DNA of 52,317 nt from Tyzzerella sp. (lineage in GTDB: Bacteria > Bacillota > Clostridia > Lachnospirales > Lachnospiraceae): the NCBI GenBank assembly GCA_017465565.1, contig JAFTWA010000048.1, forward strand, positions 1 to 52,317, in the 5' to 3' direction. Under the pieces are notes generated by a model, which was not told where the DNA came from, searched no databases, and saw only the letters and a list, made by a program, of their open reading frames with translations. The translations under genes and the position numbers were made by a program. How positions within the stretch are numbered: position 1 is the stretch's first letter; every line of letters begins with the position of its first letter. Below, one piece after another: positions 1-52,317 of the stretch.

Positions 1-149
1 AACTAGCAATTCTTTCCTTACTTTACTGTTTTTAGGTTTGACATTTAATGTCTGTTCTTGAATTTTTCTCTTAGAAATTTTCAGGAATTATCTTGTCATC
101 TATTGTTTAATTATCAATGTTCTTTTTGTTGTCTCGCGACAACTTCTAC
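1..149. other. Left-edge noncoding sequence
   Basis: I see no convincing gene here. The short plus-strand frame that crosses this stretch runs into the tRNA and has no ribosome binding site. At 128-143 there is a small perfect hairpin (GTTGTC, loop TCGC, GACAAC) with no U-tract on the correct side. The stretch probably forms the 5' leader of a minus-strand gene beyond the left edge, driven by the promoter at 150-178 (inference). Confidence 0.4.
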
Positions 150-178
150 ACTTTATCACAGGTTTTTTTACTTGTCAA
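150..178 (-). promoter_or_regulatory. Predicted sigma-A promoter reading off the left edge
   Basis: On the minus strand TTGACA (178-173) is followed after 17 bp by TAAAGT (155-150). The -35 is perfect and the spacing ideal, while the -10 departs from consensus. It lies downstream of tRNA-Ser and points out of the window, so its target gene is not visible. Confidence 0.5.
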
Positions 179-179
179 C

Positions 180-220
180 AACTTTTTTAAAAAAGTTTTT
201 ATTTTTCTTTTTTAAAAAAG
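180..220 (-). terminator. Probable tRNA-Ser terminator region of A/T palindromes
   Basis: Immediately 3' of the tRNA on the minus strand are two T6A6 palindromes (cores at 207-220 and about 180-197), giving two runs of U in the transcript. The stems contain almost only A-T pairs, so this is a weak intrinsic terminator. The tRNA structure followed by the first U-run may do the job. Confidence 0.4.
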
Positions 221-308
221 CGGAGAAAGAGGGATTTGAACCCTCGCGCCGGTCACCCGACCTACACCCTTAGCAGGGGCGCCTCTTCGGCCTCTTGAGT
301 ATTTCTCC
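221..308 (-). tRNA. tRNA-Ser (anticodon GCU)
   Basis: The minus strand folds into a class II tRNA. The acceptor is GGAGAAA paired with TTTCTCC, with discriminator G at 221. The anticodon loop CTGCTAA has anticodon GCT on a five-pair stem, there is a long variable arm as expected for serine, and the T arm is GAGGG-TTCAAAT-CCCTC. It reads AGC/AGU codons. CCA is not encoded. A full consensus promoter lies 50 bp upstream, so it appears to be its own transcription unit. Confidence 0.96.
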
Positions 309-359
309 GAACTTCTTTTACCATATGATATTCACGCCACAATTCACAGCGCAAGATTT

Positions 360-388
360 ATTATACTAGCGGCATTTTCAATTGTCAA
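360..388 (-). promoter_or_regulatory. Consensus sigma-A promoter of tRNA-Ser
   Basis: On the minus strand TTGACA (388-383), a 17-bp spacer and TATAAT (365-360) match both hexamers exactly. Transcription would start near 353, about 45 nt before the mature tRNA 5' end at 308. A perfect promoter is typical of stable RNA genes. Confidence 0.85.
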
Positions 389-397
389 CAATTTTTT

Positions 398-901
398 TTA
401 TAAATTTTTATAATCTTCAAAACGGGCTAAAATATAAAGATAATCTGACAATCTGTTCATATATTGTATCGCATATAAATCCAAATTATATTCTTTTTGA
501 ATTTTCCAAAAGATACGTTCTGCTTTTCTTGCTGCTACTCTGGCAAGGTCCAAACGAGCTGAAACTTCACAACCACCATATAATATTAATTTTTTCTCGC
601 GTTCAAAACTATTTTCGATATTATCTATTTTTTCTTCCAACGCATGTATATCTTCTTCATCAACCTGATACATTGGATTATCTGTATCGGCAACCCCTGC
701 CATGATAAACATTAATTCTTTTTGTATAGCTGATAATTCTTTTTTTAAATCATCTGATAAAATTACTTTTGCAAATCCAATATATGAATTTAGTTCGTCT
801 ATTGTACCAAGTAACTCGATTCTCTCATCTGCTTTTGAAACTTCTACTTCATTAATAAGAGAGGTTTTGCCCCTATCACCCTTTTTCGTGTATATCTTCA
901 T
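398..901 (-). CDS. PduO-type ATP:cob(I)alamin adenosyltransferase
   Basis: This 167-residue protein transfers the 5'-deoxyadenosyl group of ATP to reduced corrinoid to make the coenzyme B12 form, in the cytosol. The N-terminal YTKKGDRGKTSL matches the P-loop-like ATP motif of the family. RLDLARVAARKAER (about residues 116-129) and the C-terminal YMNRLSDYLYILAR match the two conserved helices that form the trimer active site. Length is normal for single-domain PduO enzymes. Its start lies 3 nt beyond the stop of the upstream plsC-like gene, with AAGGTGG inside the end of that gene, so the two are probably co-transcribed and translationally coupled. No cobalamin biosynthesis genes or B12 riboswitch are visible nearby, so its role is likely general corrinoid salvage (inference). 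Confidence 0.92.
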   Translation of the reverse strand: MKIYTKKGDRGKTSLINEVEVSKADERIELLGTIDELNSYIGFAKVILSDDLKKELSAIQKELMFIMAGVADTDNPMYQVDEEDIHALEEKIDNIENSFEREKKLILYGGCEVSARLDLARVAARKAERIFWKIQKEYNLDLYAIQYMNRLSDYLYILARFEDYKNL

Positions 902-904
902 AAT

Positions 905-1621
905 TTAATCCACCTTATTTTTTTCAATTACTTCTACGATTCTTCTTCTTACCTCTTCTGCAATTTCATTTGTCTTCATATCTTTATACTCTTCATAATA
1001 TAGAGGTTTTAAATAATGAACCTGTACATCTACTGGTTTTGTGGTATTGGTATCAAATGGTTTGAATGAATCAATTAAAGCGACTGGAACGATTGGACAT
1101 TTTGTTTTTGTAGCTGCTTTAAAACTGCCGCCTTTAAATTCACCTACATTATTTCCATTTTTTGATCTGGTTCCTTCAGGGAAAATCAGATAATTTCTAC
1201 CCTTTTTTACTTCATCTGCAACAGCCACAATAACCTTCATAGATTGTCTTACATCATCTCTATCTATAAAGAAGGCTTTCATACAACTGGCAATCTGTTT
1301 TATAAAAGGAACATCTTTTAATTCAATCTTATAAACAACTGACAACGGATTTGGACAACTATCAATAATAGCCAGAACGTCATACATTCCCTGATGATTT
1401 GGAAAAAACATAAAACCATTTTCTTTTGGAATATTTTCCTGTCCATAAGCTTTAATCGTAACATTTCCGCCTATATTAGCTCTTTCTACTATATATTTAA
1501 ATAATTTATTATGCTCCTCATCTGTATACTTATCCGGATGAGCTGCCATATAACATAGCTTTATCCACATTGGTATAACTCTTAAAATATTTCTAAATAC
1601 CATTAATAATATTCTTTTCAT
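905..1621 (-). CDS. plsC: 1-acyl-sn-glycerol-3-phosphate acyltransferase (PlsC family)
   Basis: This 238-residue member of the lysophosphatidic acid acyltransferase family acylates the sn-2 position of lysophosphatidate to make phosphatidate at the inner membrane face. The catalytic HX4D motif is seen as NHQGMYD (about residues 76-82). The second family motif, FPEGTRSKNG, lies near residues 149-158. A hydrophobic N-terminus (MKRILLMVFRNILRVIPMWI) may anchor it. AAGGAGA sits 7 nt before the start. It is first in a two-gene unit with the adenosyltransferase. Members of the family differ in acyl donor (acyl-ACP or acyl-CoA), which the sequence does not settle. Confidence 0.9.
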   Translation of the reverse strand: MKRILLMVFRNILRVIPMWIKLCYMAAHPDKYTDEEHNKLFKYIVERANIGGNVTIKAYGQENIPKENGFMFFPNHQGMYDVLAIIDSCPNPLSVVYKIELKDVPFIKQIASCMKAFFIDRDDVRQSMKVIVAVADEVKKGRNYLIFPEGTRSKNGNNVGEFKGGSFKAATKTKCPIVPVALIDSFKPFDTNTTKPVDVQVHYLKPLYYEEYKDMKTNEIAEEVRRRIVEVIEKNKVD

Positions 1622-1700
1622 ACAGTTTTCTCCTTTTTTTGGTAAGTTGTCCTTATATTATAGTAGATAAAATTTAAAGATTCAATAATCCTTTGCTCTG

Positions 1701-1729
1701 TTGTTTTTTCTTAATAATAAGATTATAAT
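1701..1729 (+). promoter_or_regulatory. Predicted promoter of the C_GCAxxG_C_C gene
   Basis: TTGTTT (1701-1706), a 17-bp spacer and a perfect TATAAT (1724-1729) lie 37 bp before the start codon of the only plus-strand gene on the left arm. The -35 is weak. Confidence 0.5.
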
Positions 1730-1765
1730 TGTTTTATAAATATTTTACGGAAAGAAGGCTTTGAT

Positions 1766-2212
1766 ATGGTAAAAGAAGTAAATCTTGAAGAACTTCAGAA
1801 AGATGCGGTGGAAATCTTCACAAGTGGTTTTGCCTGCTCTGAATCTGTTATTTATGCAATCCGCAAACATTTTGAAATTGAATTATCAGATGATGCCATT
1901 GCTATGAGTTCAGGATTCCCATGGGGACTTGGAGGAGGCGGATGTATCTGTGGAGCACTTGCTGGCGGTACAATGATGATTGGATATTTCTTTGGAAGAC
2001 GTACTCCTGGAGATCCTAAGATTAATAAATGTTTTGAATTAACAAAAGAATTACATGATTATTTTAAGGAGACAAATGGGGCTACATGTTGTAGAGTACT
2101 TATTAAGAATTATCCAGACCGTAATTCTCAGGAAAGAAAGAATCATTGTATTGAAATGGTAAAAACAACTGTTGTAAAAACAGCTGAAATTATCATGAGA
2201 GAATTAAATTAG
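1766..2212 (+). CDS. C_GCAxxG_C_C family protein (putative redox protein)
   Basis: This 148-residue protein belongs to the C_GCAxxG_C_C family, small proteins named for a conserved cysteine pattern and thought to bind a redox centre or metal. The signature is seen as FACSES (Cys near residue 24), GGGGCICGALAGG (about 55-67), then a later Cys in KCFEL and the CC pair in GATCCRVLI. Its role is unknown. It stands alone on the plus strand, opposite to its neighbours, with GAAAGAAGG ahead of the start, its own promoter-like sequence, and a hairpin terminator shared with gyrA. Family membership is confident, function is not. Confidence 0.85.
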   Translation: MVKEVNLEELQKDAVEIFTSGFACSESVIYAIRKHFEIELSDDAIAMSSGFPWGLGGGGCICGALAGGTMMIGYFFGRRTPGDPKINKCFELTKELHDYFKETNGATCCRVLIKNYPDRNSQERKNHCIEMVKTTVVKTAEIIMRELN

Positions 2213-2223
2213 TAAATTTGCAT

Positions 2224-2260
2224 AAAAGGAGTGGTAAACTTTTTAATTTACCACTCCTTA
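2224..2260. terminator. Bidirectional intrinsic terminator between C_GCAxxG_C_C gene and gyrA
   Basis: GGAGTGGTAAA (2228-2238) pairs perfectly with TTTACCACTCC (2247-2257) around an 8-base loop. A-rich sequence precedes and T-rich sequence follows the stem on both strands. It sits between two convergent genes and can serve both. Confidence 0.85.
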
Positions 2261-2268
2261 TTATTTTA

Positions 2269-4743
2269 TTATTCTTCTGTTATTTCTTCTTCAGAATCTG
2301 TCTGGGTTTCTCTAACTTTTGCAATACTAGCAACTTTTGAATTGTCATGTAAATTAATTAGTTTCACACCCGAAGTTATACGACCTAAAACTGAGATTCC
2401 ACTACATTCCATACGGATAATAATTCCTTCCGTATTAATAATCATAATCTCATTATCTTCATTTACTGATTTTGCTCCAACCACTTCTCCGGTCTTTTCT
2501 GTAATCTTATAACATTTTACACCTTTACCACCACGGTTCTGAGCAGTGAATTCAGAAATATCTGTACGTTTACCCATACCCTTTTCAGATACGATTAATA
2601 ATTGTTCACCTTGTGCATCAAGCTGCATTGCAACAACTTCATCATCATCCACAAGATTGATACCGCGGACACCCATTGATGTTCTTCCTGTTGGACGCAC
2701 ATCCTGTTCATCAAAGCGGATACATTGTCCGTATTTTGTTACAAGGAATACATCTCTTTCGTTATCTGTAAATTTCACTTCAATGAGTTCATCATCATCA
2801 CGAAGTGTGATAGCAGCAAGCCCTGTCTTTCTTACATTTGAATAATCTGTAATCTTTGTTTTCTTTACAAGACCTTTCTTTGTTGCCATAAGGAGATATT
2901 GTCCGTCTTCATATTCCTTGATTGGAATCATAGCAGTAATTTTTTCTTCCGGCATTAATTGTATTAAGTTTACAATTGCCATACCTCTTGAAGTTCTGCT
3001 TGCTTCTGGAATTTCATATGCTTTTAATCGATATACACGACCTGTATTTGTGAAGAACATAATATAATGATGAGAAGATGTCATAAATAATTCTTCTACA
3101 TAATCTTCCTGCAGGGTCTGCATACCTTTAATACCCTTACCACCACGGTTCTGACTCTTGAATGTATCCGTTGTCATACGTTTGATGTATCCAAGCTTTG
3201 TCATTGCAACAACCACATCTTGTTCAGGAATTAAATCTTCCATTGATAAATCAAATTCATCAAATCCAATTTGTGTTCTTCTTTCATCACCGTATTTTTC
3301 AGCGATAATTAAGATTTCTTCTTTGATAACCCGGAGTAGAATTTTTCTGTCAGAAAGGATTGCTTTCAATTCTCCGATTCTCTGCATTAACTCTGCATAC
3401 TCTGTTTCCAGTTTTTCTCTCTCCAAACCAGTCAGAGCACGGAGTCTCATATCAACAATCGCTTGAGCCTGCACATCTGTCAGCTTAAATTCTTCAATTA
3501 ATCCTTCTTTTGCAATCTGAGTTGTTTTTGAACCACGAACAATTGCAATTACTCTGTCAATATTATCAAGGGCGATTAATAAACCTTGTAAAATGTGAGC
3601 TCTTTCTTCTGCTTTATTCAGTTCATACTGAGTTCTTCTTGTTACAACCTCTTCCTGATGCTGCAGATAAAACTTGAGCATATCAAGAATATTTAATACC
3701 TTTGGCTCATTATTAACCAATGCTAACATGATAACTCCAAATGTATCCTGAAGCTGAGTATGTTTATATAATTGATTTAATAAAACATTTGCATTTACAT
3801 CACGGCGAAGTTCAATACAGATTCTCATACCTTCACGGCTTGATTGATCTTCTAATGCAGTGATTCCATCAATTTTCTTGTCTCTTACAAGCTCTGCGAT
3901 TTTTTCAATTAATCTTGCTTTATTTACCATGAAAGGAAGTTCCGTTACGATGATACGGTTCTTCCCATTTGCCATTGGTTCGATATCTGTCACAGCACGA
4001 ACTCTTATTTTTCCGCGGCCTGTGCGGTATGCTTCTTCAATTCCTCTTGTTCCAAGGATAGTTGCTCCGGTTGGAAAATCTGGTCCTTTGATAATTTGAA
4101 GAATATCTTCAATGGATGTTTCTCCATTTTCATCAATCTGGTCGTCAATAATTTTTACAACTGCATTTATTACTTCACGTAAATTATGTGGTGGAATATT
4201 TGTAGCCATACCAACCGCAATACCTGAAGTACCATTTACCAGAAGGTTTGGAAATCTTGCTGGCAATACAACTGGTTCTTTTTCTGTCTCGTCAAAGTTT
4301 GGTGTGAAATCAACTGTATTTTTATTAATATCTGCAGTTAATTCCATCGAAATTTTGCTGAGACGGGCTTCTGTATAACGCATGGCGGCTGCGCCGTCAC
4401 CGTCTACAGAACCAAAGTTTCCATGACCATCAACAAGTGGATATCTTGTAGACCATTCCTGGGCCATATTTACAAGAGCTCCATAAATTGAACTGTCACC
4501 ATGTGGGTGATATTTACCCATGGTGTCACCGACGATACGGGCACATTTACGATGTGGCTTATCCGGACCGTTGTTCAGTTCAATCATAGAATATAAAATT
4601 CTTCTTTGTACTGGTTTCAAACCATCTCTTACATCAGGTAATGCACGAGACGCAATAACGCTCATTGCATAATCAATATAAGAGGTTTCCATCGTCTTTT
4701 TTAAATCGACTTCCTGGACTTTATCAAAAATATTATCTTCCAT
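2269..4743 (-). CDS. gyrA: DNA gyrase subunit A
   Basis: GyrA (824 residues) is the breakage-reunion subunit of the A2B2 gyrase that introduces negative supercoils. The catalytic tyrosine is Tyr123 in MRYTEARL. The quinolone-determining region near residues 78-95 reads [13 protein letters not shown], with Ser84 and Gly88 at the positions equivalent to E. coli Ser83 and Asp87. The C-terminal DNA-wrapping beta-pinwheel carries the GyrA box [10 protein letters not shown], and a second QNRGGKGVK further on. Length is normal. It follows gyrB by 17 nt and ends the dnaN-recF-gyrB-gyrA operon. Gly88 is unusual relative to model species (see findings). Confidence 0.98.
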
Positions 4744-4760
4744 TGTCTATTCTCCCTGTT

Positions 4761-6686
<1,926 letters not shown>

Positions 6687-7772
6687 CTAGTTTTCTCTTA
6701 CCACATGTCCTTGCTCTACATGTAAAATTTTATTTATAGAAAAACGGTGATTGACAAAATCATCTAATCCTGTACATGTGATTAGAGTCTGTACATCACG
6801 AATACTATCTAATAAATAGTTTTGCCTGTGTTTATCTAACTCAGACAATACATCATCCAATAATAATATTGGTGTGTCATTAATTACTTTTTTCACGAGT
6901 TCAATCTCAGATAATTTTAAAGATAATGCTGCTGTCCTCTGCTGCCCCTGAGATCCAAACTTTCGAATATCAATTTCATTTGCTATAAAACAAATATCAT
7001 CTCGATGAGGTCCTACTGAAGTACTCTTCATCCTGATATCCCGTTCTCTGTTTTTAAAAAGTGCTGTTTCCAAATCATAGATACCAGTTCCTGGTTCATA
7101 AACAAGTTTTAAATTTTCTTTTCCACCTGTTAATTTTTCATGCACTTTTCCAATGATATCATTCATTTGTTCAATAAATATTTTTCTTCTTTCAATTACT
7201 TTTTTCCCATATTGAACAAGCTGTAAATCCCATATATCTAAGGTTTCTAATAAATCATTTCTTTCATAAATATCTTTTAACAATTTATTTCTTTGGTTTA
7301 CAATGCGGTTATAATTTGATAAATCACTCAAATATACTTTATCAAGCTGTGCAAGCTCCAAATCAATAAATCTTCTTCTTTCAGCCGGTCCATTTTTTAT
7401 AATATTCAAATCTTCCGGTGAGAAAAATACAATATTTATTATACCAAATAATTCACTTGCTTTTCTGATTGGAATCTTATTAATTGCAATTCCTTTTGGA
7501 CTATTTTTCTTTAAATGTATATCAATCTTAAAAGGAACTCCATTTTTTTCAACTACGGTCTCTATATGAGCTTCTTCTTCACCAAAGCGTATAAGGTCGC
7601 GGTCCTTTGTCCCGCGATGAGACTTCGTAGTTCCTGTCAAATAAATGGATTCCAGTATGTTTGTTTTTCCCTGGGCATTATCACCATAGAAAATATTAGT
7701 CTCTGAATCAAATTCTAAATCCAGTAAATCATAATTTCTAAAATTTTTAAGTTTCAAAGACTTCACAAACAT
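6687..7772 (-). CDS. recF: DNA replication and repair protein RecF
   Basis: RecF (361 residues) is an SMC-like ATPase that works with RecO and RecR to load RecA at gapped DNA. Walker A is YGDNAQGKTNILE (about residues 29-41), the signature region is KFGSQGQQRTAALSLKL and Walker B is LLLDDVLSELD, all in the usual order and spacing. The ribosome binding site is weak (GGTG), with 21 nt to the S4-protein gene, so translation may depend on coupling. It lies in the classic dnaN-yaaA-recF-gyrB order of Firmicutes. Confidence 0.97.
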   Translation of the reverse strand: MFVKSLKLKNFRNYDLLDLEFDSETNIFYGDNAQGKTNILESIYLTGTTKSHRGTKDRDLIRFGEEEAHIETVVEKNGVPFKIDIHLKKNSPKGIAINKIPIRKASELFGIINIVFFSPEDLNIIKNGPAERRRFIDLELAQLDKVYLSDLSNYNRIVNQRNKLLKDIYERNDLLETLDIWDLQLVQYGKKVIERRKIFIEQMNDIIGKVHEKLTGGKENLKLVYEPGTGIYDLETALFKNRERDIRMKSTSVGPHRDDICFIANEIDIRKFGSQGQQRTAALSLKLSEIELVKKVINDTPILLLDDVLSELDKHRQNYLLDSIRDVQTLITCTGLDDFVNHRFSINKILHVEQGHVVREN

Positions 7773-7793
7773 ACTAGCACCAACTAAACAATC

Positions 7794-8003
7794 TTATTTT
7801 ACAATTTTAATTTTTTCGCCATCAAAAGATACCACGTCTCCGTCGTATAATTTTCTGCCTCTTCTTGTATCAGCTTCACCATTTACCAATACAAGACCTT
7901 CCTGTATTACATCTTTGGCTTCCACTCCAGATTCAACCAATCCAGCAGCTTTTAAAGCCTGGCCAAGTTTTATAAATTCATCTCTTAATTTTATAACTTC
8001 CAT
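7794..8003 (-). CDS. yaaA: S4 domain RNA-binding protein YaaA
   Basis: This 69-residue protein is little more than one S4 RNA-binding fold: IKLGQALKAAGLVESG, then AKDVIQEGLVLVNGEADTRRGRKLYDGDVV, the typical S4 loop and strand pattern. The gene is conserved between dnaN and recF across Firmicutes and is linked to ribosome assembly. The gap to dnaN is 8 nt, so it is part of the operon. Assignment rests on both sequence and position. Confidence 0.92.
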   Translation of the reverse strand: MEVIKLRDEFIKLGQALKAAGLVESGVEAKDVIQEGLVLVNGEADTRRGRKLYDGDVVSFDGEKIKIVK

Positions 8004-8011
8004 ATCTTCCC

Positions 8012-9121
8012 TTACGCTCCAGCATTAAAGTTTACAGGTAAAATCAAATAAATATAAGTTTCTTTTTCATCTTTGATAAAGCAAGGAGCTTTTGGATTCA
8101 TGAGATAAAGAGTAACTTCTTCATCATCAATGACACGAAGTGCATCGATTAAGAATTTAGGATTAAATCCAATTAATAAATCTTTACCTTCTTTTGTAAT
8201 CATAATTTCTTCGTTCATAGAACCAATTTGTGATTTGATTCGAAGTTCCATCATTTCATCCATGATGTTAATGATGATAGGTTTCTTATCTCCTTCTTTC
8301 ACAAGAAGAGTTGCTCTATCAATACAGCTTAAAAGCTCTTTCTTGTTAATCTTAACTTTTGTTTCATAGTCGCTTGATAACATTTGCTCAATTCTAAAAT
8401 ATTCGCCTTCAATCAAACGAGATACAACTACTGTATTGTCAAATTCAAATACTATATGATTATTTGTAAATGAAATATTAACTTCACTTTCTACTTCTCC
8501 CGATAAAATCTTACTTACTTCCATAAGTGTCTTTCCAGGAACAACAACTTTTCTAGGATTGTAAGAATCCTTTAATTCAGTTTTTCGAATTGAAATTCTA
8601 TGACCATCCAAAGAAACAACCTTTAACATGTTGTTGTCAATTTGGAATAACTCACCAGTCATTAATTTATTACTGTCATTATCAGCAATTGAAAAAATAG
8701 TCTGTCTAATAATTTCTTTCAAAGTAAATTGAGAAAGTGTAATAGTTTCTGTTTTCTCAACATAAGGAAGATAAGAAAAATCTTCTCCTGATTTTGAAGA
8801 AATATTAAATTTAGCCTTTTCACAAGTAATTGTTGTCTGAAGATTTGTATCCGTTTCAATTACTACTTCATTATCTGGAAGCTTACGAACGATTTCTGAA
8901 AAAATCTTAGCATCAATTGCGATAAGACCTTTTTGAATAATTTCACCTTCAACAACAGTTTCGATACCAAGTTCCATATCGTTTGCTGTGAACTTAATAA
9001 TGTCTGTTGTAGCGTCTATAAGAATACATTCAAGTATAGGCATTGTAGTTTTTGAAGGTACTGCTTTTGAAACAATGCTAACACCTTTTACAAGATTTGA
9101 TTTTGAACAAATAATTTTCAT
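8012..9121 (-). CDS. dnaN: DNA polymerase III beta sliding clamp
   Basis: The clamp (369 residues) encircles DNA and tethers polymerase III. The start is set at 9121: MKIICSKSNLVKGVSIVSKAV is the conserved N-terminus, and AAAGGAG precedes this ATG. The open frame continues upstream to 9247 but would add 42 residues encoded by origin sequence and has no family support. Three clamp domains of about 120 residues each are recognisable, ending with the C-terminal ILPVNFNAGA (family: LMPVR..). It is the first gene of the minus-strand operon, and its upstream region holds a DnaA box cluster. Confidence 0.97.
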   Translation of the reverse strand: MKIICSKSNLVKGVSIVSKAVPSKTTMPILECILIDATTDIIKFTANDMELGIETVVEGEIIQKGLIAIDAKIFSEIVRKLPDNEVVIETDTNLQTTITCEKAKFNISSKSGEDFSYLPYVEKTETITLSQFTLKEIIRQTIFSIADNDSNKLMTGELFQIDNNMLKVVSLDGHRISIRKTELKDSYNPRKVVVPGKTLMEVSKILSGEVESEVNISFTNNHIVFEFDNTVVVSRLIEGEYFRIEQMLSSDYETKVKINKKELLSCIDRATLLVKEGDKKPIIINIMDEMMELRIKSQIGSMNEEIMITKEGKDLLIGFNPKFLIDALRVIDDEEVTLYLMNPKAPCFIKDEKETYIYLILPVNFNAGA

Positions 9122-9197
9122 AATGTGTATAACTCCTTTCAGTGCTTTTTTATGTATGTATTTATTAAAAGATTTTAGCAGTAATAGTATTAGGGAC

Positions 9198-9383
9198 TGT
9201 GGATAAGTGGATAAGTGCTTGAACCCTTGATGTTTAAAGGGTTTCAAGTATGGATAACTATGTTGAAAAGGATATGGATTACCCGTGGATAAAATATGGA
9301 TAACTTTTCATCAAAAAGTCAGCACATTATTTATCCACATGTTATAAACATATTATCCACAGTTTATCCACAACTTTTCCACA
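9198..9383. other. oriC part 1: DnaA box cluster between dnaA and dnaN
   Basis: Perfect 9-mers TGTGGATAA or its complement TTATCCACA occur at 9198-9206, 9331-9339, 9353-9361 and 9364-9372. One-mismatch copies lie at 9206-9214, 9249-9257, 9284-9292, 9295-9303 and 9375-9383. The left group is in plus orientation and the right group in minus orientation, so the cluster is mirrored. It overlaps the 5' leader of dnaN, so DnaA binding may also regulate the clamp operon (inference). Confidence 0.92.
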
Positions 9384-9397
9384 AGTTATGAACACTT

Positions 9398-10780
9398 TTA
9401 CACAGGGTTAATTTTCTTTTTAATAATTTCTACAGTATTATTTAAAGCTTCATTTATCTTAATTTCTTCTGCCACTTTGTCAATTCCATGACTTACAGTA
9501 GAATGATCACGTCCTCCAAGTATGATACCTATTGATTTTAAAGGAGTGTCTGTCATTAAACGGCATAAATACATTGCAATCTGTCTAGGAATAGCAATGT
9601 TAGAATTACGTTTACCACTCTTCAAATCTGAAATGGAAATAGAAAAATGTTCGGAAACAATTTCTAAAATAAGTTCAGGTGTAATTTGTCTGGTTTCATT
9701 TGGAGAAACGATGTCTTTTAAAGCCTCTGCTGCTAACATAATATTAATTTCTTCGTTCTTTAATTTATGTAAAGCAATCAGTTTATTAAGAGAGCTTTCC
9801 AGTTCACGAATGTTTGATTTTACATTTGTGGCAATATATTGCATTACTTCATTTGGAATATGGTATCTTTGTAAACCATCTAATTCTTCTTTTTTACGGA
9901 GAATAGCCATTCTTGTTTCATAATCTGGAGAACTGATATCTGCAATAATTCCCCATTCAAAGCGTGTACGAAGTCTCGCTTCTAATGTTTTAATATCTTT
10001 TGGCGGCTTATCACTTGAAATAATGATTTGCTTTCCGGATAAATGTAAATGATTAAATGTATGGAAAAACTCTTCTTGTGTACTTTCTTTTCCTATAATA
10101 AATTGAATGTCATCAATTAAAAGCACATCGATATTACGGTATTTTTCCCTAAAAGCTGTCATTGCAAGTTCATTTCCACCGCTTGTCTTACCACTTTTCA
10201 AGGCCTCAATCAGTTCATTTGTAAAAGTTTCACTTGTTACATATAAAACTTTTTTTGAAGGATCCTTTTCTAATATGAAATGTGCAGCGGAATGCATCAA
10301 GTGAGTTTTACCAAGTCCAACCCCTCCATATAAGAAAAGAGGATTATAGACTTCACCCGGAGATTCTGCAACAGCTAACGATGCAGCATGAGCGAAATTA
10401 TTGTTTCCACCAACTACAAATGTATCAAAAGTATATTTTGGATTCAAATTAGCCTGTTCAAAAATATCGATTCTGTTTTTCATTCTTTTATTATTATCCG
10501 ATAAATTAGAAGTAAGCTGTGACGAATCATCAGCAGCAATAAATTTTACTTCAAATTCTTGTCCAATAATTTCAGCAATACATACCTGAAAAGGAAGTAA
10601 GTATTTTTTTGTGATGTAATCAACACTTGCTTTCATAGGAACAAGAATATAAACAGTTGTATCTGTTATATCATATACTTCTAATGGAGCAATCCATGTT
10701 TTAAATGAAACATCAGAAAGTCCATGTTCAATTTTCAATCTGTGGATAATTTCATCCCATTTTTCCGCTACTAAATTCAT
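9398..10780 (-). CDS. dnaA: Chromosomal replication initiator protein DnaA
   Basis: DnaA (460 residues) binds DnaA boxes and melts the origin. Domain I is at the N-terminus (WDEIIHRLKIEHGLSDVSF..W). Domain III is the AAA+ module, with Walker A GGVGLGKTHL (about residues 152-161), Walker B VLLIDDIQFI and the arginine-finger region EARLRTRFEWGII. Domain IV ends with the DnaA signature GGRDHSTVSHGIDKV, which contacts the box; SHGIDKV departs from the common MHACEKI-like ending but keeps the helix. GATTAGGAG precedes the start. A promoter at 10836-10864 lies beside a DnaA box, consistent with autoregulation. Confidence 0.98.
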   Translation of the reverse strand: MNLVAEKWDEIIHRLKIEHGLSDVSFKTWIAPLEVYDITDTTVYILVPMKASVDYITKKYLLPFQVCIAEIIGQEFEVKFIAADDSSQLTSNLSDNNKRMKNRIDIFEQANLNPKYTFDTFVVGGNNNFAHAASLAVAESPGEVYNPLFLYGGVGLGKTHLMHSAAHFILEKDPSKKVLYVTSETFTNELIEALKSGKTSGGNELAMTAFREKYRNIDVLLIDDIQFIIGKESTQEEFFHTFNHLHLSGKQIIISSDKPPKDIKTLEARLRTRFEWGIIADISSPDYETRMAILRKKEELDGLQRYHIPNEVMQYIATNVKSNIRELESSLNKLIALHKLKNEEINIMLAAEALKDIVSPNETRQITPELILEIVSEHFSISISDLKSGKRNSNIAIPRQIAMYLCRLMTDTPLKSIGIILGGRDHSTVSHGIDKVAEEIKINEALNNTVEIIKKKINPV

Positions 10781-10835
10781 TATATATAACTCCTAATCTT
10801 ACAAATAAGATATATTAAGACAATATCTCGATAAT

Positions 10836-10864
10836 ATTCTACATCAAAAGACGAAGTTTATCAA
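10836..10864 (-). promoter_or_regulatory. Predicted dnaA promoter
   Basis: On the minus strand TTGATA (10864-10859), a 17-bp spacer and TAGAAT (10841-10836) each match the sigma-A consensus at five of six positions. A perfect DnaA box at 10876-10884 begins 12 bp upstream of the -35, well placed for autorepression. Confidence 0.6.
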
Positions 10865-10875
10865 TGATTAAAAAA

Positions 10876-11005
10876 TGTGGATAACTTTATAAACATTCCA
10901 AAATATGATAAAATCAACAAAAAATTAAAATAAAAAAATTATATCCACATGTTATCCACATTAAATCAACAAGTTATCAACAGTTTGTGGAAAAAATGTG
11001 GATAA
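10876..11005. other. oriC part 2: DnaA boxes and A/T-rich tract upstream of dnaA
   Basis: Perfect boxes are at 10876-10884, 10952-10960 and 10997-11005. Near-perfect ones are at 10941-10949, 10974-10982 and 10986-10994. Between the first and the rest lies a roughly 50-bp stretch (about 10890-10940) made almost only of A and T, a candidate unwinding element. With the cluster on the other side of dnaA this forms a bipartite origin of the Bacillus type. Which side melts cannot be told from sequence alone. Confidence 0.88.
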
Positions 11006-11033
11006 CTTTCTTGGTAAAATCAACAGTTTTTCC

Positions 11034-11062
11034 TTGACGTAAAAGCTTTTATTTACTATAAT
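11034..11062 (+). promoter_or_regulatory. rpmH operon promoter
   Basis: TTGACG (11034-11039), a 17-bp spacer and perfect TATAAT (11057-11062) lie 74 bp before the rpmH start. It is one of the best promoters in the window and directs the ribosomal protein and RNase P operon away from the origin. Confidence 0.85.
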
Positions 11063-11135
11063 TAGGCGTGGTATGAAAAAAAATTACTTATATTAATATA
11101 TAGGGGTTTGAAAATAATCAAGGAGGTGGATATCA

Positions 11136-11270
11136 ATGAAAATGACATTCCAACCAAAAAAGAGATCTAGATCAAAGGTTCATGGATTTAGAGCAAGAAT
11201 GAGCACACCTGGCGGAAGAAAAGTATTATCAGCTAGAAGAGCAAAAGGAAGAAAAGTATTATCAGCGTAG
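11136..11270 (+). CDS. rpmH: 50S ribosomal protein L34
   Basis: This 44-residue, very basic protein is the L34 component of the large ribosomal subunit. It begins [19 protein letters not shown] and continues with the conserved [31 protein letters not shown], a near-ideal ribosome binding site, sits 8 nt before the ATG. It is in its universal place between dnaA and rnpA and is first in the operon with rnpA, yidD, yidC and jag. Confidence 0.98.
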
Positions 11271-11317
11271 GCCGCATATATGTGGCCTTTTCTTCTATAT
11301 AAAAATGGGGAATAGAA

Positions 11318-11647
11318 ATGAAGAATAAGGATTTTCAAATTGTTTATCGAAAAGGCAAATCTTATGCAAATAAGTATTTGGTGATGTATGTGTTAGAAAA
11401 TCATACAGAGGAAAATCGCTTAGGTATTTCGGTTAGTAAAAAAGTAGGAAATAGTGTTATTAGACATCGTATTACAAGACTGATTAGAGAAAGCTATAGA
11501 CTGCAAGAAAGTAAGTTTCAAAATGGATTTGATATTGTAGTAATTGCAAGAACGAATGCAAAAGACAGAACATATCAGGAAATAGAGAGCGCATTAATCC
11601 ATTTGGGAACACTTCATAATATTATACATTCTAAAATGGAGATGTAA
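11318..11647 (+). CDS. rnpA: Ribonuclease P protein component
   Basis: RnpA (109 residues) is the basic protein cofactor of RNase P, which removes tRNA 5' leaders. The family signature RHRITRLIRESYR (about residues 49-61; typical RNxxKRxxRE) forms the RNA-binding RNR helix. The N-terminal F..VYRKGKSYAN and the GISVSKKVGNSV segment are also conserved. The downstream yidD start lies 3 nt beyond the stop, so translation is probably coupled. Confidence 0.95.
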   Translation: MKNKDFQIVYRKGKSYANKYLVMYVLENHTEENRLGISVSKKVGNSVIRHRITRLIRESYRLQESKFQNGFDIVVIARTNAKDRTYQEIESALIHLGTLHNIIHSKMEM

Positions 11648-11650
11648 AAA

Positions 11651-11863
11651 TTGAAAAAAATATTTATAGGACTTATTAAGTTTTATAGAAAATATTTATC
11701 CGGGCTGAAGGCGGCTCCAACTTGTAAATTTATACCAACTTGTTCTGAGTATGGTATACAGGCTATTGAAAAACATGGCGCTATTAAGGGAGGGCTTCTT
11801 ACAGTGTGGAGAATTTTACGTTGTAATCCTTTTTCGAAAGGTGGGTATGATCCTGTACCTTAA
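11651..11863 (+). CDS. yidD: Membrane protein insertion efficiency factor YidD
   Basis: This 70-residue basic protein aids YidC-dependent membrane insertion. It shows the family pattern [10 protein letters not shown], then [19 protein letters not shown] and a C-terminal [18 protein letters not shown] with three conserved cysteines. The start codon is TTG, supported by the conserved [16 protein letters not shown]-terminus and by tight spacing after rnpA. Confidence 0.95.
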
Positions 11864-11887
11864 TTAAAAACAAATGGAGGAAAAAGC

Positions 11888-13144
11888 ATGGGAATTTTAT
11901 TAACACAAAGAGACGGTTTAATTATCGGAAACATTGCTAAGCTTTTTGGATTCCTTATGAATGGAATTTTTGAAGTATTAAATAGCATTGGAATCCAAAA
12001 TATTGGTTTATGTATTATCATATTTACAATTATTATTTATATGTTAATGCTTCCTTTAACAATCAAACAACAAAAATTTACAAGAATTTCTGCTGTTATG
12101 AATCCTGAAATTCAAAAGATTCAGAAAAAATATCAGGGTAAAAATGACCAGATATCAATGCAGAGGATGCAGGAAGAAACACAGCTTGTTTATCAGAAGT
12201 ATGGAACTTCTCCAACAGGTGGATGTTTAAGTTCACTTATTCAGCTTCCTTTCTTATTTGCATTGTGGCCAGTAGTTCAGAATATTCCAGCATATGTAAA
12301 TGGAGTAAAAGAAGCATACATGCCATTAGTTGAAAAAATTATGGCAACAGATGGTTTCCAAAAGATTATGGAAGCAATTGGTACAAAAAGTCCAATTAAT
12401 ATTAGTTCATCAGCTTATGATTATTCAAAAGCAAATACAATTATTGACGTATTGTATAAATTCCAAGAAGGTACATGGGATACATTAGCAGAAAAATTTC
12501 CAGATTTAACACAATTAATTAATACGACAGAAGAAAATATTAGAAATTTCAATTATTTCCTTGGAATCAATATTGCAGAAACACCAACTTCTATGATTTC
12601 AACAGGATTTAAGACAGTTTCAATCGGACTTATCATTGCGGCAGTCATGATTCCAGTATTAGCCGGTGCAACACAATGGCTGAATATGAAATTAATGAAT
12701 TCAAGACAGAATCAAAATGATAATAAGAAGAAACAAGAAGAAAATGCAATGGTGCAGCAAATGAATGCAACCATGAAATTCATGCCACTTATGTCAGTAG
12801 TATTATGTTTCTCAATGCCAGTTGGTCTTGGTCTTTACTGGATTACAAGTGCGGTTGTTAGAACGATTCAACAAGTAGTTATCAATAAAGTTCTTGATAA
12901 GAAACCTATTGAACAGCTTGTAGAAGAAAACATTAAAAAAGCTGCGAAAAAGAATGCAAATAAGAAACAAGTAGAATCAAAAAATGTAAGTTACATGGCT
13001 CAGACAAATGCAAGAAGAATTGAAGAGCCAAAGAGAAAAACAACATCTAATAATAATATTGATTCATATAAACCAAATGCAAAACCAGGAAGTTTAGCTG
13101 CAAAAGCAAATATGGTTAGTGATTATAATAAAAATAAGAAATAA
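11888..13144 (+). CDS. yidC: Membrane protein insertase YidC
   Basis: This 418-residue YidC/Oxa1 insertase lacks the large extracytoplasmic domain of Gram-negative YidC, as usual for Gram-positives. The first core transmembrane segment is near residues 30-55, followed by the cytosolic hairpin (QKIQKKYQGKNDQISMQRMQEE), then further segments around 117-135, 235-255 and 295-325. The C-terminal tail beyond residue 340 is strongly basic (KKAAKKNANKKQ) and can contact ribosomes. GGAGG precedes the ATG. Residues 140-230 form a longer loop than in short homologues. Confidence 0.95.
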   Translation: MGILLTQRDGLIIGNIAKLFGFLMNGIFEVLNSIGIQNIGLCIIIFTIIIYMLMLPLTIKQQKFTRISAVMNPEIQKIQKKYQGKNDQISMQRMQEETQLVYQKYGTSPTGGCLSSLIQLPFLFALWPVVQNIPAYVNGVKEAYMPLVEKIMATDGFQKIMEAIGTKSPINISSSAYDYSKANTIIDVLYKFQEGTWDTLAEKFPDLTQLINTTEENIRNFNYFLGINIAETPTSMISTGFKTVSIGLIIAAVMIPVLAGATQWLNMKLMNSRQNQNDNKKKQEENAMVQQMNATMKFMPLMSVVLCFSMPVGLGLYWITSAVVRTIQQVVINKVLDKKPIEQLVEENIKKAAKKNANKKQVESKNVSYMAQTNARRIEEPKRKTTSNNNIDSYKPNAKPGSLAAKANMVSDYNKNKK

Positions 13145-13192
13145 TGAGCTTTCTTATTTATATAGAAGCAAAAGCAAAAAGGAGGGCTTGAA

Positions 13193-13993
13193 ATGAAAGA
13201 CATTAGAGTGTCTGCAAAAACAGTAAATGATGCGATTACTGAAGCAAGTATTCAGCTTGGTGTTGTAAGTACAGAGCTTGGGTATGAAGTAATTGAAAAG
13301 GGAAGCGCTGGATTTTTAGGAATCGGTGCAAAACAAGCAGTTATCAGAGCGTGGAAAAAAGAAGAACAAAAGGTAGCACCTAAAAAAGAGGTGAAAAAAG
13401 AGGCTCCTAAGAAGGTAGAAAAAGTTGAAAAACCTGCTAAAGTTGAGAAAGTAGAGAAAATCGAAAAAGTAGAAAAGGTTGAAGTTAAGGTTGAAGAAGA
13501 AGCTCCTGCAAAGGAAGAAAAATTAGCAGAAGTTCTTCCAGAAACAACAGCTGCATGTGAAAAATTCTTACATGATGTGCTTAAAACAATGGATATGGAA
13601 GTAAAATTAACATCTACAATCGATGAAGATGGTGCTTTAAGTATCAACATGGAAGGTGACAATATGGGAATCCTCATTGGAAAGAGAGGACAAACATTAG
13701 ATTCACTTCAATACTTAACAAACCGTGTAGCAAACAAAATGCAAGATGGTTATGTAAGAGTTAAGTTAGATACTGAAAACTATCGTCAAAGAAGAAAAGA
13801 TACATTGGAAAACTTAGCAAAGAATATTGCCCACAAGGTTAAGAGAACGAAAAAGTCAGTTTCTTTAGAACCAATGAATCCATATGAAAGAAGAATTATT
13901 CATTCAGCACTTCAAGCTGACAAATATGTATCTACACATAGCGAAGGTGAAGAACCATACAGACGCGTTGTGGTAACATTAAGCAGAAAATAA
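13193..13993 (+). CDS. jag: Jag/KhpB RNA-binding protein
   Basis: This 266-residue protein, known as Jag, EloR or KhpB, is an RNA-binding regulator linked to cell elongation. The N-terminal Jag_N domain spans about residues 1-50 (VSAKTVNDAITEASIQLG..KGSAGFLGIGAKQAVI). A highly charged, repetitive Lys/Glu/Val linker follows (about 60-115), then a KH domain with the GKRGQTLDSLQYL loop (about 160-200), and a C-terminal R3H domain (PYERRIIHSAL). The linker is of low complexity and length-variable in the family. It is last in the rpmH operon and is followed by a strong terminator. Confidence 0.93.
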   Translation: MKDIRVSAKTVNDAITEASIQLGVVSTELGYEVIEKGSAGFLGIGAKQAVIRAWKKEEQKVAPKKEVKKEAPKKVEKVEKPAKVEKVEKIEKVEKVEVKVEEEAPAKEEKLAEVLPETTAACEKFLHDVLKTMDMEVKLTSTIDEDGALSINMEGDNMGILIGKRGQTLDSLQYLTNRVANKMQDGYVRVKLDTENYRQRRKDTLENLAKNIAHKVKRTKKSVSLEPMNPYERRIIHSALQADKYVSTHSEGEEPYRRVVVTLSRK

Positions 13994-14000
13994 AAATTAA

Positions 14001-14038
14001 GGCAGCACTTCAGATTTAATTGAAAGTGCTGCTTTTCT
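14001..14038 (+). terminator. Intrinsic terminator after jag
   Basis: GCAGCACTT (14002-14010) pairs with AAGTGCTGC (14024-14032), with TTTTCTTC following. It ends the rpmH-jag operon. The mnmE gene starts 34 nt later. Confidence 0.85.
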
Positions 14039-14071
14039 TCTGTATAATGTAGATATTATGGGAGGTATGTT

Positions 14072-15445
14072 ATGAGAAAGGATACCATTGCTGCTATCGC
14101 CACCGCCATGACTAATTCTGGTATTGGAATTGTAAGAATGAGCGGTGAAGAATCATTAGAAATCATTCAAAAGATTTATAAAGGCAAAAAGGAAAAAGAT
14201 TTTGTAAATATAGATACTCATACGATTCATTATGGTTACATCTTAGATGGCGATGAAACGATTGATGAAGTTCTTGTTATGATTATGAAAGGACCACATA
14301 GTTTTACTGGGGAAAATACAGTAGAAATTAACTGTCATGGTGGTGTTTATGTCGTAAAAAGAATTTTAGAAACGGTAATTAAATATGGAGCGAGGCCTGC
14401 AGAGCCGGGTGAATTTACAAAACGTGCCTTCTTAAATGGTAAGATGGATTTGTCCCAGGCAGAGGCAGTCATCGATATTATTAGTTCAAAAAACGAATAT
14501 GCTCTGAAAAGTTCTGTAAGCCAATTAAAAGGAAATGTGCAGAGAAAAATTAAAGAAATCCGCGAAGAGATTCTTTATCATACAGCATTTATTGAGACAG
14601 CCCTTGATGATCCAGAGCATATTAGTGTGGATGGTTATGGGGAAAAGCTTCATACAGTTGTGGATAACTTACTGGAAGAATTAGACAAACTGTTGAAAAG
14701 TTCGGATAATGGCCGAATTATAAAAGAAGGTATCAAAACAGTTATTGTCGGAAAACCAAATGCAGGAAAATCTTCTTTATTAAATGTATTAGTTGGTGAG
14801 GACCGTGCTATTGTTACTGATATAGCTGGAACTACCCGAGATGTTTTGGAAGAATCAATTCAACTCCATGGTATCAGTTTAAATATTATGGATACTGCTG
14901 GAATCCGTGATACGGAGGATATTGTAGAAAAAATTGGTGTAGATAAAGCAAAAGTATATGCCAATGAGGCAGATTTGGTGATATATGTAGTAGATGCTTC
15001 AAAGGAATTGGATGAAAATGATTTTGAAATTATGGAAATGATTCGCGATAAAAAAGCAGTTATTCTATTGAATAAATCAGATCTTACTACTGTTATTACA
15101 AAAGATATGGTACAATCTCATATTGATAAACCAATTCTCTCCATTTCAGCAAAAGAAGAAAGGGGAATTCGTGAATTAGAAGAAACCTTAAAGGATATGT
15201 TCTTCCACGGCGAGATTTCCTTTAATGATGAGGTTTATATTACGAATATTCGTCATAAAACAGCACTTCAGGATGCTTATGACAGTTTACAAAAAGTAAT
15301 TATGAGTATAGAAAATGATATGCCGGAGGATTTTTATTCCATTGATTTGTTAGATGCATATGAATCACTGGGAAGTATTACTGGCGAAACGATAGGAGAA
15401 GATTTAGTAAATGAAATATTCAGCAAATTCTGTATGGGAAAATAG
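14072..15445 (+). CDS. mnmE: tRNA modification GTPase MnmE
   Basis: MnmE (457 residues) acts with MnmG to install the aminomethyl or carboxymethylaminomethyl group on the wobble uridine of certain tRNAs. The N-terminal folate-binding domain begins [22 protein letters not shown]. The GTPase domain holds [12 protein letters not shown] (G1, about residue 228), DIAGTTRD (G2), DTAGIRDTE (G3) and NKSD (G4). The C-terminus ends FCMGK, matching the family's FC(I/M)GK with its essential cysteine. The 3' end overlaps mnmG by 35 nt in another frame, so the partners are made from one message. Confidence 0.97.
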
Positions 15446-17372
15446 AGATGAAATAGACGTCGTGGTCGTTGGTGCTGGACATGCTGGATGCGAGGCAGCT
15501 CTTGCCTCTGCCCGTCTTGGATTAAAGACGATTGTTTTTACGGTCAGCGTAGACAGTATCGCTCTCATGCCGTGTAATCCAAATATCGGCGGAAGTTCAA
15601 AGGGACATCTTGTTCGTGAAGTGGATGCACTTGGCGGTGAAATGGGAAAAGTCATTGACCAGACATTTATTCAGTCAAAAATGCTTAATAAGTCCAAGGG
15701 TCCTGCGGTTCATTCCCTTCGCGCCCAGGCTGACAAAGCAAATTATACAAGAACCATGCGTAAAGTATTGGAAAATCAAGAAAATCTGGAAATAAAACAG
15801 GCTGAAATTACAGATATTCTTGTGAAAGACGGAAAAGTGACTGGAGTGCAGACCTATTCAGGTGCGATTTACAGATGTAAAGCGGTAGTTCTCTGTACAG
15901 GTACTTATCTGAAAGCAAGATGTATCTATGGTGAAATCAGCAATGAGACTGGTCCAAATGGACTTCAGGCTGCAAATTATTTAACTGATTCACTCAAAAG
16001 TCTTGGAATTGAAATGTATCGATTTAAAACAGGTACTCCTGCAAGAATCGACAAACGTTCTATCGACTTTTCAAAAATGGAAGAACAATTTGGTGATGAA
16101 AGAGTCGTTCCATTTTCATTCACAACAAATCCAGAGGATGTTCAAATAGAACAGGCATCTTGCTGGTTAACTTATACAAATGAAACAACACATGAAATTA
16201 TTCGTGCAAATCTTGACCGCTCTCCACTTTTCTCAGGAATGATTGAGGGAACAGGTCCTCGCTACTGCCCTTCTATTGAAGATAAAGTAGTAAAATTTGC
16301 AGACAAAAACAAACATCAAGTATTTATTGAACCAGAAGGCTTAGATACAAATGAAATGTACATTGGTGGAATGTCAAGCTCGCTTCCAGAAGATGTTCAA
16401 TATGCAATGTATCGCAGTGTTGCAGGTTTAGAAAATGCAAAAATTGTTAGAAATGCCTATGCTATCGAATATGATTGTATCGATGCAAGACAGCTCTATC
16501 CTACTTTGGAATTTAAGAAAATTGAAGGTTTGTACAGTGGCGGCCAGTTTAATGGAAGTTCTGGTTACGAAGAAGCTGCAGCGCAGGGTCTTGTAGCTGG
16601 TATCAACGCAGCACTTAAGATTTCAGGCCGCGACCAAATCGTAATCGACCGTTCTGAAGGTTATATTGGTGTTCTTATCGATGACCTTGTTACAAAGGAA
16701 AGCCACGAGCCATATCGTATGATGACATCACGTGCAGAATACAGACTTCTTCTTCGTCAGGATAATGCAGACCAACGCCTCACTAAGATTGGACATGATA
16801 TTGGACTTATTTCTGATGAAAGATATCAATACTTATTAGATAAACAAGAAATTATTCTATCTGAGATAGAACGACTAGAACAAACAAATATTGGTGCAAA
16901 TCAGGAAGTACAAGATGTATTAAAACAATACGATAGTACTCCACTTAATTCAGGAACTACACTAGCTGAATTAATCAGAAGACCTGAATTATCTTATGAG
17001 GTCCTTGCTCCAATCGATAAAAACCGAGAAATTATGCACAAATGTGCATGTAAATGCACAAATTATGTTGATAACTCTGAAAAAACTGTGGATAAGTTGT
17101 GCCAGGAGGTTATCGAACAGGTAAATATCAACATTAAATATGATGGATACATCAGACGTCAGCAAAAACAGGTAGAGCAATTTAAAAAGTTAGAAACAAA
17201 GAGAATTCCGGATAATATTGATTATAATATAATCAAGAGCCTTCGTATCGAAGCAGTTCAAAAACTAAATCAGTACCGCCCTATTTCCATTGGACAGGCA
17301 TCTCGTATCTCTGGGGTATCTCCTGCTGACATTTCAGTTCTCCTTGTTTATATGGAGCAGTACGGAAAGTAG
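15411..17372 (+). CDS. mnmG: tRNA uridine-5-carboxymethylaminomethyl modification enzyme MnmG
   Basis: MnmG (GidA, 653 residues) is the FAD-dependent partner of MnmE. The dinucleotide fold starts with [17 protein letters not shown] (about residue 17), and [12 protein letters not shown] and [17 protein letters not shown] are family motifs. The C-terminal helical domain that binds MnmE ends with [18 protein letters not shown]. The ATG at 15411 lies inside mnmE; no other in-frame start exists before the nucleotide motif, so the 35-nt overlap is real. A perfect DnaA box occurs within it at 17087-17095. Seven nt separate its stop from rsmG. Confidence 0.97.
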
Positions 17373-17378
17373 GTAGCT

Positions 17379-18092
17379 ATGAGTCAGATATTTGAAAATA
17401 AATTAAAATCACTCAACATTACTTTAACTGAAGAGCAAAAACAACAATTCGTGAAATTCTATGAACTTTTAGTAGAATGGAATAAAGTCATGAATTTGAC
17501 TGGTATTACAGAATACGAAGAAGTCAATGAAAAACATTTTGTAGACAGTTTGGCAATTGTAAAGGCAATTGATATAAATAATGTAGAAACTGTAATTGAT
17601 GTTGGAACTGGTGCTGGTTTTCCAGGAGTTCCACTAAAAATTGCTTTCCCACATTTGAAGGTTGTTTTGTTGGATTCTCTGAATAAAAGAATAAATTTCT
17701 TAAACACAGTAATCAATGAATTAGGATTAACAGATATTAAGACTATTCATGGCCGTGCAGAAGATTTTGCAAAACAAGCTGACTATAGAGAACAATTTGA
17801 CCTCTGCGTATCAAGAGCAGTCGCCAATCTTGCTACTCTTTCAGAATACTGTATTCCATATGTTAAAAAGGACGGAATGTTTGTACCTTACAAATCAGGA
17901 GAAATTGATGAGGAATTAGAGCAATCTAAGAAAGCAGTCCATATACTCGGTGGAAAACTAGAAAATGTAGTAAAATTCCAGTTGCCTGGAACAGAAATTG
18001 GCCGTTCATTTGTAAAAATAAAGAAAGTACAGAATACGGCAAAAAAATATCCGAGAAAAGCAGGATTGCCTGGTAAAGAACCAATATGTTAA
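17379..18092 (+). CDS. rsmG: 16S rRNA (guanine-N7)-methyltransferase RsmG
   Basis: RsmG (GidB, 237 residues) methylates N7 of the conserved G527-equivalent in 16S rRNA using S-adenosylmethionine. The SAM motif is VIDVGTGAGFPGVPLKI (about residues 69-85), followed by LLDSLNKRINFL and the catalytic-region SRAVANLATLSEYC. It is the last gene of the mnmE-mnmG-rsmG unit. Its transcript ends at a hairpin that is also a parS site. Confidence 0.97.
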   Translation: MSQIFENKLKSLNITLTEEQKQQFVKFYELLVEWNKVMNLTGITEYEEVNEKHFVDSLAIVKAIDINNVETVIDVGTGAGFPGVPLKIAFPHLKVVLLDSLNKRINFLNTVINELGLTDIKTIHGRAEDFAKQADYREQFDLCVSRAVANLATLSEYCIPYVKKDGMFVPYKSGEIDEELEQSKKAVHILGGKLENVVKFQLPGTEIGRSFVKIKKVQNTAKKYPRKAGLPGKEPIC

Positions 18093-18095
18093 ATA

Positions 18096-18129
18096 AAAAG
18101 GAAATGTTTCACGTGAAACATTTCCTTTT
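18096..18129. terminator. 34-bp palindrome: rsmG terminator containing parS site 1
   Basis: The stretch is a perfect 34-bp palindrome, with AAAAGGAAA arms on one side and TTTCCTTTT on the other. The core at 18105-18120 is a perfect parS, TGTTTCACGTGAAACA. As RNA it forms a long hairpin with A/U flanks just after the rsmG stop (TAA, 18090-18092). It therefore reads both as an intrinsic terminator and as a ParB nucleation site. Confidence 0.85.
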
Positions 18130-18148
18130 ATATTATATCGATGAGTAA

Positions 18149-18164
18149 TGTTTCACGTGAAACA
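18149..18164. other. parS site 2
   Basis: Exact 16-bp parS palindrome TGTTTCACGTGAAACA, the consensus bound by ParB/Spo0J. It lies 44 bp after site 1. Confidence 0.97.
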
Positions 18165-18196
18165 TTGACATTCTATAAAATGTACAAAAAAAATAA

Positions 18197-18212
18197 TGTT
18201 TCACGTGAAACA
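18197..18212. other. parS site 3
   Basis: A third exact parS palindrome, 48 bp after site 2 and 29 bp before the -10 of the parA promoter. Three sites within 108 bp make this a strong ParB loading centre about 8 kb from oriC. Confidence 0.97.
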
Positions 18213-18237
18213 TTGTGTAGATTATAATCTCGAAAAG

Positions 18238-18246
18238 TGGTATAAT
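18238..18246 (+). promoter_or_regulatory. Predicted extended -10 promoter of parA-parB
   Basis: TGGTATAAT (18238-18246) is an extended -10 element with no good -35. It lies 72 bp before parA and just downstream of parS 3, so ParB spreading could affect transcription (inference). Confidence 0.5.
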
Positions 18247-18318
18247 ATTCAAGCAAGCACTGAAACATAGGTTTTGAGATTGCTACAGTGAATACATTAA
18301 AAAAGGGGTAGTTAGAAA

Positions 18319-19086
18319 ATGGGAAGAATTATAGCCGTTGCCAACCAAAAGGGTGGCGTAGGGAAGACAACTACATCCATTAATTTATCATCATGTTTGG
18401 CTGCGTTGGGTCAAAAAGTATTGTCAATCGATATGGACCCACAGGGAAATATGACAAGTGGCTTAGGAATCGACAAAAACGGGGTGGAGTATACTGTTTA
18501 TGATTTAATTCTTGGAGAAGTTGGCATTGAGGAAGTAATTTGCAAGGAAGCAATCGAAAATCTTGATGTTATGCCAGCAAATGTAGATTTATCAGCTGCT
18601 GAAATTGAGTTGATTGGTGTAGAAAATAAGGAATTTATTGTTCACAATGAGGTGGAAAAGGTCAGAGATAATTATGATTTTATTATTATTGACTGTCCTC
18701 CTTCTTTAAATACGCTTACAATCAATGCTATGACAACTGCAGACACTGTTTTAGTTCCAATTCAGTGTGAATATTATGCCTTGGAAGGTTTAAGCCAGTT
18801 AATTCATACAATTGATTTAGTAAAAGAACGTTTAAATCCTGACTTGGAAATCGAAGGCGTTGTATTTACAATGTATGATGCAAGAACGAATTTATCTTTA
18901 CAGGTAGTAGAAAATGTAAAAGATAACCTAAATCAGACAATTTATAAGACGATTATTCCTAGAAATATTCGTCTTGCTGAGGCACCAAGTCATGGTTTGC
19001 CAATTAATTTATATGATCCAAAGTCTGCGGGAGCAGAGAGTTACATGTTATTAGCGGAAGAGGTAATTAATAAAGGAGAAGAATAA
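18319..19086 (+). CDS. parA: Chromosome partitioning ATPase ParA (Soj)
   Basis: This 255-residue Walker ATPase acts with ParB in origin segregation and, as Soj, can control DnaA. The deviant Walker A with signature lysine is NQKGGVGKTTTSINL (about residues 8-22), with A' motif DMDPQGNMTSGLG and Walker B IIIDCPPSLN. Length is typical of the short chromosomal Soj type without an N-terminal HTH. Its stop overlaps the parB start by 1 nt (TAATG), so the two are translationally coupled. Confidence 0.96.
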   Translation: MGRIIAVANQKGGVGKTTTSINLSSCLAALGQKVLSIDMDPQGNMTSGLGIDKNGVEYTVYDLILGEVGIEEVICKEAIENLDVMPANVDLSAAEIELIGVENKEFIVHNEVEKVRDNYDFIIIDCPPSLNTLTINAMTTADTVLVPIQCEYYALEGLSQLIHTIDLVKERLNPDLEIEGVVFTMYDARTNLSLQVVENVKDNLNQTIYKTIIPRNIRLAEAPSHGLPINLYDPKSAGAESYMLLAEEVINKGEE

Positions 19087-20027
19087 TGGCAGTAAAACGT
19101 GGTGGATTAGGAAAAGGACTCGACACTCTGATTCCTCAGGGGAAAAATATACAAGCTTCTGACAAAAAAGAAAAACAGCCTGTAAAAACAGAAGTAGTTG
19201 AGAAAATAGTAGAAAAAGTGGTAGAAAAGGTAGTTCATGAAGAACAAATGATGAAAATCAACAAGATTGAACCTAATCGTGAACAGCCAAGAAAAAATTT
19301 TGAAGAAGACGCATTATTGGAATTAGCAGATTCTATCAAACAATTTGGTGTATTACAACCACTGCTTGTACAGAAAAAAGATGATTATTATGAAATTATT
19401 GCAGGTGAGAGACGTTGGCGTGCAGCCAAACTAGCTGGACTTAAGGAAGTACCTGTAATTGTAAAAGAGTACACAGAGCAGGAAGCAGTTGAAATTGCTT
19501 TGATTGAAAATATTCAGAGAGAAAACTTAAATCCAATTGAAGAAGCGTTTGCCTATAAGAGACTTCTGACAGAATTTAATTTAAAACAGGATGAAGTTGC
19601 GGAACGCGTATCCAAAAGCCGTACTGCAGTTACAAACTCCATGCGTTTATTAAAACTGGATGAAAAAATCCAGCAAATGGTAATTGATGATATGATTTCT
19701 ACTGGTCATGCAAGAGCATTACTTGCAATCGAAAATTCGGAAGAACAATTACTACTTGCAACAAGAATTTTTGATGAAAAGTTAAGTGTCCGTGATGTAG
19801 AAAATATGATTCGTCAAATGAAGAATCCAAAGGTAAAAAGAGAAAAGAAAGTTGTCGAAAATGATTTTATCTACAGGGATTTAGAAGAAAAGATGAAATC
19901 TGTGATTGGTACAAAGGTAAGTATCAATCAAAAGGCAAAAGGTAAGGGGAAAATTGAAATTGAGTATTATTCGAATGACGAACTCGAACATATATTTGAT
20001 TTATTAATGTCGATTACACATAATTAA
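19086..20027 (+). CDS. parB: Chromosome partitioning protein ParB (Spo0J)
   Basis: ParB (313 residues) binds parS and spreads as a CTP-dependent clamp. The N-terminal KRGGLGKGLDTLI is the ParA-interacting peptide. The ParB/Srx CTP-binding fold includes EPNREQPRKNFEEDAL and GERRWRAAKLAG. The HTH that reads parS is LKQDEVAERVSKSRTAVTNS (about residues 170-189). A Lys/Val/Glu-rich linker lies at residues 30-55. Three perfect sites for it are just upstream of parA. Confidence 0.97.
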   Translation: MAVKRGGLGKGLDTLIPQGKNIQASDKKEKQPVKTEVVEKIVEKVVEKVVHEEQMMKINKIEPNREQPRKNFEEDALLELADSIKQFGVLQPLLVQKKDDYYEIIAGERRWRAAKLAGLKEVPVIVKEYTEQEAVEIALIENIQRENLNPIEEAFAYKRLLTEFNLKQDEVAERVSKSRTAVTNSMRLLKLDEKIQQMVIDDMISTGHARALLAIENSEEQLLLATRIFDEKLSVRDVENMIRQMKNPKVKREKKVVENDFIYRDLEEKMKSVIGTKVSINQKAKGKGKIEIEYYSNDELEHIFDLLMSITHN

Positions 20028-20049
20028 TAGAAAAAAGGGGAAATAATAT

Positions 20050-20580
20050 ATGGAAAGCAAGATATTAACAGCACTTGGAATTGATCCAGGAATTATTTTT
20101 ATCGTTATGCTTGTGCTGATTATCGTCTTATTTGTTTTGGTAATCAATGCAAACATGAAATATGGCAGACTTAAATCTAGCTATAATTCATTTATGAAGG
20201 GGAAAGATGGAAGAACTTTAGAAGACAGTATTTTTGAACGTTTTGATGAATTAGATGAACTTACAGAATTAGCATTAAAAAATAGAGCTTCAATTAAAAA
20301 AATTAACGAAGAAATGTTGTCAAATTTCCAAAAAGTGGGTATTCTTAAATATGATGCATTTCATGAAATGGGTGGTAAGTTAAGTTTTGTACTTACTTTA
20401 TTAGATGGAAATAATAGTGGTTATATTATTAACTCAATGCATAGTCGTGAAGGCTGCTACAATTACATTAAGGAAATTGTAAAGGGTGAAAGCTACATCG
20501 AACTTTCAGAGGAAGAAGCAGAATCACTTGACAGAGCTATTTATCAAGAAACATTGGGTCTTGATTTGGAAAAAAAGTAA
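20050..20580 (+). CDS. DUF4446 family membrane-anchored protein
   Basis: This 176-residue protein matches the DUF4446 family of clostridial proteins of unknown role. It has a single N-terminal transmembrane segment (about residues 14-35, IIFIVMLVLIIVLFVLVI), then a coiled segment, then the conserved VGILKYDAFHEMGGKLSFVLTLLDGNNSGYII core. It follows parB by 22 nt and precedes serS, and is likely co-transcribed with parAB. The position beside partition genes is common in Clostridia, but function cannot be inferred. Confidence 0.85.
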   Translation: MESKILTALGIDPGIIFIVMLVLIIVLFVLVINANMKYGRLKSSYNSFMKGKDGRTLEDSIFERFDELDELTELALKNRASIKKINEEMLSNFQKVGILKYDAFHEMGGKLSFVLTLLDGNNSGYIINSMHSREGCYNYIKEIVKGESYIELSEEEAESLDRAIYQETLGLDLEKK

Positions 20581-20602
20581 AAGAGAATGAGGAGAAGCAG
20601 AG

Positions 20603-21883
20603 ATGTTAGATATTAGATTTTTAAGAGAAAATCCAGAAGTGGTAAGACAGAATATCAGAAATAAATTTCAGGATAACAAATTACCATTAGTTGACGAGGT
20701 TATTGCATTAGATCTAAGAAACAGAGAAATCAAGCAGGAAGTAGAGGCACTTCGTGCTGAAAAGAACAAAGTTTCTAAAATGATTGGTGCTTGCATGGCA
20801 CAAGGAAAAAAAGAAGAAGCTGAAGAATATAAGAAACAAGTAACTGCAAACGCAGGAAGAACTGAAGAACTCTCAAAAGAAGAAAAAGAAGTTGAAGAAA
20901 AAATCAAAACTATTATGATGACAATTCCAAACATCATCGACCCATCTGTACCAATCGGAAAAGATGACAGTGAAAATGTGGAATTAGAAAAATTTGGTGA
21001 ACCAGTTGTTCCTGAATGGGATATTCCATACCACACAGAAATTATGAGCAAATTCAACGGTATTGATTTAGATGCAGCCGGCAGAGTTGCTGGTAATGGT
21101 TTCTATTACTTAATGGGAGATATCGCGAGATTACATTCTGCAATGACTGCATATGCACGTGATTTCATGATTGATAAAGGATTTACTTATTGCATTCCAC
21201 CTTTCATGATCCGCAGCAACGTTGTTACAGGTGTTATGAGCTTTGCTGAAATGGAAAACATGATGTACAAAATCGAGGGTGAAGACTTATACCTTATCGG
21301 AACTAGTGAACACTCAATGATTGGTAAATTTATTGATCAAATGTTAGAGGAAGAACAGCTTCCACAAACATTGACATCATACTCACCATGCTTCCGTAAA
21401 GAAAAGGGTGCCCATGGTATTGAAGAACGTGGTGTTTACCGTATTCACCAGTTTGAAAAACAAGAAATGATTGTTGTATGTAAGCCGGAAGAAAGTATGG
21501 ACTGGTATGAAAAAATGTGGAGATACACAGTGGAATTATTCCGTTCATTAGATATTCCAGTTCGTCAGTTAGAATGTTGCTCAGGTGACTTGGCTGACCT
21601 TAAAGTAAAATCTTGTGACGTGGAAGCATGGTCTCCAAGACAAAAGAAATACTTCGAAGTTGGAAGCTGCTCTAACTTAGGCGATGCACAGGCTAGAAGA
21701 CTTGGTATCCGTGTAAAAGGTGCTGATGGCAAGAAATATTTTGCCCATACACTTAACAATACAGTAGTTGCTCCACCTAGAATGTTAATCGCATTCTTAG
21801 AAAATAACTTACAAGAAGATGGAAGTATTAGAATTCCAGAAGCTTTAAGACCATATATGGGTGGAAAAGAAGAAATCAGATAA
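20603..21883 (+). CDS. serS: Serine--tRNA ligase
   Basis: SerRS (426 residues) charges tRNA-Ser. The N-terminal antiparallel coiled-coil arm spans about residues 30-110 (rich in Lys and Glu). Class II motif 2 is SPCFRKEKGAHGIEERGVYRIHQF (cited in part) and motif 3 is NNTVVAPPRMLIAFLEN. Length is normal. GAGGAGAAG precedes the ATG. No T-box is seen in the 22-nt gap from the DUF4446 gene, so it is probably expressed with the partition cluster. Confidence 0.97.
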   Translation: MLDIRFLRENPEVVRQNIRNKFQDNKLPLVDEVIALDLRNREIKQEVEALRAEKNKVSKMIGACMAQGKKEEAEEYKKQVTANAGRTEELSKEEKEVEEKIKTIMMTIPNIIDPSVPIGKDDSENVELEKFGEPVVPEWDIPYHTEIMSKFNGIDLDAAGRVAGNGFYYLMGDIARLHSAMTAYARDFMIDKGFTYCIPPFMIRSNVVTGVMSFAEMENMMYKIEGEDLYLIGTSEHSMIGKFIDQMLEEEQLPQTLTSYSPCFRKEKGAHGIEERGVYRIHQFEKQEMIVVCKPEESMDWYEKMWRYTVELFRSLDIPVRQLECCSGDLADLKVKSCDVEAWSPRQKKYFEVGSCSNLGDAQARRLGIRVKGADGKKYFAHTLNNTVVAPPRMLIAFLENNLQEDGSIRIPEALRPYMGGKEEIR

Positions 21884-21890
21884 ATGAAAA

Positions 21891-21962
21891 GCCGCCTTAG
21901 TTAAATGGATATAACAAGCCCCTCCTAAGGGCTAGTTGAGGGTTCGATTCCCCCAGGCGGTG
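21891..21962 (+). tRNA. tRNA-Arg (anticodon CCU)
   Basis: The acceptor GCCGCCT pairs with AGGCGGT (first pair G-U), with discriminator G at 21962. D stem GTTA/TAAC, anticodon stem AGCCC/GGGCT with loop CTCCTAA (anticodon CCT), and T arm GAGGG-TTCGATT-CCCCC, which has one A-C mismatch. It reads AGG codons. It starts 7 nt after the serS stop with no promoter between them, so it is probably processed from the serS transcript. CCA is not encoded. Confidence 0.9.
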
Positions 21963-22010
21963 CTGTTTTTCAAAATGCTGATAAAAAAATTAGGAAAATT
22001 AAGGTACACG

Positions 22011-22065
22011 TTGCCATGAAAAAAATTTTATGGCATAATTAAAATAATTAGAAATTCGTTCTAAT
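22011..22065 (+). promoter_or_regulatory. uxuA promoter with two candidate operators
   Basis: TTGCCA (22011-22016), a 17-bp spacer and CATAAT (22034-22039) form a promoter. It is overlapped by the palindrome TGCCAT-N12-ATGGCA (22012-22035). A second perfect inverted repeat, ATTAGAA-N5-TTCTAAT, lies at 22047-22065 near the expected start site. Both sit where a repressor would block initiation. The cognate regulator is not in this window. Confidence 0.6.
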
Positions 22066-22091
22066 GAGTTATAATTTAAGGAGGAATTCTT

Positions 22092-23174
22092 ATGCCAATG
22101 CAAATGGGTTTTAGATGGTATGGAGAAGGCAATGACAAAATCAGCCTTTCAGATATCAAACAAATTCCTGGTGTAACAAGCATCGTTTGGGCTTTACACA
22201 ACAAGATGCCTGGTGAAGTTTGGAAAGTAGAAGAAATCGCAGAAGTTCAAAAGCAATTAGAACCATACGGATTCAATATGGACGTAGTTGAATCTGTTAA
22301 CGTGCATGACGATATCAAAATTGGTTTACCAACCCGCGATAAATACATCGAAAACTACATTCAGACAATCAAAAACTTAAAACAATTCGGAGTTAAAGTA
22401 ATCTGCTACAACTTCATGCCAGTATTTGACTGGACACGTACAGATTTATTCCATCCAGTAGGAGATGGCTCTACAGCTCTCTACTATGAAGCAAGCCGTA
22501 TTCACGATGATCCAAAGGAAATGGCTGATTACATCTTAAACAACTTAGGTGGATTGACATTCCCAGGCTGGGAACCAGAACGTATGGCTAAGCTGGATGA
22601 ATTATTTGCAGCTTATGCACCAGTTACAAAAGAAAAATTATGGGAAAACTTAAAATACTTCTTAGAAGCAATTATGCCAACATGTCGTGAATGTGACATT
22701 AAGATGGCTATCCACATGGATGATCCTCCGTGGGATATCTTCGGTTTACCACGTTTATTAACATGTGCAGAAAACATCGACCGTTTCTTATCAATGGTAG
22801 ATGATGAATACAACTGTTTAACATTATGTTCAGGAAGCTTAAATGCTGACCCTAATAACAATGTTGCTGAAATCGTTCGCAAACACTGCGACCGTATCGC
22901 TTTCGCACACATCCGTAACGTGAAACATTTTGAAAACGGAGATTTCTCAGAAGCAAGCCACCGTGACTGCGATGGAGATACACGTATTCTTGATATTTTG
23001 AAAGCTTACCATGATTGTGGTTTTGAAGGATATATCCGTCCTGACCATGGTCGTCACCTCTGGGATGAAAAACCAGGTAATGTACGTCCTGGCTATGGTT
23101 TATATGACCGTGCTTTAGGTATCATGTACATGTTAGGTGTTTGGGACATGCTTGATAAATTAGAAGGCAAATAA
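22092..23174 (+). CDS. uxuA: Mannonate dehydratase
   Basis: UxuA (360 residues) dehydrates D-mannonate to 2-keto-3-deoxy-D-gluconate in glucuronate breakdown. The protein aligns across its length with the family: MGFRWYGEGNDKISLSDIKQ at the N-terminus, then the metal-binding xylose-isomerase-like barrel with VICYNFMPVFDWTR, AIHMDDPPWDIFGLPRL and YIRPDHGRHLWDE. It stands alone here, with no uxaC, uxuB or kdg genes nearby, and has its own promoter, candidate operators and terminator. Pectin- or glucuronate-using gut anaerobes often carry it (inference on lifestyle). Confidence 0.95.
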   Translation: MPMQMGFRWYGEGNDKISLSDIKQIPGVTSIVWALHNKMPGEVWKVEEIAEVQKQLEPYGFNMDVVESVNVHDDIKIGLPTRDKYIENYIQTIKNLKQFGVKVICYNFMPVFDWTRTDLFHPVGDGSTALYYEASRIHDDPKEMADYILNNLGGLTFPGWEPERMAKLDELFAAYAPVTKEKLWENLKYFLEAIMPTCRECDIKMAIHMDDPPWDIFGLPRLLTCAENIDRFLSMVDDEYNCLTLCSGSLNADPNNNVAEIVRKHCDRIAFAHIRNVKHFENGDFSEASHRDCDGDTRILDILKAYHDCGFEGYIRPDHGRHLWDEKPGNVRPGYGLYDRALGIMYMLGVWDMLDKLEGK

Positions 23175-23191
23175 AATATTTTATAACTAAA

Positions 23192-23223
23192 AAACTGCGC
23201 TTCATTTTGAAGTGCAGTTTTTT
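23192..23223 (+). terminator. Intrinsic terminator after uxuA
   Basis: AAACTGCGCTTCA pairs with TGAAGTGCAGTTT around a short T loop, with one G-U pair, followed by T. The 3' end of the convergent degV gene lies 9 bp downstream, and the A-rich left side lets it serve the minus strand too. Confidence 0.85.
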
Positions 23224-23231
23224 ATGTAATC

Positions 23232-24122
23232 TTATGCTTCTGTTTTTTCATCTCCCCAGAAGAAAAGTGCTACTGTTCCAGGGCCTGTATGACTACCAAT
23301 CGTTGTACCAATATTATTAATTAGTACTTTTCCATTCAATTTTGAAAAACGACCTTCAATCAAATCTGCAACCGCTCTTGCATCCTCGTAACATGCTGAA
23401 TGGCTGATATAACATTTATCACTATAATCTAATCCATCCTGTGCATGTGCTTCCATCTGCTTCACAATGGCTTCAATAACTTTACGTTTTGTTCTAATTT
23501 TCTGACGTGGAATTAATTTTCCGGCAGCGTCGACATTTAATAATGGACAAATATTTAAAACAGAACCTACAAATCCTGAAGTTTTTGAAATTCTTCCTCC
23601 TTTGACAAAGAAAGTTAAATCTGTAGAGAAGAACCATGCATGACATTTTAGTCTATTTTCAATTAACCAGTCATGTACTTCATCAATGCTCTTTCCATCA
23701 TCGCGTAAATCAGCCAGCTTATCCATCATAAGACCATAACCTGAAGCAGCAGTTAATGAATCTACAATATAGATTTTTCTATCTGGATAACGTTCTTCCA
23801 AAATACTTTTTGCAATATTTGCAGAATTAAATGAACCTGAAATACCTGAAGACAAACTCACATGCAGAATGTCTTTTCCCTCTTTTAAAAATGGTTCAAA
23901 ATATTCCTCATATTCTGCAGCATTTACCTGTGAAGTCTTTGTATCCGCACCTTCCTGCATTGCACGATAAAAATCTTCAGATGACATGGTCTGACCTAAA
24001 TCGTCAGCGTATTGTTTTCCGTCTAACTCGTAATGAAAACAAATATAATGAATATCTCTTTGCTCGAAATGTTCTTTTGTTAAATCTGCTGTTGAACAAC
24101 AGCTAAGAATATAATTATGCAT
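23232..24122 (-). CDS. DegV family fatty-acid-binding protein
   Basis: This 296-residue DegV (FakB-like) protein binds a fatty acid and, with a FakA kinase, would feed exogenous fatty acids into lipid synthesis. The N-terminal YILSCCSTADLT carries the Ser/Thr pair of the family. The core HVSLSSGISGSFNSANIA (about residues 102-119) matches the SSxxSGTYQSA-like acyl-binding motif, and YIVDSLTAASGYGLM follows. The C-terminal HTGPGTVALFFWG is the conserved G-x-H-x-GPG end. FakA is not in the window. The GGAGG site lies ahead of the ATG, and an inverted repeat covers its promoter. Confidence 0.92.
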   Translation of the reverse strand: MHNYILSCCSTADLTKEHFEQRDIHYICFHYELDGKQYADDLGQTMSSEDFYRAMQEGADTKTSQVNAAEYEEYFEPFLKEGKDILHVSLSSGISGSFNSANIAKSILEERYPDRKIYIVDSLTAASGYGLMMDKLADLRDDGKSIDEVHDWLIENRLKCHAWFFSTDLTFFVKGGRISKTSGFVGSVLNICPLLNVDAAGKLIPRQKIRTKRKVIEAIVKQMEAHAQDGLDYSDKCYISHSACYEDARAVADLIEGRFSKLNGKVLINNIGTTIGSHTGPGTVALFFWGDEKTEA

Positions 24123-24152
24123 AATTGCCTCCTTGAATCTTTATAACGCTAA

Positions 24153-24200
24153 ATGTAGTTTTCATTACTACATTATACAGCTATGTGCATTGTTTGTAAA
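24153..24200 (-). promoter_or_regulatory. degV promoter with inverted-repeat operator
   Basis: On the minus strand TTTACA (24200-24195), a 17-bp spacer and TATAAT (24177-24172). A perfect inverted repeat ATGTAGT-N7-ACTACAT (24153-24173) begins inside the -10 and covers the start site, a classic repressor position. The regulator family is not known from the sequence. Confidence 0.7.
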
Positions 24201-24214
24201 GTAAAAAGAAGTGA

Positions 24215-24242
24215 TTGTTTTTTTAAATTTACCCATTATAAT
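24215..24242 (+). promoter_or_regulatory. Predicted promoter of the polysaccharide deacetylase gene
   Basis: TTGTTT (24215-24220), a 16-bp spacer and TATAAT (24237-24242) lie 48 bp before the start codon, divergent from the degV promoter. Confidence 0.5.
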
Positions 24243-24290
24243 AAGAAGTAAATAAAATCGATTGTTTATATAAATAGAAGGTGAATAAAT

Positions 24291-25730
24291 ATGGAAGCAC
24301 TAAAGAAAAACAGAAAAGTAATATTAATCGCGTTTGCAGCTGTGGTCATATGTGCACTTGCAGCCATATTAATTGTATTTAAAATAAACAAATATTATCT
24401 GGAGCTAAGCATTCCTGAAGAAACTCTTACTTTAGAGTATGGTGTGGATGAGATGCCAGAGGTGACTGCACTTTGTAAAGGTACTATTATTAATAAAGAA
24501 GGTACTTCGGTTGCTGTATCATTAGAAGGAGAATTGGATTTAAATAAAATAGGAACCTACAATGTAACTTACACAACAGAATACCGAAATATGACCTTGA
24601 AAGAAAAGAGAACCATCGTTGTACAGGATACGGTGGCACCTGTCATTGAATTGGTGTCTAATCCGGAATATTTTACGAGTCCGGTTGCTGCCTATGTAGA
24701 AGAGGGATTCACGGCTACCGACAATTATGACGGGGATGTGACCGCAAATGTAGTTAGCCAGGAGCATGATGGAATCGTTACTTATACAGTAAGTGACTCC
24801 TCTGGAAATACAGCAGCTATTGATCGCACCATTGTTTACAAAGATGTTGTGGCACCAGCGATCTCTTTAAAAGGAAGTAAAAATATTTATGTGAATATCG
24901 GGGAGAATTATAATGAACCTGGATTCACAGCTTCGGATGATGTGGATGGCGATCTGACTTCTACAGTAACTGTAGAAGGGAGCGTAGATGTTAATAAAAA
25001 GGGTGCCTACACATTAACATATAAAGTCAGCGACTCTTCTGGGAACACTGCAACTGTGAAACGTACGATTAATATATTTGACAAGCAGGCGATTTCCAAT
25101 GCAGTTAATCCGGGAAATAAAGTTGTCTATTTAACATTTGATGATGGACCAGGCAGACATACGGCAACGCTCCTTGATATCTTAGACAAATATGGTGTGA
25201 AGGTTACATTCTTTGTAACGAACCAGTTCCCTGCATATCAGCATATGATAGGGGAAGCACACCGCCGTGGGCATACCATAGCTCTTCACACATACAGCCA
25301 TGTATATAATGAAATTTATAGTAGTGAAGAGGCTTATTATGCGGATTTGCAAAAGATTCATGATATAGTTGTAAGTCAAACGGGAGTTACTCCAACTATT
25401 GTACGTTTTCCGGGTGGTACTTCAAACCAGAAGGCTAAAAATATAAAAATGAGTTCACTGGCCGAGAGTCTTGCATATCACGGATATCTGTATTGCGACT
25501 GGAATGTAAGTAGTGGTGATGCAGGTGGAACAAAAACAGCGGCTGCCGTTGCAAATAACGTTATTTCTGGTATTCAAAGAAATAATATATCTATCGTTTT
25601 GCAGCATGATATTCAAAGCTTTAGTGTTGCAGCTGTTGAACAGATTATTCAATGGGGACTGGCAAACGGTTACACCTTTTTGCCAATGAGCGACACTACA
25701 CCAATGGTTCATCAGAAACCATATAGGTGA
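24291..25730 (+). CDS. Cell-surface polysaccharide deacetylase with Ig-like repeats
   Basis: This 479-residue protein has a single N-terminal membrane anchor (about residues 9-30). Then come an Ig-like segment and two tandem DUF5011-type domains (FTATDNYDGDVTANVV and FTASDDVDGDLTSTVTV, about 130-270), and a C-terminal NodB deacetylase domain. NodB motif 1 is YLTFDDGP (about residue 281) with the metal Asp pair. Motif 2 is HTYSH (about 333). RFPGGTSN is motif 3 and ends the core active site. It probably N-deacetylates peptidoglycan or another amino-sugar polymer outside the cell, with the Ig-like part as a spacer. The substrate is not determined by sequence. Confidence 0.9.
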   Translation: MEALKKNRKVILIAFAAVVICALAAILIVFKINKYYLELSIPEETLTLEYGVDEMPEVTALCKGTIINKEGTSVAVSLEGELDLNKIGTYNVTYTTEYRNMTLKEKRTIVVQDTVAPVIELVSNPEYFTSPVAAYVEEGFTATDNYDGDVTANVVSQEHDGIVTYTVSDSSGNTAAIDRTIVYKDVVAPAISLKGSKNIYVNIGENYNEPGFTASDDVDGDLTSTVTVEGSVDVNKKGAYTLTYKVSDSSGNTATVKRTINIFDKQAISNAVNPGNKVVYLTFDDGPGRHTATLLDILDKYGVKVTFFVTNQFPAYQHMIGEAHRRGHTIALHTYSHVYNEIYSSEEAYYADLQKIHDIVVSQTGVTPTIVRFPGGTSNQKAKNIKMSSLAESLAYHGYLYCDWNVSSGDAGGTKTAAAVANNVISGIQRNNISIVLQHDIQSFSVAAVEQIIQWGLANGYTFLPMSDTTPMVHQKPYR

Positions 25731-25781
25731 TCTTGCATTTATTAAGAATTATTTAAGTTTATTCGTTTTTGGAAAACTATA

Positions 25782-25790
25782 TGATATAAT
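25782..25790 (+). promoter_or_regulatory. Extended -10 promoter of the LCP gene
   Basis: TGATATAAT (25782-25790) is a full extended -10 element, 53 bp before the chosen LCP start. There is no clear -35. Confidence 0.5.
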
Positions 25791-25843
25791 CAATCTGTAA
25801 AATGATTAAAAAACGTGTATAAATATAAATGGGGTATAAATTT

Positions 25844-27442
25844 ATGGGTAGAAGAAGAGAAGACGATTCTTTTGAGGAATTGCAGAGAAGGAAAAAACGT
25901 AAACTGCAAAAACATGACGAAAGAATGCGGGAATTGAATAATCCTGCAAAGTCTGCACCGCAGACAGGACATCGGAAAAAGAAGAAGAAAACACATAAAG
26001 CAGCAAAACGTCTGGGGAAGGTTTTAGTTGCGCTGCAAGCAATATTAACAATTTTATTTCTCTGGATAATTTTTTCGCTTAATATTTTACCAATGAAATA
26101 TACAGCGGCTGTTGTTGCAGTGTTATTCGTTTTATTTATTATTGTGTATCGTTCACAGCGTAAGCATAAAGGCAGGGCAATAGCTGGTAAGCTTCTTTCA
26201 CTTTTAATCATTGTAATATTAGGAGCTGGAAGCTATTATCTGGAAATGGTAAATGGTGCTTTTGACAAGGTGACAGGAGGAACTCACAAGATTGACCATA
26301 TTGTTGTGGCAGTTTTGAAGGATGACCCGGCGCAGTCCATCGAGGATATGAAAAATTATACTTTTGGGGTGCAGTATGAAATAGGCGGCGAGGACATCGA
26401 GGAGACCATGGATGAAATCAATGCAAATGTGGGACAAGATGTAGAAACAATTGAATTTGCTGATATTGAGTCCCAGGTAGCAGCACTTTTTAGCGGCGGC
26501 GTGGATGCGGTTGTTTATAATGATGGATATACTGGAATGCTGGGAGAAGAGATTTCAGGCTTTGAGTCAAAGATTAAGATTATTTATTCACATGAAATCA
26601 AGAAAGAGCTGGAACGTACGACTGAAAATATTGATGTTCAAAATGATACATTTAATGTTTACCTCAGCGGTATCGATGTGTATGGATCGATTAGTAAGAG
26701 CAGCCGAAGTGACGTAAATATTATTGCAACGGTAAATCCTGAGACACGTCAGATTTTGCTCATAACAACACCGCGTGATTATTATGTAACACTTCCTGGT
26801 GTATCCGATGGACAGAAGGATAAGCTGACGCACGCAGGTATTTACGGTGTAGATGCTTCCATTGCAGCTTTGGAAAATCTTTACGAGACAGAGATTCCAT
26901 TCTATGCGAGGGTGAACTTTAGTTCTATGATTGAAATTGTAGATGCTCTGGGTGGAATTGAGGTTTATTCAGAATATTCGTTCACTACGCAGGATGGCTA
27001 TTATGTAAGAAAAGGTATGAATGAGTTTGATGGAGAAGAAGCACTTTCTTTCTCGAGAGAGCGTAAGAATCTGCCAGATGGCGACAACCAGAGAGGCAAG
27101 AACCAGCAGGCAGTTATCGTGGCGATGATAAAGAAGATGATTTCGCCGAAGATTCTTATGAGTGCAAGCAGCATCATTGACAGTGTAAGTGGCAATGTGG
27201 AGACAAATATGTCGGAATCACAGATTCAGTCACTGATTAAGATGCAGCTTAATGAAGGCGGTTCATGGAATATCTGTTCTGTGGCGGCAGAGGGGGTCGG
27301 AACAACAGAGTACACCTACTCAATGCCGAGCAAGAAATTATATGTTGCAGAGCCGGTAGAGGAATCGATAGAGGAGATTATGTCACTTATGAAACAGGTG
27401 CAAAAAGGAGAAATCCTAGATGACTCTGAAGTAGTGGAATAA
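25844..27442 (+). CDS. LytR-CpsA-Psr (LCP) family cell wall polymer ligase
   Basis: LCP enzymes attach anionic or capsular polymers from lipid carriers to peptidoglycan. The start at 25844 (MGRRREDDSFEELQRRKKRK) is preferred because GGGG lies 9 nt before it. The in-frame ATG at 25829 has no ribosome site. The N-terminus is strongly basic and cytosolic, followed by two or three hydrophobic segments (about residues 55-125). An extracytoplasmic accessory domain comes next (IDHIVVAVLKDDPAQSIEDM, about 140-235). The LCP core then holds RSDVNIIATVNPETRQILLITTPRDYYV with the conserved Asp/Arg residues, and YARVNFSSMIEIVDALGGIEV. The accessory domain resembles that of the larger LytR-like members. 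It is followed by a terminator overlapping the ileS promoter. Confidence 0.93.
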   Translation: MGRRREDDSFEELQRRKKRKLQKHDERMRELNNPAKSAPQTGHRKKKKKTHKAAKRLGKVLVALQAILTILFLWIIFSLNILPMKYTAAVVAVLFVLFIIVYRSQRKHKGRAIAGKLLSLLIIVILGAGSYYLEMVNGAFDKVTGGTHKIDHIVVAVLKDDPAQSIEDMKNYTFGVQYEIGGEDIEETMDEINANVGQDVETIEFADIESQVAALFSGGVDAVVYNDGYTGMLGEEISGFESKIKIIYSHEIKKELERTTENIDVQNDTFNVYLSGIDVYGSISKSSRSDVNIIATVNPETRQILLITTPRDYYVTLPGVSDGQKDKLTHAGIYGVDASIAALENLYETEIPFYARVNFSSMIEIVDALGGIEVYSEYSFTTQDGYYVRKGMNEFDGEEALSFSRERKNLPDGDNQRGKNQQAVIVAMIKKMISPKILMSASSIIDSVSGNVETNMSESQIQSLIKMQLNEGGSWNICSVAAEGVGTTEYTYSMPSKKLYVAEPVEESIEEIMSLMKQVQKGEILDDSEVVE

Positions 27443-27453
27443 AGTAAAACAAG

Positions 27454-27484
27454 AAAAACCCTTGACTTATCAAGGGTTTTTCTT
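27454..27484 (+). terminator. Terminator of the LCP gene, overlapping the ileS promoter
   Basis: AAAACCCTTGA pairs perfectly with TCAAGGGTTTT around a CTTA loop, followed by TCTTT. The descending and loop bases TTGACT (27462-27467) are also the -35 of the next promoter. Confidence 0.85.
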
Positions 27485-27490
27485 TATAAT
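27462..27490 (+). promoter_or_regulatory. ileS promoter
   Basis: TTGACT (27462-27467), a 17-bp spacer and perfect TATAAT (27485-27490). Transcription would begin near 27497 and run through a leader of about 290 nt into ileS. The -35 is embedded in the upstream terminator hairpin. Confidence 0.85.
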
Positions 27491-27496
27491 GCGGGG

Positions 27497-27755
27497 TGTA
27501 TAGCAAAAACGTTGACGAAGACAGTAGGATATATTTGAAAGGCAAAGCGAGTCAGGGACGGTGAGAGCCTGGTGTGAGTAGAGTATATTTGAATATCACT
27601 TCCGAGTTGCAGACGCTGAACAGAATTAGGTGAAGTTATTCTAAGTAAGTGCTGACGGCATTCCACCGTTAACAGGAACGCATATGATAGTATGATGTAA
27701 TAGGTGGTTAACGATATTTTTTGCTTCGTCCTTTTACAGGCGAGGCTTTTTTTTA
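27497..27755 (+). promoter_or_regulatory. T-box leader (isoleucine-responsive) of ileS
   Basis: The leader has the T-box order. A long stem I contains the conserved distal-loop region GGTGAGAGCC (27560-27569 area). A candidate specifier ATC (isoleucine) lies in TGAATATCACTTCC near 27594-27598. A G/C stem III follows around 27654-27670. The antiterminator element AGGTGGTTAACG has TGGT (27705-27708) able to pair with an uncharged tRNA ending ACCA. A terminator at 27723-27754 has GCTTCG pairing with CGAGGC, followed by eight T. Uncharged tRNA-Ile would stabilise the antiterminator and allow ileS expression. The T-box bulge sequence departs from the common AGGGTGGNACCGCG. Confidence 0.88.
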
Positions 27756-27790
27756 TTCCTATATACATCAATTTTAAGGAGGAAAAAAGA

Positions 27791-30700
27791 ATGTATCAGA
27801 AAGTATCAACGGATCTTAAATTTGTAGAACGTGAAAAAAAGACAGAAAAGTTTTGGGCTGATAATCAGATTTTCGAAAAGAGTATGGAAAACCGCAAAGA
27901 AGGCGAAACATACACTTTCTATGATGGACCACCAACAGCTAACGGAAAGCCACATATCGGACACGTGTTAACTCGTGTTATCAAGGATATGGTTCCTAGA
28001 TACCGTACAATGAAAGGGTACATGGTACCAAGAAAAGCGGGCTGGGACACACATGGTCTTCCAGTAGAACTTGAAGTTGAAAAGTTTTTAGGGCTTGATG
28101 GAAAAGAACAAATCGAGGAATACGGTTTGGAACCATTCATTGGCCACTGTAAAGATAGCGTATGGAAATATAAAGGAATGTGGGAAGGATTTTCGTCTAC
28201 TGTAGGTTTCTGGGTAGACATGGAACATCCATATATCACATACGATAATAATTTCATCGAATCTGAATGGTGGGCTTTGAAGCAAATCTGGGATAAGGGA
28301 CTCCTTTACAAAGGCTATAAAATTGTACCTTACTGCCCACGCTGTGGAACACCACTTTCAAGCCACGAAGTAGCACAGGGCTACAAAGACGTAAAAGAAC
28401 GCTCTGCAATCGTAAGATTCAAAGTGAAAGGTGAAGATGCTTATATTTTAGCATGGACAACAACACCTTGGACATTGCCTTCAAACGTTGCACTTTGTGT
28501 AAATCCAAATGAAACATACGTAAAAGTAAAACATGGGGAATACACATACTACATGGCAGAAGCTTTAGTAAGCACAGTATTAGAAGGTGATGTAGAAGTA
28601 TTAGAAAAATATGTTGGTACAGAATTAGAAGGAAAAGAATACGAACCATTATTCCCATTCGTGGAATTAAATAAGAAAGCTTACTATGTGACATGTGACA
28701 CATATGTAACACTTACAGATGGTACTGGTGTCGTTCATATTGCACCTGCATTTGGTGAGGACGATGCGAACGTAGGCCGTAAATACGACCTTCCATTCCT
28801 TCAATTAGTTGACGAAAAAGGTGAAATGACACCTGAAACACCTTGGGCAGGCACATTCTGTAAGAAAGCTGACCCAATGGTACTTACAGATTTGGAAGAA
28901 AGAGGATTATTATTCTCTGCACCAAACTTTGAGCACAGCTATCCACACTGCTGGAGATGTGACACACCACTTATCTATTACGCTCGTGAATCTTGGTTCA
29001 TCAAGATGACAGACGTAAAAGAAAACTTAATCAGAAACAACAACACAGTAAATTGGATTCCAGAAAGCATTGGTAAGGGACGTTTCGGAGACTGGTTAGA
29101 AAACGTACAGGACTGGGGTATCAGCCGTAACCGTTACTGGGGAACTCCGCTCAATATCTGGGAATGTGAATGCGGACACATGCATTCTATTGGAAGCATT
29201 GAAGAATTGAAATCAATGTCAGACAACTGTCCAGAAGATATTGAACTTCACCGTCCATTTATTGATGAAGTAACAATCAAATGTCCACACTGTGGAAAAG
29301 AAATGCATCGTGTACCAGAAGTTATTGACTGCTGGTTTGATAGTGGTGCGATGCCATTTGCACAACATCATTATCCATTTGAAAATAAAGAGCTGTTTGA
29401 ACAGCAATTCCCTGCAGACTTCATTTCAGAAGGGGTAGACCAGACTCGTGGATGGTTCTATTCACTGCTTGCGATTTCGACACTTATTTTCGACAAAGCT
29501 CCATACAAGAATGTACTTGTACTTGGACACGTTCAGGATAAAGATGGTCAAAAGATGAGTAAATCAAAAGGAAATGCAGTTGACCCATTTGAAGCGTTAG
29601 AAGAGTATGGGGCAGATGCAATCCGCTGGTACTTCTATATTAATAGTGCGCCATGGTTGCCAAACCGTTTCCACGGCAAAGCTGTTACAGAAGGACAACG
29701 CAAATTCATGGGAACATTATGGAACACATATGCTTTCTATGTACTCTATGCAGAAATCGATCAGTTCGACGCAACAAAATATGCATTAGAATATGATAAG
29801 CTTTCTGTTATGGATAAATGGTTATTGTCTAAATTAAACACATTAGTTAAGACAGTGGATGAGAACCTTGAAAACTACAGAATTCCAGAAAGCGCAAGAG
29901 CACTTCAGGATTTCGTAGATGATATGAGTAACTGGTATGTAAGAAGAAGCCGTGAACGTTTCTGGGCAAAAGGAATGGAACAGGATAAGATTAATGCTTA
30001 CATGACACTTTACACAGCACTTGTAACAGTATCAAAAGTAGCAGCTCCAATGATTCCATTTATGACAGAAGACATCTATCAGAACCTTGTAAGAGGACTT
30101 GATGCATCAGCACCAGAAAGTATTCACTTATGTGACTTCCCAGCAGCAGATGAATCAATGATTGACAAAGACTTAGAAGCAAACATGGACGAAGTATTGA
30201 AGCTCGTTGTTATGGGCCGTGCTTGTAGAAATGCAGCAAATATCAAGAACCGTCAACCAATCGGTAAGATGTTTGTAAAATCAGAAGTAAAATTACCAGA
30301 ATTCTATCAAGAAATCGTGGAAGAAGAATTGAATGTAAAAGCGTTAGAATTTACAGATGATGTACGCGCATTTACTTCATACACATTCAAACCACAACTT
30401 AGAACAGTTGGACCAAAATACGGTAAGATTTTGGGCGGAATCAAAGCAGCTCTTGAATCTATTGATGGAAATGCAGCAATGGACGAAATTAATGCAACAG
30501 GCATGCTGGCGTTGGATATTAATGGTCAGGAAGTTGTATTAATGAAAGAAGACCTCTTAATCGATATGGCTCAGATGGAAGGTTATGTATCAGAAAATGA
30601 CAACAATATTACAGTTGTTCTTGATACAAATCTTACAGAAGAATTATTAGAAGAAGGTTTTGTAAGAGAATTAATCAGCAAAATCCAGACAATGAGAAAA

Positions 30701-30898
30701 GAAGCTGATTTCGAAGTAACTGACAAGATTAAAGTTTCATATGTTGGAACAGAAAAAGCAGAAGGTCTTTTCGGAAAATATGCAGACCAGATTGGCGGCG
30801 AAGTATTAGCAGTAGCCGTAGAAAAGAAAGACCCAACTGGATATACGAAAGAATGGAATATCAACGGCGAAAAGGTAACTTTAGGTGTTGAGAAATAG
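27791..30898 (+). CDS. ileS: Isoleucine--tRNA ligase
   Basis: IleRS (1035 residues) is a class I synthetase. The start is at 27791 (MYQKVSTDLKFVEREKKTEK): AGGAGG lies 7 nt before it, and the open frame extending to 27704 is inside the T-box. The HIGH motif is PTANGKPHIGHVLT (about residues 47-60) and the KMSKS motif is DGQKMSKSKGN. The CP1 editing domain lies between them (AWTTTPWTLPSN, HIAPAFGEDDANVGR). Zinc-type clusters CWRCDTP and CPHCG are present. Length, and FYDGPPTANGKPH in place of the type 1 pattern, indicate the eukaryote-like type 2 IleRS, a group often less sensitive to mupirocin (family knowledge, not shown here). Confidence 0.96.
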   Translation: MYQKVSTDLKFVEREKKTEKFWADNQIFEKSMENRKEGETYTFYDGPPTANGKPHIGHVLTRVIKDMVPRYRTMKGYMVPRKAGWDTHGLPVELEVEKFLGLDGKEQIEEYGLEPFIGHCKDSVWKYKGMWEGFSSTVGFWVDMEHPYITYDNNFIESEWWALKQIWDKGLLYKGYKIVPYCPRCGTPLSSHEVAQGYKDVKERSAIVRFKVKGEDAYILAWTTTPWTLPSNVALCVNPNETYVKVKHGEYTYYMAEALVSTVLEGDVEVLEKYVGTELEGKEYEPLFPFVELNKKAYYVTCDTYVTLTDGTGVVHIAPAFGEDDANVGRKYDLPFLQLVDEKGEMTPETPWAGTFCKKADPMVLTDLEERGLLFSAPNFEHSYPHCWRCDTPLIYYARESWFIKMTDVKENLIRNNNTVNWIPESIGKGRFGDWLENVQDWGISRNRYWGTPLNIWECECGHMHSIGSIEELKSMSDNCPEDIELHRPFIDEVTIKCPHCGKEMHRVPEVIDCWFDSGAMPFAQHHYPFENKELFEQQFPADFISEGVDQTRGWFYSLLAISTLIFDKAPYKNVLVLGHVQDKDGQKMSKSKGNAVDPFEALEEYGADAIRWYFYINSAPWLPNRFHGKAVTEGQRKFMGTLWNTYAFYVLYAEIDQFDATKYALEYDKLSVMDKWLLSKLNTLVKTVDENLENYRIPESARALQDFVDDMSNWYVRRSRERFWAKGMEQDKINAYMTLYTALVTVSKVAAPMIPFMTEDIYQNLVRGLDASAPESIHLCDFPAADESMIDKDLEANMDEVLKLVVMGRACRNAANIKNRQPIGKMFVKSEVKLPEFYQEIVEEELNVKALEFTDDVRAFTSYTFKPQLRTVGPKYGKILGGIKAALESIDGNAAMDEINATGMLALDINGQEVVLMKEDLLIDMAQMEGYVSENDNNITVVLDTNLTEELLEEGFVRELISKIQTMRKEADFEVTDKIKVSYVGTEKAEGLFGKYADQIGGEVLAVAVEKKDPTGYTKEWNINGEKVTLGVEK

Positions 30899-30907
30899 GA
30901 GAGTAGT

Positions 30908-33367
30908 ATGGCAAATAATTTTGACAAGAAACAATTTCAAAAAACAGTAAAAGACAACGTAAAAAGATTATACAGAAAAACAATTGAAGAAGCTACAGAA
31001 CAACAACTTTTCCAAGCTGTTTCTTACGCAGTAAAAGATGATATCATCGATAGATGGTTAGCAACACAGGAACAATATCAAAAAGATGATCCAAAGACAG
31101 TTTACTATATGTCAATGGAATTCTTAATGGGTAGAGCATTAGGAAACAACTTAATCAACTTAACTTCATACAAAGAAGTTCGTGAAGCTTTAGATGAAAT
31201 GGGAATCAACTTAAACGTAATCGAGGACCAGGAACCAGACGCAGCTCTCGGTAATGGTGGTCTTGGACGTCTTGCAGCTTGTTTCTTAGATTCACTTGCT
31301 TCACTCGGATATTCAGCATATGGCTGTGGTATCAGATACAAATACGGTATGTTCAAACAAAAAATCAAGGATGGTTACCAGGTTGAAACTCCAGATAACT
31401 GGTTAAAGGATGGAAACCCATTTGAAGTACGCCGTGATGAATATGCAAAAGAAGTTCGTTTTGGCGGAACAATCCGTGTAGAAAAAGATGAAAAAACAGG
31501 TCGTACAAACTACATTCAGGAAAACTTTGAATCAGTACTTGCAATTCCATACGATATGCCAATCGTTGGTTACAACAACAATATCGTAAATACACTCCGT
31601 ATCTGGGATGCAAAAGCGATTACAGAATTCCACTTAGATAAGTTTGACCGCGGTGAATACCAAAAGGCTATCGAACAAGAAAACCTTGCTAAGACAATCG
31701 TTGAAGTATTATATCCAAACGATAACCACTATGCAGGTAAAGAGCTTCGTTTAAAACAACAATATTTCTTTATTTCAGCAAGCTTACAAGAGTTAATTGC
31801 AAAATATAAGAGAGACCATGATGATATTACAAAGCTTCATGAAAAAGTAACAATCCAGATGAACGATACTCATCCAACTGTTTCTGTAGCAGAGCTTATG
31901 AGACTTCTTATGGATGAAGAAGGTTTAGAATGGAATGAAGCATGGGAAGTTACAACTAAGACTTGTGCTTACACTAACCATACAATCATGGCAGAAGCTC
32001 TTGAAAAATGGCCAATCGACTTATTCCAGAGATTACTTCCACGTGTTTACCAAATCGTTGAAGAAATCAACCGTCGTTTTGTTGCTGATATTAGAGCAAA
32101 ATATCCAGGCGATGAAGAAAAAGTTCGCAAAATGGCTATTTTATACGATGGTCAGGTTAAGATGGCTCACCTTGCAATCGCAGCTGGTTACTCAGTAAAC
32201 GGTGTAGCTGCACTTCACACAGAAATCTTAAAGAAACAAGAGTTAAAAGATTTCTATGAAATGATGCCAGAAAAATTCAATAATAAGACAAACGGTATCA
32301 CACAGAGACGTTTCTTATTACATGGTAACCCACTTCTTGCAGACTGGGTAACAGACCACATCGGCGATGGCTGGATTACAGACCTCGCTCAAATGGCAAA
32401 ATTAAAACCACTTGCAGATGATCCAAAGGCTCAAAAAGAGTTCATGGAAATCAAATACCAGAATAAGGTTCGCCTTGCCGAGTACATTAAGAAACACAAT
32501 GGTGTAGAAGTTGACCCTAACTCAATTTTCGACGTTCAGGTTAAGAGATTACATGAGTACAAACGTCAATTCTTAAACATTTTACACGTAATGTACTTAT
32601 ACAACAAAATTAAAGACAATCCAGAAATGGAATTCTATCCAAGAACATTTATTTTTGGTGCAAAAGCAGCAGCTGGTTATGCGCGTGCAAAACAGACAAT
32701 TAAGTTAATCAACTCAGTTGCGGACGTAATCAACAACGATGCAAGCATCAACGGTAAGTTAAAAGTTGTATTTATTGAAGATTACAGAGTATCAAATGCA
32801 GAATTAATCTTTGCAGCAGCAGATGTCAGCGAACAAATTTCTACAGCATCAAAAGAAGCTTCAGGTACAGGTAACATGAAGTTCATGTTGAACGGTGCTC
32901 CAACACTTGGTACAATGGACGGTGCTAACGTAGAAATTGTTGAAGAAGTTGGTCTTGAAAATGCATTTATTTTCGGTCTCAGCTCAGATGAAGTTATTAA
33001 CTACGAAAACAAGGGTGGATATAACCCAGTAGACATCTACTTTGCAGATTGGGATATCAAACGCGTAGTTGACCAATTAATGGATGGAACTTATGCAAAT
33101 GGAAACAGAGAAATGTATAGAGACTTATACAACTCACTCCTTAACACACAAAGCAGTGACAGAGCAGACACATACTTTATCTTAAAAGACTTTAGAAGCT
33201 ATGCAGACGCACAAAAACGTGTGGAAGAAGCTTACAAAGATAAAGACAGATGGGCAAAAATGGCCCTCTTACAGACAGCTTCATGTGGTAAGTTTACATC
33301 AGACAGAACAATTCAGCAGTATGTTGATGAAATCTGGAAACTTGATAAAGTAGTAGTAGATATGTAA
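30908..33367 (+). CDS. glgP: Glycogen/starch alpha-glucan phosphorylase
   Basis: This 819-residue family GT35 phosphorylase releases glucose-1-phosphate from storage glucans using pyridoxal phosphate. It shows EPDAALGNGGLGRLAACFLDS near residue 78-98, VQMNDTHPT-like IQMNDTHPTVSVAELMR, KRLHEYKRQ, and the PLP-lysine segment EASGTGNMKFMLNGAPTLGT. Length is typical of bacterial enzymes without N-terminal allosteric extensions. It starts 9 nt after ileS with GGAGAG ahead of the ATG, so it may be partly co-transcribed with ileS and so indirectly under the T-box (inference). Confidence 0.97.
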   Translation: MANNFDKKQFQKTVKDNVKRLYRKTIEEATEQQLFQAVSYAVKDDIIDRWLATQEQYQKDDPKTVYYMSMEFLMGRALGNNLINLTSYKEVREALDEMGINLNVIEDQEPDAALGNGGLGRLAACFLDSLASLGYSAYGCGIRYKYGMFKQKIKDGYQVETPDNWLKDGNPFEVRRDEYAKEVRFGGTIRVEKDEKTGRTNYIQENFESVLAIPYDMPIVGYNNNIVNTLRIWDAKAITEFHLDKFDRGEYQKAIEQENLAKTIVEVLYPNDNHYAGKELRLKQQYFFISASLQELIAKYKRDHDDITKLHEKVTIQMNDTHPTVSVAELMRLLMDEEGLEWNEAWEVTTKTCAYTNHTIMAEALEKWPIDLFQRLLPRVYQIVEEINRRFVADIRAKYPGDEEKVRKMAILYDGQVKMAHLAIAAGYSVNGVAALHTEILKKQELKDFYEMMPEKFNNKTNGITQRRFLLHGNPLLADWVTDHIGDGWITDLAQMAKLKPLADDPKAQKEFMEIKYQNKVRLAEYIKKHNGVEVDPNSIFDVQVKRLHEYKRQFLNILHVMYLYNKIKDNPEMEFYPRTFIFGAKAAAGYARAKQTIKLINSVADVINNDASINGKLKVVFIEDYRVSNAELIFAAADVSEQISTASKEASGTGNMKFMLNGAPTLGTMDGANVEIVEEVGLENAFIFGLSSDEVINYENKGGYNPVDIYFADWDIKRVVDQLMDGTYANGNREMYRDLYNSLLNTQSSDRADTYFILKDFRSYADAQKRVEEAYKDKDRWAKMALLQTASCGKFTSDRTIQQYVDEIWKLDKVVVDM

Positions 33368-33380
33368 TACTAGTATATTA

Positions 33381-33418
33381 GTCAGTGTGGGGATTTTCCC
33401 CGCATTGACTTTTTTTTG
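33381..33418 (+). terminator. Intrinsic terminator after glgP
   Basis: GTCAGTGTGGGG (33381-33392) pairs with CCCCGCATTGAC (33398-33409, with G-U pairs), followed by a run of eight T. A strong terminator. Confidence 0.92.
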
Positions 33419-33480
33419 CTTTTTGGCATTTTTTTGGTGCTTTTACTTGCTTTTTGTGTCATTTGCCTGTTTTTTGTGTG
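33419..33480. other. T-rich spacer
   Basis: Between the glgP terminator and the repeat block is a T- and G-rich stretch with the loose repeat TTTTTGTG/TGCTTTT. No gene or signal is recognised in it. Confidence 0.4.
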
Positions 33481-33765
33481 GTGGACGCCTAGAAGTAGAG
33501 GTTCTAGTAAATCTAGTGGTTGGATTAAAACTTGTTTAGGGCGTGGAGACACCTAGGAATAGAGTTTATGGAGAATCTAGCCGTACGGAATTCACTTGCT
33601 TAGGATGTAAAGACGCCTAGGAATAGAGTTTATGGAGAATCTAGCCGTATGGAATTCACTTGTTTAGGAAGTGGAGACGTCTAGAGATGAAGATTATGAA
33701 ATATCTAGGCGTTGAGAAGGAATTTGCTTTGGTTATGAAGACGCCTAGCAGGTGACATAATAAGT
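33481..33765. repeat. 64-bp tandem repeats, 4.5 copies, rich in CTAG
   Basis: Units begin at 33481 (62 bp), 33543 (64), 33607 (64), 33671 (64) and 33735 (partial, about 31 bp). Units 2 and 3 are almost identical; units 1 and 4 are diverged. Each full unit begins with GTGGAGACGCCTAG or a variant and has a second CTAG about 25 bp later, often as ATCTAGCCGT or TCTAGGCGT, so the unit ends are partly inverted (ACGCCTAG and CTAGGCGT). Ten CTAG tetramers occur in about 270 bp. No open frame or ribosome site crosses the block. Function is unknown. Confidence 0.9.
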
Positions 33766-33924
33766 AATTTGGTCGAAAGAATTAACTTGCCAAAATGGAA
33801 ATATTAAACTAAAATAATCTTAAAATCTATCTGTCCATATAAAATTTATGGATATCTAAAATTCTTATTTAATTTTTTATTATCCCAAAACAAATACTTA
33901 TACACTAAATTAGGAGGAAACCCT
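33766..33924. other. A/T-rich intergenic leader
   Basis: Mostly A and T, with no clear promoter or hairpin that I can defend. It ends in TTAGGAGG, the ribosome binding site of the next gene. Confidence 0.4.
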
Positions 33925-34719
33925 ATGGAAGAAATCAAAAATCTGCTAGAAGCACGAGAAGATTATTTAATTCAACTAAAAAAAAATAAAGAAAAATCTT
34001 TACAATTTGCACCAGAAGGCTCACTTAGAATTAATCGGCGAGGAACTCGAATGCAATACTACCATCGAAATGACCCCAAGGATTTTACGGGAAAATATAT
34101 TAGGAGGGAGAATTTTGAACTTGTACATAAGTTAGCACAAAAGGATTATGACAAGAAGATTCTTGATGCATTAGAGAAAGAATTAGAGGCAATAAAAAAA
34201 TACTATTTGAATGATCCAGATAGAAATGTGGAACGGATATATGAAAGTCTGCATGAAGAACGCCAAAAATTAATTACGCCAATCCTAGAGACGGATGAGG
34301 AATTTGTTCGAAAGTGGGAAACTGTTACATATCAGGGAAAGGAATTTTCTGAAGGAATGCCTGAAATATATACAGCAAAAGATGAGAGAGTACGCTCCAA
34401 GTCAGAGATGATAATTGCAGATTTGCTCAGTAAAGAGGGGATTCCGTATCGATACGAATATCCTGTTTATCTCAAGAATTTTGGCAGGGTGCACCCGGAT
34501 TTTATGGCTCTTAATGTTGAAAAAAGAGAAGAGGTGCTTTGGGAGCATCTGGGAATGATGGATGATGAGAATTATGCAGAAAAAAATATAAGAAAAATTG
34601 CGGCATATATACAAAATGGATATTATCCGGGAGATAATTTGATTCTCACGTTTGAAACGAGAAATACTCCTATTAATCAAAAGTTGATTATGCAGATGAT
34701 TCAGCATTATCTGAAATAA
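33925..34719 (+). CDS. Predicted PD-(D/E)XK nuclease-fold protein of unknown role
   Basis: This 264-residue protein has an N-terminal half that is highly charged and helical (residues 1-130, probable coiled coil around 66-115). The C-terminal half looks like a PD-(D/E)XK fold: VRSKSEMIIADLL with Glu161 on a helix, YEYPVYL, then GRVHPDFMAL with Asp192, then EVLWEHLGMM with Glu207 and a following LDDxxYAEKN-like helix. The final lysine of the E-x-K pattern is not in its usual place (EHL). I do not recognise a named family with known function. It is alone, between the repeat block and sporulation-type genes, with AGGAGG ahead of the ATG. No methylase or restriction partner is nearby. Confidence 0.7.
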   Translation: MEEIKNLLEAREDYLIQLKKNKEKSLQFAPEGSLRINRRGTRMQYYHRNDPKDFTGKYIRRENFELVHKLAQKDYDKKILDALEKELEAIKKYYLNDPDRNVERIYESLHEERQKLITPILETDEEFVRKWETVTYQGKEFSEGMPEIYTAKDERVRSKSEMIIADLLSKEGIPYRYEYPVYLKNFGRVHPDFMALNVEKREEVLWEHLGMMDDENYAEKNIRKIAAYIQNGYYPGDNLILTFETRNTPINQKLIMQMIQHYLK

Positions 34720-34742
34720 ATTATATGTTGCAAGTAATAAAA

Positions 34743-34784
34743 TAACAAAATACTCCATACATTATGGTATGGGAGGCTTGTTTT
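34743..34784 (+). promoter_or_regulatory. Hairpin covering the spoIID ribosome binding site
   Basis: ACTCCATAC (34752-34760) can pair with GTATGGGAG (34768-34775 area) around ATTATG, and the flanking AACAA and TTGTT can extend the stem. The Shine-Dalgarno GGGAGG (34771-34776) of the spoIID-like gene lies in the 3' arm. CATACATT (34756-34763) also resembles a sigma-E -10 element, without a convincing -35. Either reading is tentative. Confidence 0.4.
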
Positions 34785-35627
34785 ATGTTGCGAAAAATAG
34801 GAAAGAAAATAAAAAAATTTCTAGCAGTACTATCAATTATTGTTTTGACGCCTTATATAATTACAGTTTTTGCAAATGGTGGAAGTGTAGAAACTAGTTC
34901 AGAGGTAAGTGAGTTTGACAAATTACTAAAAGAACATTGTATACAGACACTTGCAAAAGAGGTTACTTCAGAGTATGAGGAAGAAATGCTGAAAGCCCAG
35001 GCTATTCTGGTTCGCACAACTGTATATAAAGAAGTGGAAGAACTCGGACAAGGTATTCTGGAGCAAGAAGGATTTGGAAAAACCGAAGACATTGATGCTG
35101 CGTGGTATCGAAAATTAGAAAAAATATGGGAGGAAACTGAAGGGCAGGTTGTAATGTATGGAGACAAGCTGGCATTAGTTCCCTTTCATCAGGTAAGTAA
35201 CGGAAAAACCAGAAGTGGAGCTGAAGTGCTCGGAGGCGAGGAATATCCTTACCTTCAGATTATAGAATGTCCGAAGGATGTGGAAGCAGAAAATCAGATG
35301 GAGAGCCAGTTCATCCAGGTTACAAACGTAAAAGTAGAGTCTTATGACACAGCCGGCTATGTGTTGAATGTGAAGGTTGGAGAAGAAACCTGCAGCGGAG
35401 AAAGTTTCCGTGATACATATGGACTTGCTTCCAGCTGTTTTGAGCTGCAGGCTTTTGAGAATCAGACAAGAGTTATCACAAAAGGTGTTGGACATGGACT
35501 TGGTCTCAGCCAGTATACAGCCAATGAAATGGCAAAAGAAGGAAAAACATATCAGGAGATTCTGCAATTCTTTTTTGCGGGTACCGAAATAAAAGAGGTG
35601 GCGGAAATTTTGTGGAATGTAGAATAA
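34785..35627 (+). CDS. spoIID: SpoIID/LytB domain protein (stage II sporulation protein D-like)
   Basis: SpoIID is a lytic transglycosylase that, with SpoIIP and SpoIIM, drives engulfment during sporulation. The start at 34785 is set by GGGAGG 8 nt upstream, giving 280 residues; the frame continues 7 codons further up without support. There is an N-terminal membrane anchor (about residues 10-30). The SpoIID core shows LAKEV with the candidate catalytic Glu, EEEMLKAQAILVRTTVY, VPFHQVSNGKTRSGAEVLG, SSCFEL, and the conserved GHGLGLSQYTANEMAKEGKT near the C-terminus. It is directly followed by a SpoIIQ-like gene, the same order as in several Clostridia, which supports a sporulation role. Confidence 0.88.
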   Translation: MLRKIGKKIKKFLAVLSIIVLTPYIITVFANGGSVETSSEVSEFDKLLKEHCIQTLAKEVTSEYEEEMLKAQAILVRTTVYKEVEELGQGILEQEGFGKTEDIDAAWYRKLEKIWEETEGQVVMYGDKLALVPFHQVSNGKTRSGAEVLGGEEYPYLQIIECPKDVEAENQMESQFIQVTNVKVESYDTAGYVLNVKVGEETCSGESFRDTYGLASSCFELQAFENQTRVITKGVGHGLGLSQYTANEMAKEGKTYQEILQFFFAGTEIKEVAEILWNVE

Positions 35628-35669
35628 GCCTATCACTTTCTGGCAAAAATAATGCCAGAGGTGATAAAT

Positions 35670-36386
35670 ATGAAAAAAAATCAAGGTGCAGCAGTGGCTC
35701 TTGTGTTTTGTTTTGTGGCAATGATTGCGATTGTGGGAATGATTACATTTAACCGTTACCAGGAAAGAACAGAGACAGAGCTGGCGAAGGCAGAGGAAGA
35801 AGCAAAGGCAAAAGAGGAGAACAAGGTAAATGAAGACAAACCTGAAATTCAAGAGGAACAGACAGAAAGTGCAAACAACGAAAATGTGCAGGCAGAGATT
35901 CCAACAGTAGATGCTCCTGTTAGTGAAACGCCGATCGTGAACTCGACAACAACAAAGCAGGCGCTTACGTTTTCTGAGACAGACACATTAATCTGGCCAG
36001 TAGATGGCAACGTAATTCTAAATTACAGCATGGACCAGACGATTTATTTTGCTACATTAGATCAGTATAAATATAACCCAGCCCTTATTATTTCAGGTGA
36101 AGCAGGTGAACCTGTGCTTGCAGCCGCAGATGGTGAGGTGACTGCAATCAAGACAAATGCGCAGACTGGAAATACGTTGCTCATGGATATCGGAAGCGGT
36201 TATACTGCTATCTATGGACAGTTAGAGGAAATTCGTGTACAGGAAGGCGAACGTATTGAACAGGGTGCAGTGATTGGATACGTAAGCACGCCTACTAAAT
36301 ATTATAGTGTAGAAGGACCAAATTTGTATTTTCAGATTTTAAAAGATGATGAATCAGTAAATCCGCTGGATTATCTGGCGGAGTAA
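35670..36386 (+). CDS. SpoIIQ-like protein with degenerate M23 (LytM) domain
   Basis: This 238-residue protein starts at 35670 (MKKNQGAAVALVFCF), with GAGGTGA just ahead; the longer frame has no ribosome site. One transmembrane helix (about residues 7-27) is followed by an acidic, low-complexity stalk (30-90), then a LytM/M23 beta domain (about 110-238: TLIWPVDGNVILNY, VLAAADGEVTAIKTN, YTAIYGQLEEIRVQEGERIEQG, LYFQILKDD). The zinc ligands of active M23 enzymes (HxxxD and HxH) are replaced, so it should be catalytically inactive. In B. subtilis SpoIIQ, a degenerate LytM domain docks with SpoIIIAH across the septum; position after spoIID supports that role. Confidence 0.83.
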   Translation: MKKNQGAAVALVFCFVAMIAIVGMITFNRYQERTETELAKAEEEAKAKEENKVNEDKPEIQEEQTESANNENVQAEIPTVDAPVSETPIVNSTTTKQALTFSETDTLIWPVDGNVILNYSMDQTIYFATLDQYKYNPALIISGEAGEPVLAAADGEVTAIKTNAQTGNTLLMDIGSGYTAIYGQLEEIRVQEGERIEQGAVIGYVSTPTKYYSVEGPNLYFQILKDDESVNPLDYLAE

Positions 36387-36389
36387 AGT

Positions 36390-36436
36390 GAATCCGTTAT
36401 GCTTGAGCAATAGCTTTAAGTATAGCGGATTTTTTC
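36390..36436 (+). terminator. Intrinsic terminator after spoIIQ-like gene
   Basis: AATCCGTTATGCTTGAG pairs with CTTTAAGTATAGCGGATT through several G-U pairs, followed by TTTTT. The loop is CAATAG. Confidence 0.8.
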
Positions 36437-36540
36437 ACAGAATCTACACACATTTATCAAACTTAAAACACAAAATCAACATAAATTTTTCAATTTCCTC
36501 TCATAGAATAGAAAAATAATGAAAATAGGGAGGAATCGAC

Positions 36541-37386
36541 TTGATTGAAGTTAGAAATCTAGTAAAGAAATACGGAAATCATCTGGCAGTCGACCATTTG
36601 AATTTTACCGTACAGCAAGGACAAATCTATGGATTTCTTGGACCAAATGGTGCAGGAAAGTCTACCACAATGAATATCATGACAGGCTATCTTGGGGCTA
36701 CAGAGGGGGAAGTGTTAATTAACGGACACGATATTCTAAAGGAACCTGAAATGGCAAAGAGAAGTATTGGATATCTTCCAGAGATTCCGCCATTATATAT
36801 GGATATGACTGTTATGGAATATCTATGGTTTTCTGCCGAGCTTAAGAAAATCAAAAAGGATGAAATTGAATCAGCAGTAGAAGAGATTGTTTCGCTTGTG
36901 CAATTGGAAGAGGTGCAGAACCGTCTGATTAAAAATCTCTCTAAAGGTTACAAGCAGCGCGTGGGTCTTGCCCAGGCAGTGCTTGGATTTCCAGAGATTA
37001 TCATTCTTGACGAGCCAACCGTAGGTCTTGACCCAAAACAAATTATTGAGATTCGTGAATTAATCCGTGAACTTGCAAAGAAGCACACGGTTATTTTGAG
37101 TTCCCATATTTTGGCGGAAGTTAGTGAAGTGTGCGACCACATTATGATTATTTCTCATGGGAAATTGGTAGCAAGCGATACGCCAGAGAATCTAGAAAAG
37201 CTTATGAGTGGAACAGAGACTGTTATCATCGAGGCTGAAGTTGAAGCAAGTAGGGCAGAAGAGATTATTCAGGCCTTTGCAAATGCAAACTGTCCATTGC
37301 TCTCAATTAAGAGGAAAAAAGCTTCTCTAGAAGAAGTGTTCTTAGAATTGACAGGAGGGGAAGCAGAAGATGATAGCGATTTATAA
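36541..37386 (+). CDS. ABC transporter ATP-binding protein (GldA-like)
   Basis: This 281-residue ATPase energises the exporter encoded by the next genes. Walker A is GPNGAGKSTTMN (about residues 37-48), the signature is LSKGYKQRVGLAQA, Walker B is IIILDEPTVGLDP and the switch is SSHIL. The C-terminal tail (about 220-281) ends LEEVFLELTGG, the usual coupling tail of ABC-2 type ATPases. The start codon is TTG, with GGGAGG 6 nt upstream. It overlaps the permease gene by 17 nt. The four-gene set matches the GldA-GldF-GldG arrangement known from gliding bacteria and widespread in Firmicutes, where the substrate is unknown. Confidence 0.93.
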   Translation: MIEVRNLVKKYGNHLAVDHLNFTVQQGQIYGFLGPNGAGKSTTMNIMTGYLGATEGEVLINGHDILKEPEMAKRSIGYLPEIPPLYMDMTVMEYLWFSAELKKIKKDEIESAVEEIVSLVQLEEVQNRLIKNLSKGYKQRVGLAQAVLGFPEIIILDEPTVGLDPKQIIEIRELIRELAKKHTVILSSHILAEVSEVCDHIMIISHGKLVASDTPENLEKLMSGTETVIIEAEVEASRAEEIIQAFANANCPLLSIKRKKASLEEVFLELTGGEAEDDSDL

Positions 37387-38236
37387 AAGAGAATTAAAAT
37401 CTTATTTCCAATCCATGATTGGCTATGCGTTTATTACATTTTTAATGCTTTTTACGGGCGTATACTTTACGGCATATAACTTAAATGCCGGATATCCATA
37501 TTTTGCGTACACGTTGTCGGCAAGTATGCTGATTTTCCTGATTGCAGTGCCGGTTCTTACGATGAAGAGCTTTGCGGAAGAGAGAAAGAGCAAGACAGAC
37601 CAACTGCTTTTGACAGCACCAGTGAGCGTGACAGGAATTGTACTTGGAAAATATCTTGCCATGGTAACCGTATTTTTAATTCCATGCCTGCTTTATTGCA
37701 TTTACCCATTGGTTATTAAAATGTGGGGAACAGCATATTTGAAGGTGGATTATGCATCGATTTTCATGTTCTTTTTGATTGGATGCGTGTATATTGCAGT
37801 GGGAATGTTTTTGTCCTCCCTGACAGAGAGCCAGATTATTGCAGCAGTGAGTACATTTGCGGCACTTTTGGTGATGTATCTGTGGAGTGGCCTGATTAAT
37901 TTCCTGCCAACAGACGCTTTGGGAAATTTTATTGGTCTTCTTGCCATTCTTCTGGTTTTCTCAGCACTTATTTACCAGCTGACCAAAAACTGGATGATTG
38001 GAGGAGGCCTGGCATTTCTTAGTGTTGCTGGGTGTGTGGGTGTATATTTCACAAATCAGTCTGCATTTGAAAGTCTGCTTTATAATATGTTACAGAAATT
38101 GGATTTTTCAAGTATGTTTTCAAACGTAATGAGTTCAAGCTTACTTGATATGAGCAGCGTGGTGCTTTGTATTTCAATTGTGTTCTTATTTGTATTTATC
38201 ACAATTCAGACAATACAAAAGAGACGCTGGAGTTAG
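37370..38236 (+). CDS. ABC-2 type transporter permease (GldF-like)
   Basis: This 288-residue permease has about six hydrophobic helices: near residues 17-40, 50-68, 95-120 (LAMVTVFLIPCLLYCIYPLVI), 128-148, 155-200 and 255-280. It starts YKRELKSYFQSMIGYAFI, typical of GldF/ABC-2 permeases, and contains the conserved RSFAEERKxxTDQLLLTAPVS segment (here KSFAEERKSKTDQ). The start lies inside the ATPase gene, so translation is coupled. It is followed after 12 nt by the GldG-like gene. Confidence 0.9.
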   Translation: MIAIYKRELKSYFQSMIGYAFITFLMLFTGVYFTAYNLNAGYPYFAYTLSASMLIFLIAVPVLTMKSFAEERKSKTDQLLLTAPVSVTGIVLGKYLAMVTVFLIPCLLYCIYPLVIKMWGTAYLKVDYASIFMFFLIGCVYIAVGMFLSSLTESQIIAAVSTFAALLVMYLWSGLINFLPTDALGNFIGLLAILLVFSALIYQLTKNWMIGGGLAFLSVAGCVGVYFTNQSAFESLLYNMLQKLDFSSMFSNVMSSSLLDMSSVVLCISIVFLFVFITIQTIQKRRWS

Positions 38237-38248
38237 GAGGTTGTGACG

Positions 38249-39628
38249 GTGAAGAAAATAAAAGAAATGTTTGGCAGTGCGCAGTCACGCTATGGTACCT
38301 ACAGCACCCTTTTAACAGTGATTGCGATTGTGGTTGTTATTATGATAAATATGGTTGCAGGAGAGTTCCCGGAGAGCTGGAAGAATATCGACCTTAGCAG
38401 CAATGATTTATACGAAATTACGGATCAAAGTAAAGAATTATTAAATGGTCTTGATAAGGAAGTAAAGCTTCACGTTCTGGCAGAGAAATCTTCTACCGAT
38501 GAGCGTATTCAGATTTTCATTGAAAAATATGCAGGCCTTTCTAAGAAAATCAGTGTAGAATGGACGGACCCTGTATTGCATCCTACGGTACTGGAGGAGT
38601 ATAATGCAGATTCTAATACAATTGTCGTAGAGTGTTTAGAAACTGAAAAGCAGACACAGATTTTATTTGACGATATCATTGCCTATGATGAAATGTCTTA
38701 TTACTATTATGGAAGCTATGTGGAGACAGAGTTTGATGCGGAAGGACAGCTTACAAGTGCAGTAAACTATGTAACAAATGAGACTTCTCAGAAAATTTAC
38801 CGTACAAGCGGACATGGAGAAACTTCTTTTTCAACGACGGTTTCAGATTTGATGACAAAATCAAATTATACAGTAGAAGAACTTAACACATTGATGGTAA
38901 CAGAAATACCAGAAGATTGTGATTTGTTATTCATGTATGCTCCGGCTACAGACTTAAGTGAAGACGAGAAGACAATGATTTCTGAGTATTTGGTGGCAGG
39001 CGGAGATATGTATCTTGTTTTGGGAACAGGAGAAAATGAGACACCAAATCTGGATGCATTGATGTTGGAATATGGAATGCAGAAGGTTGATGGTTATATC
39101 GCAGATACATCCAGAAATTATCAGGGAAATGCTTATTACATTTTTCCAGAACTGTCTGTAAGCGGTGACCTTGCAGCAGGAATCAGCTCAGAAATGGTAC
39201 TCCTTGTAAATTCTCTTGGAATGGAAGTTACAGACCCAGCAAGAGATACAATCTCTGTAAGTGAATTTATGACAACCTCAAGTAAAGGTTTTGCTGTAAC
39301 TTCAGAAGCGCAGACAGAAGGAACCTATGTACTTGGTGCTGTGGCAACAGAAGAGGAAAGTACATTTACGGTTCTCACGGCCTACTCTATGATTGATTCT
39401 TACGTTACAGATGCATTTTCAAATCTGGAAAATGTGACACTGTTTATGAATACGGTGGCAAATCATTTTGAAGAAGTAAGCAATATTGCGATTGAGCCAA
39501 AGAGCTTGGAAGTAACTTACAATACAGTACAGTATGCAGGAATTTCAAGTCTTGTAGCAATTTTTGGTATTCCAATTGTGATTTTAGGATACGGATTCGT
39601 AAAATGGCTGAAGCGCAGAAAGGCATAG
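38249..39628 (+). CDS. GldG-like ABC-transporter-associated protein
   Basis: This 459-residue protein belongs to the Gldg family of auxiliary exporter proteins. The start is the GTG at 38249, because AGGAGG lies 8 nt before it; the GTG at 38243 is only 2 nt from that site. One membrane helix is near residues 17-37 (TLLTVIAIVVVIMINMVAG). A large extracytoplasmic domain follows (NDLYEITDQSKELLNGLDKEVKLHVL, SADDERIQIFIEKY-like TDERIQIF, TSGHGE-like RTSGHGETSF). A second helix lies at the C-terminus (about 432-452) before a basic end. The order ATPase-permease-GldG-DUF4340 is conserved. Transported substrate unknown. Confidence 0.88.
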   Translation: MKKIKEMFGSAQSRYGTYSTLLTVIAIVVVIMINMVAGEFPESWKNIDLSSNDLYEITDQSKELLNGLDKEVKLHVLAEKSSTDERIQIFIEKYAGLSKKISVEWTDPVLHPTVLEEYNADSNTIVVECLETEKQTQILFDDIIAYDEMSYYYYGSYVETEFDAEGQLTSAVNYVTNETSQKIYRTSGHGETSFSTTVSDLMTKSNYTVEELNTLMVTEIPEDCDLLFMYAPATDLSEDEKTMISEYLVAGGDMYLVLGTGENETPNLDALMLEYGMQKVDGYIADTSRNYQGNAYYIFPELSVSGDLAAGISSEMVLLVNSLGMEVTDPARDTISVSEFMTTSSKGFAVTSEAQTEGTYVLGAVATEEESTFTVLTAYSMIDSYVTDAFSNLENVTLFMNTVANHFEEVSNIAIEPKSLEVTYNTVQYAGISSLVAIFGIPIVILGYGFVKWLKRRKA

Positions 39629-39637
39629 GTGACTAAC

Positions 39638-40225
39638 ATGGGAAAACATAAAACATTGATTGGTTTATTGGCGGTGCTTGTTGTGCTGATAGGGTTGTAC
39701 TTTATGATGGGTGCAATCAGTGACAAGGAGGCAGAAAGTCAAATCGAAGAAGATATCGTTGTTATCAATATGGGAGATGTTTCTTTCCTAGAATATTCAG
39801 ACGGCTCAGCAGCCATTGGTTTTGAAAAAGGAGAAAATGGCTGGTATTGGATAGATGATGAGACTATGGTGCTTGACCAGGATTTGGTTCAGGGCATTGT
39901 GGACGATTTGGCTTATATTTCGGCAGTTCGTGAACTGGAAGGCGCAGATGAGCTGGAGGCCTATGGGCTTGATGACCCACGCTATCGAGTTACCATAGCA
40001 GATGATGAGGGAAACGAAGTGAATGTTTATATCGGTGATGCGACAGGGGATAATTATTATGCGACAGTTGATGAAACGGGCGTTGTCTATACGGTAAGCA
40101 GCACAATCGCAGATTCATTTGAGTGGGATATTACTGCGCTGGAGGTTGTAGAGGAGGAGACGGAGGAATCTACAGACGAGGAAACAACTGAGGACGCAGC
40201 AGATAGTACAGAAGAAACGGAGTAA
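39638..40225 (+). CDS. DUF4340 domain-containing membrane-anchored protein
   Basis: This 195-residue protein has an N-terminal helix (about residues 5-25, TLIGLLAVLVVLIGLYFMMG) and a DUF4340 extracytoplasmic domain (about 55-170): WYWIDDETMVLDQDLVQGIVDDLAYISAVRELEG, then LEAYGLDDPRYRVTIADDEG and YIGDATGDNYYATVDETGVVY. The tail is a Glu/Thr-rich run. The ATG at 39638 is chosen because AGGTGA lies 5 nt upstream; a GTG at 39629 directly follows the previous stop. It is the last gene of the Gld-type exporter operon, as in other Firmicutes. Confidence 0.86.
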   Translation: MGKHKTLIGLLAVLVVLIGLYFMMGAISDKEAESQIEEDIVVINMGDVSFLEYSDGSAAIGFEKGENGWYWIDDETMVLDQDLVQGIVDDLAYISAVRELEGADELEAYGLDDPRYRVTIADDEGNEVNVYIGDATGDNYYATVDETGVVYTVSSTIADSFEWDITALEVVEEETEESTDEETTEDAADSTEETE

Positions 40226-40228
40226 AAA

Positions 40229-40265
40229 TAACACCACAGAAACGATGGTTTCTGTGGTGTTTTGT
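40229..40265 (+). terminator. Intrinsic terminator after the Gld-type ABC operon
   Basis: ACACCACAGAAAC (40231-40243) pairs perfectly with GTTTCTGTGGTGT (40248-40260) around GATG, followed by TTTGTT. It marks the boundary between the chromosomal operon and the tail-element genes. Confidence 0.92.
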
Positions 40266-40303
40266 TACATTGAGCCCCTTATATCTGAACGTTTATTGAT
40301 GTA

Positions 40304-40774
40304 TCATTCCATTTTTTTATAAATAATCAATTGTGGAATAAAATATACTAAGTAATTATCAATTGTAGTATACACTCCGTACTTTTCACAATAGCATTTA
40401 ACAGCATCTTCAAGAAATTCTTCTGTTACTTCTAAAAACTCTGCAATCTCATGTTTGTTCTTGCATCCATGTTCATACGCGCGAACTAAACCTTTGAGGC
40501 CAATTTGGTTATTATATGCCCAAATTCTTGCTTGACGTTCTTGTTTCCGATTCGGGACATCTGAGAGATTAATAATATTACCAATAGAAGTGTGGTAATG
40601 TCCAAGCTCCTCAGCCAAAATACAAGCCCGCTCTTTAGAAGTCTCAATGTTGTTATTCAATGCAATAGTGCCCTGGCAATATAGTCCTTTTATTCTATCA
40701 CTGTTAAATTTGCGATGAATAATTTCTATACCGTCTTTGCAGGCTTCGTCTTCCAAACGTTCAAATACATTCAT
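40304..40774 (-). CDS. ImmA/IrrE family metallopeptidase
   Basis: This 156-residue protein belongs to the ImmA/IrrE family, in which a zinc protease cleaves a cognate XRE repressor to induce a mobile element. The motif ERACILAEELGHYHTSIG (about residues 68-85) corresponds to the family's HExxH site. In this clade the first His is replaced, giving AEELGHYHTS, so zinc coordination should be checked. The C-terminal half holds a wHTH-like segment (KHEIAEFLEVTEEFLEDAVKCY). It lies 51 nt downstream of the XRE repressor gene on the same strand, as in ImmR-ImmA modules such as that of ICEBs1. Confidence 0.88.
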   Translation of the reverse strand: MNVFERLEDEACKDGIEIIHRKFNSDRIKGLYCQGTIALNNNIETSKERACILAEELGHYHTSIGNIINLSDVPNRKQERQARIWAYNNQIGLKGLVRAYEHGCKNKHEIAEFLEVTEEFLEDAVKCYCEKYGVYTTIDNYLVYFIPQLIIYKKME

Positions 40775-40825
40775 GTTAACACCTCCCGCTCTAGTATAAC
40801 TTATAGCAGTGTCCTGAAATACGGA

Positions 40826-41155
40826 CTACTGTCTTTTACTCTTTACGAATTCGGCGAATTGACGAATTTCTTCCAATTCTTCTTCCGTATATTCAGTGCC
40901 GTCAAAATGTGCGGCAAGAGTAAAGGGTTCCTCAGATATGGCGTCATCATTTCCAAATAGATAGGATACAGTAGTATTTAACGCATTCGCGAAAGCAACT
41001 AATTTACTTTGAGGTAAATCTACCTTTCCTGCTTCTATCTTTGCGATTGCAGTTTTATCTTTGTATCCGACCATTTCTGCCAGTGCAGTCTGTGACAATT
41101 CCTTTTCAATTCGTAGTTCTTTAATTTTTGAACCTATTAGTTCTTGTGTTGACAT
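40826..41155 (-). CDS. XRE family repressor (ImmR-like)
   Basis: This 109-residue repressor has an N-terminal HTH (residues 6-68: IGSKIKELRIEKELSQTALAEMVGYKDKTAIAKIEAG). Its C-terminal segment AAHFDGTEYTEEELEEIRQFAEFVKSK is typical of repressors paired with ImmA proteases. It probably binds the four GTTGA-N7-TCAAC operators in the adjacent switch, controlling its own promoter and the rightward tail promoter (inference from position and repeat). It lacks a LexA/CI-type self-cleavage domain, so induction would need ImmA rather than direct RecA action. Confidence 0.92.
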   Translation of the reverse strand: MSTQELIGSKIKELRIEKELSQTALAEMVGYKDKTAIAKIEAGKVDLPQSKLVAFANALNTTVSYLFGNDDAISEEPFTLAAHFDGTEYTEEELEEIRQFAEFVKSKRQ

Positions 41156-41180
41156 ATTAGATACCGCCTTTCATATAAAG

Positions 41181-41209
41181 ATTATATCATGAAGAAGAAT
41201 TAAAATCAA
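41181..41209 (-). promoter_or_regulatory. Leftward promoter of the repressor-ImmA operon
   Basis: On the minus strand TTGATT (41209-41204), a 17-bp spacer and perfect TATAAT (41186-41181). The -35 lies inside operator 1. Confidence 0.75.
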
Positions 41210-41342
41210 CATTTTGAAAAAATAGTTGACAAATATTCAACCCTAGATTATTATTTATATGAAGTTGAATATAAATCAACTGCAAAATAAAATTGTGAGA
41301 ACAATTATATTTTTTTAACTGTGTAGTTGAATTAAAATCAAC
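41194..41342. promoter_or_regulatory. Four-operator genetic switch
   Basis: Four 17-bp elements share the arms GTTGA-N7-TCAAC: 41194-41210 (left arm degenerate, GAAGA), 41225-41241, 41264-41280 and 41326-41342. The last three have perfect arms. They span the region between the divergent XRE repressor and the late regulator, overlapping both promoters and lying close to the rightward ribosome site. A/T-rich centres support DNA bending by a dimeric HTH protein. Confidence 0.88.
41226..41254 (+). promoter_or_regulatory. Rightward promoter of the tail operon
   Basis: TTGACA (41226-41231), a 17-bp spacer and TATTAT (41249-41254). Its -35 lies fully inside operator 2, so repressor binding should exclude RNA polymerase. 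Confidence 0.75.
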
Positions 41343-41358
41343 AAAGGAGGTGTTTGAA

Positions 41359-41862
41359 ATGACAAAGAAGGTAATTGTTCAATACTTGGATTTGCAGAAA
41401 GAACATAAGGAGCTTCAAACAAAGCAAATAAAATTGGGTAAGGAGATACGTAATATAAGAAAGCGGCTGGAAGAAATCGAAGCAGGAGAGACAGTGAGGG
41501 ATAGAGTTCGAGGTGGCTTGGGCGGAATGCAGAGTTTTACAATCGAAGGAGTTCCAACAAGGGAATACACCGAGAAAAAAATAGAATTGAAGCAAAGAGA
41601 AAAGCTAATGGAAGAGCGAAAAATTATTCTATCTAAGTTGGAACTAGAGATTCTGGGAACAGTAAATGAGATTGAAAGGTTCATCGCAGGACTAGAAGAC
41701 AGTCACATGCGAAGAATCATAAATCTTCGCATTGTAGAAAAGAAGTCGTGGAATCAGGTGGCAGACCACATTGGCGGAGGGAACACAGAGGATAGTGTGA
41801 GAATGTCTTTTGAAAGATTTATGAAATCGAATACATGTTCGATAAATTCGGAAAAAGTATGA
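41359..41862 (+). CDS. Sigma-region-4-like phage regulator (DUF1492/ArpU-like)
   Basis: This 167-residue protein has a coiled-coil N-terminal half (DLQKEHKELQTKQIKLGKEIRNIRKRLEEIE, cited in part; about residues 10-45) and a C-terminal HTH resembling sigma-70 region 4: MRRIINLRIVEKKSWNQVADHIGG then SVRMSFERFMK. Proteins of this type (DUF1492, ArpU, RinA) activate late genes in Gram-positive phages. The start at 41359 has GGAGG 8 nt upstream; the in-frame GTG at 41350 overlaps that site. It is the first gene after the rightward promoter, directly before the tail genes, so it probably activates them. No early or replication gene lies between. Confidence 0.85.
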   Translation: MTKKVIVQYLDLQKEHKELQTKQIKLGKEIRNIRKRLEEIEAGETVRDRVRGGLGGMQSFTIEGVPTREYTEKKIELKQREKLMEERKIILSKLELEILGTVNEIERFIAGLEDSHMRRIINLRIVEKKSWNQVADHIGGGNTEDSVRMSFERFMKSNTCSINSEKV

Positions 41863-41932
41863 TAGTATTACAATCAGAAAACAGTTTTCACAAAAAGATT
41901 CGAATCAAAAGAAAGGAGGAGATATTGGAATC

Positions 41933-42325
41933 ATGTTAAATAAAGGTTCAGAAGTATTTGAAAATTTACAAACTCGTTTTCCAAAAAGCTTGAAAGAAAA
42001 ATATGCAAATTTAAAGTTCACTACTTCAAGCAGCGAAAGCGATGAAACCAATTTCCCACAAATTAATTTTCAACAAGTAACTGCCGTAGAAGTAGGGCAG
42101 GACTTATCGGGAGCGACAATGAATGGAGCACAATTTACCTTTCATATAACTGTGACAGACAACGAGAGTGCTAGCGCAGTAAACGAAGTGATGAGTGCGA
42201 TAGTGGACATCATGAAAGAGATGTTCTTCTCCATGAATCAGTTCCCGGAAATTCAAAATGATAGTGGTACATATAAGTCCGCAGCGAGATTTACAAGAGT
42301 TATCGGCGCGGGAGATGTACTGTAA
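41933..42325 (+). CDS. Phage tail terminator/completion protein
   Basis: This 130-residue protein fits the siphovirus tail terminator type that caps the tail tube. The pattern VEVGQDLSGATMNGAQFTFHITVTDN then VNEVMSAIVDIMKEMFFSMNQFPEIQNDSGTYKSAARFTRVIGAGD (cited in part) matches small tail completion proteins of clostridial prophages. It is immediately before the tail tube gene, its usual place. AAGGAGGA lies 12-13 nt before the ATG, slightly long. In a headless particle such a protein would seal the head-proximal end. Confidence 0.75.
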   Translation: MLNKGSEVFENLQTRFPKSLKEKYANLKFTTSSSESDETNFPQINFQQVTAVEVGQDLSGATMNGAQFTFHITVTDNESASAVNEVMSAIVDIMKEMFFSMNQFPEIQNDSGTYKSAARFTRVIGAGDVL

Positions 42326-42361
42326 AAAACAAGAAAGGTAAAAATTAGGAGGTAAAAAATT

Positions 42362-42841
42362 ATGGCACAAGCAGGATTAAGTACACTTGGCATTTTGTTT
42401 GGTTATGGAGTTGAAACAACAATCGGAGAAAAACCAGCAGCATTTAACTTATTAACAAGAATCAGTTCAATTGGAGGAGTAACTTTAGAGACAGAGCAGA
42501 TTGATGCTTCGGCGCTTGAGGATGCAATCACAAGATATGTTCCAGGAAGAGCAGACTCAGGTGGTTCATTCCCTGTAACAGTCAACATCACAGCTGAAAC
42601 AATCCAAGAATGGGAAACAGTTATTTCTGAATATCAGGCAGCTGAAAAAGAAGGAAAGAGAATGTGGTTTGAAACATACTCACCACGTCTTGACAAGGCA
42701 TTTTTCATTGTGGCAGCACCACCAATGCAGATTCCACAACCAGAAACAGAACAAAATGGATTATGGACTGTTGAGATGACACTCACAATTGAAGAGTACA
42801 AAGGACTTGATACAAAAATTGAACCAACTGCAGCAGCGTAA
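42362..42841 (+). CDS. Major tail tube protein
   Basis: This 159-residue protein is recognisable as a non-contractile phage tail tube subunit. The N-terminus LSTLGILFGYGVETTIGEKP is followed by the strand-rich core FNLLTRISSIGGVTLETEQIDASAL, YVPGRADSGGSFPVTVN and a final WTVEMTLTIEEYKGL. No sheath gene lies before it, so the tail is not contractile. AGGAGG precedes the ATG. A strong hairpin without a U-tract follows it, expected to stabilise this highly needed message. Confidence 0.87.
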   Translation: MAQAGLSTLGILFGYGVETTIGEKPAAFNLLTRISSIGGVTLETEQIDASALEDAITRYVPGRADSGGSFPVTVNITAETIQEWETVISEYQAAEKEGKRMWFETYSPRLDKAFFIVAAPPMQIPQPETEQNGLWTVEMTLTIEEYKGLDTKIEPTAAA

Positions 42842-42868
42842 GAAGCACAAGGTTGGTGTTGGAGATTG

Positions 42869-42896
42869 AGGTAAGTGGCAGTGATGCCACTTACCT
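42869..42896 (+). other. Stable GNRA-loop hairpin after the tail tube gene
   Basis: AGGTAAGTGGCA (42869-42880) pairs perfectly with TGCCACTTACCT (42885-42896) around a GTGA tetraloop. No T-run follows. It lies between the stop of the tube gene and the chaperone gene, and looks like an mRNA stabiliser or partial processing site rather than a full terminator. Confidence 0.75.
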
Positions 42897-42930
42897 TAGA
42901 CAGATGTCAAAGGAGGAGAAGGTTTAAATT

Positions 42931-43395
42931 ATGAAGTTATTAAATATTGGTGGAAAAGAGTACAAGTTAGAATTCACAATTGAAGCATCTTTATATAATG
43001 AATGTACAGAAAAGACAACTATGTTGATGCAGCAGCTGGCGGAAGCGCAGAAAGGTGGAGATGCAAAAGAATTAATTAAGTCCATTGCAGACATTCCACA
43101 GACTACATTAACCATGTTCTATGCAGGATTACTCGAGCATCATGGAGAAGAGGGTGACGGAACTGTTATCTCCAAGAAAGAGGCAAAGGTGTTAGTTAAG
43201 CAGTATTTCGAAGAGCACAAAGAGGATGGAACTGGAAACTTCTACGATCTTTTAGGTATGCTAATGGAGCAAATGGGTAAAGATGGTTTTTTCGGGCAGA
43301 TCGGTCTGACGCAGGGAGCGAAGCAGGCAGAAAAAACAGGGAAGGTGCCACAGGACCACAAAAAGAAAACAACAGCAAAAGCTACCGGCAAATAG
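42931..43395 (+). CDS. Tail assembly chaperone, short (G-type) product
   Basis: This 154-residue protein lies between tube and tape measure genes, the place of phage tail chaperone G. It starts MKLLNIGGKEYKLEFTIEASLYNEC, common to Gram-positive tail chaperones, and ends in a Lys-rich tail (PQDHKKKTTAKATGK). Near residue 119 the message contains a T TTT TTC slippery heptamer in frame, and the -1 frame beyond is open for about 160 codons, so a G-T fusion is predicted. The product is used in assembly and is not part of the mature tail (family knowledge). AGGAGGAGAAGG lies ahead of the start. Confidence 0.85.
   Translation: MKLLNIGGKEYKLEFTIEASLYNECTEKTTMLMQQLAEAQKGGDAKELIKSIADIPQTTLTMFYAGLLEHHGEEGDGTVISKKEAKVLVKQYFEEHKEDGTGNFYDLLGMLMEQMGKDGFFGQIGLTQGAKQAEKTGKVPQDHKKKTTAKATGK
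43287..43293 (+). other. Predicted -1 ribosomal slippery site
   Basis: T TTT TTC in the zero frame (codons TTT 43288-43290, TTC 43291-43293) matches X XXY YYZ exactly. A -1 slip enters a frame open from 43281 to 43775. A weaker alternative is C AAA AAG at 43359-43365. Confidence 0.75.
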
Positions 43396-43775
43396 TTTTT
43401 GAAGAGTTGCTTCCAAATGCGCTGGCCATTGGCGTTCCATATGATTTGTTTTGGCATCTGACTCCAAAGAAACTAGAAGCCTTTTATGAAGCGCACAGGC
43501 TTAAGCAGGAAATGCGCGATGGTGAAATGTGGATTATGGGAAGATATGTGTTGTCAGCAGTATCCGTAGCGGTTGAGCATTGTCTTGCAGGCAAAAAGGC
43601 GAAATCCGAATATCTTGAGAAGCCATTTATGCAATTGACAGGGCTACAAAATCAGGAAGAAGAGATTTTGCTGAGCGAGGAAGAAATACAAAGGCAGACA
43701 GAGCAGTTGTTTTTGCGGCTTCAAATTATGGGAACAAATTATAAAAATAACAAGCAAAAGGGCGATAGGGCTTAG
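43293..43775 (+). CDS. Tail assembly chaperone, T extension made by -1 frameshift
   Basis: The -1 frame encodes about 160 residues. The conserved part begins SYRQIVFEELLPNALAIGVPYDLFWHLTPKKLEAFYEAH, with WHLTPK typical of the T domain of Gram-positive siphophages. The conserved residues begin before the only nearby initiation codon (TTG at 43407), and no Shine-Dalgarno sequence is properly spaced from it, so independent initiation is unlikely. A slip at 43287-43293 would give a G-T protein of about 281 residues. T binds the tape measure during assembly (family knowledge). Confidence 0.8.
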   Translation, partial: RADRSDAGSEAGRKNREGATGPQKENNSKSYRQIVFEELLPNALAIGVPYDLFWHLTPKKLEAFYEAHRLKQEMRDGEMWIMGRYVLSAVSVAVEHCLAGKKAKSEYLEKPFMQLTGLQNQEEEILLSEEEIQRQTEQLFLRLQIMGTNYKNNKQKGDRA

Positions 43776-43797
43776 TTTTCTAAGTTTCTATCGTCCT
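43759..43797 (+). terminator. Hairpin at the end of the chaperone gene (attenuator-like)
   Basis: AGGGCGATAG pairs with CTATCGTCCT (one G-U), with an inner CTTAG/CTAAG stem around TTTT, then TTTATT. The T-extension stop lies inside it. It resembles an intrinsic terminator in the middle of the tail operon, so it may act as an attenuator between chaperone and tape measure. Confidence 0.6.
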
Positions 43798-43825
43798 TTA
43801 TTAAAAAAAGAAAGGTGGTGGTTAC

Positions 43826-45442
43826 GTGTCAAGTAAGGATAATTTGACGACTGAGTTTGTGATTGATACAAAACAGGCAGACAAAGCGATAGACAGAATG
43901 ATTTCAAAATTTGATAAACTGTCTGTTACAATAAGAAAAATGAGTGACACAAGTATAAAACAGCTTGCAAAAGGAGTTCAGCAGGTAACTGCCAATGCCT
44001 CGCAGCTGACGGCGGAGATGAATAATCTGGCGGATGTATTCGCAAAGGTGGTATCAGCGAGTCAAAGTGTTAATCTTTCTTCTAAAACAGAAGTTGTTGA
44101 GCCAAAATCAAACACAGGAGAATCTATACTGGTACCTATGGAGAATGTGGCGAAAAATACTAAGTCGTATATGGATAATATTGAGGGGTTAAGCGATGTT
44201 CTGGCGAATGTTAAAATATTATTATCAGGAGATCTTTTGGAAGGAGACGGATTTTTAGCAAAATTAGCTGATGTGATTGCTTTGACAGTAGGTGGTGCAG
44301 GAACTTTAGGTGAATCAATTATGGCGATTTATGGTATAGGAGGAGTAATAGCCATAGCGATAGGAGCGCTAATTACAGGTCTAAGTTTAGTATTTGCAAA
44401 GAATGAGGAAGTGAGAGAAGGAGTTAGCAATGCTTTAACATCAATAAATGAGGCTTTACAGCCTGTAACAGAATTTTTAGAAAAAGTATTTGTAAGCATT
44501 TGGCAAAACATGATAATACCTGTTTTAACATGTATAGGAGACACCGTTTTGCCTAAGGTAATGGAAGTATTCGGGAATTTGTGGAATAATGTATTAGTTC
44601 CGTTGGGAGAGTTTCTTGCAGGTGTTTTCGAGCCTATAGTAAAAGTTTTATCACGGGCATTTGAGGAAATTGGAGATGTAATAATCAAAGAAGTAATTCC
44701 GACAGTTCAAAGCGTTATTGATACTTTTACTTTTCTTTGGAGTGATGTATTTGTACCAATAGCTGAATATTTATGGGATATTTTTGGACCTGTGGTTAAT
44801 GATGTTTTCTACGGTATTGCAGATATAATAGAGGGAATCAAAAAAATTTTTGTGGGATTGATTAGATTCGTTACAGGTGTTTTTACTGGAGATTGGAGCA
44901 AAGCATGGGAAGGAGTGAAAAATATTTTCTCTGGAATATGGGAGATACTAATAGCGGATTTAATGACTCCAATTAATGGTATTTTAAGTTTGTTTGAAGG
45001 TTTGACAAATAAGATTATCGATGCATTTAATTTTATTAAGCGGTCATTAAATAAACTGAGTTTTAAAATACCTTTATGGGTTCCAGATGTTGGTGGCGAA
45101 AGTTTTGGATTCAAATTTTCAGAGTCTAAGCACATATCGATTCCTAGATTTGAAAATGGTGGTATTGTTGAAGATGGTCTATTCCAAGCAAGTCAAGGAG
45201 AATTAATTGGTAGATTTTCTAATGGTAAAACAGTTGTTGCAAATAATGAAATGATCACGGCAGGAATACAAGAAGCTGCTTATAGAGGTTTTAAACAGGC
45301 AATAGCAGAATGGAAAGGAGTCAGCAATAATACGACTATTCGAGTAGTAGGTGATCCATCTGGAATGTTTAAAGTGTGGAAAGAGGAGTGGAATAATGAG
45401 GCTAGACGAATCCAACACAACCCAGTAGAAATATATACTTAA
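43826..45442 (+). CDS. Tail tape measure protein (short)
   Basis: This 538-residue protein determines tail length. It starts at GTG 43826 after AAAGGTGGTGG. The N-terminus is helical (TKQADKAIDRMISKFDKLSVTIRKM). A hydrophobic segment lies near residues 169-193 (YGIGGVIAIAIGALITGLSLVFA). A Trp/Phe-rich repeated region (residues 215-390: FVSIWQNMIIPVLT, FGNLWNNVLVPLGEFLAGVF, FTFLWSDVFVPIAEYLWDIF, FTGDWSKAWEGVKNIFSGIW) is characteristic of tape measures, as is the C-terminal RFENGGIVEDGLFQASQGELIGRF then NEMITAGIQEA. At about 1.5 angstrom per residue it predicts a tail near 80 nm, shorter than in most siphophages. Confidence 0.92.
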   Translation: MSSKDNLTTEFVIDTKQADKAIDRMISKFDKLSVTIRKMSDTSIKQLAKGVQQVTANASQLTAEMNNLADVFAKVVSASQSVNLSSKTEVVEPKSNTGESILVPMENVAKNTKSYMDNIEGLSDVLANVKILLSGDLLEGDGFLAKLADVIALTVGGAGTLGESIMAIYGIGGVIAIAIGALITGLSLVFAKNEEVREGVSNALTSINEALQPVTEFLEKVFVSIWQNMIIPVLTCIGDTVLPKVMEVFGNLWNNVLVPLGEFLAGVFEPIVKVLSRAFEEIGDVIIKEVIPTVQSVIDTFTFLWSDVFVPIAEYLWDIFGPVVNDVFYGIADIIEGIKKIFVGLIRFVTGVFTGDWSKAWEGVKNIFSGIWEILIADLMTPINGILSLFEGLTNKIIDAFNFIKRSLNKLSFKIPLWVPDVGGESFGFKFSESKHISIPRFENGGIVEDGLFQASQGELIGRFSNGKTVVANNEMITAGIQEAAYRGFKQAIAEWKGVSNNTTIRVVGDPSGMFKVWKEEWNNEARRIQHNPVEIYT

Positions 45443-45465
45443 TAACACATTAAGAATCCTTTTTG

Positions 45466-45494
45466 TTGACGCAACATAGAATAAATAATATAAT
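45466..45494 (+). promoter_or_regulatory. Promoter of the moron-like cassette
   Basis: TTGACG (45466-45471), a 17-bp spacer and perfect TATAAT (45489-45494) lie 37 bp before the DUF4177 gene. It is a strong housekeeping promoter within the tail operon, so the cassette can be expressed when the tail genes are silent. Confidence 0.85.
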
Positions 45495-45531
45495 ATGTGT
45501 AAGTAAAAATTTCTAAAGTGAGGTAAAGGTT

Positions 45532-45798
45532 ATGGGATTTATGGACAAGGTACAACAAGAATCATCGTATTCAGTCGCCTCAGGTAATGAATACCAGTAT
45601 GTTGTATTGCAAGTGACATTAAAAGAGAAGTTTTTCGGAACAGGTTCTGGTAATTTAACTGAATTAGAAGAAGTAATTAATGCACAAGCACAGAAGGGAT
45701 ATCGCTTACATACTATTTCAACAGCTAATGGAGGTAGTAAAGGCTTGGGCGGTGGAGACCGAATTCAAGCAACTATGGTATTTGAAAAAATTAAATAA
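45532..45798 (+). CDS. DUF4177 domain protein
   Basis: This 88-residue protein resembles the DUF4177 family: EYQYVVLQVTLKEKFF, then LTELEEVINAQAQKGYRLHTIST and a closing strand IQATMVFEKI, the common strand-helix-strand layout with a conserved GY/GW. Function of the family is unknown. It has its own promoter and a terminator behind it, so it is a single-gene unit at the left end of the inserted cassette. Small DUF4177 proteins often sit beside zinc-ribbon and membrane-stress genes in Firmicutes (my recollection, not provable here). Confidence 0.75.
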   Translation: MGFMDKVQQESSYSVASGNEYQYVVLQVTLKEKFFGTGSGNLTELEEVINAQAQKGYRLHTISTANGGSKGLGGGDRIQATMVFEKIK

Positions 45799-45804
45799 CT
45801 GTTG

Positions 45805-45838
45805 TAAAGCTTTAGGACGTATTGGACTAAAGCTTTTT
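45805..45838 (+). terminator. Terminator after the DUF4177 gene
   Basis: AAAGCTTTAG (45806-45815) pairs perfectly with CTAAAGCTTT (45827-45836) around an 11-base loop, followed by TT. The trailing T-run is short. Confidence 0.7.
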
Positions 45839-45913
45839 CAGTATATTCAAATACAAAATAAATAGTATGTTTGAAAAGTCTGTTGAGAAATAGTGGTTTT
45901 TCAGATAAAAATG

Positions 45914-45922
45914 TGCTATAAT
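45914..45922 (+). promoter_or_regulatory. Extended -10 promoter of the SPFH gene
   Basis: TGCTATAAT (45914-45922) is a complete extended -10 motif, 41 bp before the SPFH start. No good -35 is placed at 16-18 bp. Confidence 0.6.
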
Positions 45923-45962
45923 TGATATATTATTTTGAGATAAAGATGAGGAGGATTTTCAT

Positions 45963-47246
45963 ATGGCTATTGTAGAAGTTATTAGTTATAATGGCAATCC
46001 GGATGTATTTGCATGGAAATATCCGAATAATGAATTAGGAACGTGGACTCAGTTGATTGTAAATGAGTCACAGGAAGCCATCTTGTTTAAGGGTGGTCAG
46101 GCATGCGATGTATTCCAAGCAGGCAGACATACTCTGAGTACAGCGAATATTCCTATTTTGAACAAATTGATAAATTTACCTTTCGGTGGGCGTTCGCCAT
46201 TCACAGCTGAAGTGTGGTATATTAACAAAGTATTTTCGTTAGATATAAAGTGGGGGACTTCGACGCCTATTCAATTACAGGATCCAAAGTATAAGGTATT
46301 TGTACCAGTACGTGCATTCGGTCAGTTTGGAATTCAGATTGAGGATTCAAAGAAATTTTTGATAAAATTAGTTGGTAATTTACCACAATTTGATAAGACA
46401 AATATATTAAAGTATTTTAGAGGAGTATATCTTACAAAATCGAAAGATGCGATTTCTTCTTATTTAGTACATAAAGGCATCAGCATCTTAGAGATAAATG
46501 CGTATTTGGATGAAATATCGGAATATCTTTGTGAAAAGATGTTGCCGATATTTGAAGAGTATGGTATTAAATTAACTTCTTTCTATGTGAATGATATTAA
46601 CGTACCAGAAGATGATAAGGCCGTAATCCAATTGAAAAATGCATTAGCAAAAAGAGCAGAGATGGATATTGTGGGATATAGTTATCAACAGGAGCGTTCA
46701 TTTGATACGCTAGAAGGTGCCGCTACTAATCCTAATTCAATGCAGGGGGGCTTAATGGGAGCCGGTATTGGTTTGGGTATGGGAGTTGGTGTTGGAGGCA
46801 CTATTGGTCAGCAATTTGGCGGATTAGCACACAACATGACAACTGAAGCAACAAAGGAATGTCCAAATTGCAAGAATAGAATTGGCGAAAAAGAACGTTT
46901 TTGTAGCCATTGCGGTTGTGATACAACAGCTTCTAATGTTAGTGGTGAAATTAAATGTGCTGTTTGTGGATGTAAGTTAGAGAGGACAACAAAGTTTTGT
47001 CCAGAGTGTGGAAAGAAATATAATCCATGTTCAAAGTGTGGTGCAGACATACCAAATGGTGCCGATAAATGTGCTGTTTGTGGGGAGAAAGTGCCAGTCG
47101 CATGTCCAAAATGTGGAAATTTGATATCAAATCAAAGTAAATTCTGCCCAGAATGTGGTCATTCGCTTATTAAGCATTGTCCTTCCTGCGGAAAACAAGT
47201 AGACAATGGTGCTAAATTCTGTTCAGAATGTGGTACAACTTTATAA
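45963..47246 (+). CDS. SPFH domain protein with five C-terminal zinc ribbons (YdjI-like)
   Basis: This 427-residue protein has an N-terminal SPFH/prohibitin-like domain (about residues 1-235), starting VEVISYNGNPDVFAWKYPN and carrying ESQEAILFKGGQACDVFQAGRHTLST and INLPFGGRSPFTAEVWYINK, hallmarks of the YdjI group also labelled virion core proteins. A Gly/Met-rich hinge follows (265-290), then ten CxxC knuckles forming five zinc ribbons (from ECPNC to CSECG). In B. subtilis, YdjI partners the PspA-like YdjF at the membrane under stress. GATGAGGAGG precedes the ATG. Finding it inside a tail operon is unusual; a membrane-scaffold or protection role is inferred. Confidence 0.88.
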   Translation: MAIVEVISYNGNPDVFAWKYPNNELGTWTQLIVNESQEAILFKGGQACDVFQAGRHTLSTANIPILNKLINLPFGGRSPFTAEVWYINKVFSLDIKWGTSTPIQLQDPKYKVFVPVRAFGQFGIQIEDSKKFLIKLVGNLPQFDKTNILKYFRGVYLTKSKDAISSYLVHKGISILEINAYLDEISEYLCEKMLPIFEEYGIKLTSFYVNDINVPEDDKAVIQLKNALAKRAEMDIVGYSYQQERSFDTLEGAATNPNSMQGGLMGAGIGLGMGVGVGGTIGQQFGGLAHNMTTEATKECPNCKNRIGEKERFCSHCGCDTTASNVSGEIKCAVCGCKLERTTKFCPECGKKYNPCSKCGADIPNGADKCAVCGEKVPVACPKCGNLISNQSKFCPECGHSLIKHCPSCGKQVDNGAKFCSECGTTL

Positions 47247-47261
47247 AGGGTGGTAGTGCTG

Positions 47262-47930
47262 ATGAATAAAAAAGAAAGAATGATACCAATCATATGCAGT
47301 ATGGTGTTAATTGTAACAACCATTATCTTCTATATTCTTACATTCAAGAATATATTTACAGTAACTATGCAATGGCTTTCGTTAATGATGTTGTTAGTTG
47401 CTGAAGTTATTGGGGCGATTAAGATTATTGCGAGCAAAGACTCTATCTTTAAAGTGGCAAATGTGATTGCAAGTGGCGTACATATTATAATTGTATTTGT
47501 TTGTTCTATCATATTTGTGAATTTTATGCCATTATTGCTAAAAACATACATTTTACTTAATGTTTTAGGGTTGGCAGGATTGACAATTACTGACATTTTA
47601 ATTATTTTCTTCCAGAGAAAAGTTAAAGAAAGTGATCAAGAACTCAAAGAAAAGCAAGAAATACTAAGGAAGTGTTTGGCTAAGACGCAGAGCTTAAGTG
47701 TAAAGTGTCAATCAATCAAGTGTGTCGAGGAGTTGAAGAAACTCGCAGAAATGCTAAAATATAGCGATAATTCTGTATCAACAGGTGATGAGTTGACAAT
47801 AATGACTATGCTCAACCAGTTGGACATCATTTCAGATGAAGAAGAAATGATAAGAAAAATAGCAGAAATAAAAAATATAGTTGAGATTAGAACAATCAGT
47901 GGAAAAGAGTTACAAAGAGGAAAGTTTTAA
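47262..47930 (+). CDS. Four-helix membrane protein with cytosolic coiled tail
   Basis: This 222-residue protein is not a recognised family. The start at 47262 (MNKKERMIPIICSMVL) has GGGTGG 8 nt upstream; the open frame begins slightly earlier. Four hydrophobic helices lie near residues 7-26, 36-56, 68-90 and 96-118. They are followed by a charged coiled-coil region (KVKESDQELKEKQEILRKC) and a Leu-rich helical end with acidic clusters. It follows the SPFH gene by 15 nt and is likely co-expressed with it. It could anchor the SPFH scaffold (inference). Confidence 0.65.
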   Translation: MNKKERMIPIICSMVLIVTTIIFYILTFKNIFTVTMQWLSLMMLLVAEVIGAIKIIASKDSIFKVANVIASGVHIIIVFVCSIIFVNFMPLLLKTYILLNVLGLAGLTITDILIIFFQRKVKESDQELKEKQEILRKCLAKTQSLSVKCQSIKCVEELKKLAEMLKYSDNSVSTGDELTIMTMLNQLDIISDEEEMIRKIAEIKNIVEIRTISGKELQRGKF

Positions 47931-47959
47931 GTACAAGAGAGCAAAGTGGAGGAAAAAAG

Positions 47960-48592
47960 ATGAATCAGAACGAAAAAATAAGCGTAATGTTTTCATGGCC
48001 AGTAATCATTATTGCATTTATTTTCTTTTGGCCTGTTGGAGTTGCATTACTTATAGGAAGAGTATCAAAAGATAAGAAAACAGCTATGAGTGTTGGAAAA
48101 ATTGTAAATGGACTTGGTATTGCTTCATATGTCATAGCAGCGATAGGAACACTTAGTTGTCTGAGCGCAGGAATCACAGGTGAAGATGTGGGAATGATAT
48201 TGTTCTTTGCTATCGCAGGTGTAGTTTTACAAAGAGTTGGAAAGAAAATGAAAAATGATGCTGAGAATGTAAGAAGATATTTGGCGATTATTGTAAATGG
48301 AAATGAAACAAGAATCGATAATATTGCAGCTGCTGTAGGAAAATCATATGATGTTTCTAAAGCGGACATTCAAAAGATGATTGACAAAGGATATTTAAAA
48401 GACGCATACATTAATGAAATCACAGGAGAAATTGTTTTACCAAATCGTATAGCTGATATAGTAACAAATGTTACAGAAAAAATAGAAACAGAAGTTCAAC
48501 CTCGAGTGGTTGTATGTAAATGTTGTGGGGCACAAAATACTCTCTCGTCGGCTACTGGCGAATGTGAATATTGTGGATCTCCAATAAGTTAA
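47960..48592 (+). CDS. Membrane protein with winged-helix-like region and C-terminal zinc ribbon
   Basis: This 210-residue protein has two N-terminal helices (about residues 10-32 and 52-70) and a third near 78-95. A cytosolic part reads RRYLAIIVNGNETRIDNIAAAVGKSYDVSKADIQKMIDKGYLKDAYIN, similar in layout to a PCI/winged-helix fold. The end is a single zinc ribbon (CKCCGAQNTLSSATGECEYCGSPIS). Similar membrane proteins with this region occur next to YdjI-like SPFH genes in Firmicutes. It follows the previous gene by 29 nt and ends the cassette, just before a terminator. Confidence 0.65.
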   Translation: MNQNEKISVMFSWPVIIIAFIFFWPVGVALLIGRVSKDKKTAMSVGKIVNGLGIASYVIAAIGTLSCLSAGITGEDVGMILFFAIAGVVLQRVGKKMKNDAENVRRYLAIIVNGNETRIDNIAAAVGKSYDVSKADIQKMIDKGYLKDAYINEITGEIVLPNRIADIVTNVTEKIETEVQPRVVVCKCCGAQNTLSSATGECEYCGSPIS

Positions 48593-48599
48593 TTTTTAT

Positions 48600-48631
48600 G
48601 GGAAGTACTAGTTTGTAGTACTTCCTTTTTC
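48600..48631 (+). terminator. Terminator closing the moron-like cassette
   Basis: GGAAGTACTA (48601-48610) pairs perfectly with TAGTACTTCC (48616-48625) around GTTTG, followed by TTTTTCT. It is a strong intrinsic terminator 33 bp before the distal tail gene. Confidence 0.9.
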
Positions 48632-48663
48632 TATACCAAAATATAAGAAGGAGTGTGATTTAT

Positions 48664-49068
48664 ATGGCTTATAGCGGATTTTTAGTAAAAGTGGGTGACT
48701 ACGAGTTACCTTTAAAATTTATAAAAGCTGATAGTTATAGCGTGTATCGAAATACGCAAGAGCTGGACAGTTACCGTGATGCAAATGGCAAGTTACATCG
48801 AAGTGCGTTAGAGCATATGCCGAACAAGGTGGAGTTTGATACAGTTTCTATGCTCACAAATGTACAGTTTGAAGAATTTATGTCAAATATCCGTAATCAA
48901 TATACAAGTACAGTGGAGCGGAAAGCGAGTGTAACATTATATATTCCGGAAATCAATGATTATGTGACACAGGATATGTATATGCCAGACATTCAGCCAA
49001 CTATTTATTTGGCAAATAATGAGATTATTAAATATAATTCTGTCCATGTGTCATTTATCGGCTATTAG
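48664..49068 (+). CDS. Phage distal-tail/baseplate-associated protein (DUF6711-like)
   Basis: This 134-residue protein starts at 48664 (MAYSGFLVKVGDYELPLKFI), with AAGGAG 10 nt upstream. The pattern SYSVYRNTQELDSYRDANGKLHRSALEHMPNKVEFDT (cited in part) is characteristic of the small DUF6711 baseplate-region proteins of clostridial and streptococcal prophages. It takes the place of the distal tail protein, between tape measure and tail-associated lysin genes, and is much shorter than classic Dit proteins. It reads as the tail operon resuming after the inserted cassette. Confidence 0.75.
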   Translation: MAYSGFLVKVGDYELPLKFIKADSYSVYRNTQELDSYRDANGKLHRSALEHMPNKVEFDTVSMLTNVQFEEFMSNIRNQYTSTVERKASVTLYIPEINDYVTQDMYMPDIQPTIYLANNEIIKYNSVHVSFIGY

Positions 49069-49079
49069 GAGGTGATGGA

Positions 49080-50648
49080 ATGATTGATTATAAATATAAA
49101 GACTTGTACACAAGTGACAGCGTGGACAAGCAATTAAGGATCAGCTTTGATGGTGGGATTATTACGAACGAAACACTTTATTCGGAAGGCATGGAGTTAA
49201 CACAAAGTCTATGTTCCGAATCGGAGTTACGATTTGGCTGTTGTGAAGCCAGCGTACTGAAATTTAAGATGGCAAACGTATTCACTCAATTGAAAGATAA
49301 ATGGCTTACAGTTACGGAAATCCTGGATGGAAGAACTGATGAGCCATTTTCTTTAGGAAAATATAAAGTCTATTCAGACACACCAGATGCTGAGAGAAAC
49401 TATCGCGATATTGTGGCCTATGATGCCATGTATGACATCATCAATAAAGATGTTGCGGAGTGGTACGAAGGTTTAGAGTTTCCGATTACGCAGAAAGATT
49501 TCCGAGACAGTTTCTTTGCGTATTTCGAAGTTGAACAAGAAGAAGTAATATTGATTCATGACAATATGGAGATCGAAAAGACAATTGAGACGGCAAGTAT
49601 TAGCGGTAAAGATATTGTAACCGCATTATGTGAGCTGAATGGTGTTTTCGGGCATATTAATTATCAAGGAAACTTTGAATATATTTCGCTGGGGCAGGAT
49701 GCGAATGAAATAGATTCAAGTTTGTATCAATCTGGTGAATATGAGGATTTTGAAACAAGTCTCATTTCAAAATTACAAATCAGAGAACAAGAGGGAGATA
49801 TTGGCGCGGTCTTTGGGGATGGCGCCAATGTTTATGTTGTTGAAGACAATTTTATTGTGTATGGAAAATCTCCAGATGAGTTGACAGAGATTTGTGAACG
49901 CTTATATGAGAAAATCTGTAATGTAACTTATAGACCATTTAAGGCAACCATAAAAGGGAACCCTTGTTATACCTTGGGAGATTTAGTGCTTATTCATACT
50001 AGAAATAAGGATGTGCAAGGCTATGTATTGGAAAGAACGTTAAGCGGTATTCAGTCGCTGAAAGATAGTTTCGAGTGTAAGGGAGTTTATGAGTATGAAG
50101 AAAAGGTGAATTCTCTTCAAAAAGAGGTAAAGCAATTACGCGGGAAGACTAACGTATTGGTGAGAACTGTAGAAGAGAATAAATTAAGAATCGAAGATGT
50201 TGCAAATAGTGCTTCGACTGAAATTCTTCAGACTTCAGAGCAGATTATGCTTGAGATCGCGGGTAAATACCACGACAAAGAATCAGTGGAGAGTATGGTA
50301 GAACATACCAATGAAAGTACGAAACAAGTATCTGAAAGCTTGCAAGATGAAATTGCCAAAGTGGACAAGGATTTACAAGAGAAGTTCAATCTGATTACGA
50401 CATATATGACATTCGACGTTAATGGACTGACAATCGGCAAAGTGGACAACCCATATAAGGTAGTTATTGATAATGATAGATTCAGTATGATTTTTCATAA
50501 TGATGAAGTATTGTGGATCGATTCGGTTACCGGCGAAGTTCATACACCTGGATTAACAGTCTCAAAAAAGATGAGTACTCTTGGTTATGTGGAAGAGATA
50601 GACGAAGCAGATAGAGTAAATTGTAGATATGTAGGAGGTGAATCATAA
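49080..50648 (+). CDS. Tail-associated/baseplate hub protein
   Basis: This 522-residue protein resembles the Tal/gp58-type minor structural proteins of Gram-positive siphophages. The N-terminal half is a hub-like fold (TSDSVDKQLRISFDGGIITNETLYSEG, FSLGKYKVYSDTPDAERNYRDIVAYDAMYDI). A central coiled-coil (about residues 340-430, EKVNSLQKEVKQLRGKTNVLVRTVEENKLRIEDV in part) trimerises. A C-terminal beta segment ends near DEADRVNCRYVGGES. No peptidoglycan hydrolase motif is seen, so wall penetration would depend on another protein. AGGAGG precedes the ATG. Its stop overlaps the next start (TAATG). Confidence 0.83.
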   Translation: MIDYKYKDLYTSDSVDKQLRISFDGGIITNETLYSEGMELTQSLCSESELRFGCCEASVLKFKMANVFTQLKDKWLTVTEILDGRTDEPFSLGKYKVYSDTPDAERNYRDIVAYDAMYDIINKDVAEWYEGLEFPITQKDFRDSFFAYFEVEQEEVILIHDNMEIEKTIETASISGKDIVTALCELNGVFGHINYQGNFEYISLGQDANEIDSSLYQSGEYEDFETSLISKLQIREQEGDIGAVFGDGANVYVVEDNFIVYGKSPDELTEICERLYEKICNVTYRPFKATIKGNPCYTLGDLVLIHTRNKDVQGYVLERTLSGIQSLKDSFECKGVYEYEEKVNSLQKEVKQLRGKTNVLVRTVEENKLRIEDVANSASTEILQTSEQIMLEIAGKYHDKESVESMVEHTNESTKQVSESLQDEIAKVDKDLQEKFNLITTYMTFDVNGLTIGKVDNPYKVVIDNDRFSMIFHNDEVLWIDSVTGEVHTPGLTVSKKMSTLGYVEEIDEADRVNCRYVGGES

Positions 50649-52317
50649 TGGCACTTAGTGGAAGTTTTAATACAAATTCATATAGTGGGCGTTACTATAC
50701 GCTTAGCTGGACTGCTTCTCAATCCGTAGCAAGTAATCAGTCCACAATTAATTGGACTATATCATGTGCTGGTGATAGTGGCGTATGGTATGCGGAGAGA
50801 ACGTTGGTGGCAGTAATTGCAGGAACAACAGTGTATTCTAAGACGGACAGGGTAGAGCGGTATTCGGGAACAATTGCAACCGGAACAATTACACTAAATC
50901 ATAATACAGATGGTACAAAAAGTTTCAGTGCTAGTTTGCAGGTGGCAGTTTATACTTCGGCTGTAAACTGTACTGGTTCAGGAAGTTTTACACTTAATAC
51001 CATTGCAAGAAAATCAACCCTTTCGGTACCCAATGGTACATTGGGAAAATCGCAAACACTTACTGTTGCAGAACAAGACGGGACATTCAAGCACAAATTA
51101 ATATATGCTTGTGGGAATGCATCTGGATATATTCTAGGAAGTTCTAGCAGTTTTTCTACATCAAACAGCGTTTCTTGGGAACCGCCTATATCCTTGGCAA
51201 GTCAAAATACATCCGGTGAGAATGTTTCTGTTACCTTTACCTTGTATACATATACAAGCGGTGGGACTTCAATTGGAAGTAATTCTTATACAAGAACATT
51301 TGCTATTCCAGCAACCGTTGCACCGATAGCAACAATTGAGGAACCAACTGATCCTGAAGGTTGGCTGGAACAATTCGGAAAGTTTATACAAGGAAAATCG
51401 ACTGTTGGAGTAGCAATTAAGGCTGAAGGAAGCTATGGTTCCACAATTAAGTCTTATAAAACAACAGTTGACGGAAAAACATACACAAATGCAGAATTTA
51501 CTACAGATGTACTTGCGGGGAAAGATACACTTACTATTACTGCTGTGGTGACGGATTCACGTGGACGTTCTGCAACAGCTACAAAAGAAATTGATGTATA
51601 CGAATATAAAGTGCCTAAGATAACATCACTCAATGCAAAACGATGTTTACAGGACGGCACCATTAATAATTCTGGTGCTTATTTGAAGGCTGAATTTAGT
51701 AACGAAGTCACATCTCTGGATGAACAGAATACGGCTAGTGTATCGATAAACTATAAAAAGAAGTCAGATAGCAATTTCAAATCTGTAATTTTGGGTGATT
51801 TTGAGAATACTTATTTAATTTCGGCTGGCAACTATATTTTTGAAGCTGACAAATCTTCAAGCTATGATATAGAAATTGTTGTTAAAGATGCGTTTGGCAC
51901 AATAAGAAAAAGAACGACAGGACCGTCTGAGGCGGTTTTTTCTTCTAAATTTAGACAAGGACTCGGATATGCGTTGGGAAAACTTGCAGAATTAGAAGGA
52001 GTATTTGATATTGGGTGGAAAACCCGGTTTTCTGGTGGAGTCCTACATTTAGTGTTGGATGAATTAACCGATTTAAATGAAATTTTAACACCTAATATTT
52101 ATGCGGGGCGTGATGTGGCAATAGCAGGTTATTCGAATTGTCCGGCTGATTATACGGAAGGGAAATTTACACTCGAAGTTGTTAGTTGCGGGGATAATGG
52201 TGAGTTAAAGCAAACATTTACTACTTGCAGTAAGGATAATCCGCAAGTGTATGTGAGATTTTATTATGATGGAGAATGGGGAGCATGGGTAAATCGATTT
52301 GCTGAATTAAATAGCAA
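50648..52317 (+). CDS. DUF859-type tail fibre with pyocin-knob domain (partial)
   Basis: The frame is open from the ATG at 50648 to the window end, at least 556 residues, so the 3' end is missing. The N-terminus MALSGSFNTNSYSGRYYTLS and a Ser/Thr/Tyr-rich body of Ig-like repeats match the DUF859 phage minor structural family. Near residues 470-555 the pattern DLNEILTPNIYAGRDVA, CPADYTEGKFTLEVV and QVYVRFYYDGEWGAWV is a pyocin-knob-like receptor-binding module. It is the candidate target-range determinant of the particle. It is coupled to the hub gene by a 1-nt overlap. Confidence 0.85.
   Translation, partial: MALSGSFNTNSYSGRYYTLSWTASQSVASNQSTINWTISCAGDSGVWYAERTLVAVIAGTTVYSKTDRVERYSGTIATGTITLNHNTDGTKSFSASLQVAVYTSAVNCTGSGSFTLNTIARKSTLSVPNGTLGKSQTLTVAEQDGTFKHKLIYACGNASGYILGSSSSFSTSNSVSWEPPISLASQNTSGENVSVTFTLYTYTSGGTSIGSNSYTRTFAIPATVAPIATIEEPTDPEGWLEQFGKFIQGKSTVGVAIKAEGSYGSTIKSYKTTVDGKTYTNAEFTTDVLAGKDTLTITAVVTDSRGRSATATKEIDVYEYKVPKITSLNAKRCLQDGTINNSGAYLKAEFSNEVTSLDEQNTASVSINYKKKSDSNFKSVILGDFENTYLISAGNYIFEADKSSSYDIEIVVKDAFGTIRKRTTGPSEAVFSSKFRQGLGYALGKLAELEGVFDIGWKTRFSGGVLHLVLDELTDLNEILTPNIYAGRDVAIAGYSNCPADYTEGKFTLEVVSCGDNGELKQTFTTCSKDNPQVYVRFYYDGEWGAWVNRFAELNS

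What the first reader, a model, noticed from the sequence alone, without database searches (positions are those of the whole stretch)
40304..52317. Candidate F-type tailocin (tail-only phage-like particle) with its own ImmR-ImmA-style switch
Directly after an XRE/ImmA switch and a sigma-like late regulator come tail terminator, tail tube, chaperone G/T, tape measure, distal tail, hub and fibre genes. No integrase, replication, terminase, portal, protease or capsid gene lies between regulator and tail, although head genes normally precede tail genes. No sheath gene is present, so the tail is non-contractile. Listeria monocin is the closest known concept. This may be an undescribed lachnospiral tailocin near oriC. 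A tail-only prophage remnant is the alternative.
Basis: partly seen in the sequence, partly recalled or inferred. Interest (0 to 1): 0.82.

Follow-up and report, generated by a model that had tools for sequence, protein, structure and literature searches.

The report
Headless phage-tail locus with switchable fibre
A bacterium carries a compact, open set of genes for a phage tail without a head, probably a protein weapon against related bacteria, under its own repressor-protease switch and with a fibre tip that appears to be swapped by flipping DNA.

Summary
The window is one whole contig (C19) that stops inside the fibre gene. The right end of the element lies on contig C20: inverted fibre-tip fragment, holin-like genes, amidase endolysin, then host HlyIII. 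In four of nine congeners DUF4340 and HlyIII are neighbours, 37-56 bp apart, so the element is one insertion: ImmA/ImmR, late regulator, tail, fibre, [unread gap], lysis. No integrase, replication, terminase, portal or capsid gene is seen in it. Phage relatives carry head genes exactly where the element has none. The layout is that of Listeria monocin. Three GTTGA-N7-TCAAC palindromes lie between immR and the late regulator. Both ends fit a k=141 assembly branch, so fibre-tip inversion in the sampled population is the best reading; reads were not available and no invertase was found. Particles and killing are not shown; no second strain could be compared. Best call: F-type tailocin with a shufflon-like fibre, a new variant of a known kind.

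The parts
40304..40774 (-). immA-like gene, M78 metalloprotease (anti-repressor)
   Evidence: Pfam PF06114 E 4.2e-10, above cut-off; phrog_87 E 3.6e-33
40826..41155 (-). immR-like gene, XRE repressor
   Evidence: Pfam HTH_3 E 2.4e-12; PHROG transcription regulators
41225..41342 (.). operator-type array: GTTGA-N7-TCAAC at 41225-41241, 41264-41280, 41326-41342; the first overlaps the -35 of a promoter-like site 41226-41254
   Evidence: tighter pattern: 3 places, 0.02 matches expected; looser pattern: 3 of 4 places in the 3.2 Mb genome are here, reversed control 1 place; promoter-like 11 of 12. Binding is inference
41350..41862 (+). late regulator of the tail operon
   Evidence: phrog_36 E 3.5e-9; 51% to the L019 protein between TerL and portal
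41933..42325 (+). tail terminator
   Evidence: AF2 pLDDT 80.8, Foldseek to lambda gpU, Listeria antigen B, monocin cap; homologue L019:9480-9911 phrog_78 E 9.3e-7
42362..42841 (+). major tail (tube) protein
   Evidence: 67% to the L019 tube, which matches phrog_158 E 3.2e-6
42931..43395 (+). probable tail chaperone, first gene
   Evidence: position; phrog_36112 E 3.2e-39, function unknown; 25% to L018:2046-2531
43407..43775 (+). probable tail chaperone, second gene
   Evidence: position; 45% to L019:11100-11435; phrog_2066, function unknown
43826..45442 (+). short tape measure protein, 538 aa
   Evidence: phrog_1535 E 3.8e-26; residues 439-537 match the last 104 residues of the 1291-aa L019 protein
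45532..45798 (+). cargo: DUF4177 small protein
   Evidence: PF13783 E 2.3e-7; phrog_22683; 83-85% identical in the 20 listed of 44 phage records, 43 of them Streptococcus
45963..47246 (+). cargo: SPFH/Band-7 protein with zinc ribbons
   Evidence: PF13421 E 1.6e-47
47250..47930 (+). cargo: hydrophobic protein of unknown family
   Evidence: no convincing family match; hydrophobic by reading the sequence
47960..48592 (+). cargo: protein with hydrophobic stretches, unknown family; a terminator-like hairpin follows at 48600-48626
48655..49068 (+). distal tail protein (Dit-like)
   Evidence: PF20458 E 1.5e-43, family of unknown function; tube-type fold by Foldseek, weak; position
49080..50648 (+). 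tail hub / tail-associated protein
   Evidence: phrog_18190 E 8.7e-143 (unknown function), phrog_6616 tail E 1.4e-7; 61% over 420 aa to the C62 prophage protein
50648..52317 (+). fibre stem gene, cut by the contig end
   Evidence: PF05895 E 1.3e-35; phrog_372 tail E 6.9e-72
52302..52317 (+). crossover-type site, last 16 bases of the contig
   Evidence: 5 exact copies in the genome, 0 for the reversed control

Best explanation
The locus is an F-type tailocin (headless, sheathless phage-tail bacteriocin) laid out like Listeria monocin. In growing cells ImmR sits on the palindromes between its own gene and the late regulator. On stress ImmA cleaves or inactivates ImmR; the late regulator is made and drives one rightward operon: terminator, tube, chaperones, short tape measure, Dit, hub, fibre. 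Holin and amidase then lyse the cell and free the tails, which bind related bacteria through the fibre tip and kill, by analogy by opening the envelope. The fibre stem ends in a 16-bp site; a silent tip in opposite orientation lies next to an inverted copy of the site before the lysis genes. Inversion between the sites would exchange the tip, so a population makes tails with different targets. Shown: genes, order, element boundaries, palindromes, sites, and assembly breaks at the sites. Inferred: regulation, inversion as the cause of the breaks, particle formation, killing.
For: Boundaries: C19 left flank DUF4340, C20 right flank HlyIII; the two genes lie 37-56 bp apart in 4 of 9 congeners (G004, G005, G006, G008); in a fifth (G009) DUF4340 is followed by the MocR-type gene that lies beyond HlyIII on C20 (68% identical), without the element; the other four (G001, G002, G003, G007) do not tell. 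Lysis genes on C20: endolysin phrog_435 E 1.3e-55, Amidase_3 plus SPOR. Prophage L019 has homologues of regulator, terminator, tube, second chaperone, tape measure, Dit and hub, with portal, capsid, adaptor and neck between regulator and terminator. 30 of 33 virus contigs with at least 1.5 kb before the tube show head or neck genes there (23 clusters when near-identical tubes are pooled); of the 3 exceptions L204 begins inside a neck gene, and L186 and L188 look like further tail-only clusters. Monocin layout (passages of PMC6872733). Palindromes. Site copies; 38-nt inverted arms in the C62 prophage; C20's first 141 bases are 128 of tip plus 13 shared with the end of C19, and 141 is the commonest end overlap in this assembly, 12 of 32 ordered overlaps; same codon phase on both sides.
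Against: No second strain of the species: conservation and selection of this very locus are untested. The tube was found only in the own genome among 397 family and 10 genus genomes, and in 3 of 392 order genomes, own included, one of the other two a 38-residue match, so it may be a recent or rare event. The tape measure (538 aa) is shorter than all complete ones seen. A terminator-like hairpin at 48600-48626 lies inside the operon. The gap between C19 and C20 is unread. No invertase was identified. Chaperone calls rest on position; terminator and Dit on model folds with moderate TM-scores.
Confidence: 0.7

Rival explanations
1. A prophage remnant: a siphoprophage of the L019 type lost integrase, replication, packaging and head genes by deletion, and the tail operon merely has not decayed yet.
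For: The tube is in 1 of 397 family genomes, the own one; no shared word beyond 9 nt at the two flanks and no integrase in the element; no strain comparison possible.
Against: Tail, regulator and lysis frames are open; what is kept is a monocin-like gene set; ImmR-type palindromes lie directly before the late regulator; fibre-tip sites look active.
Confidence: 0.18
2. A complete prophage whose head genes sit in the unread gap between C19 and C20.
For: The gap is not sequenced; the genome is estimated 88.6% complete.
Against: Head genes between fibre and holin would break the usual order; both contig ends stop at crossover-type sites, which fits short tip segments lost as small contigs (inference); no ORF of the held part of L019 hit any fetched contig end at E 1e-4.
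Confidence: 0.06
3. An assembly chimera joins an unrelated regulator region to phage tail genes.
For: Draft assembly of 62 contigs; no reads available.
Against: The regulator 41350 is itself the homologue of the L019 phage regulator and lies 70 bp before the terminator; flanks agree with congeners on both sides.
Confidence: 0.03
4. On the fibre tip only: the variation behind the contig breaks is allelic difference between strains in the sample, not inversion.
For: Breaks of an assembly graph can come from strain mixture or low coverage; no reads and no invertase.
Against: The tip on C20 lies in opposite orientation, next to an inverted copy of the site, with a stop codon just before it; the C62 prophage shows inverted copies too.
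Confidence: 0.2

Closest known systems
Monocin (ftb cluster) of Listeria, F-type tailocin
   Same: CI-like repressor plus ImmA-type protease, divergent from a tail operon; no early module and no capsid; holin and endolysin last (passages of PMC6872733 and PMC7076858). Terminator fold matches the monocin cap and Listeria antigen B.
   Different: Fibre of DUF859 type with invertible-type tip sites; cargo block in the operon. Sequence homology to monocin tail proteins was not shown; lmaC/lmaD relatives were not searched for.
Carotovoricin Er (R-type tailocin, Pectobacterium)
   Same: Tail-fibre part exchanged by DNA inversion (passages of PMC12090994 and PMC13195805).
   Different: Contractile, Gram-negative, with invertase ein in about half of the loci; here non-contractile, and no invertase found.
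Rin shufflon of Bifidobacterium prophages
   Same: Short asymmetric crossover sites before alternative RBP C-termini in gut Gram-positive prophages (passages of PMC6109161).
   Different: Complete phages with a tyrosine invertase beside the cassette; an 11-bp site of other sequence.
Rhizoviticin (F-type tailocin, Allorhizobium)
   Same: Tail and lysis kept, head lost, other prophages resident (passages of PMC10811719).
   Different: Keeps replication genes and an integrase remnant; 22.7 kb; Gram-negative host.
R-type tailocins of clostridia and diffocin
   Same: Phage-tail particles of Gram-positive anaerobes.
   Different: Contractile; the review PMC10538166 (passages) says that capsid genes appear conserved in tailocin prophages of Gram-positive bacteria; here none is seen.
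ImmR-ImmA of ICEBs1
   Same: Adjacent XRE repressor and M78 protease (description in passages of PMC6872733).
   Different: Here it faces a tail operon, not a conjugative element.

Membership tests
F-type tailocin | Non-contractile tail genes from terminator to fibre | tested here: met
   chaperones by position; fibre cut by the contig end
F-type tailocin | No sheath gene | tested here: met
   no sheath match among the proteins scanned; gap unread
F-type tailocin | No head, packaging, replication or integration genes | tested here: inconclusive
   absent in all sequence held: C19 40304-52317 and the 1.36 kb end of C20; the gap of unknown size is unread
F-type tailocin | Own lysis module | tested here: met
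   C20 end: endolysin phrog_435 and Amidase_3; holin by position and weak families only
F-type tailocin | Headless particles that kill related bacteria | not testable with these tools
   needs culture
Monocin-like layout | Repressor plus ImmA-type protease divergent from the tail operon | tested here: met
   compared with passages of PMC6872733
Monocin-like layout | Homology of the tail to monocin proteins | tested here: inconclusive
   terminator by fold only; Dit weak; hub and fibre without PDB sequence match at E 0.1
Shufflon / invertible fibre | Inverted copies of a short site flank alternative C-terminal coding segments | tested here: met
   in the window's element across the contig gap
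Shufflon / invertible fibre | Site-specific recombinase encoded next to the cassette | tested here: inconclusive
   none seen by reading the ORF lists of C19, the C20 end and C62 beside the sites; no recombinase profile search was run; gap unread
Shufflon / invertible fibre | Both orientations occur in one population | tested here: inconclusive
   inferred from contig ends; no reads available

The most novel reading that the evidence does not exclude
An anaerobe makes an F-type tailocin whose target range is diversified by a shufflon, and one recombinase acting in trans serves both the tailocin and the co-resident complete prophage on C62, since both carry the same rare 16-bp site, and a 27-base stretch over it is 96% identical between C20 and C62. 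Fibre tips could then be shuffled within, and perhaps exchanged between, weapon and phage.
Probability: 0.35. Interest if true: 0.85.

Novelty: new variant of a known kind. Interest (0 to 1): 0.7.

Why it matters
Few F-type tailocins are described: PMC10811719 (passages) calls rhizoviticin a rare example beside F-pyocin and monocin. A search for tailocin with Lachnospiraceae in the held library gave 3 papers, none on such a tailocin by title; the library is partial. An F-type tailocin with an exchangeable fibre tip would show how one small locus could keep several targets, and gives a testable case in which a phage-type repressor directly faces a late tail operon. L186 and L188 suggest that other tail-only clusters of this tube family exist and are kept by selection.

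Tried and rejected
Hub protein in the genome collection: 9 pattern matches, no relative. Tube in the same collection: one 3.5-kb contig with neck-type genes before the tube. att repeats at the element ends: best shared word 9 nt, taken as chance. The site with one mismatch on C38 lies inside a small ORF and was set aside. With up to two mismatches the site has no exact copy in three congeners and is no clearer than the reversed control (G003 5 vs 9, G004 15 vs 23, G005 11 vs 6; L019 record 1 vs 0). The palindrome with 3 mismatches allowed: 6 matches, all at 41194-41342, against 2.4 expected, and 3 shuffles reached 6. ImmR against the C62 repressor: no alignment, so no sign of shared control. 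Defence families in the cargo: none convincing. I first took a tape-measure match as N-terminal; one search shows that it is the C-terminus. In one search the filter dropped four complete long ORFs (L179 2322, L189 670, L205 and L208 1747 aa); all are longer than 538. The Lee 2016 monocin paper is not held. The paper search gave nothing on the question; one search gave PMC6109161, one search gave PMC6872733. PMC5903667 (passages) reports prophage tail-fibre inversions in 4 species of Proteobacteria.
Full report
WHAT THE WINDOW IS. The window is contig C19 of a 3.22 Mb, 62-contig genome, estimated 88.6% complete. It ends inside an open fibre reading frame at base 52317.

THE GENES. An ImmA-type protease and an XRE repressor lie on the minus strand; divergently follow a phrog_36 regulator, tail terminator, tube, two genes in chaperone position, tape measure, a cargo block, Dit, hub and fibre. 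The terminator had only a weak profile match, so I modelled it (4 sequences, mean pLDDT 80.8): Foldseek gives lambda gpU (E 1.9e-5), Listeria antigen B (1.8e-4) and the monocin cap (6.0e-4) among 28 matches at E <= 0.001, with TM-scores about 0.5-0.6; the top row is a phage Bxb1 connector assembly. The Dit model gives tube-fold proteins, with only 2 matches at E <= 0.001 and TM 0.45.

THE RIGHT END. Searching the fetched contig ends with the window's genes and with genes of related prophages found lysis genes at the right end of C20. Its reverse complement reads: an inverted fibre-tip fragment, a 61-aa and a 90-aa small protein (holin-like by position), an amidase endolysin ending at 1359, and HlyIII 51 bases later. 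In G004, G005, G006 and G008 a DUF4340 or DUF4340-like gene stands next to HlyIII with 37-56 bases between them; in G009 DUF4340 is followed by a gene 68% identical to the MocR-type gene beyond HlyIII on C20; G001, G002, G003 and G007 do not tell, and the loci of G001 and G002 were not mapped. C19 and C20 therefore flank one insertion of about 13.4 kb plus a gap of unknown size.

NO HEAD. The prophage L019 has TerL, the regulator homologue (51%), portal, capsid, adaptor and neck, then terminator, tube (67%) and the rest of the tail. In the window the regulator is followed 70 bases later by the terminator. I compared 36 loci with a tube ORF (L022, L211 and L212 were left out). 33 have at least 1.5 kb before the tube, and 30 of these show head or neck genes at E <= 1e-4; the 33 fall into 23 clusters when near-identical tubes are pooled. 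The exceptions: L204 begins inside a neck gene (E 9e-6). L186 and L188 have a phrog_36-type regulator and a sigma factor, in L186 also a holin, then tube, chaperone-position genes, endolysin and tape measure, without head genes (families scanned for L186 only). Both are fragments, so head genes elsewhere are not excluded. Between L186 and L188 dN is far below dS in 7 of 7 gene stretches (dN 0.029-0.179, dS 0.63-1.31). They look like an independent tail-only cluster kept by selection; they are not the window's locus.

SWITCH. Between immR and the regulator lie three GTTGA-N7-TCAAC palindromes (41225, 41264, 41326). The looser pattern occurs at four places in the genome, three of them here; the reversed control occurs at one. 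For the tighter pattern 0.02 matches are expected in the window. The first palindrome overlaps the -35 box of a promoter-like site matching 11 of 12, one of three such in the scan; the scan found 60 promoter-like sites where 41.8 (sd 6.7) are expected by chance, so single sites mean little. That ImmR binds there is inference. The arrangement equals the monocin regulatory module described in passages of PMC6872733: CI-like repressor and metalloprotease MpaR one way, tail genes the other way, no early module.

FIBRE TIP. The last 16 bases of C19 fit CTKARTTAAATRGCAA, which has exactly five copies in the genome and none for the reversed control: C19 end, C20 end (inverted relative to the operon), and three in the fibre region of the complete prophage on C62. 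In C62 two copies form 38-nt inverted arms, 87% complementary, around small ORFs that are tip-like by position. C20 reads, from its end, a tip 59% identical over 49 residues to the C62 fibre tip, in opposite orientation, with a stop codon before it, then the site, then the lysis genes. C20's first 141 bases are 128 of tip and 13 shared with the end of C19; 141 is the commonest overlap of contig ends in this assembly (12 of 32 ordered overlaps). A k=141 assembler would normally stop at such places if reads disagree beyond them; the three C62 sites did not break their contig. I read this as tip inversion in the sampled population. It is inference: the assembler is unknown, low coverage or strain mixture can also end contigs, and reads were not available. 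No invertase was seen in the ORF lists; the C62 integrase and anything in the gap are candidates, and no recombinase profile search was run.

CARGO. Four genes between tape measure and Dit (45532-48592) have a promoter-like site before them (45466-45494, 11 of 12) and a terminator-like hairpin behind (48600-48626; 10 such hairpins found in the scan, 5.8 expected), like a moron. The DUF4177 protein matches 44 phage records, 43 of Streptococcus and one of Enterococcus; the SPFH/zinc-ribbon protein has only distant phage matches, in 5 records. L019 has another zinc-ribbon gene with weak superinfection-exclusion matches in the same slot. A role in self-protection is a guess.

TAPE MEASURE. 538 aa, against 777-1930 aa in the 15 complete relatives kept by the filter; four dropped by the filter are 670, 1747, 1747 and 2322 aa, and the C62 prophage has 763 aa. 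Residues 439-537 match the last 104 residues of the L019 protein, and residues 439-503 match close to the C-ends of 1530-1683 aa ones. A short tail is expected.

JUDGEMENT. Functional F-type tailocin 0.7; remnant 0.18; the rest for hidden head genes, chimera or other error. The most interesting part, the exchangeable fibre tip, rests on sequence and contig ends, not on reads.

Noticed in passing
G000 contig C62 (L011, L012, L169): A complete-looking siphoprophage in the same genome (integrase, small terminase, portal, capsid, tail, endolysin) with Dit 63% and hub 61% identical to the window's and its own copies of the fibre-tip site.
   Followed up: partly
L186:1847-10691, L188:453-5640: Two IMG/VR contigs with another tail cluster without head genes in the sequence held (regulator, sigma factor, tube, endolysin, tape measure), dN far below dS between them.
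   Followed up: partly
window 45532-48592: Moron-like cargo block with DUF4177, SPFH/zinc-ribbon and two further proteins inside the tail operon; the DUF4177 gene is shared with Streptococcus satellite phages.
   Followed up: partly
L011:598-822: The C62 prophage has a 74-aa M78-like protein below the Pfam cut-off next to its repressor; cross-control by the window's ImmA, as MpaR does in Listeria, was not tested.
   Followed up: no
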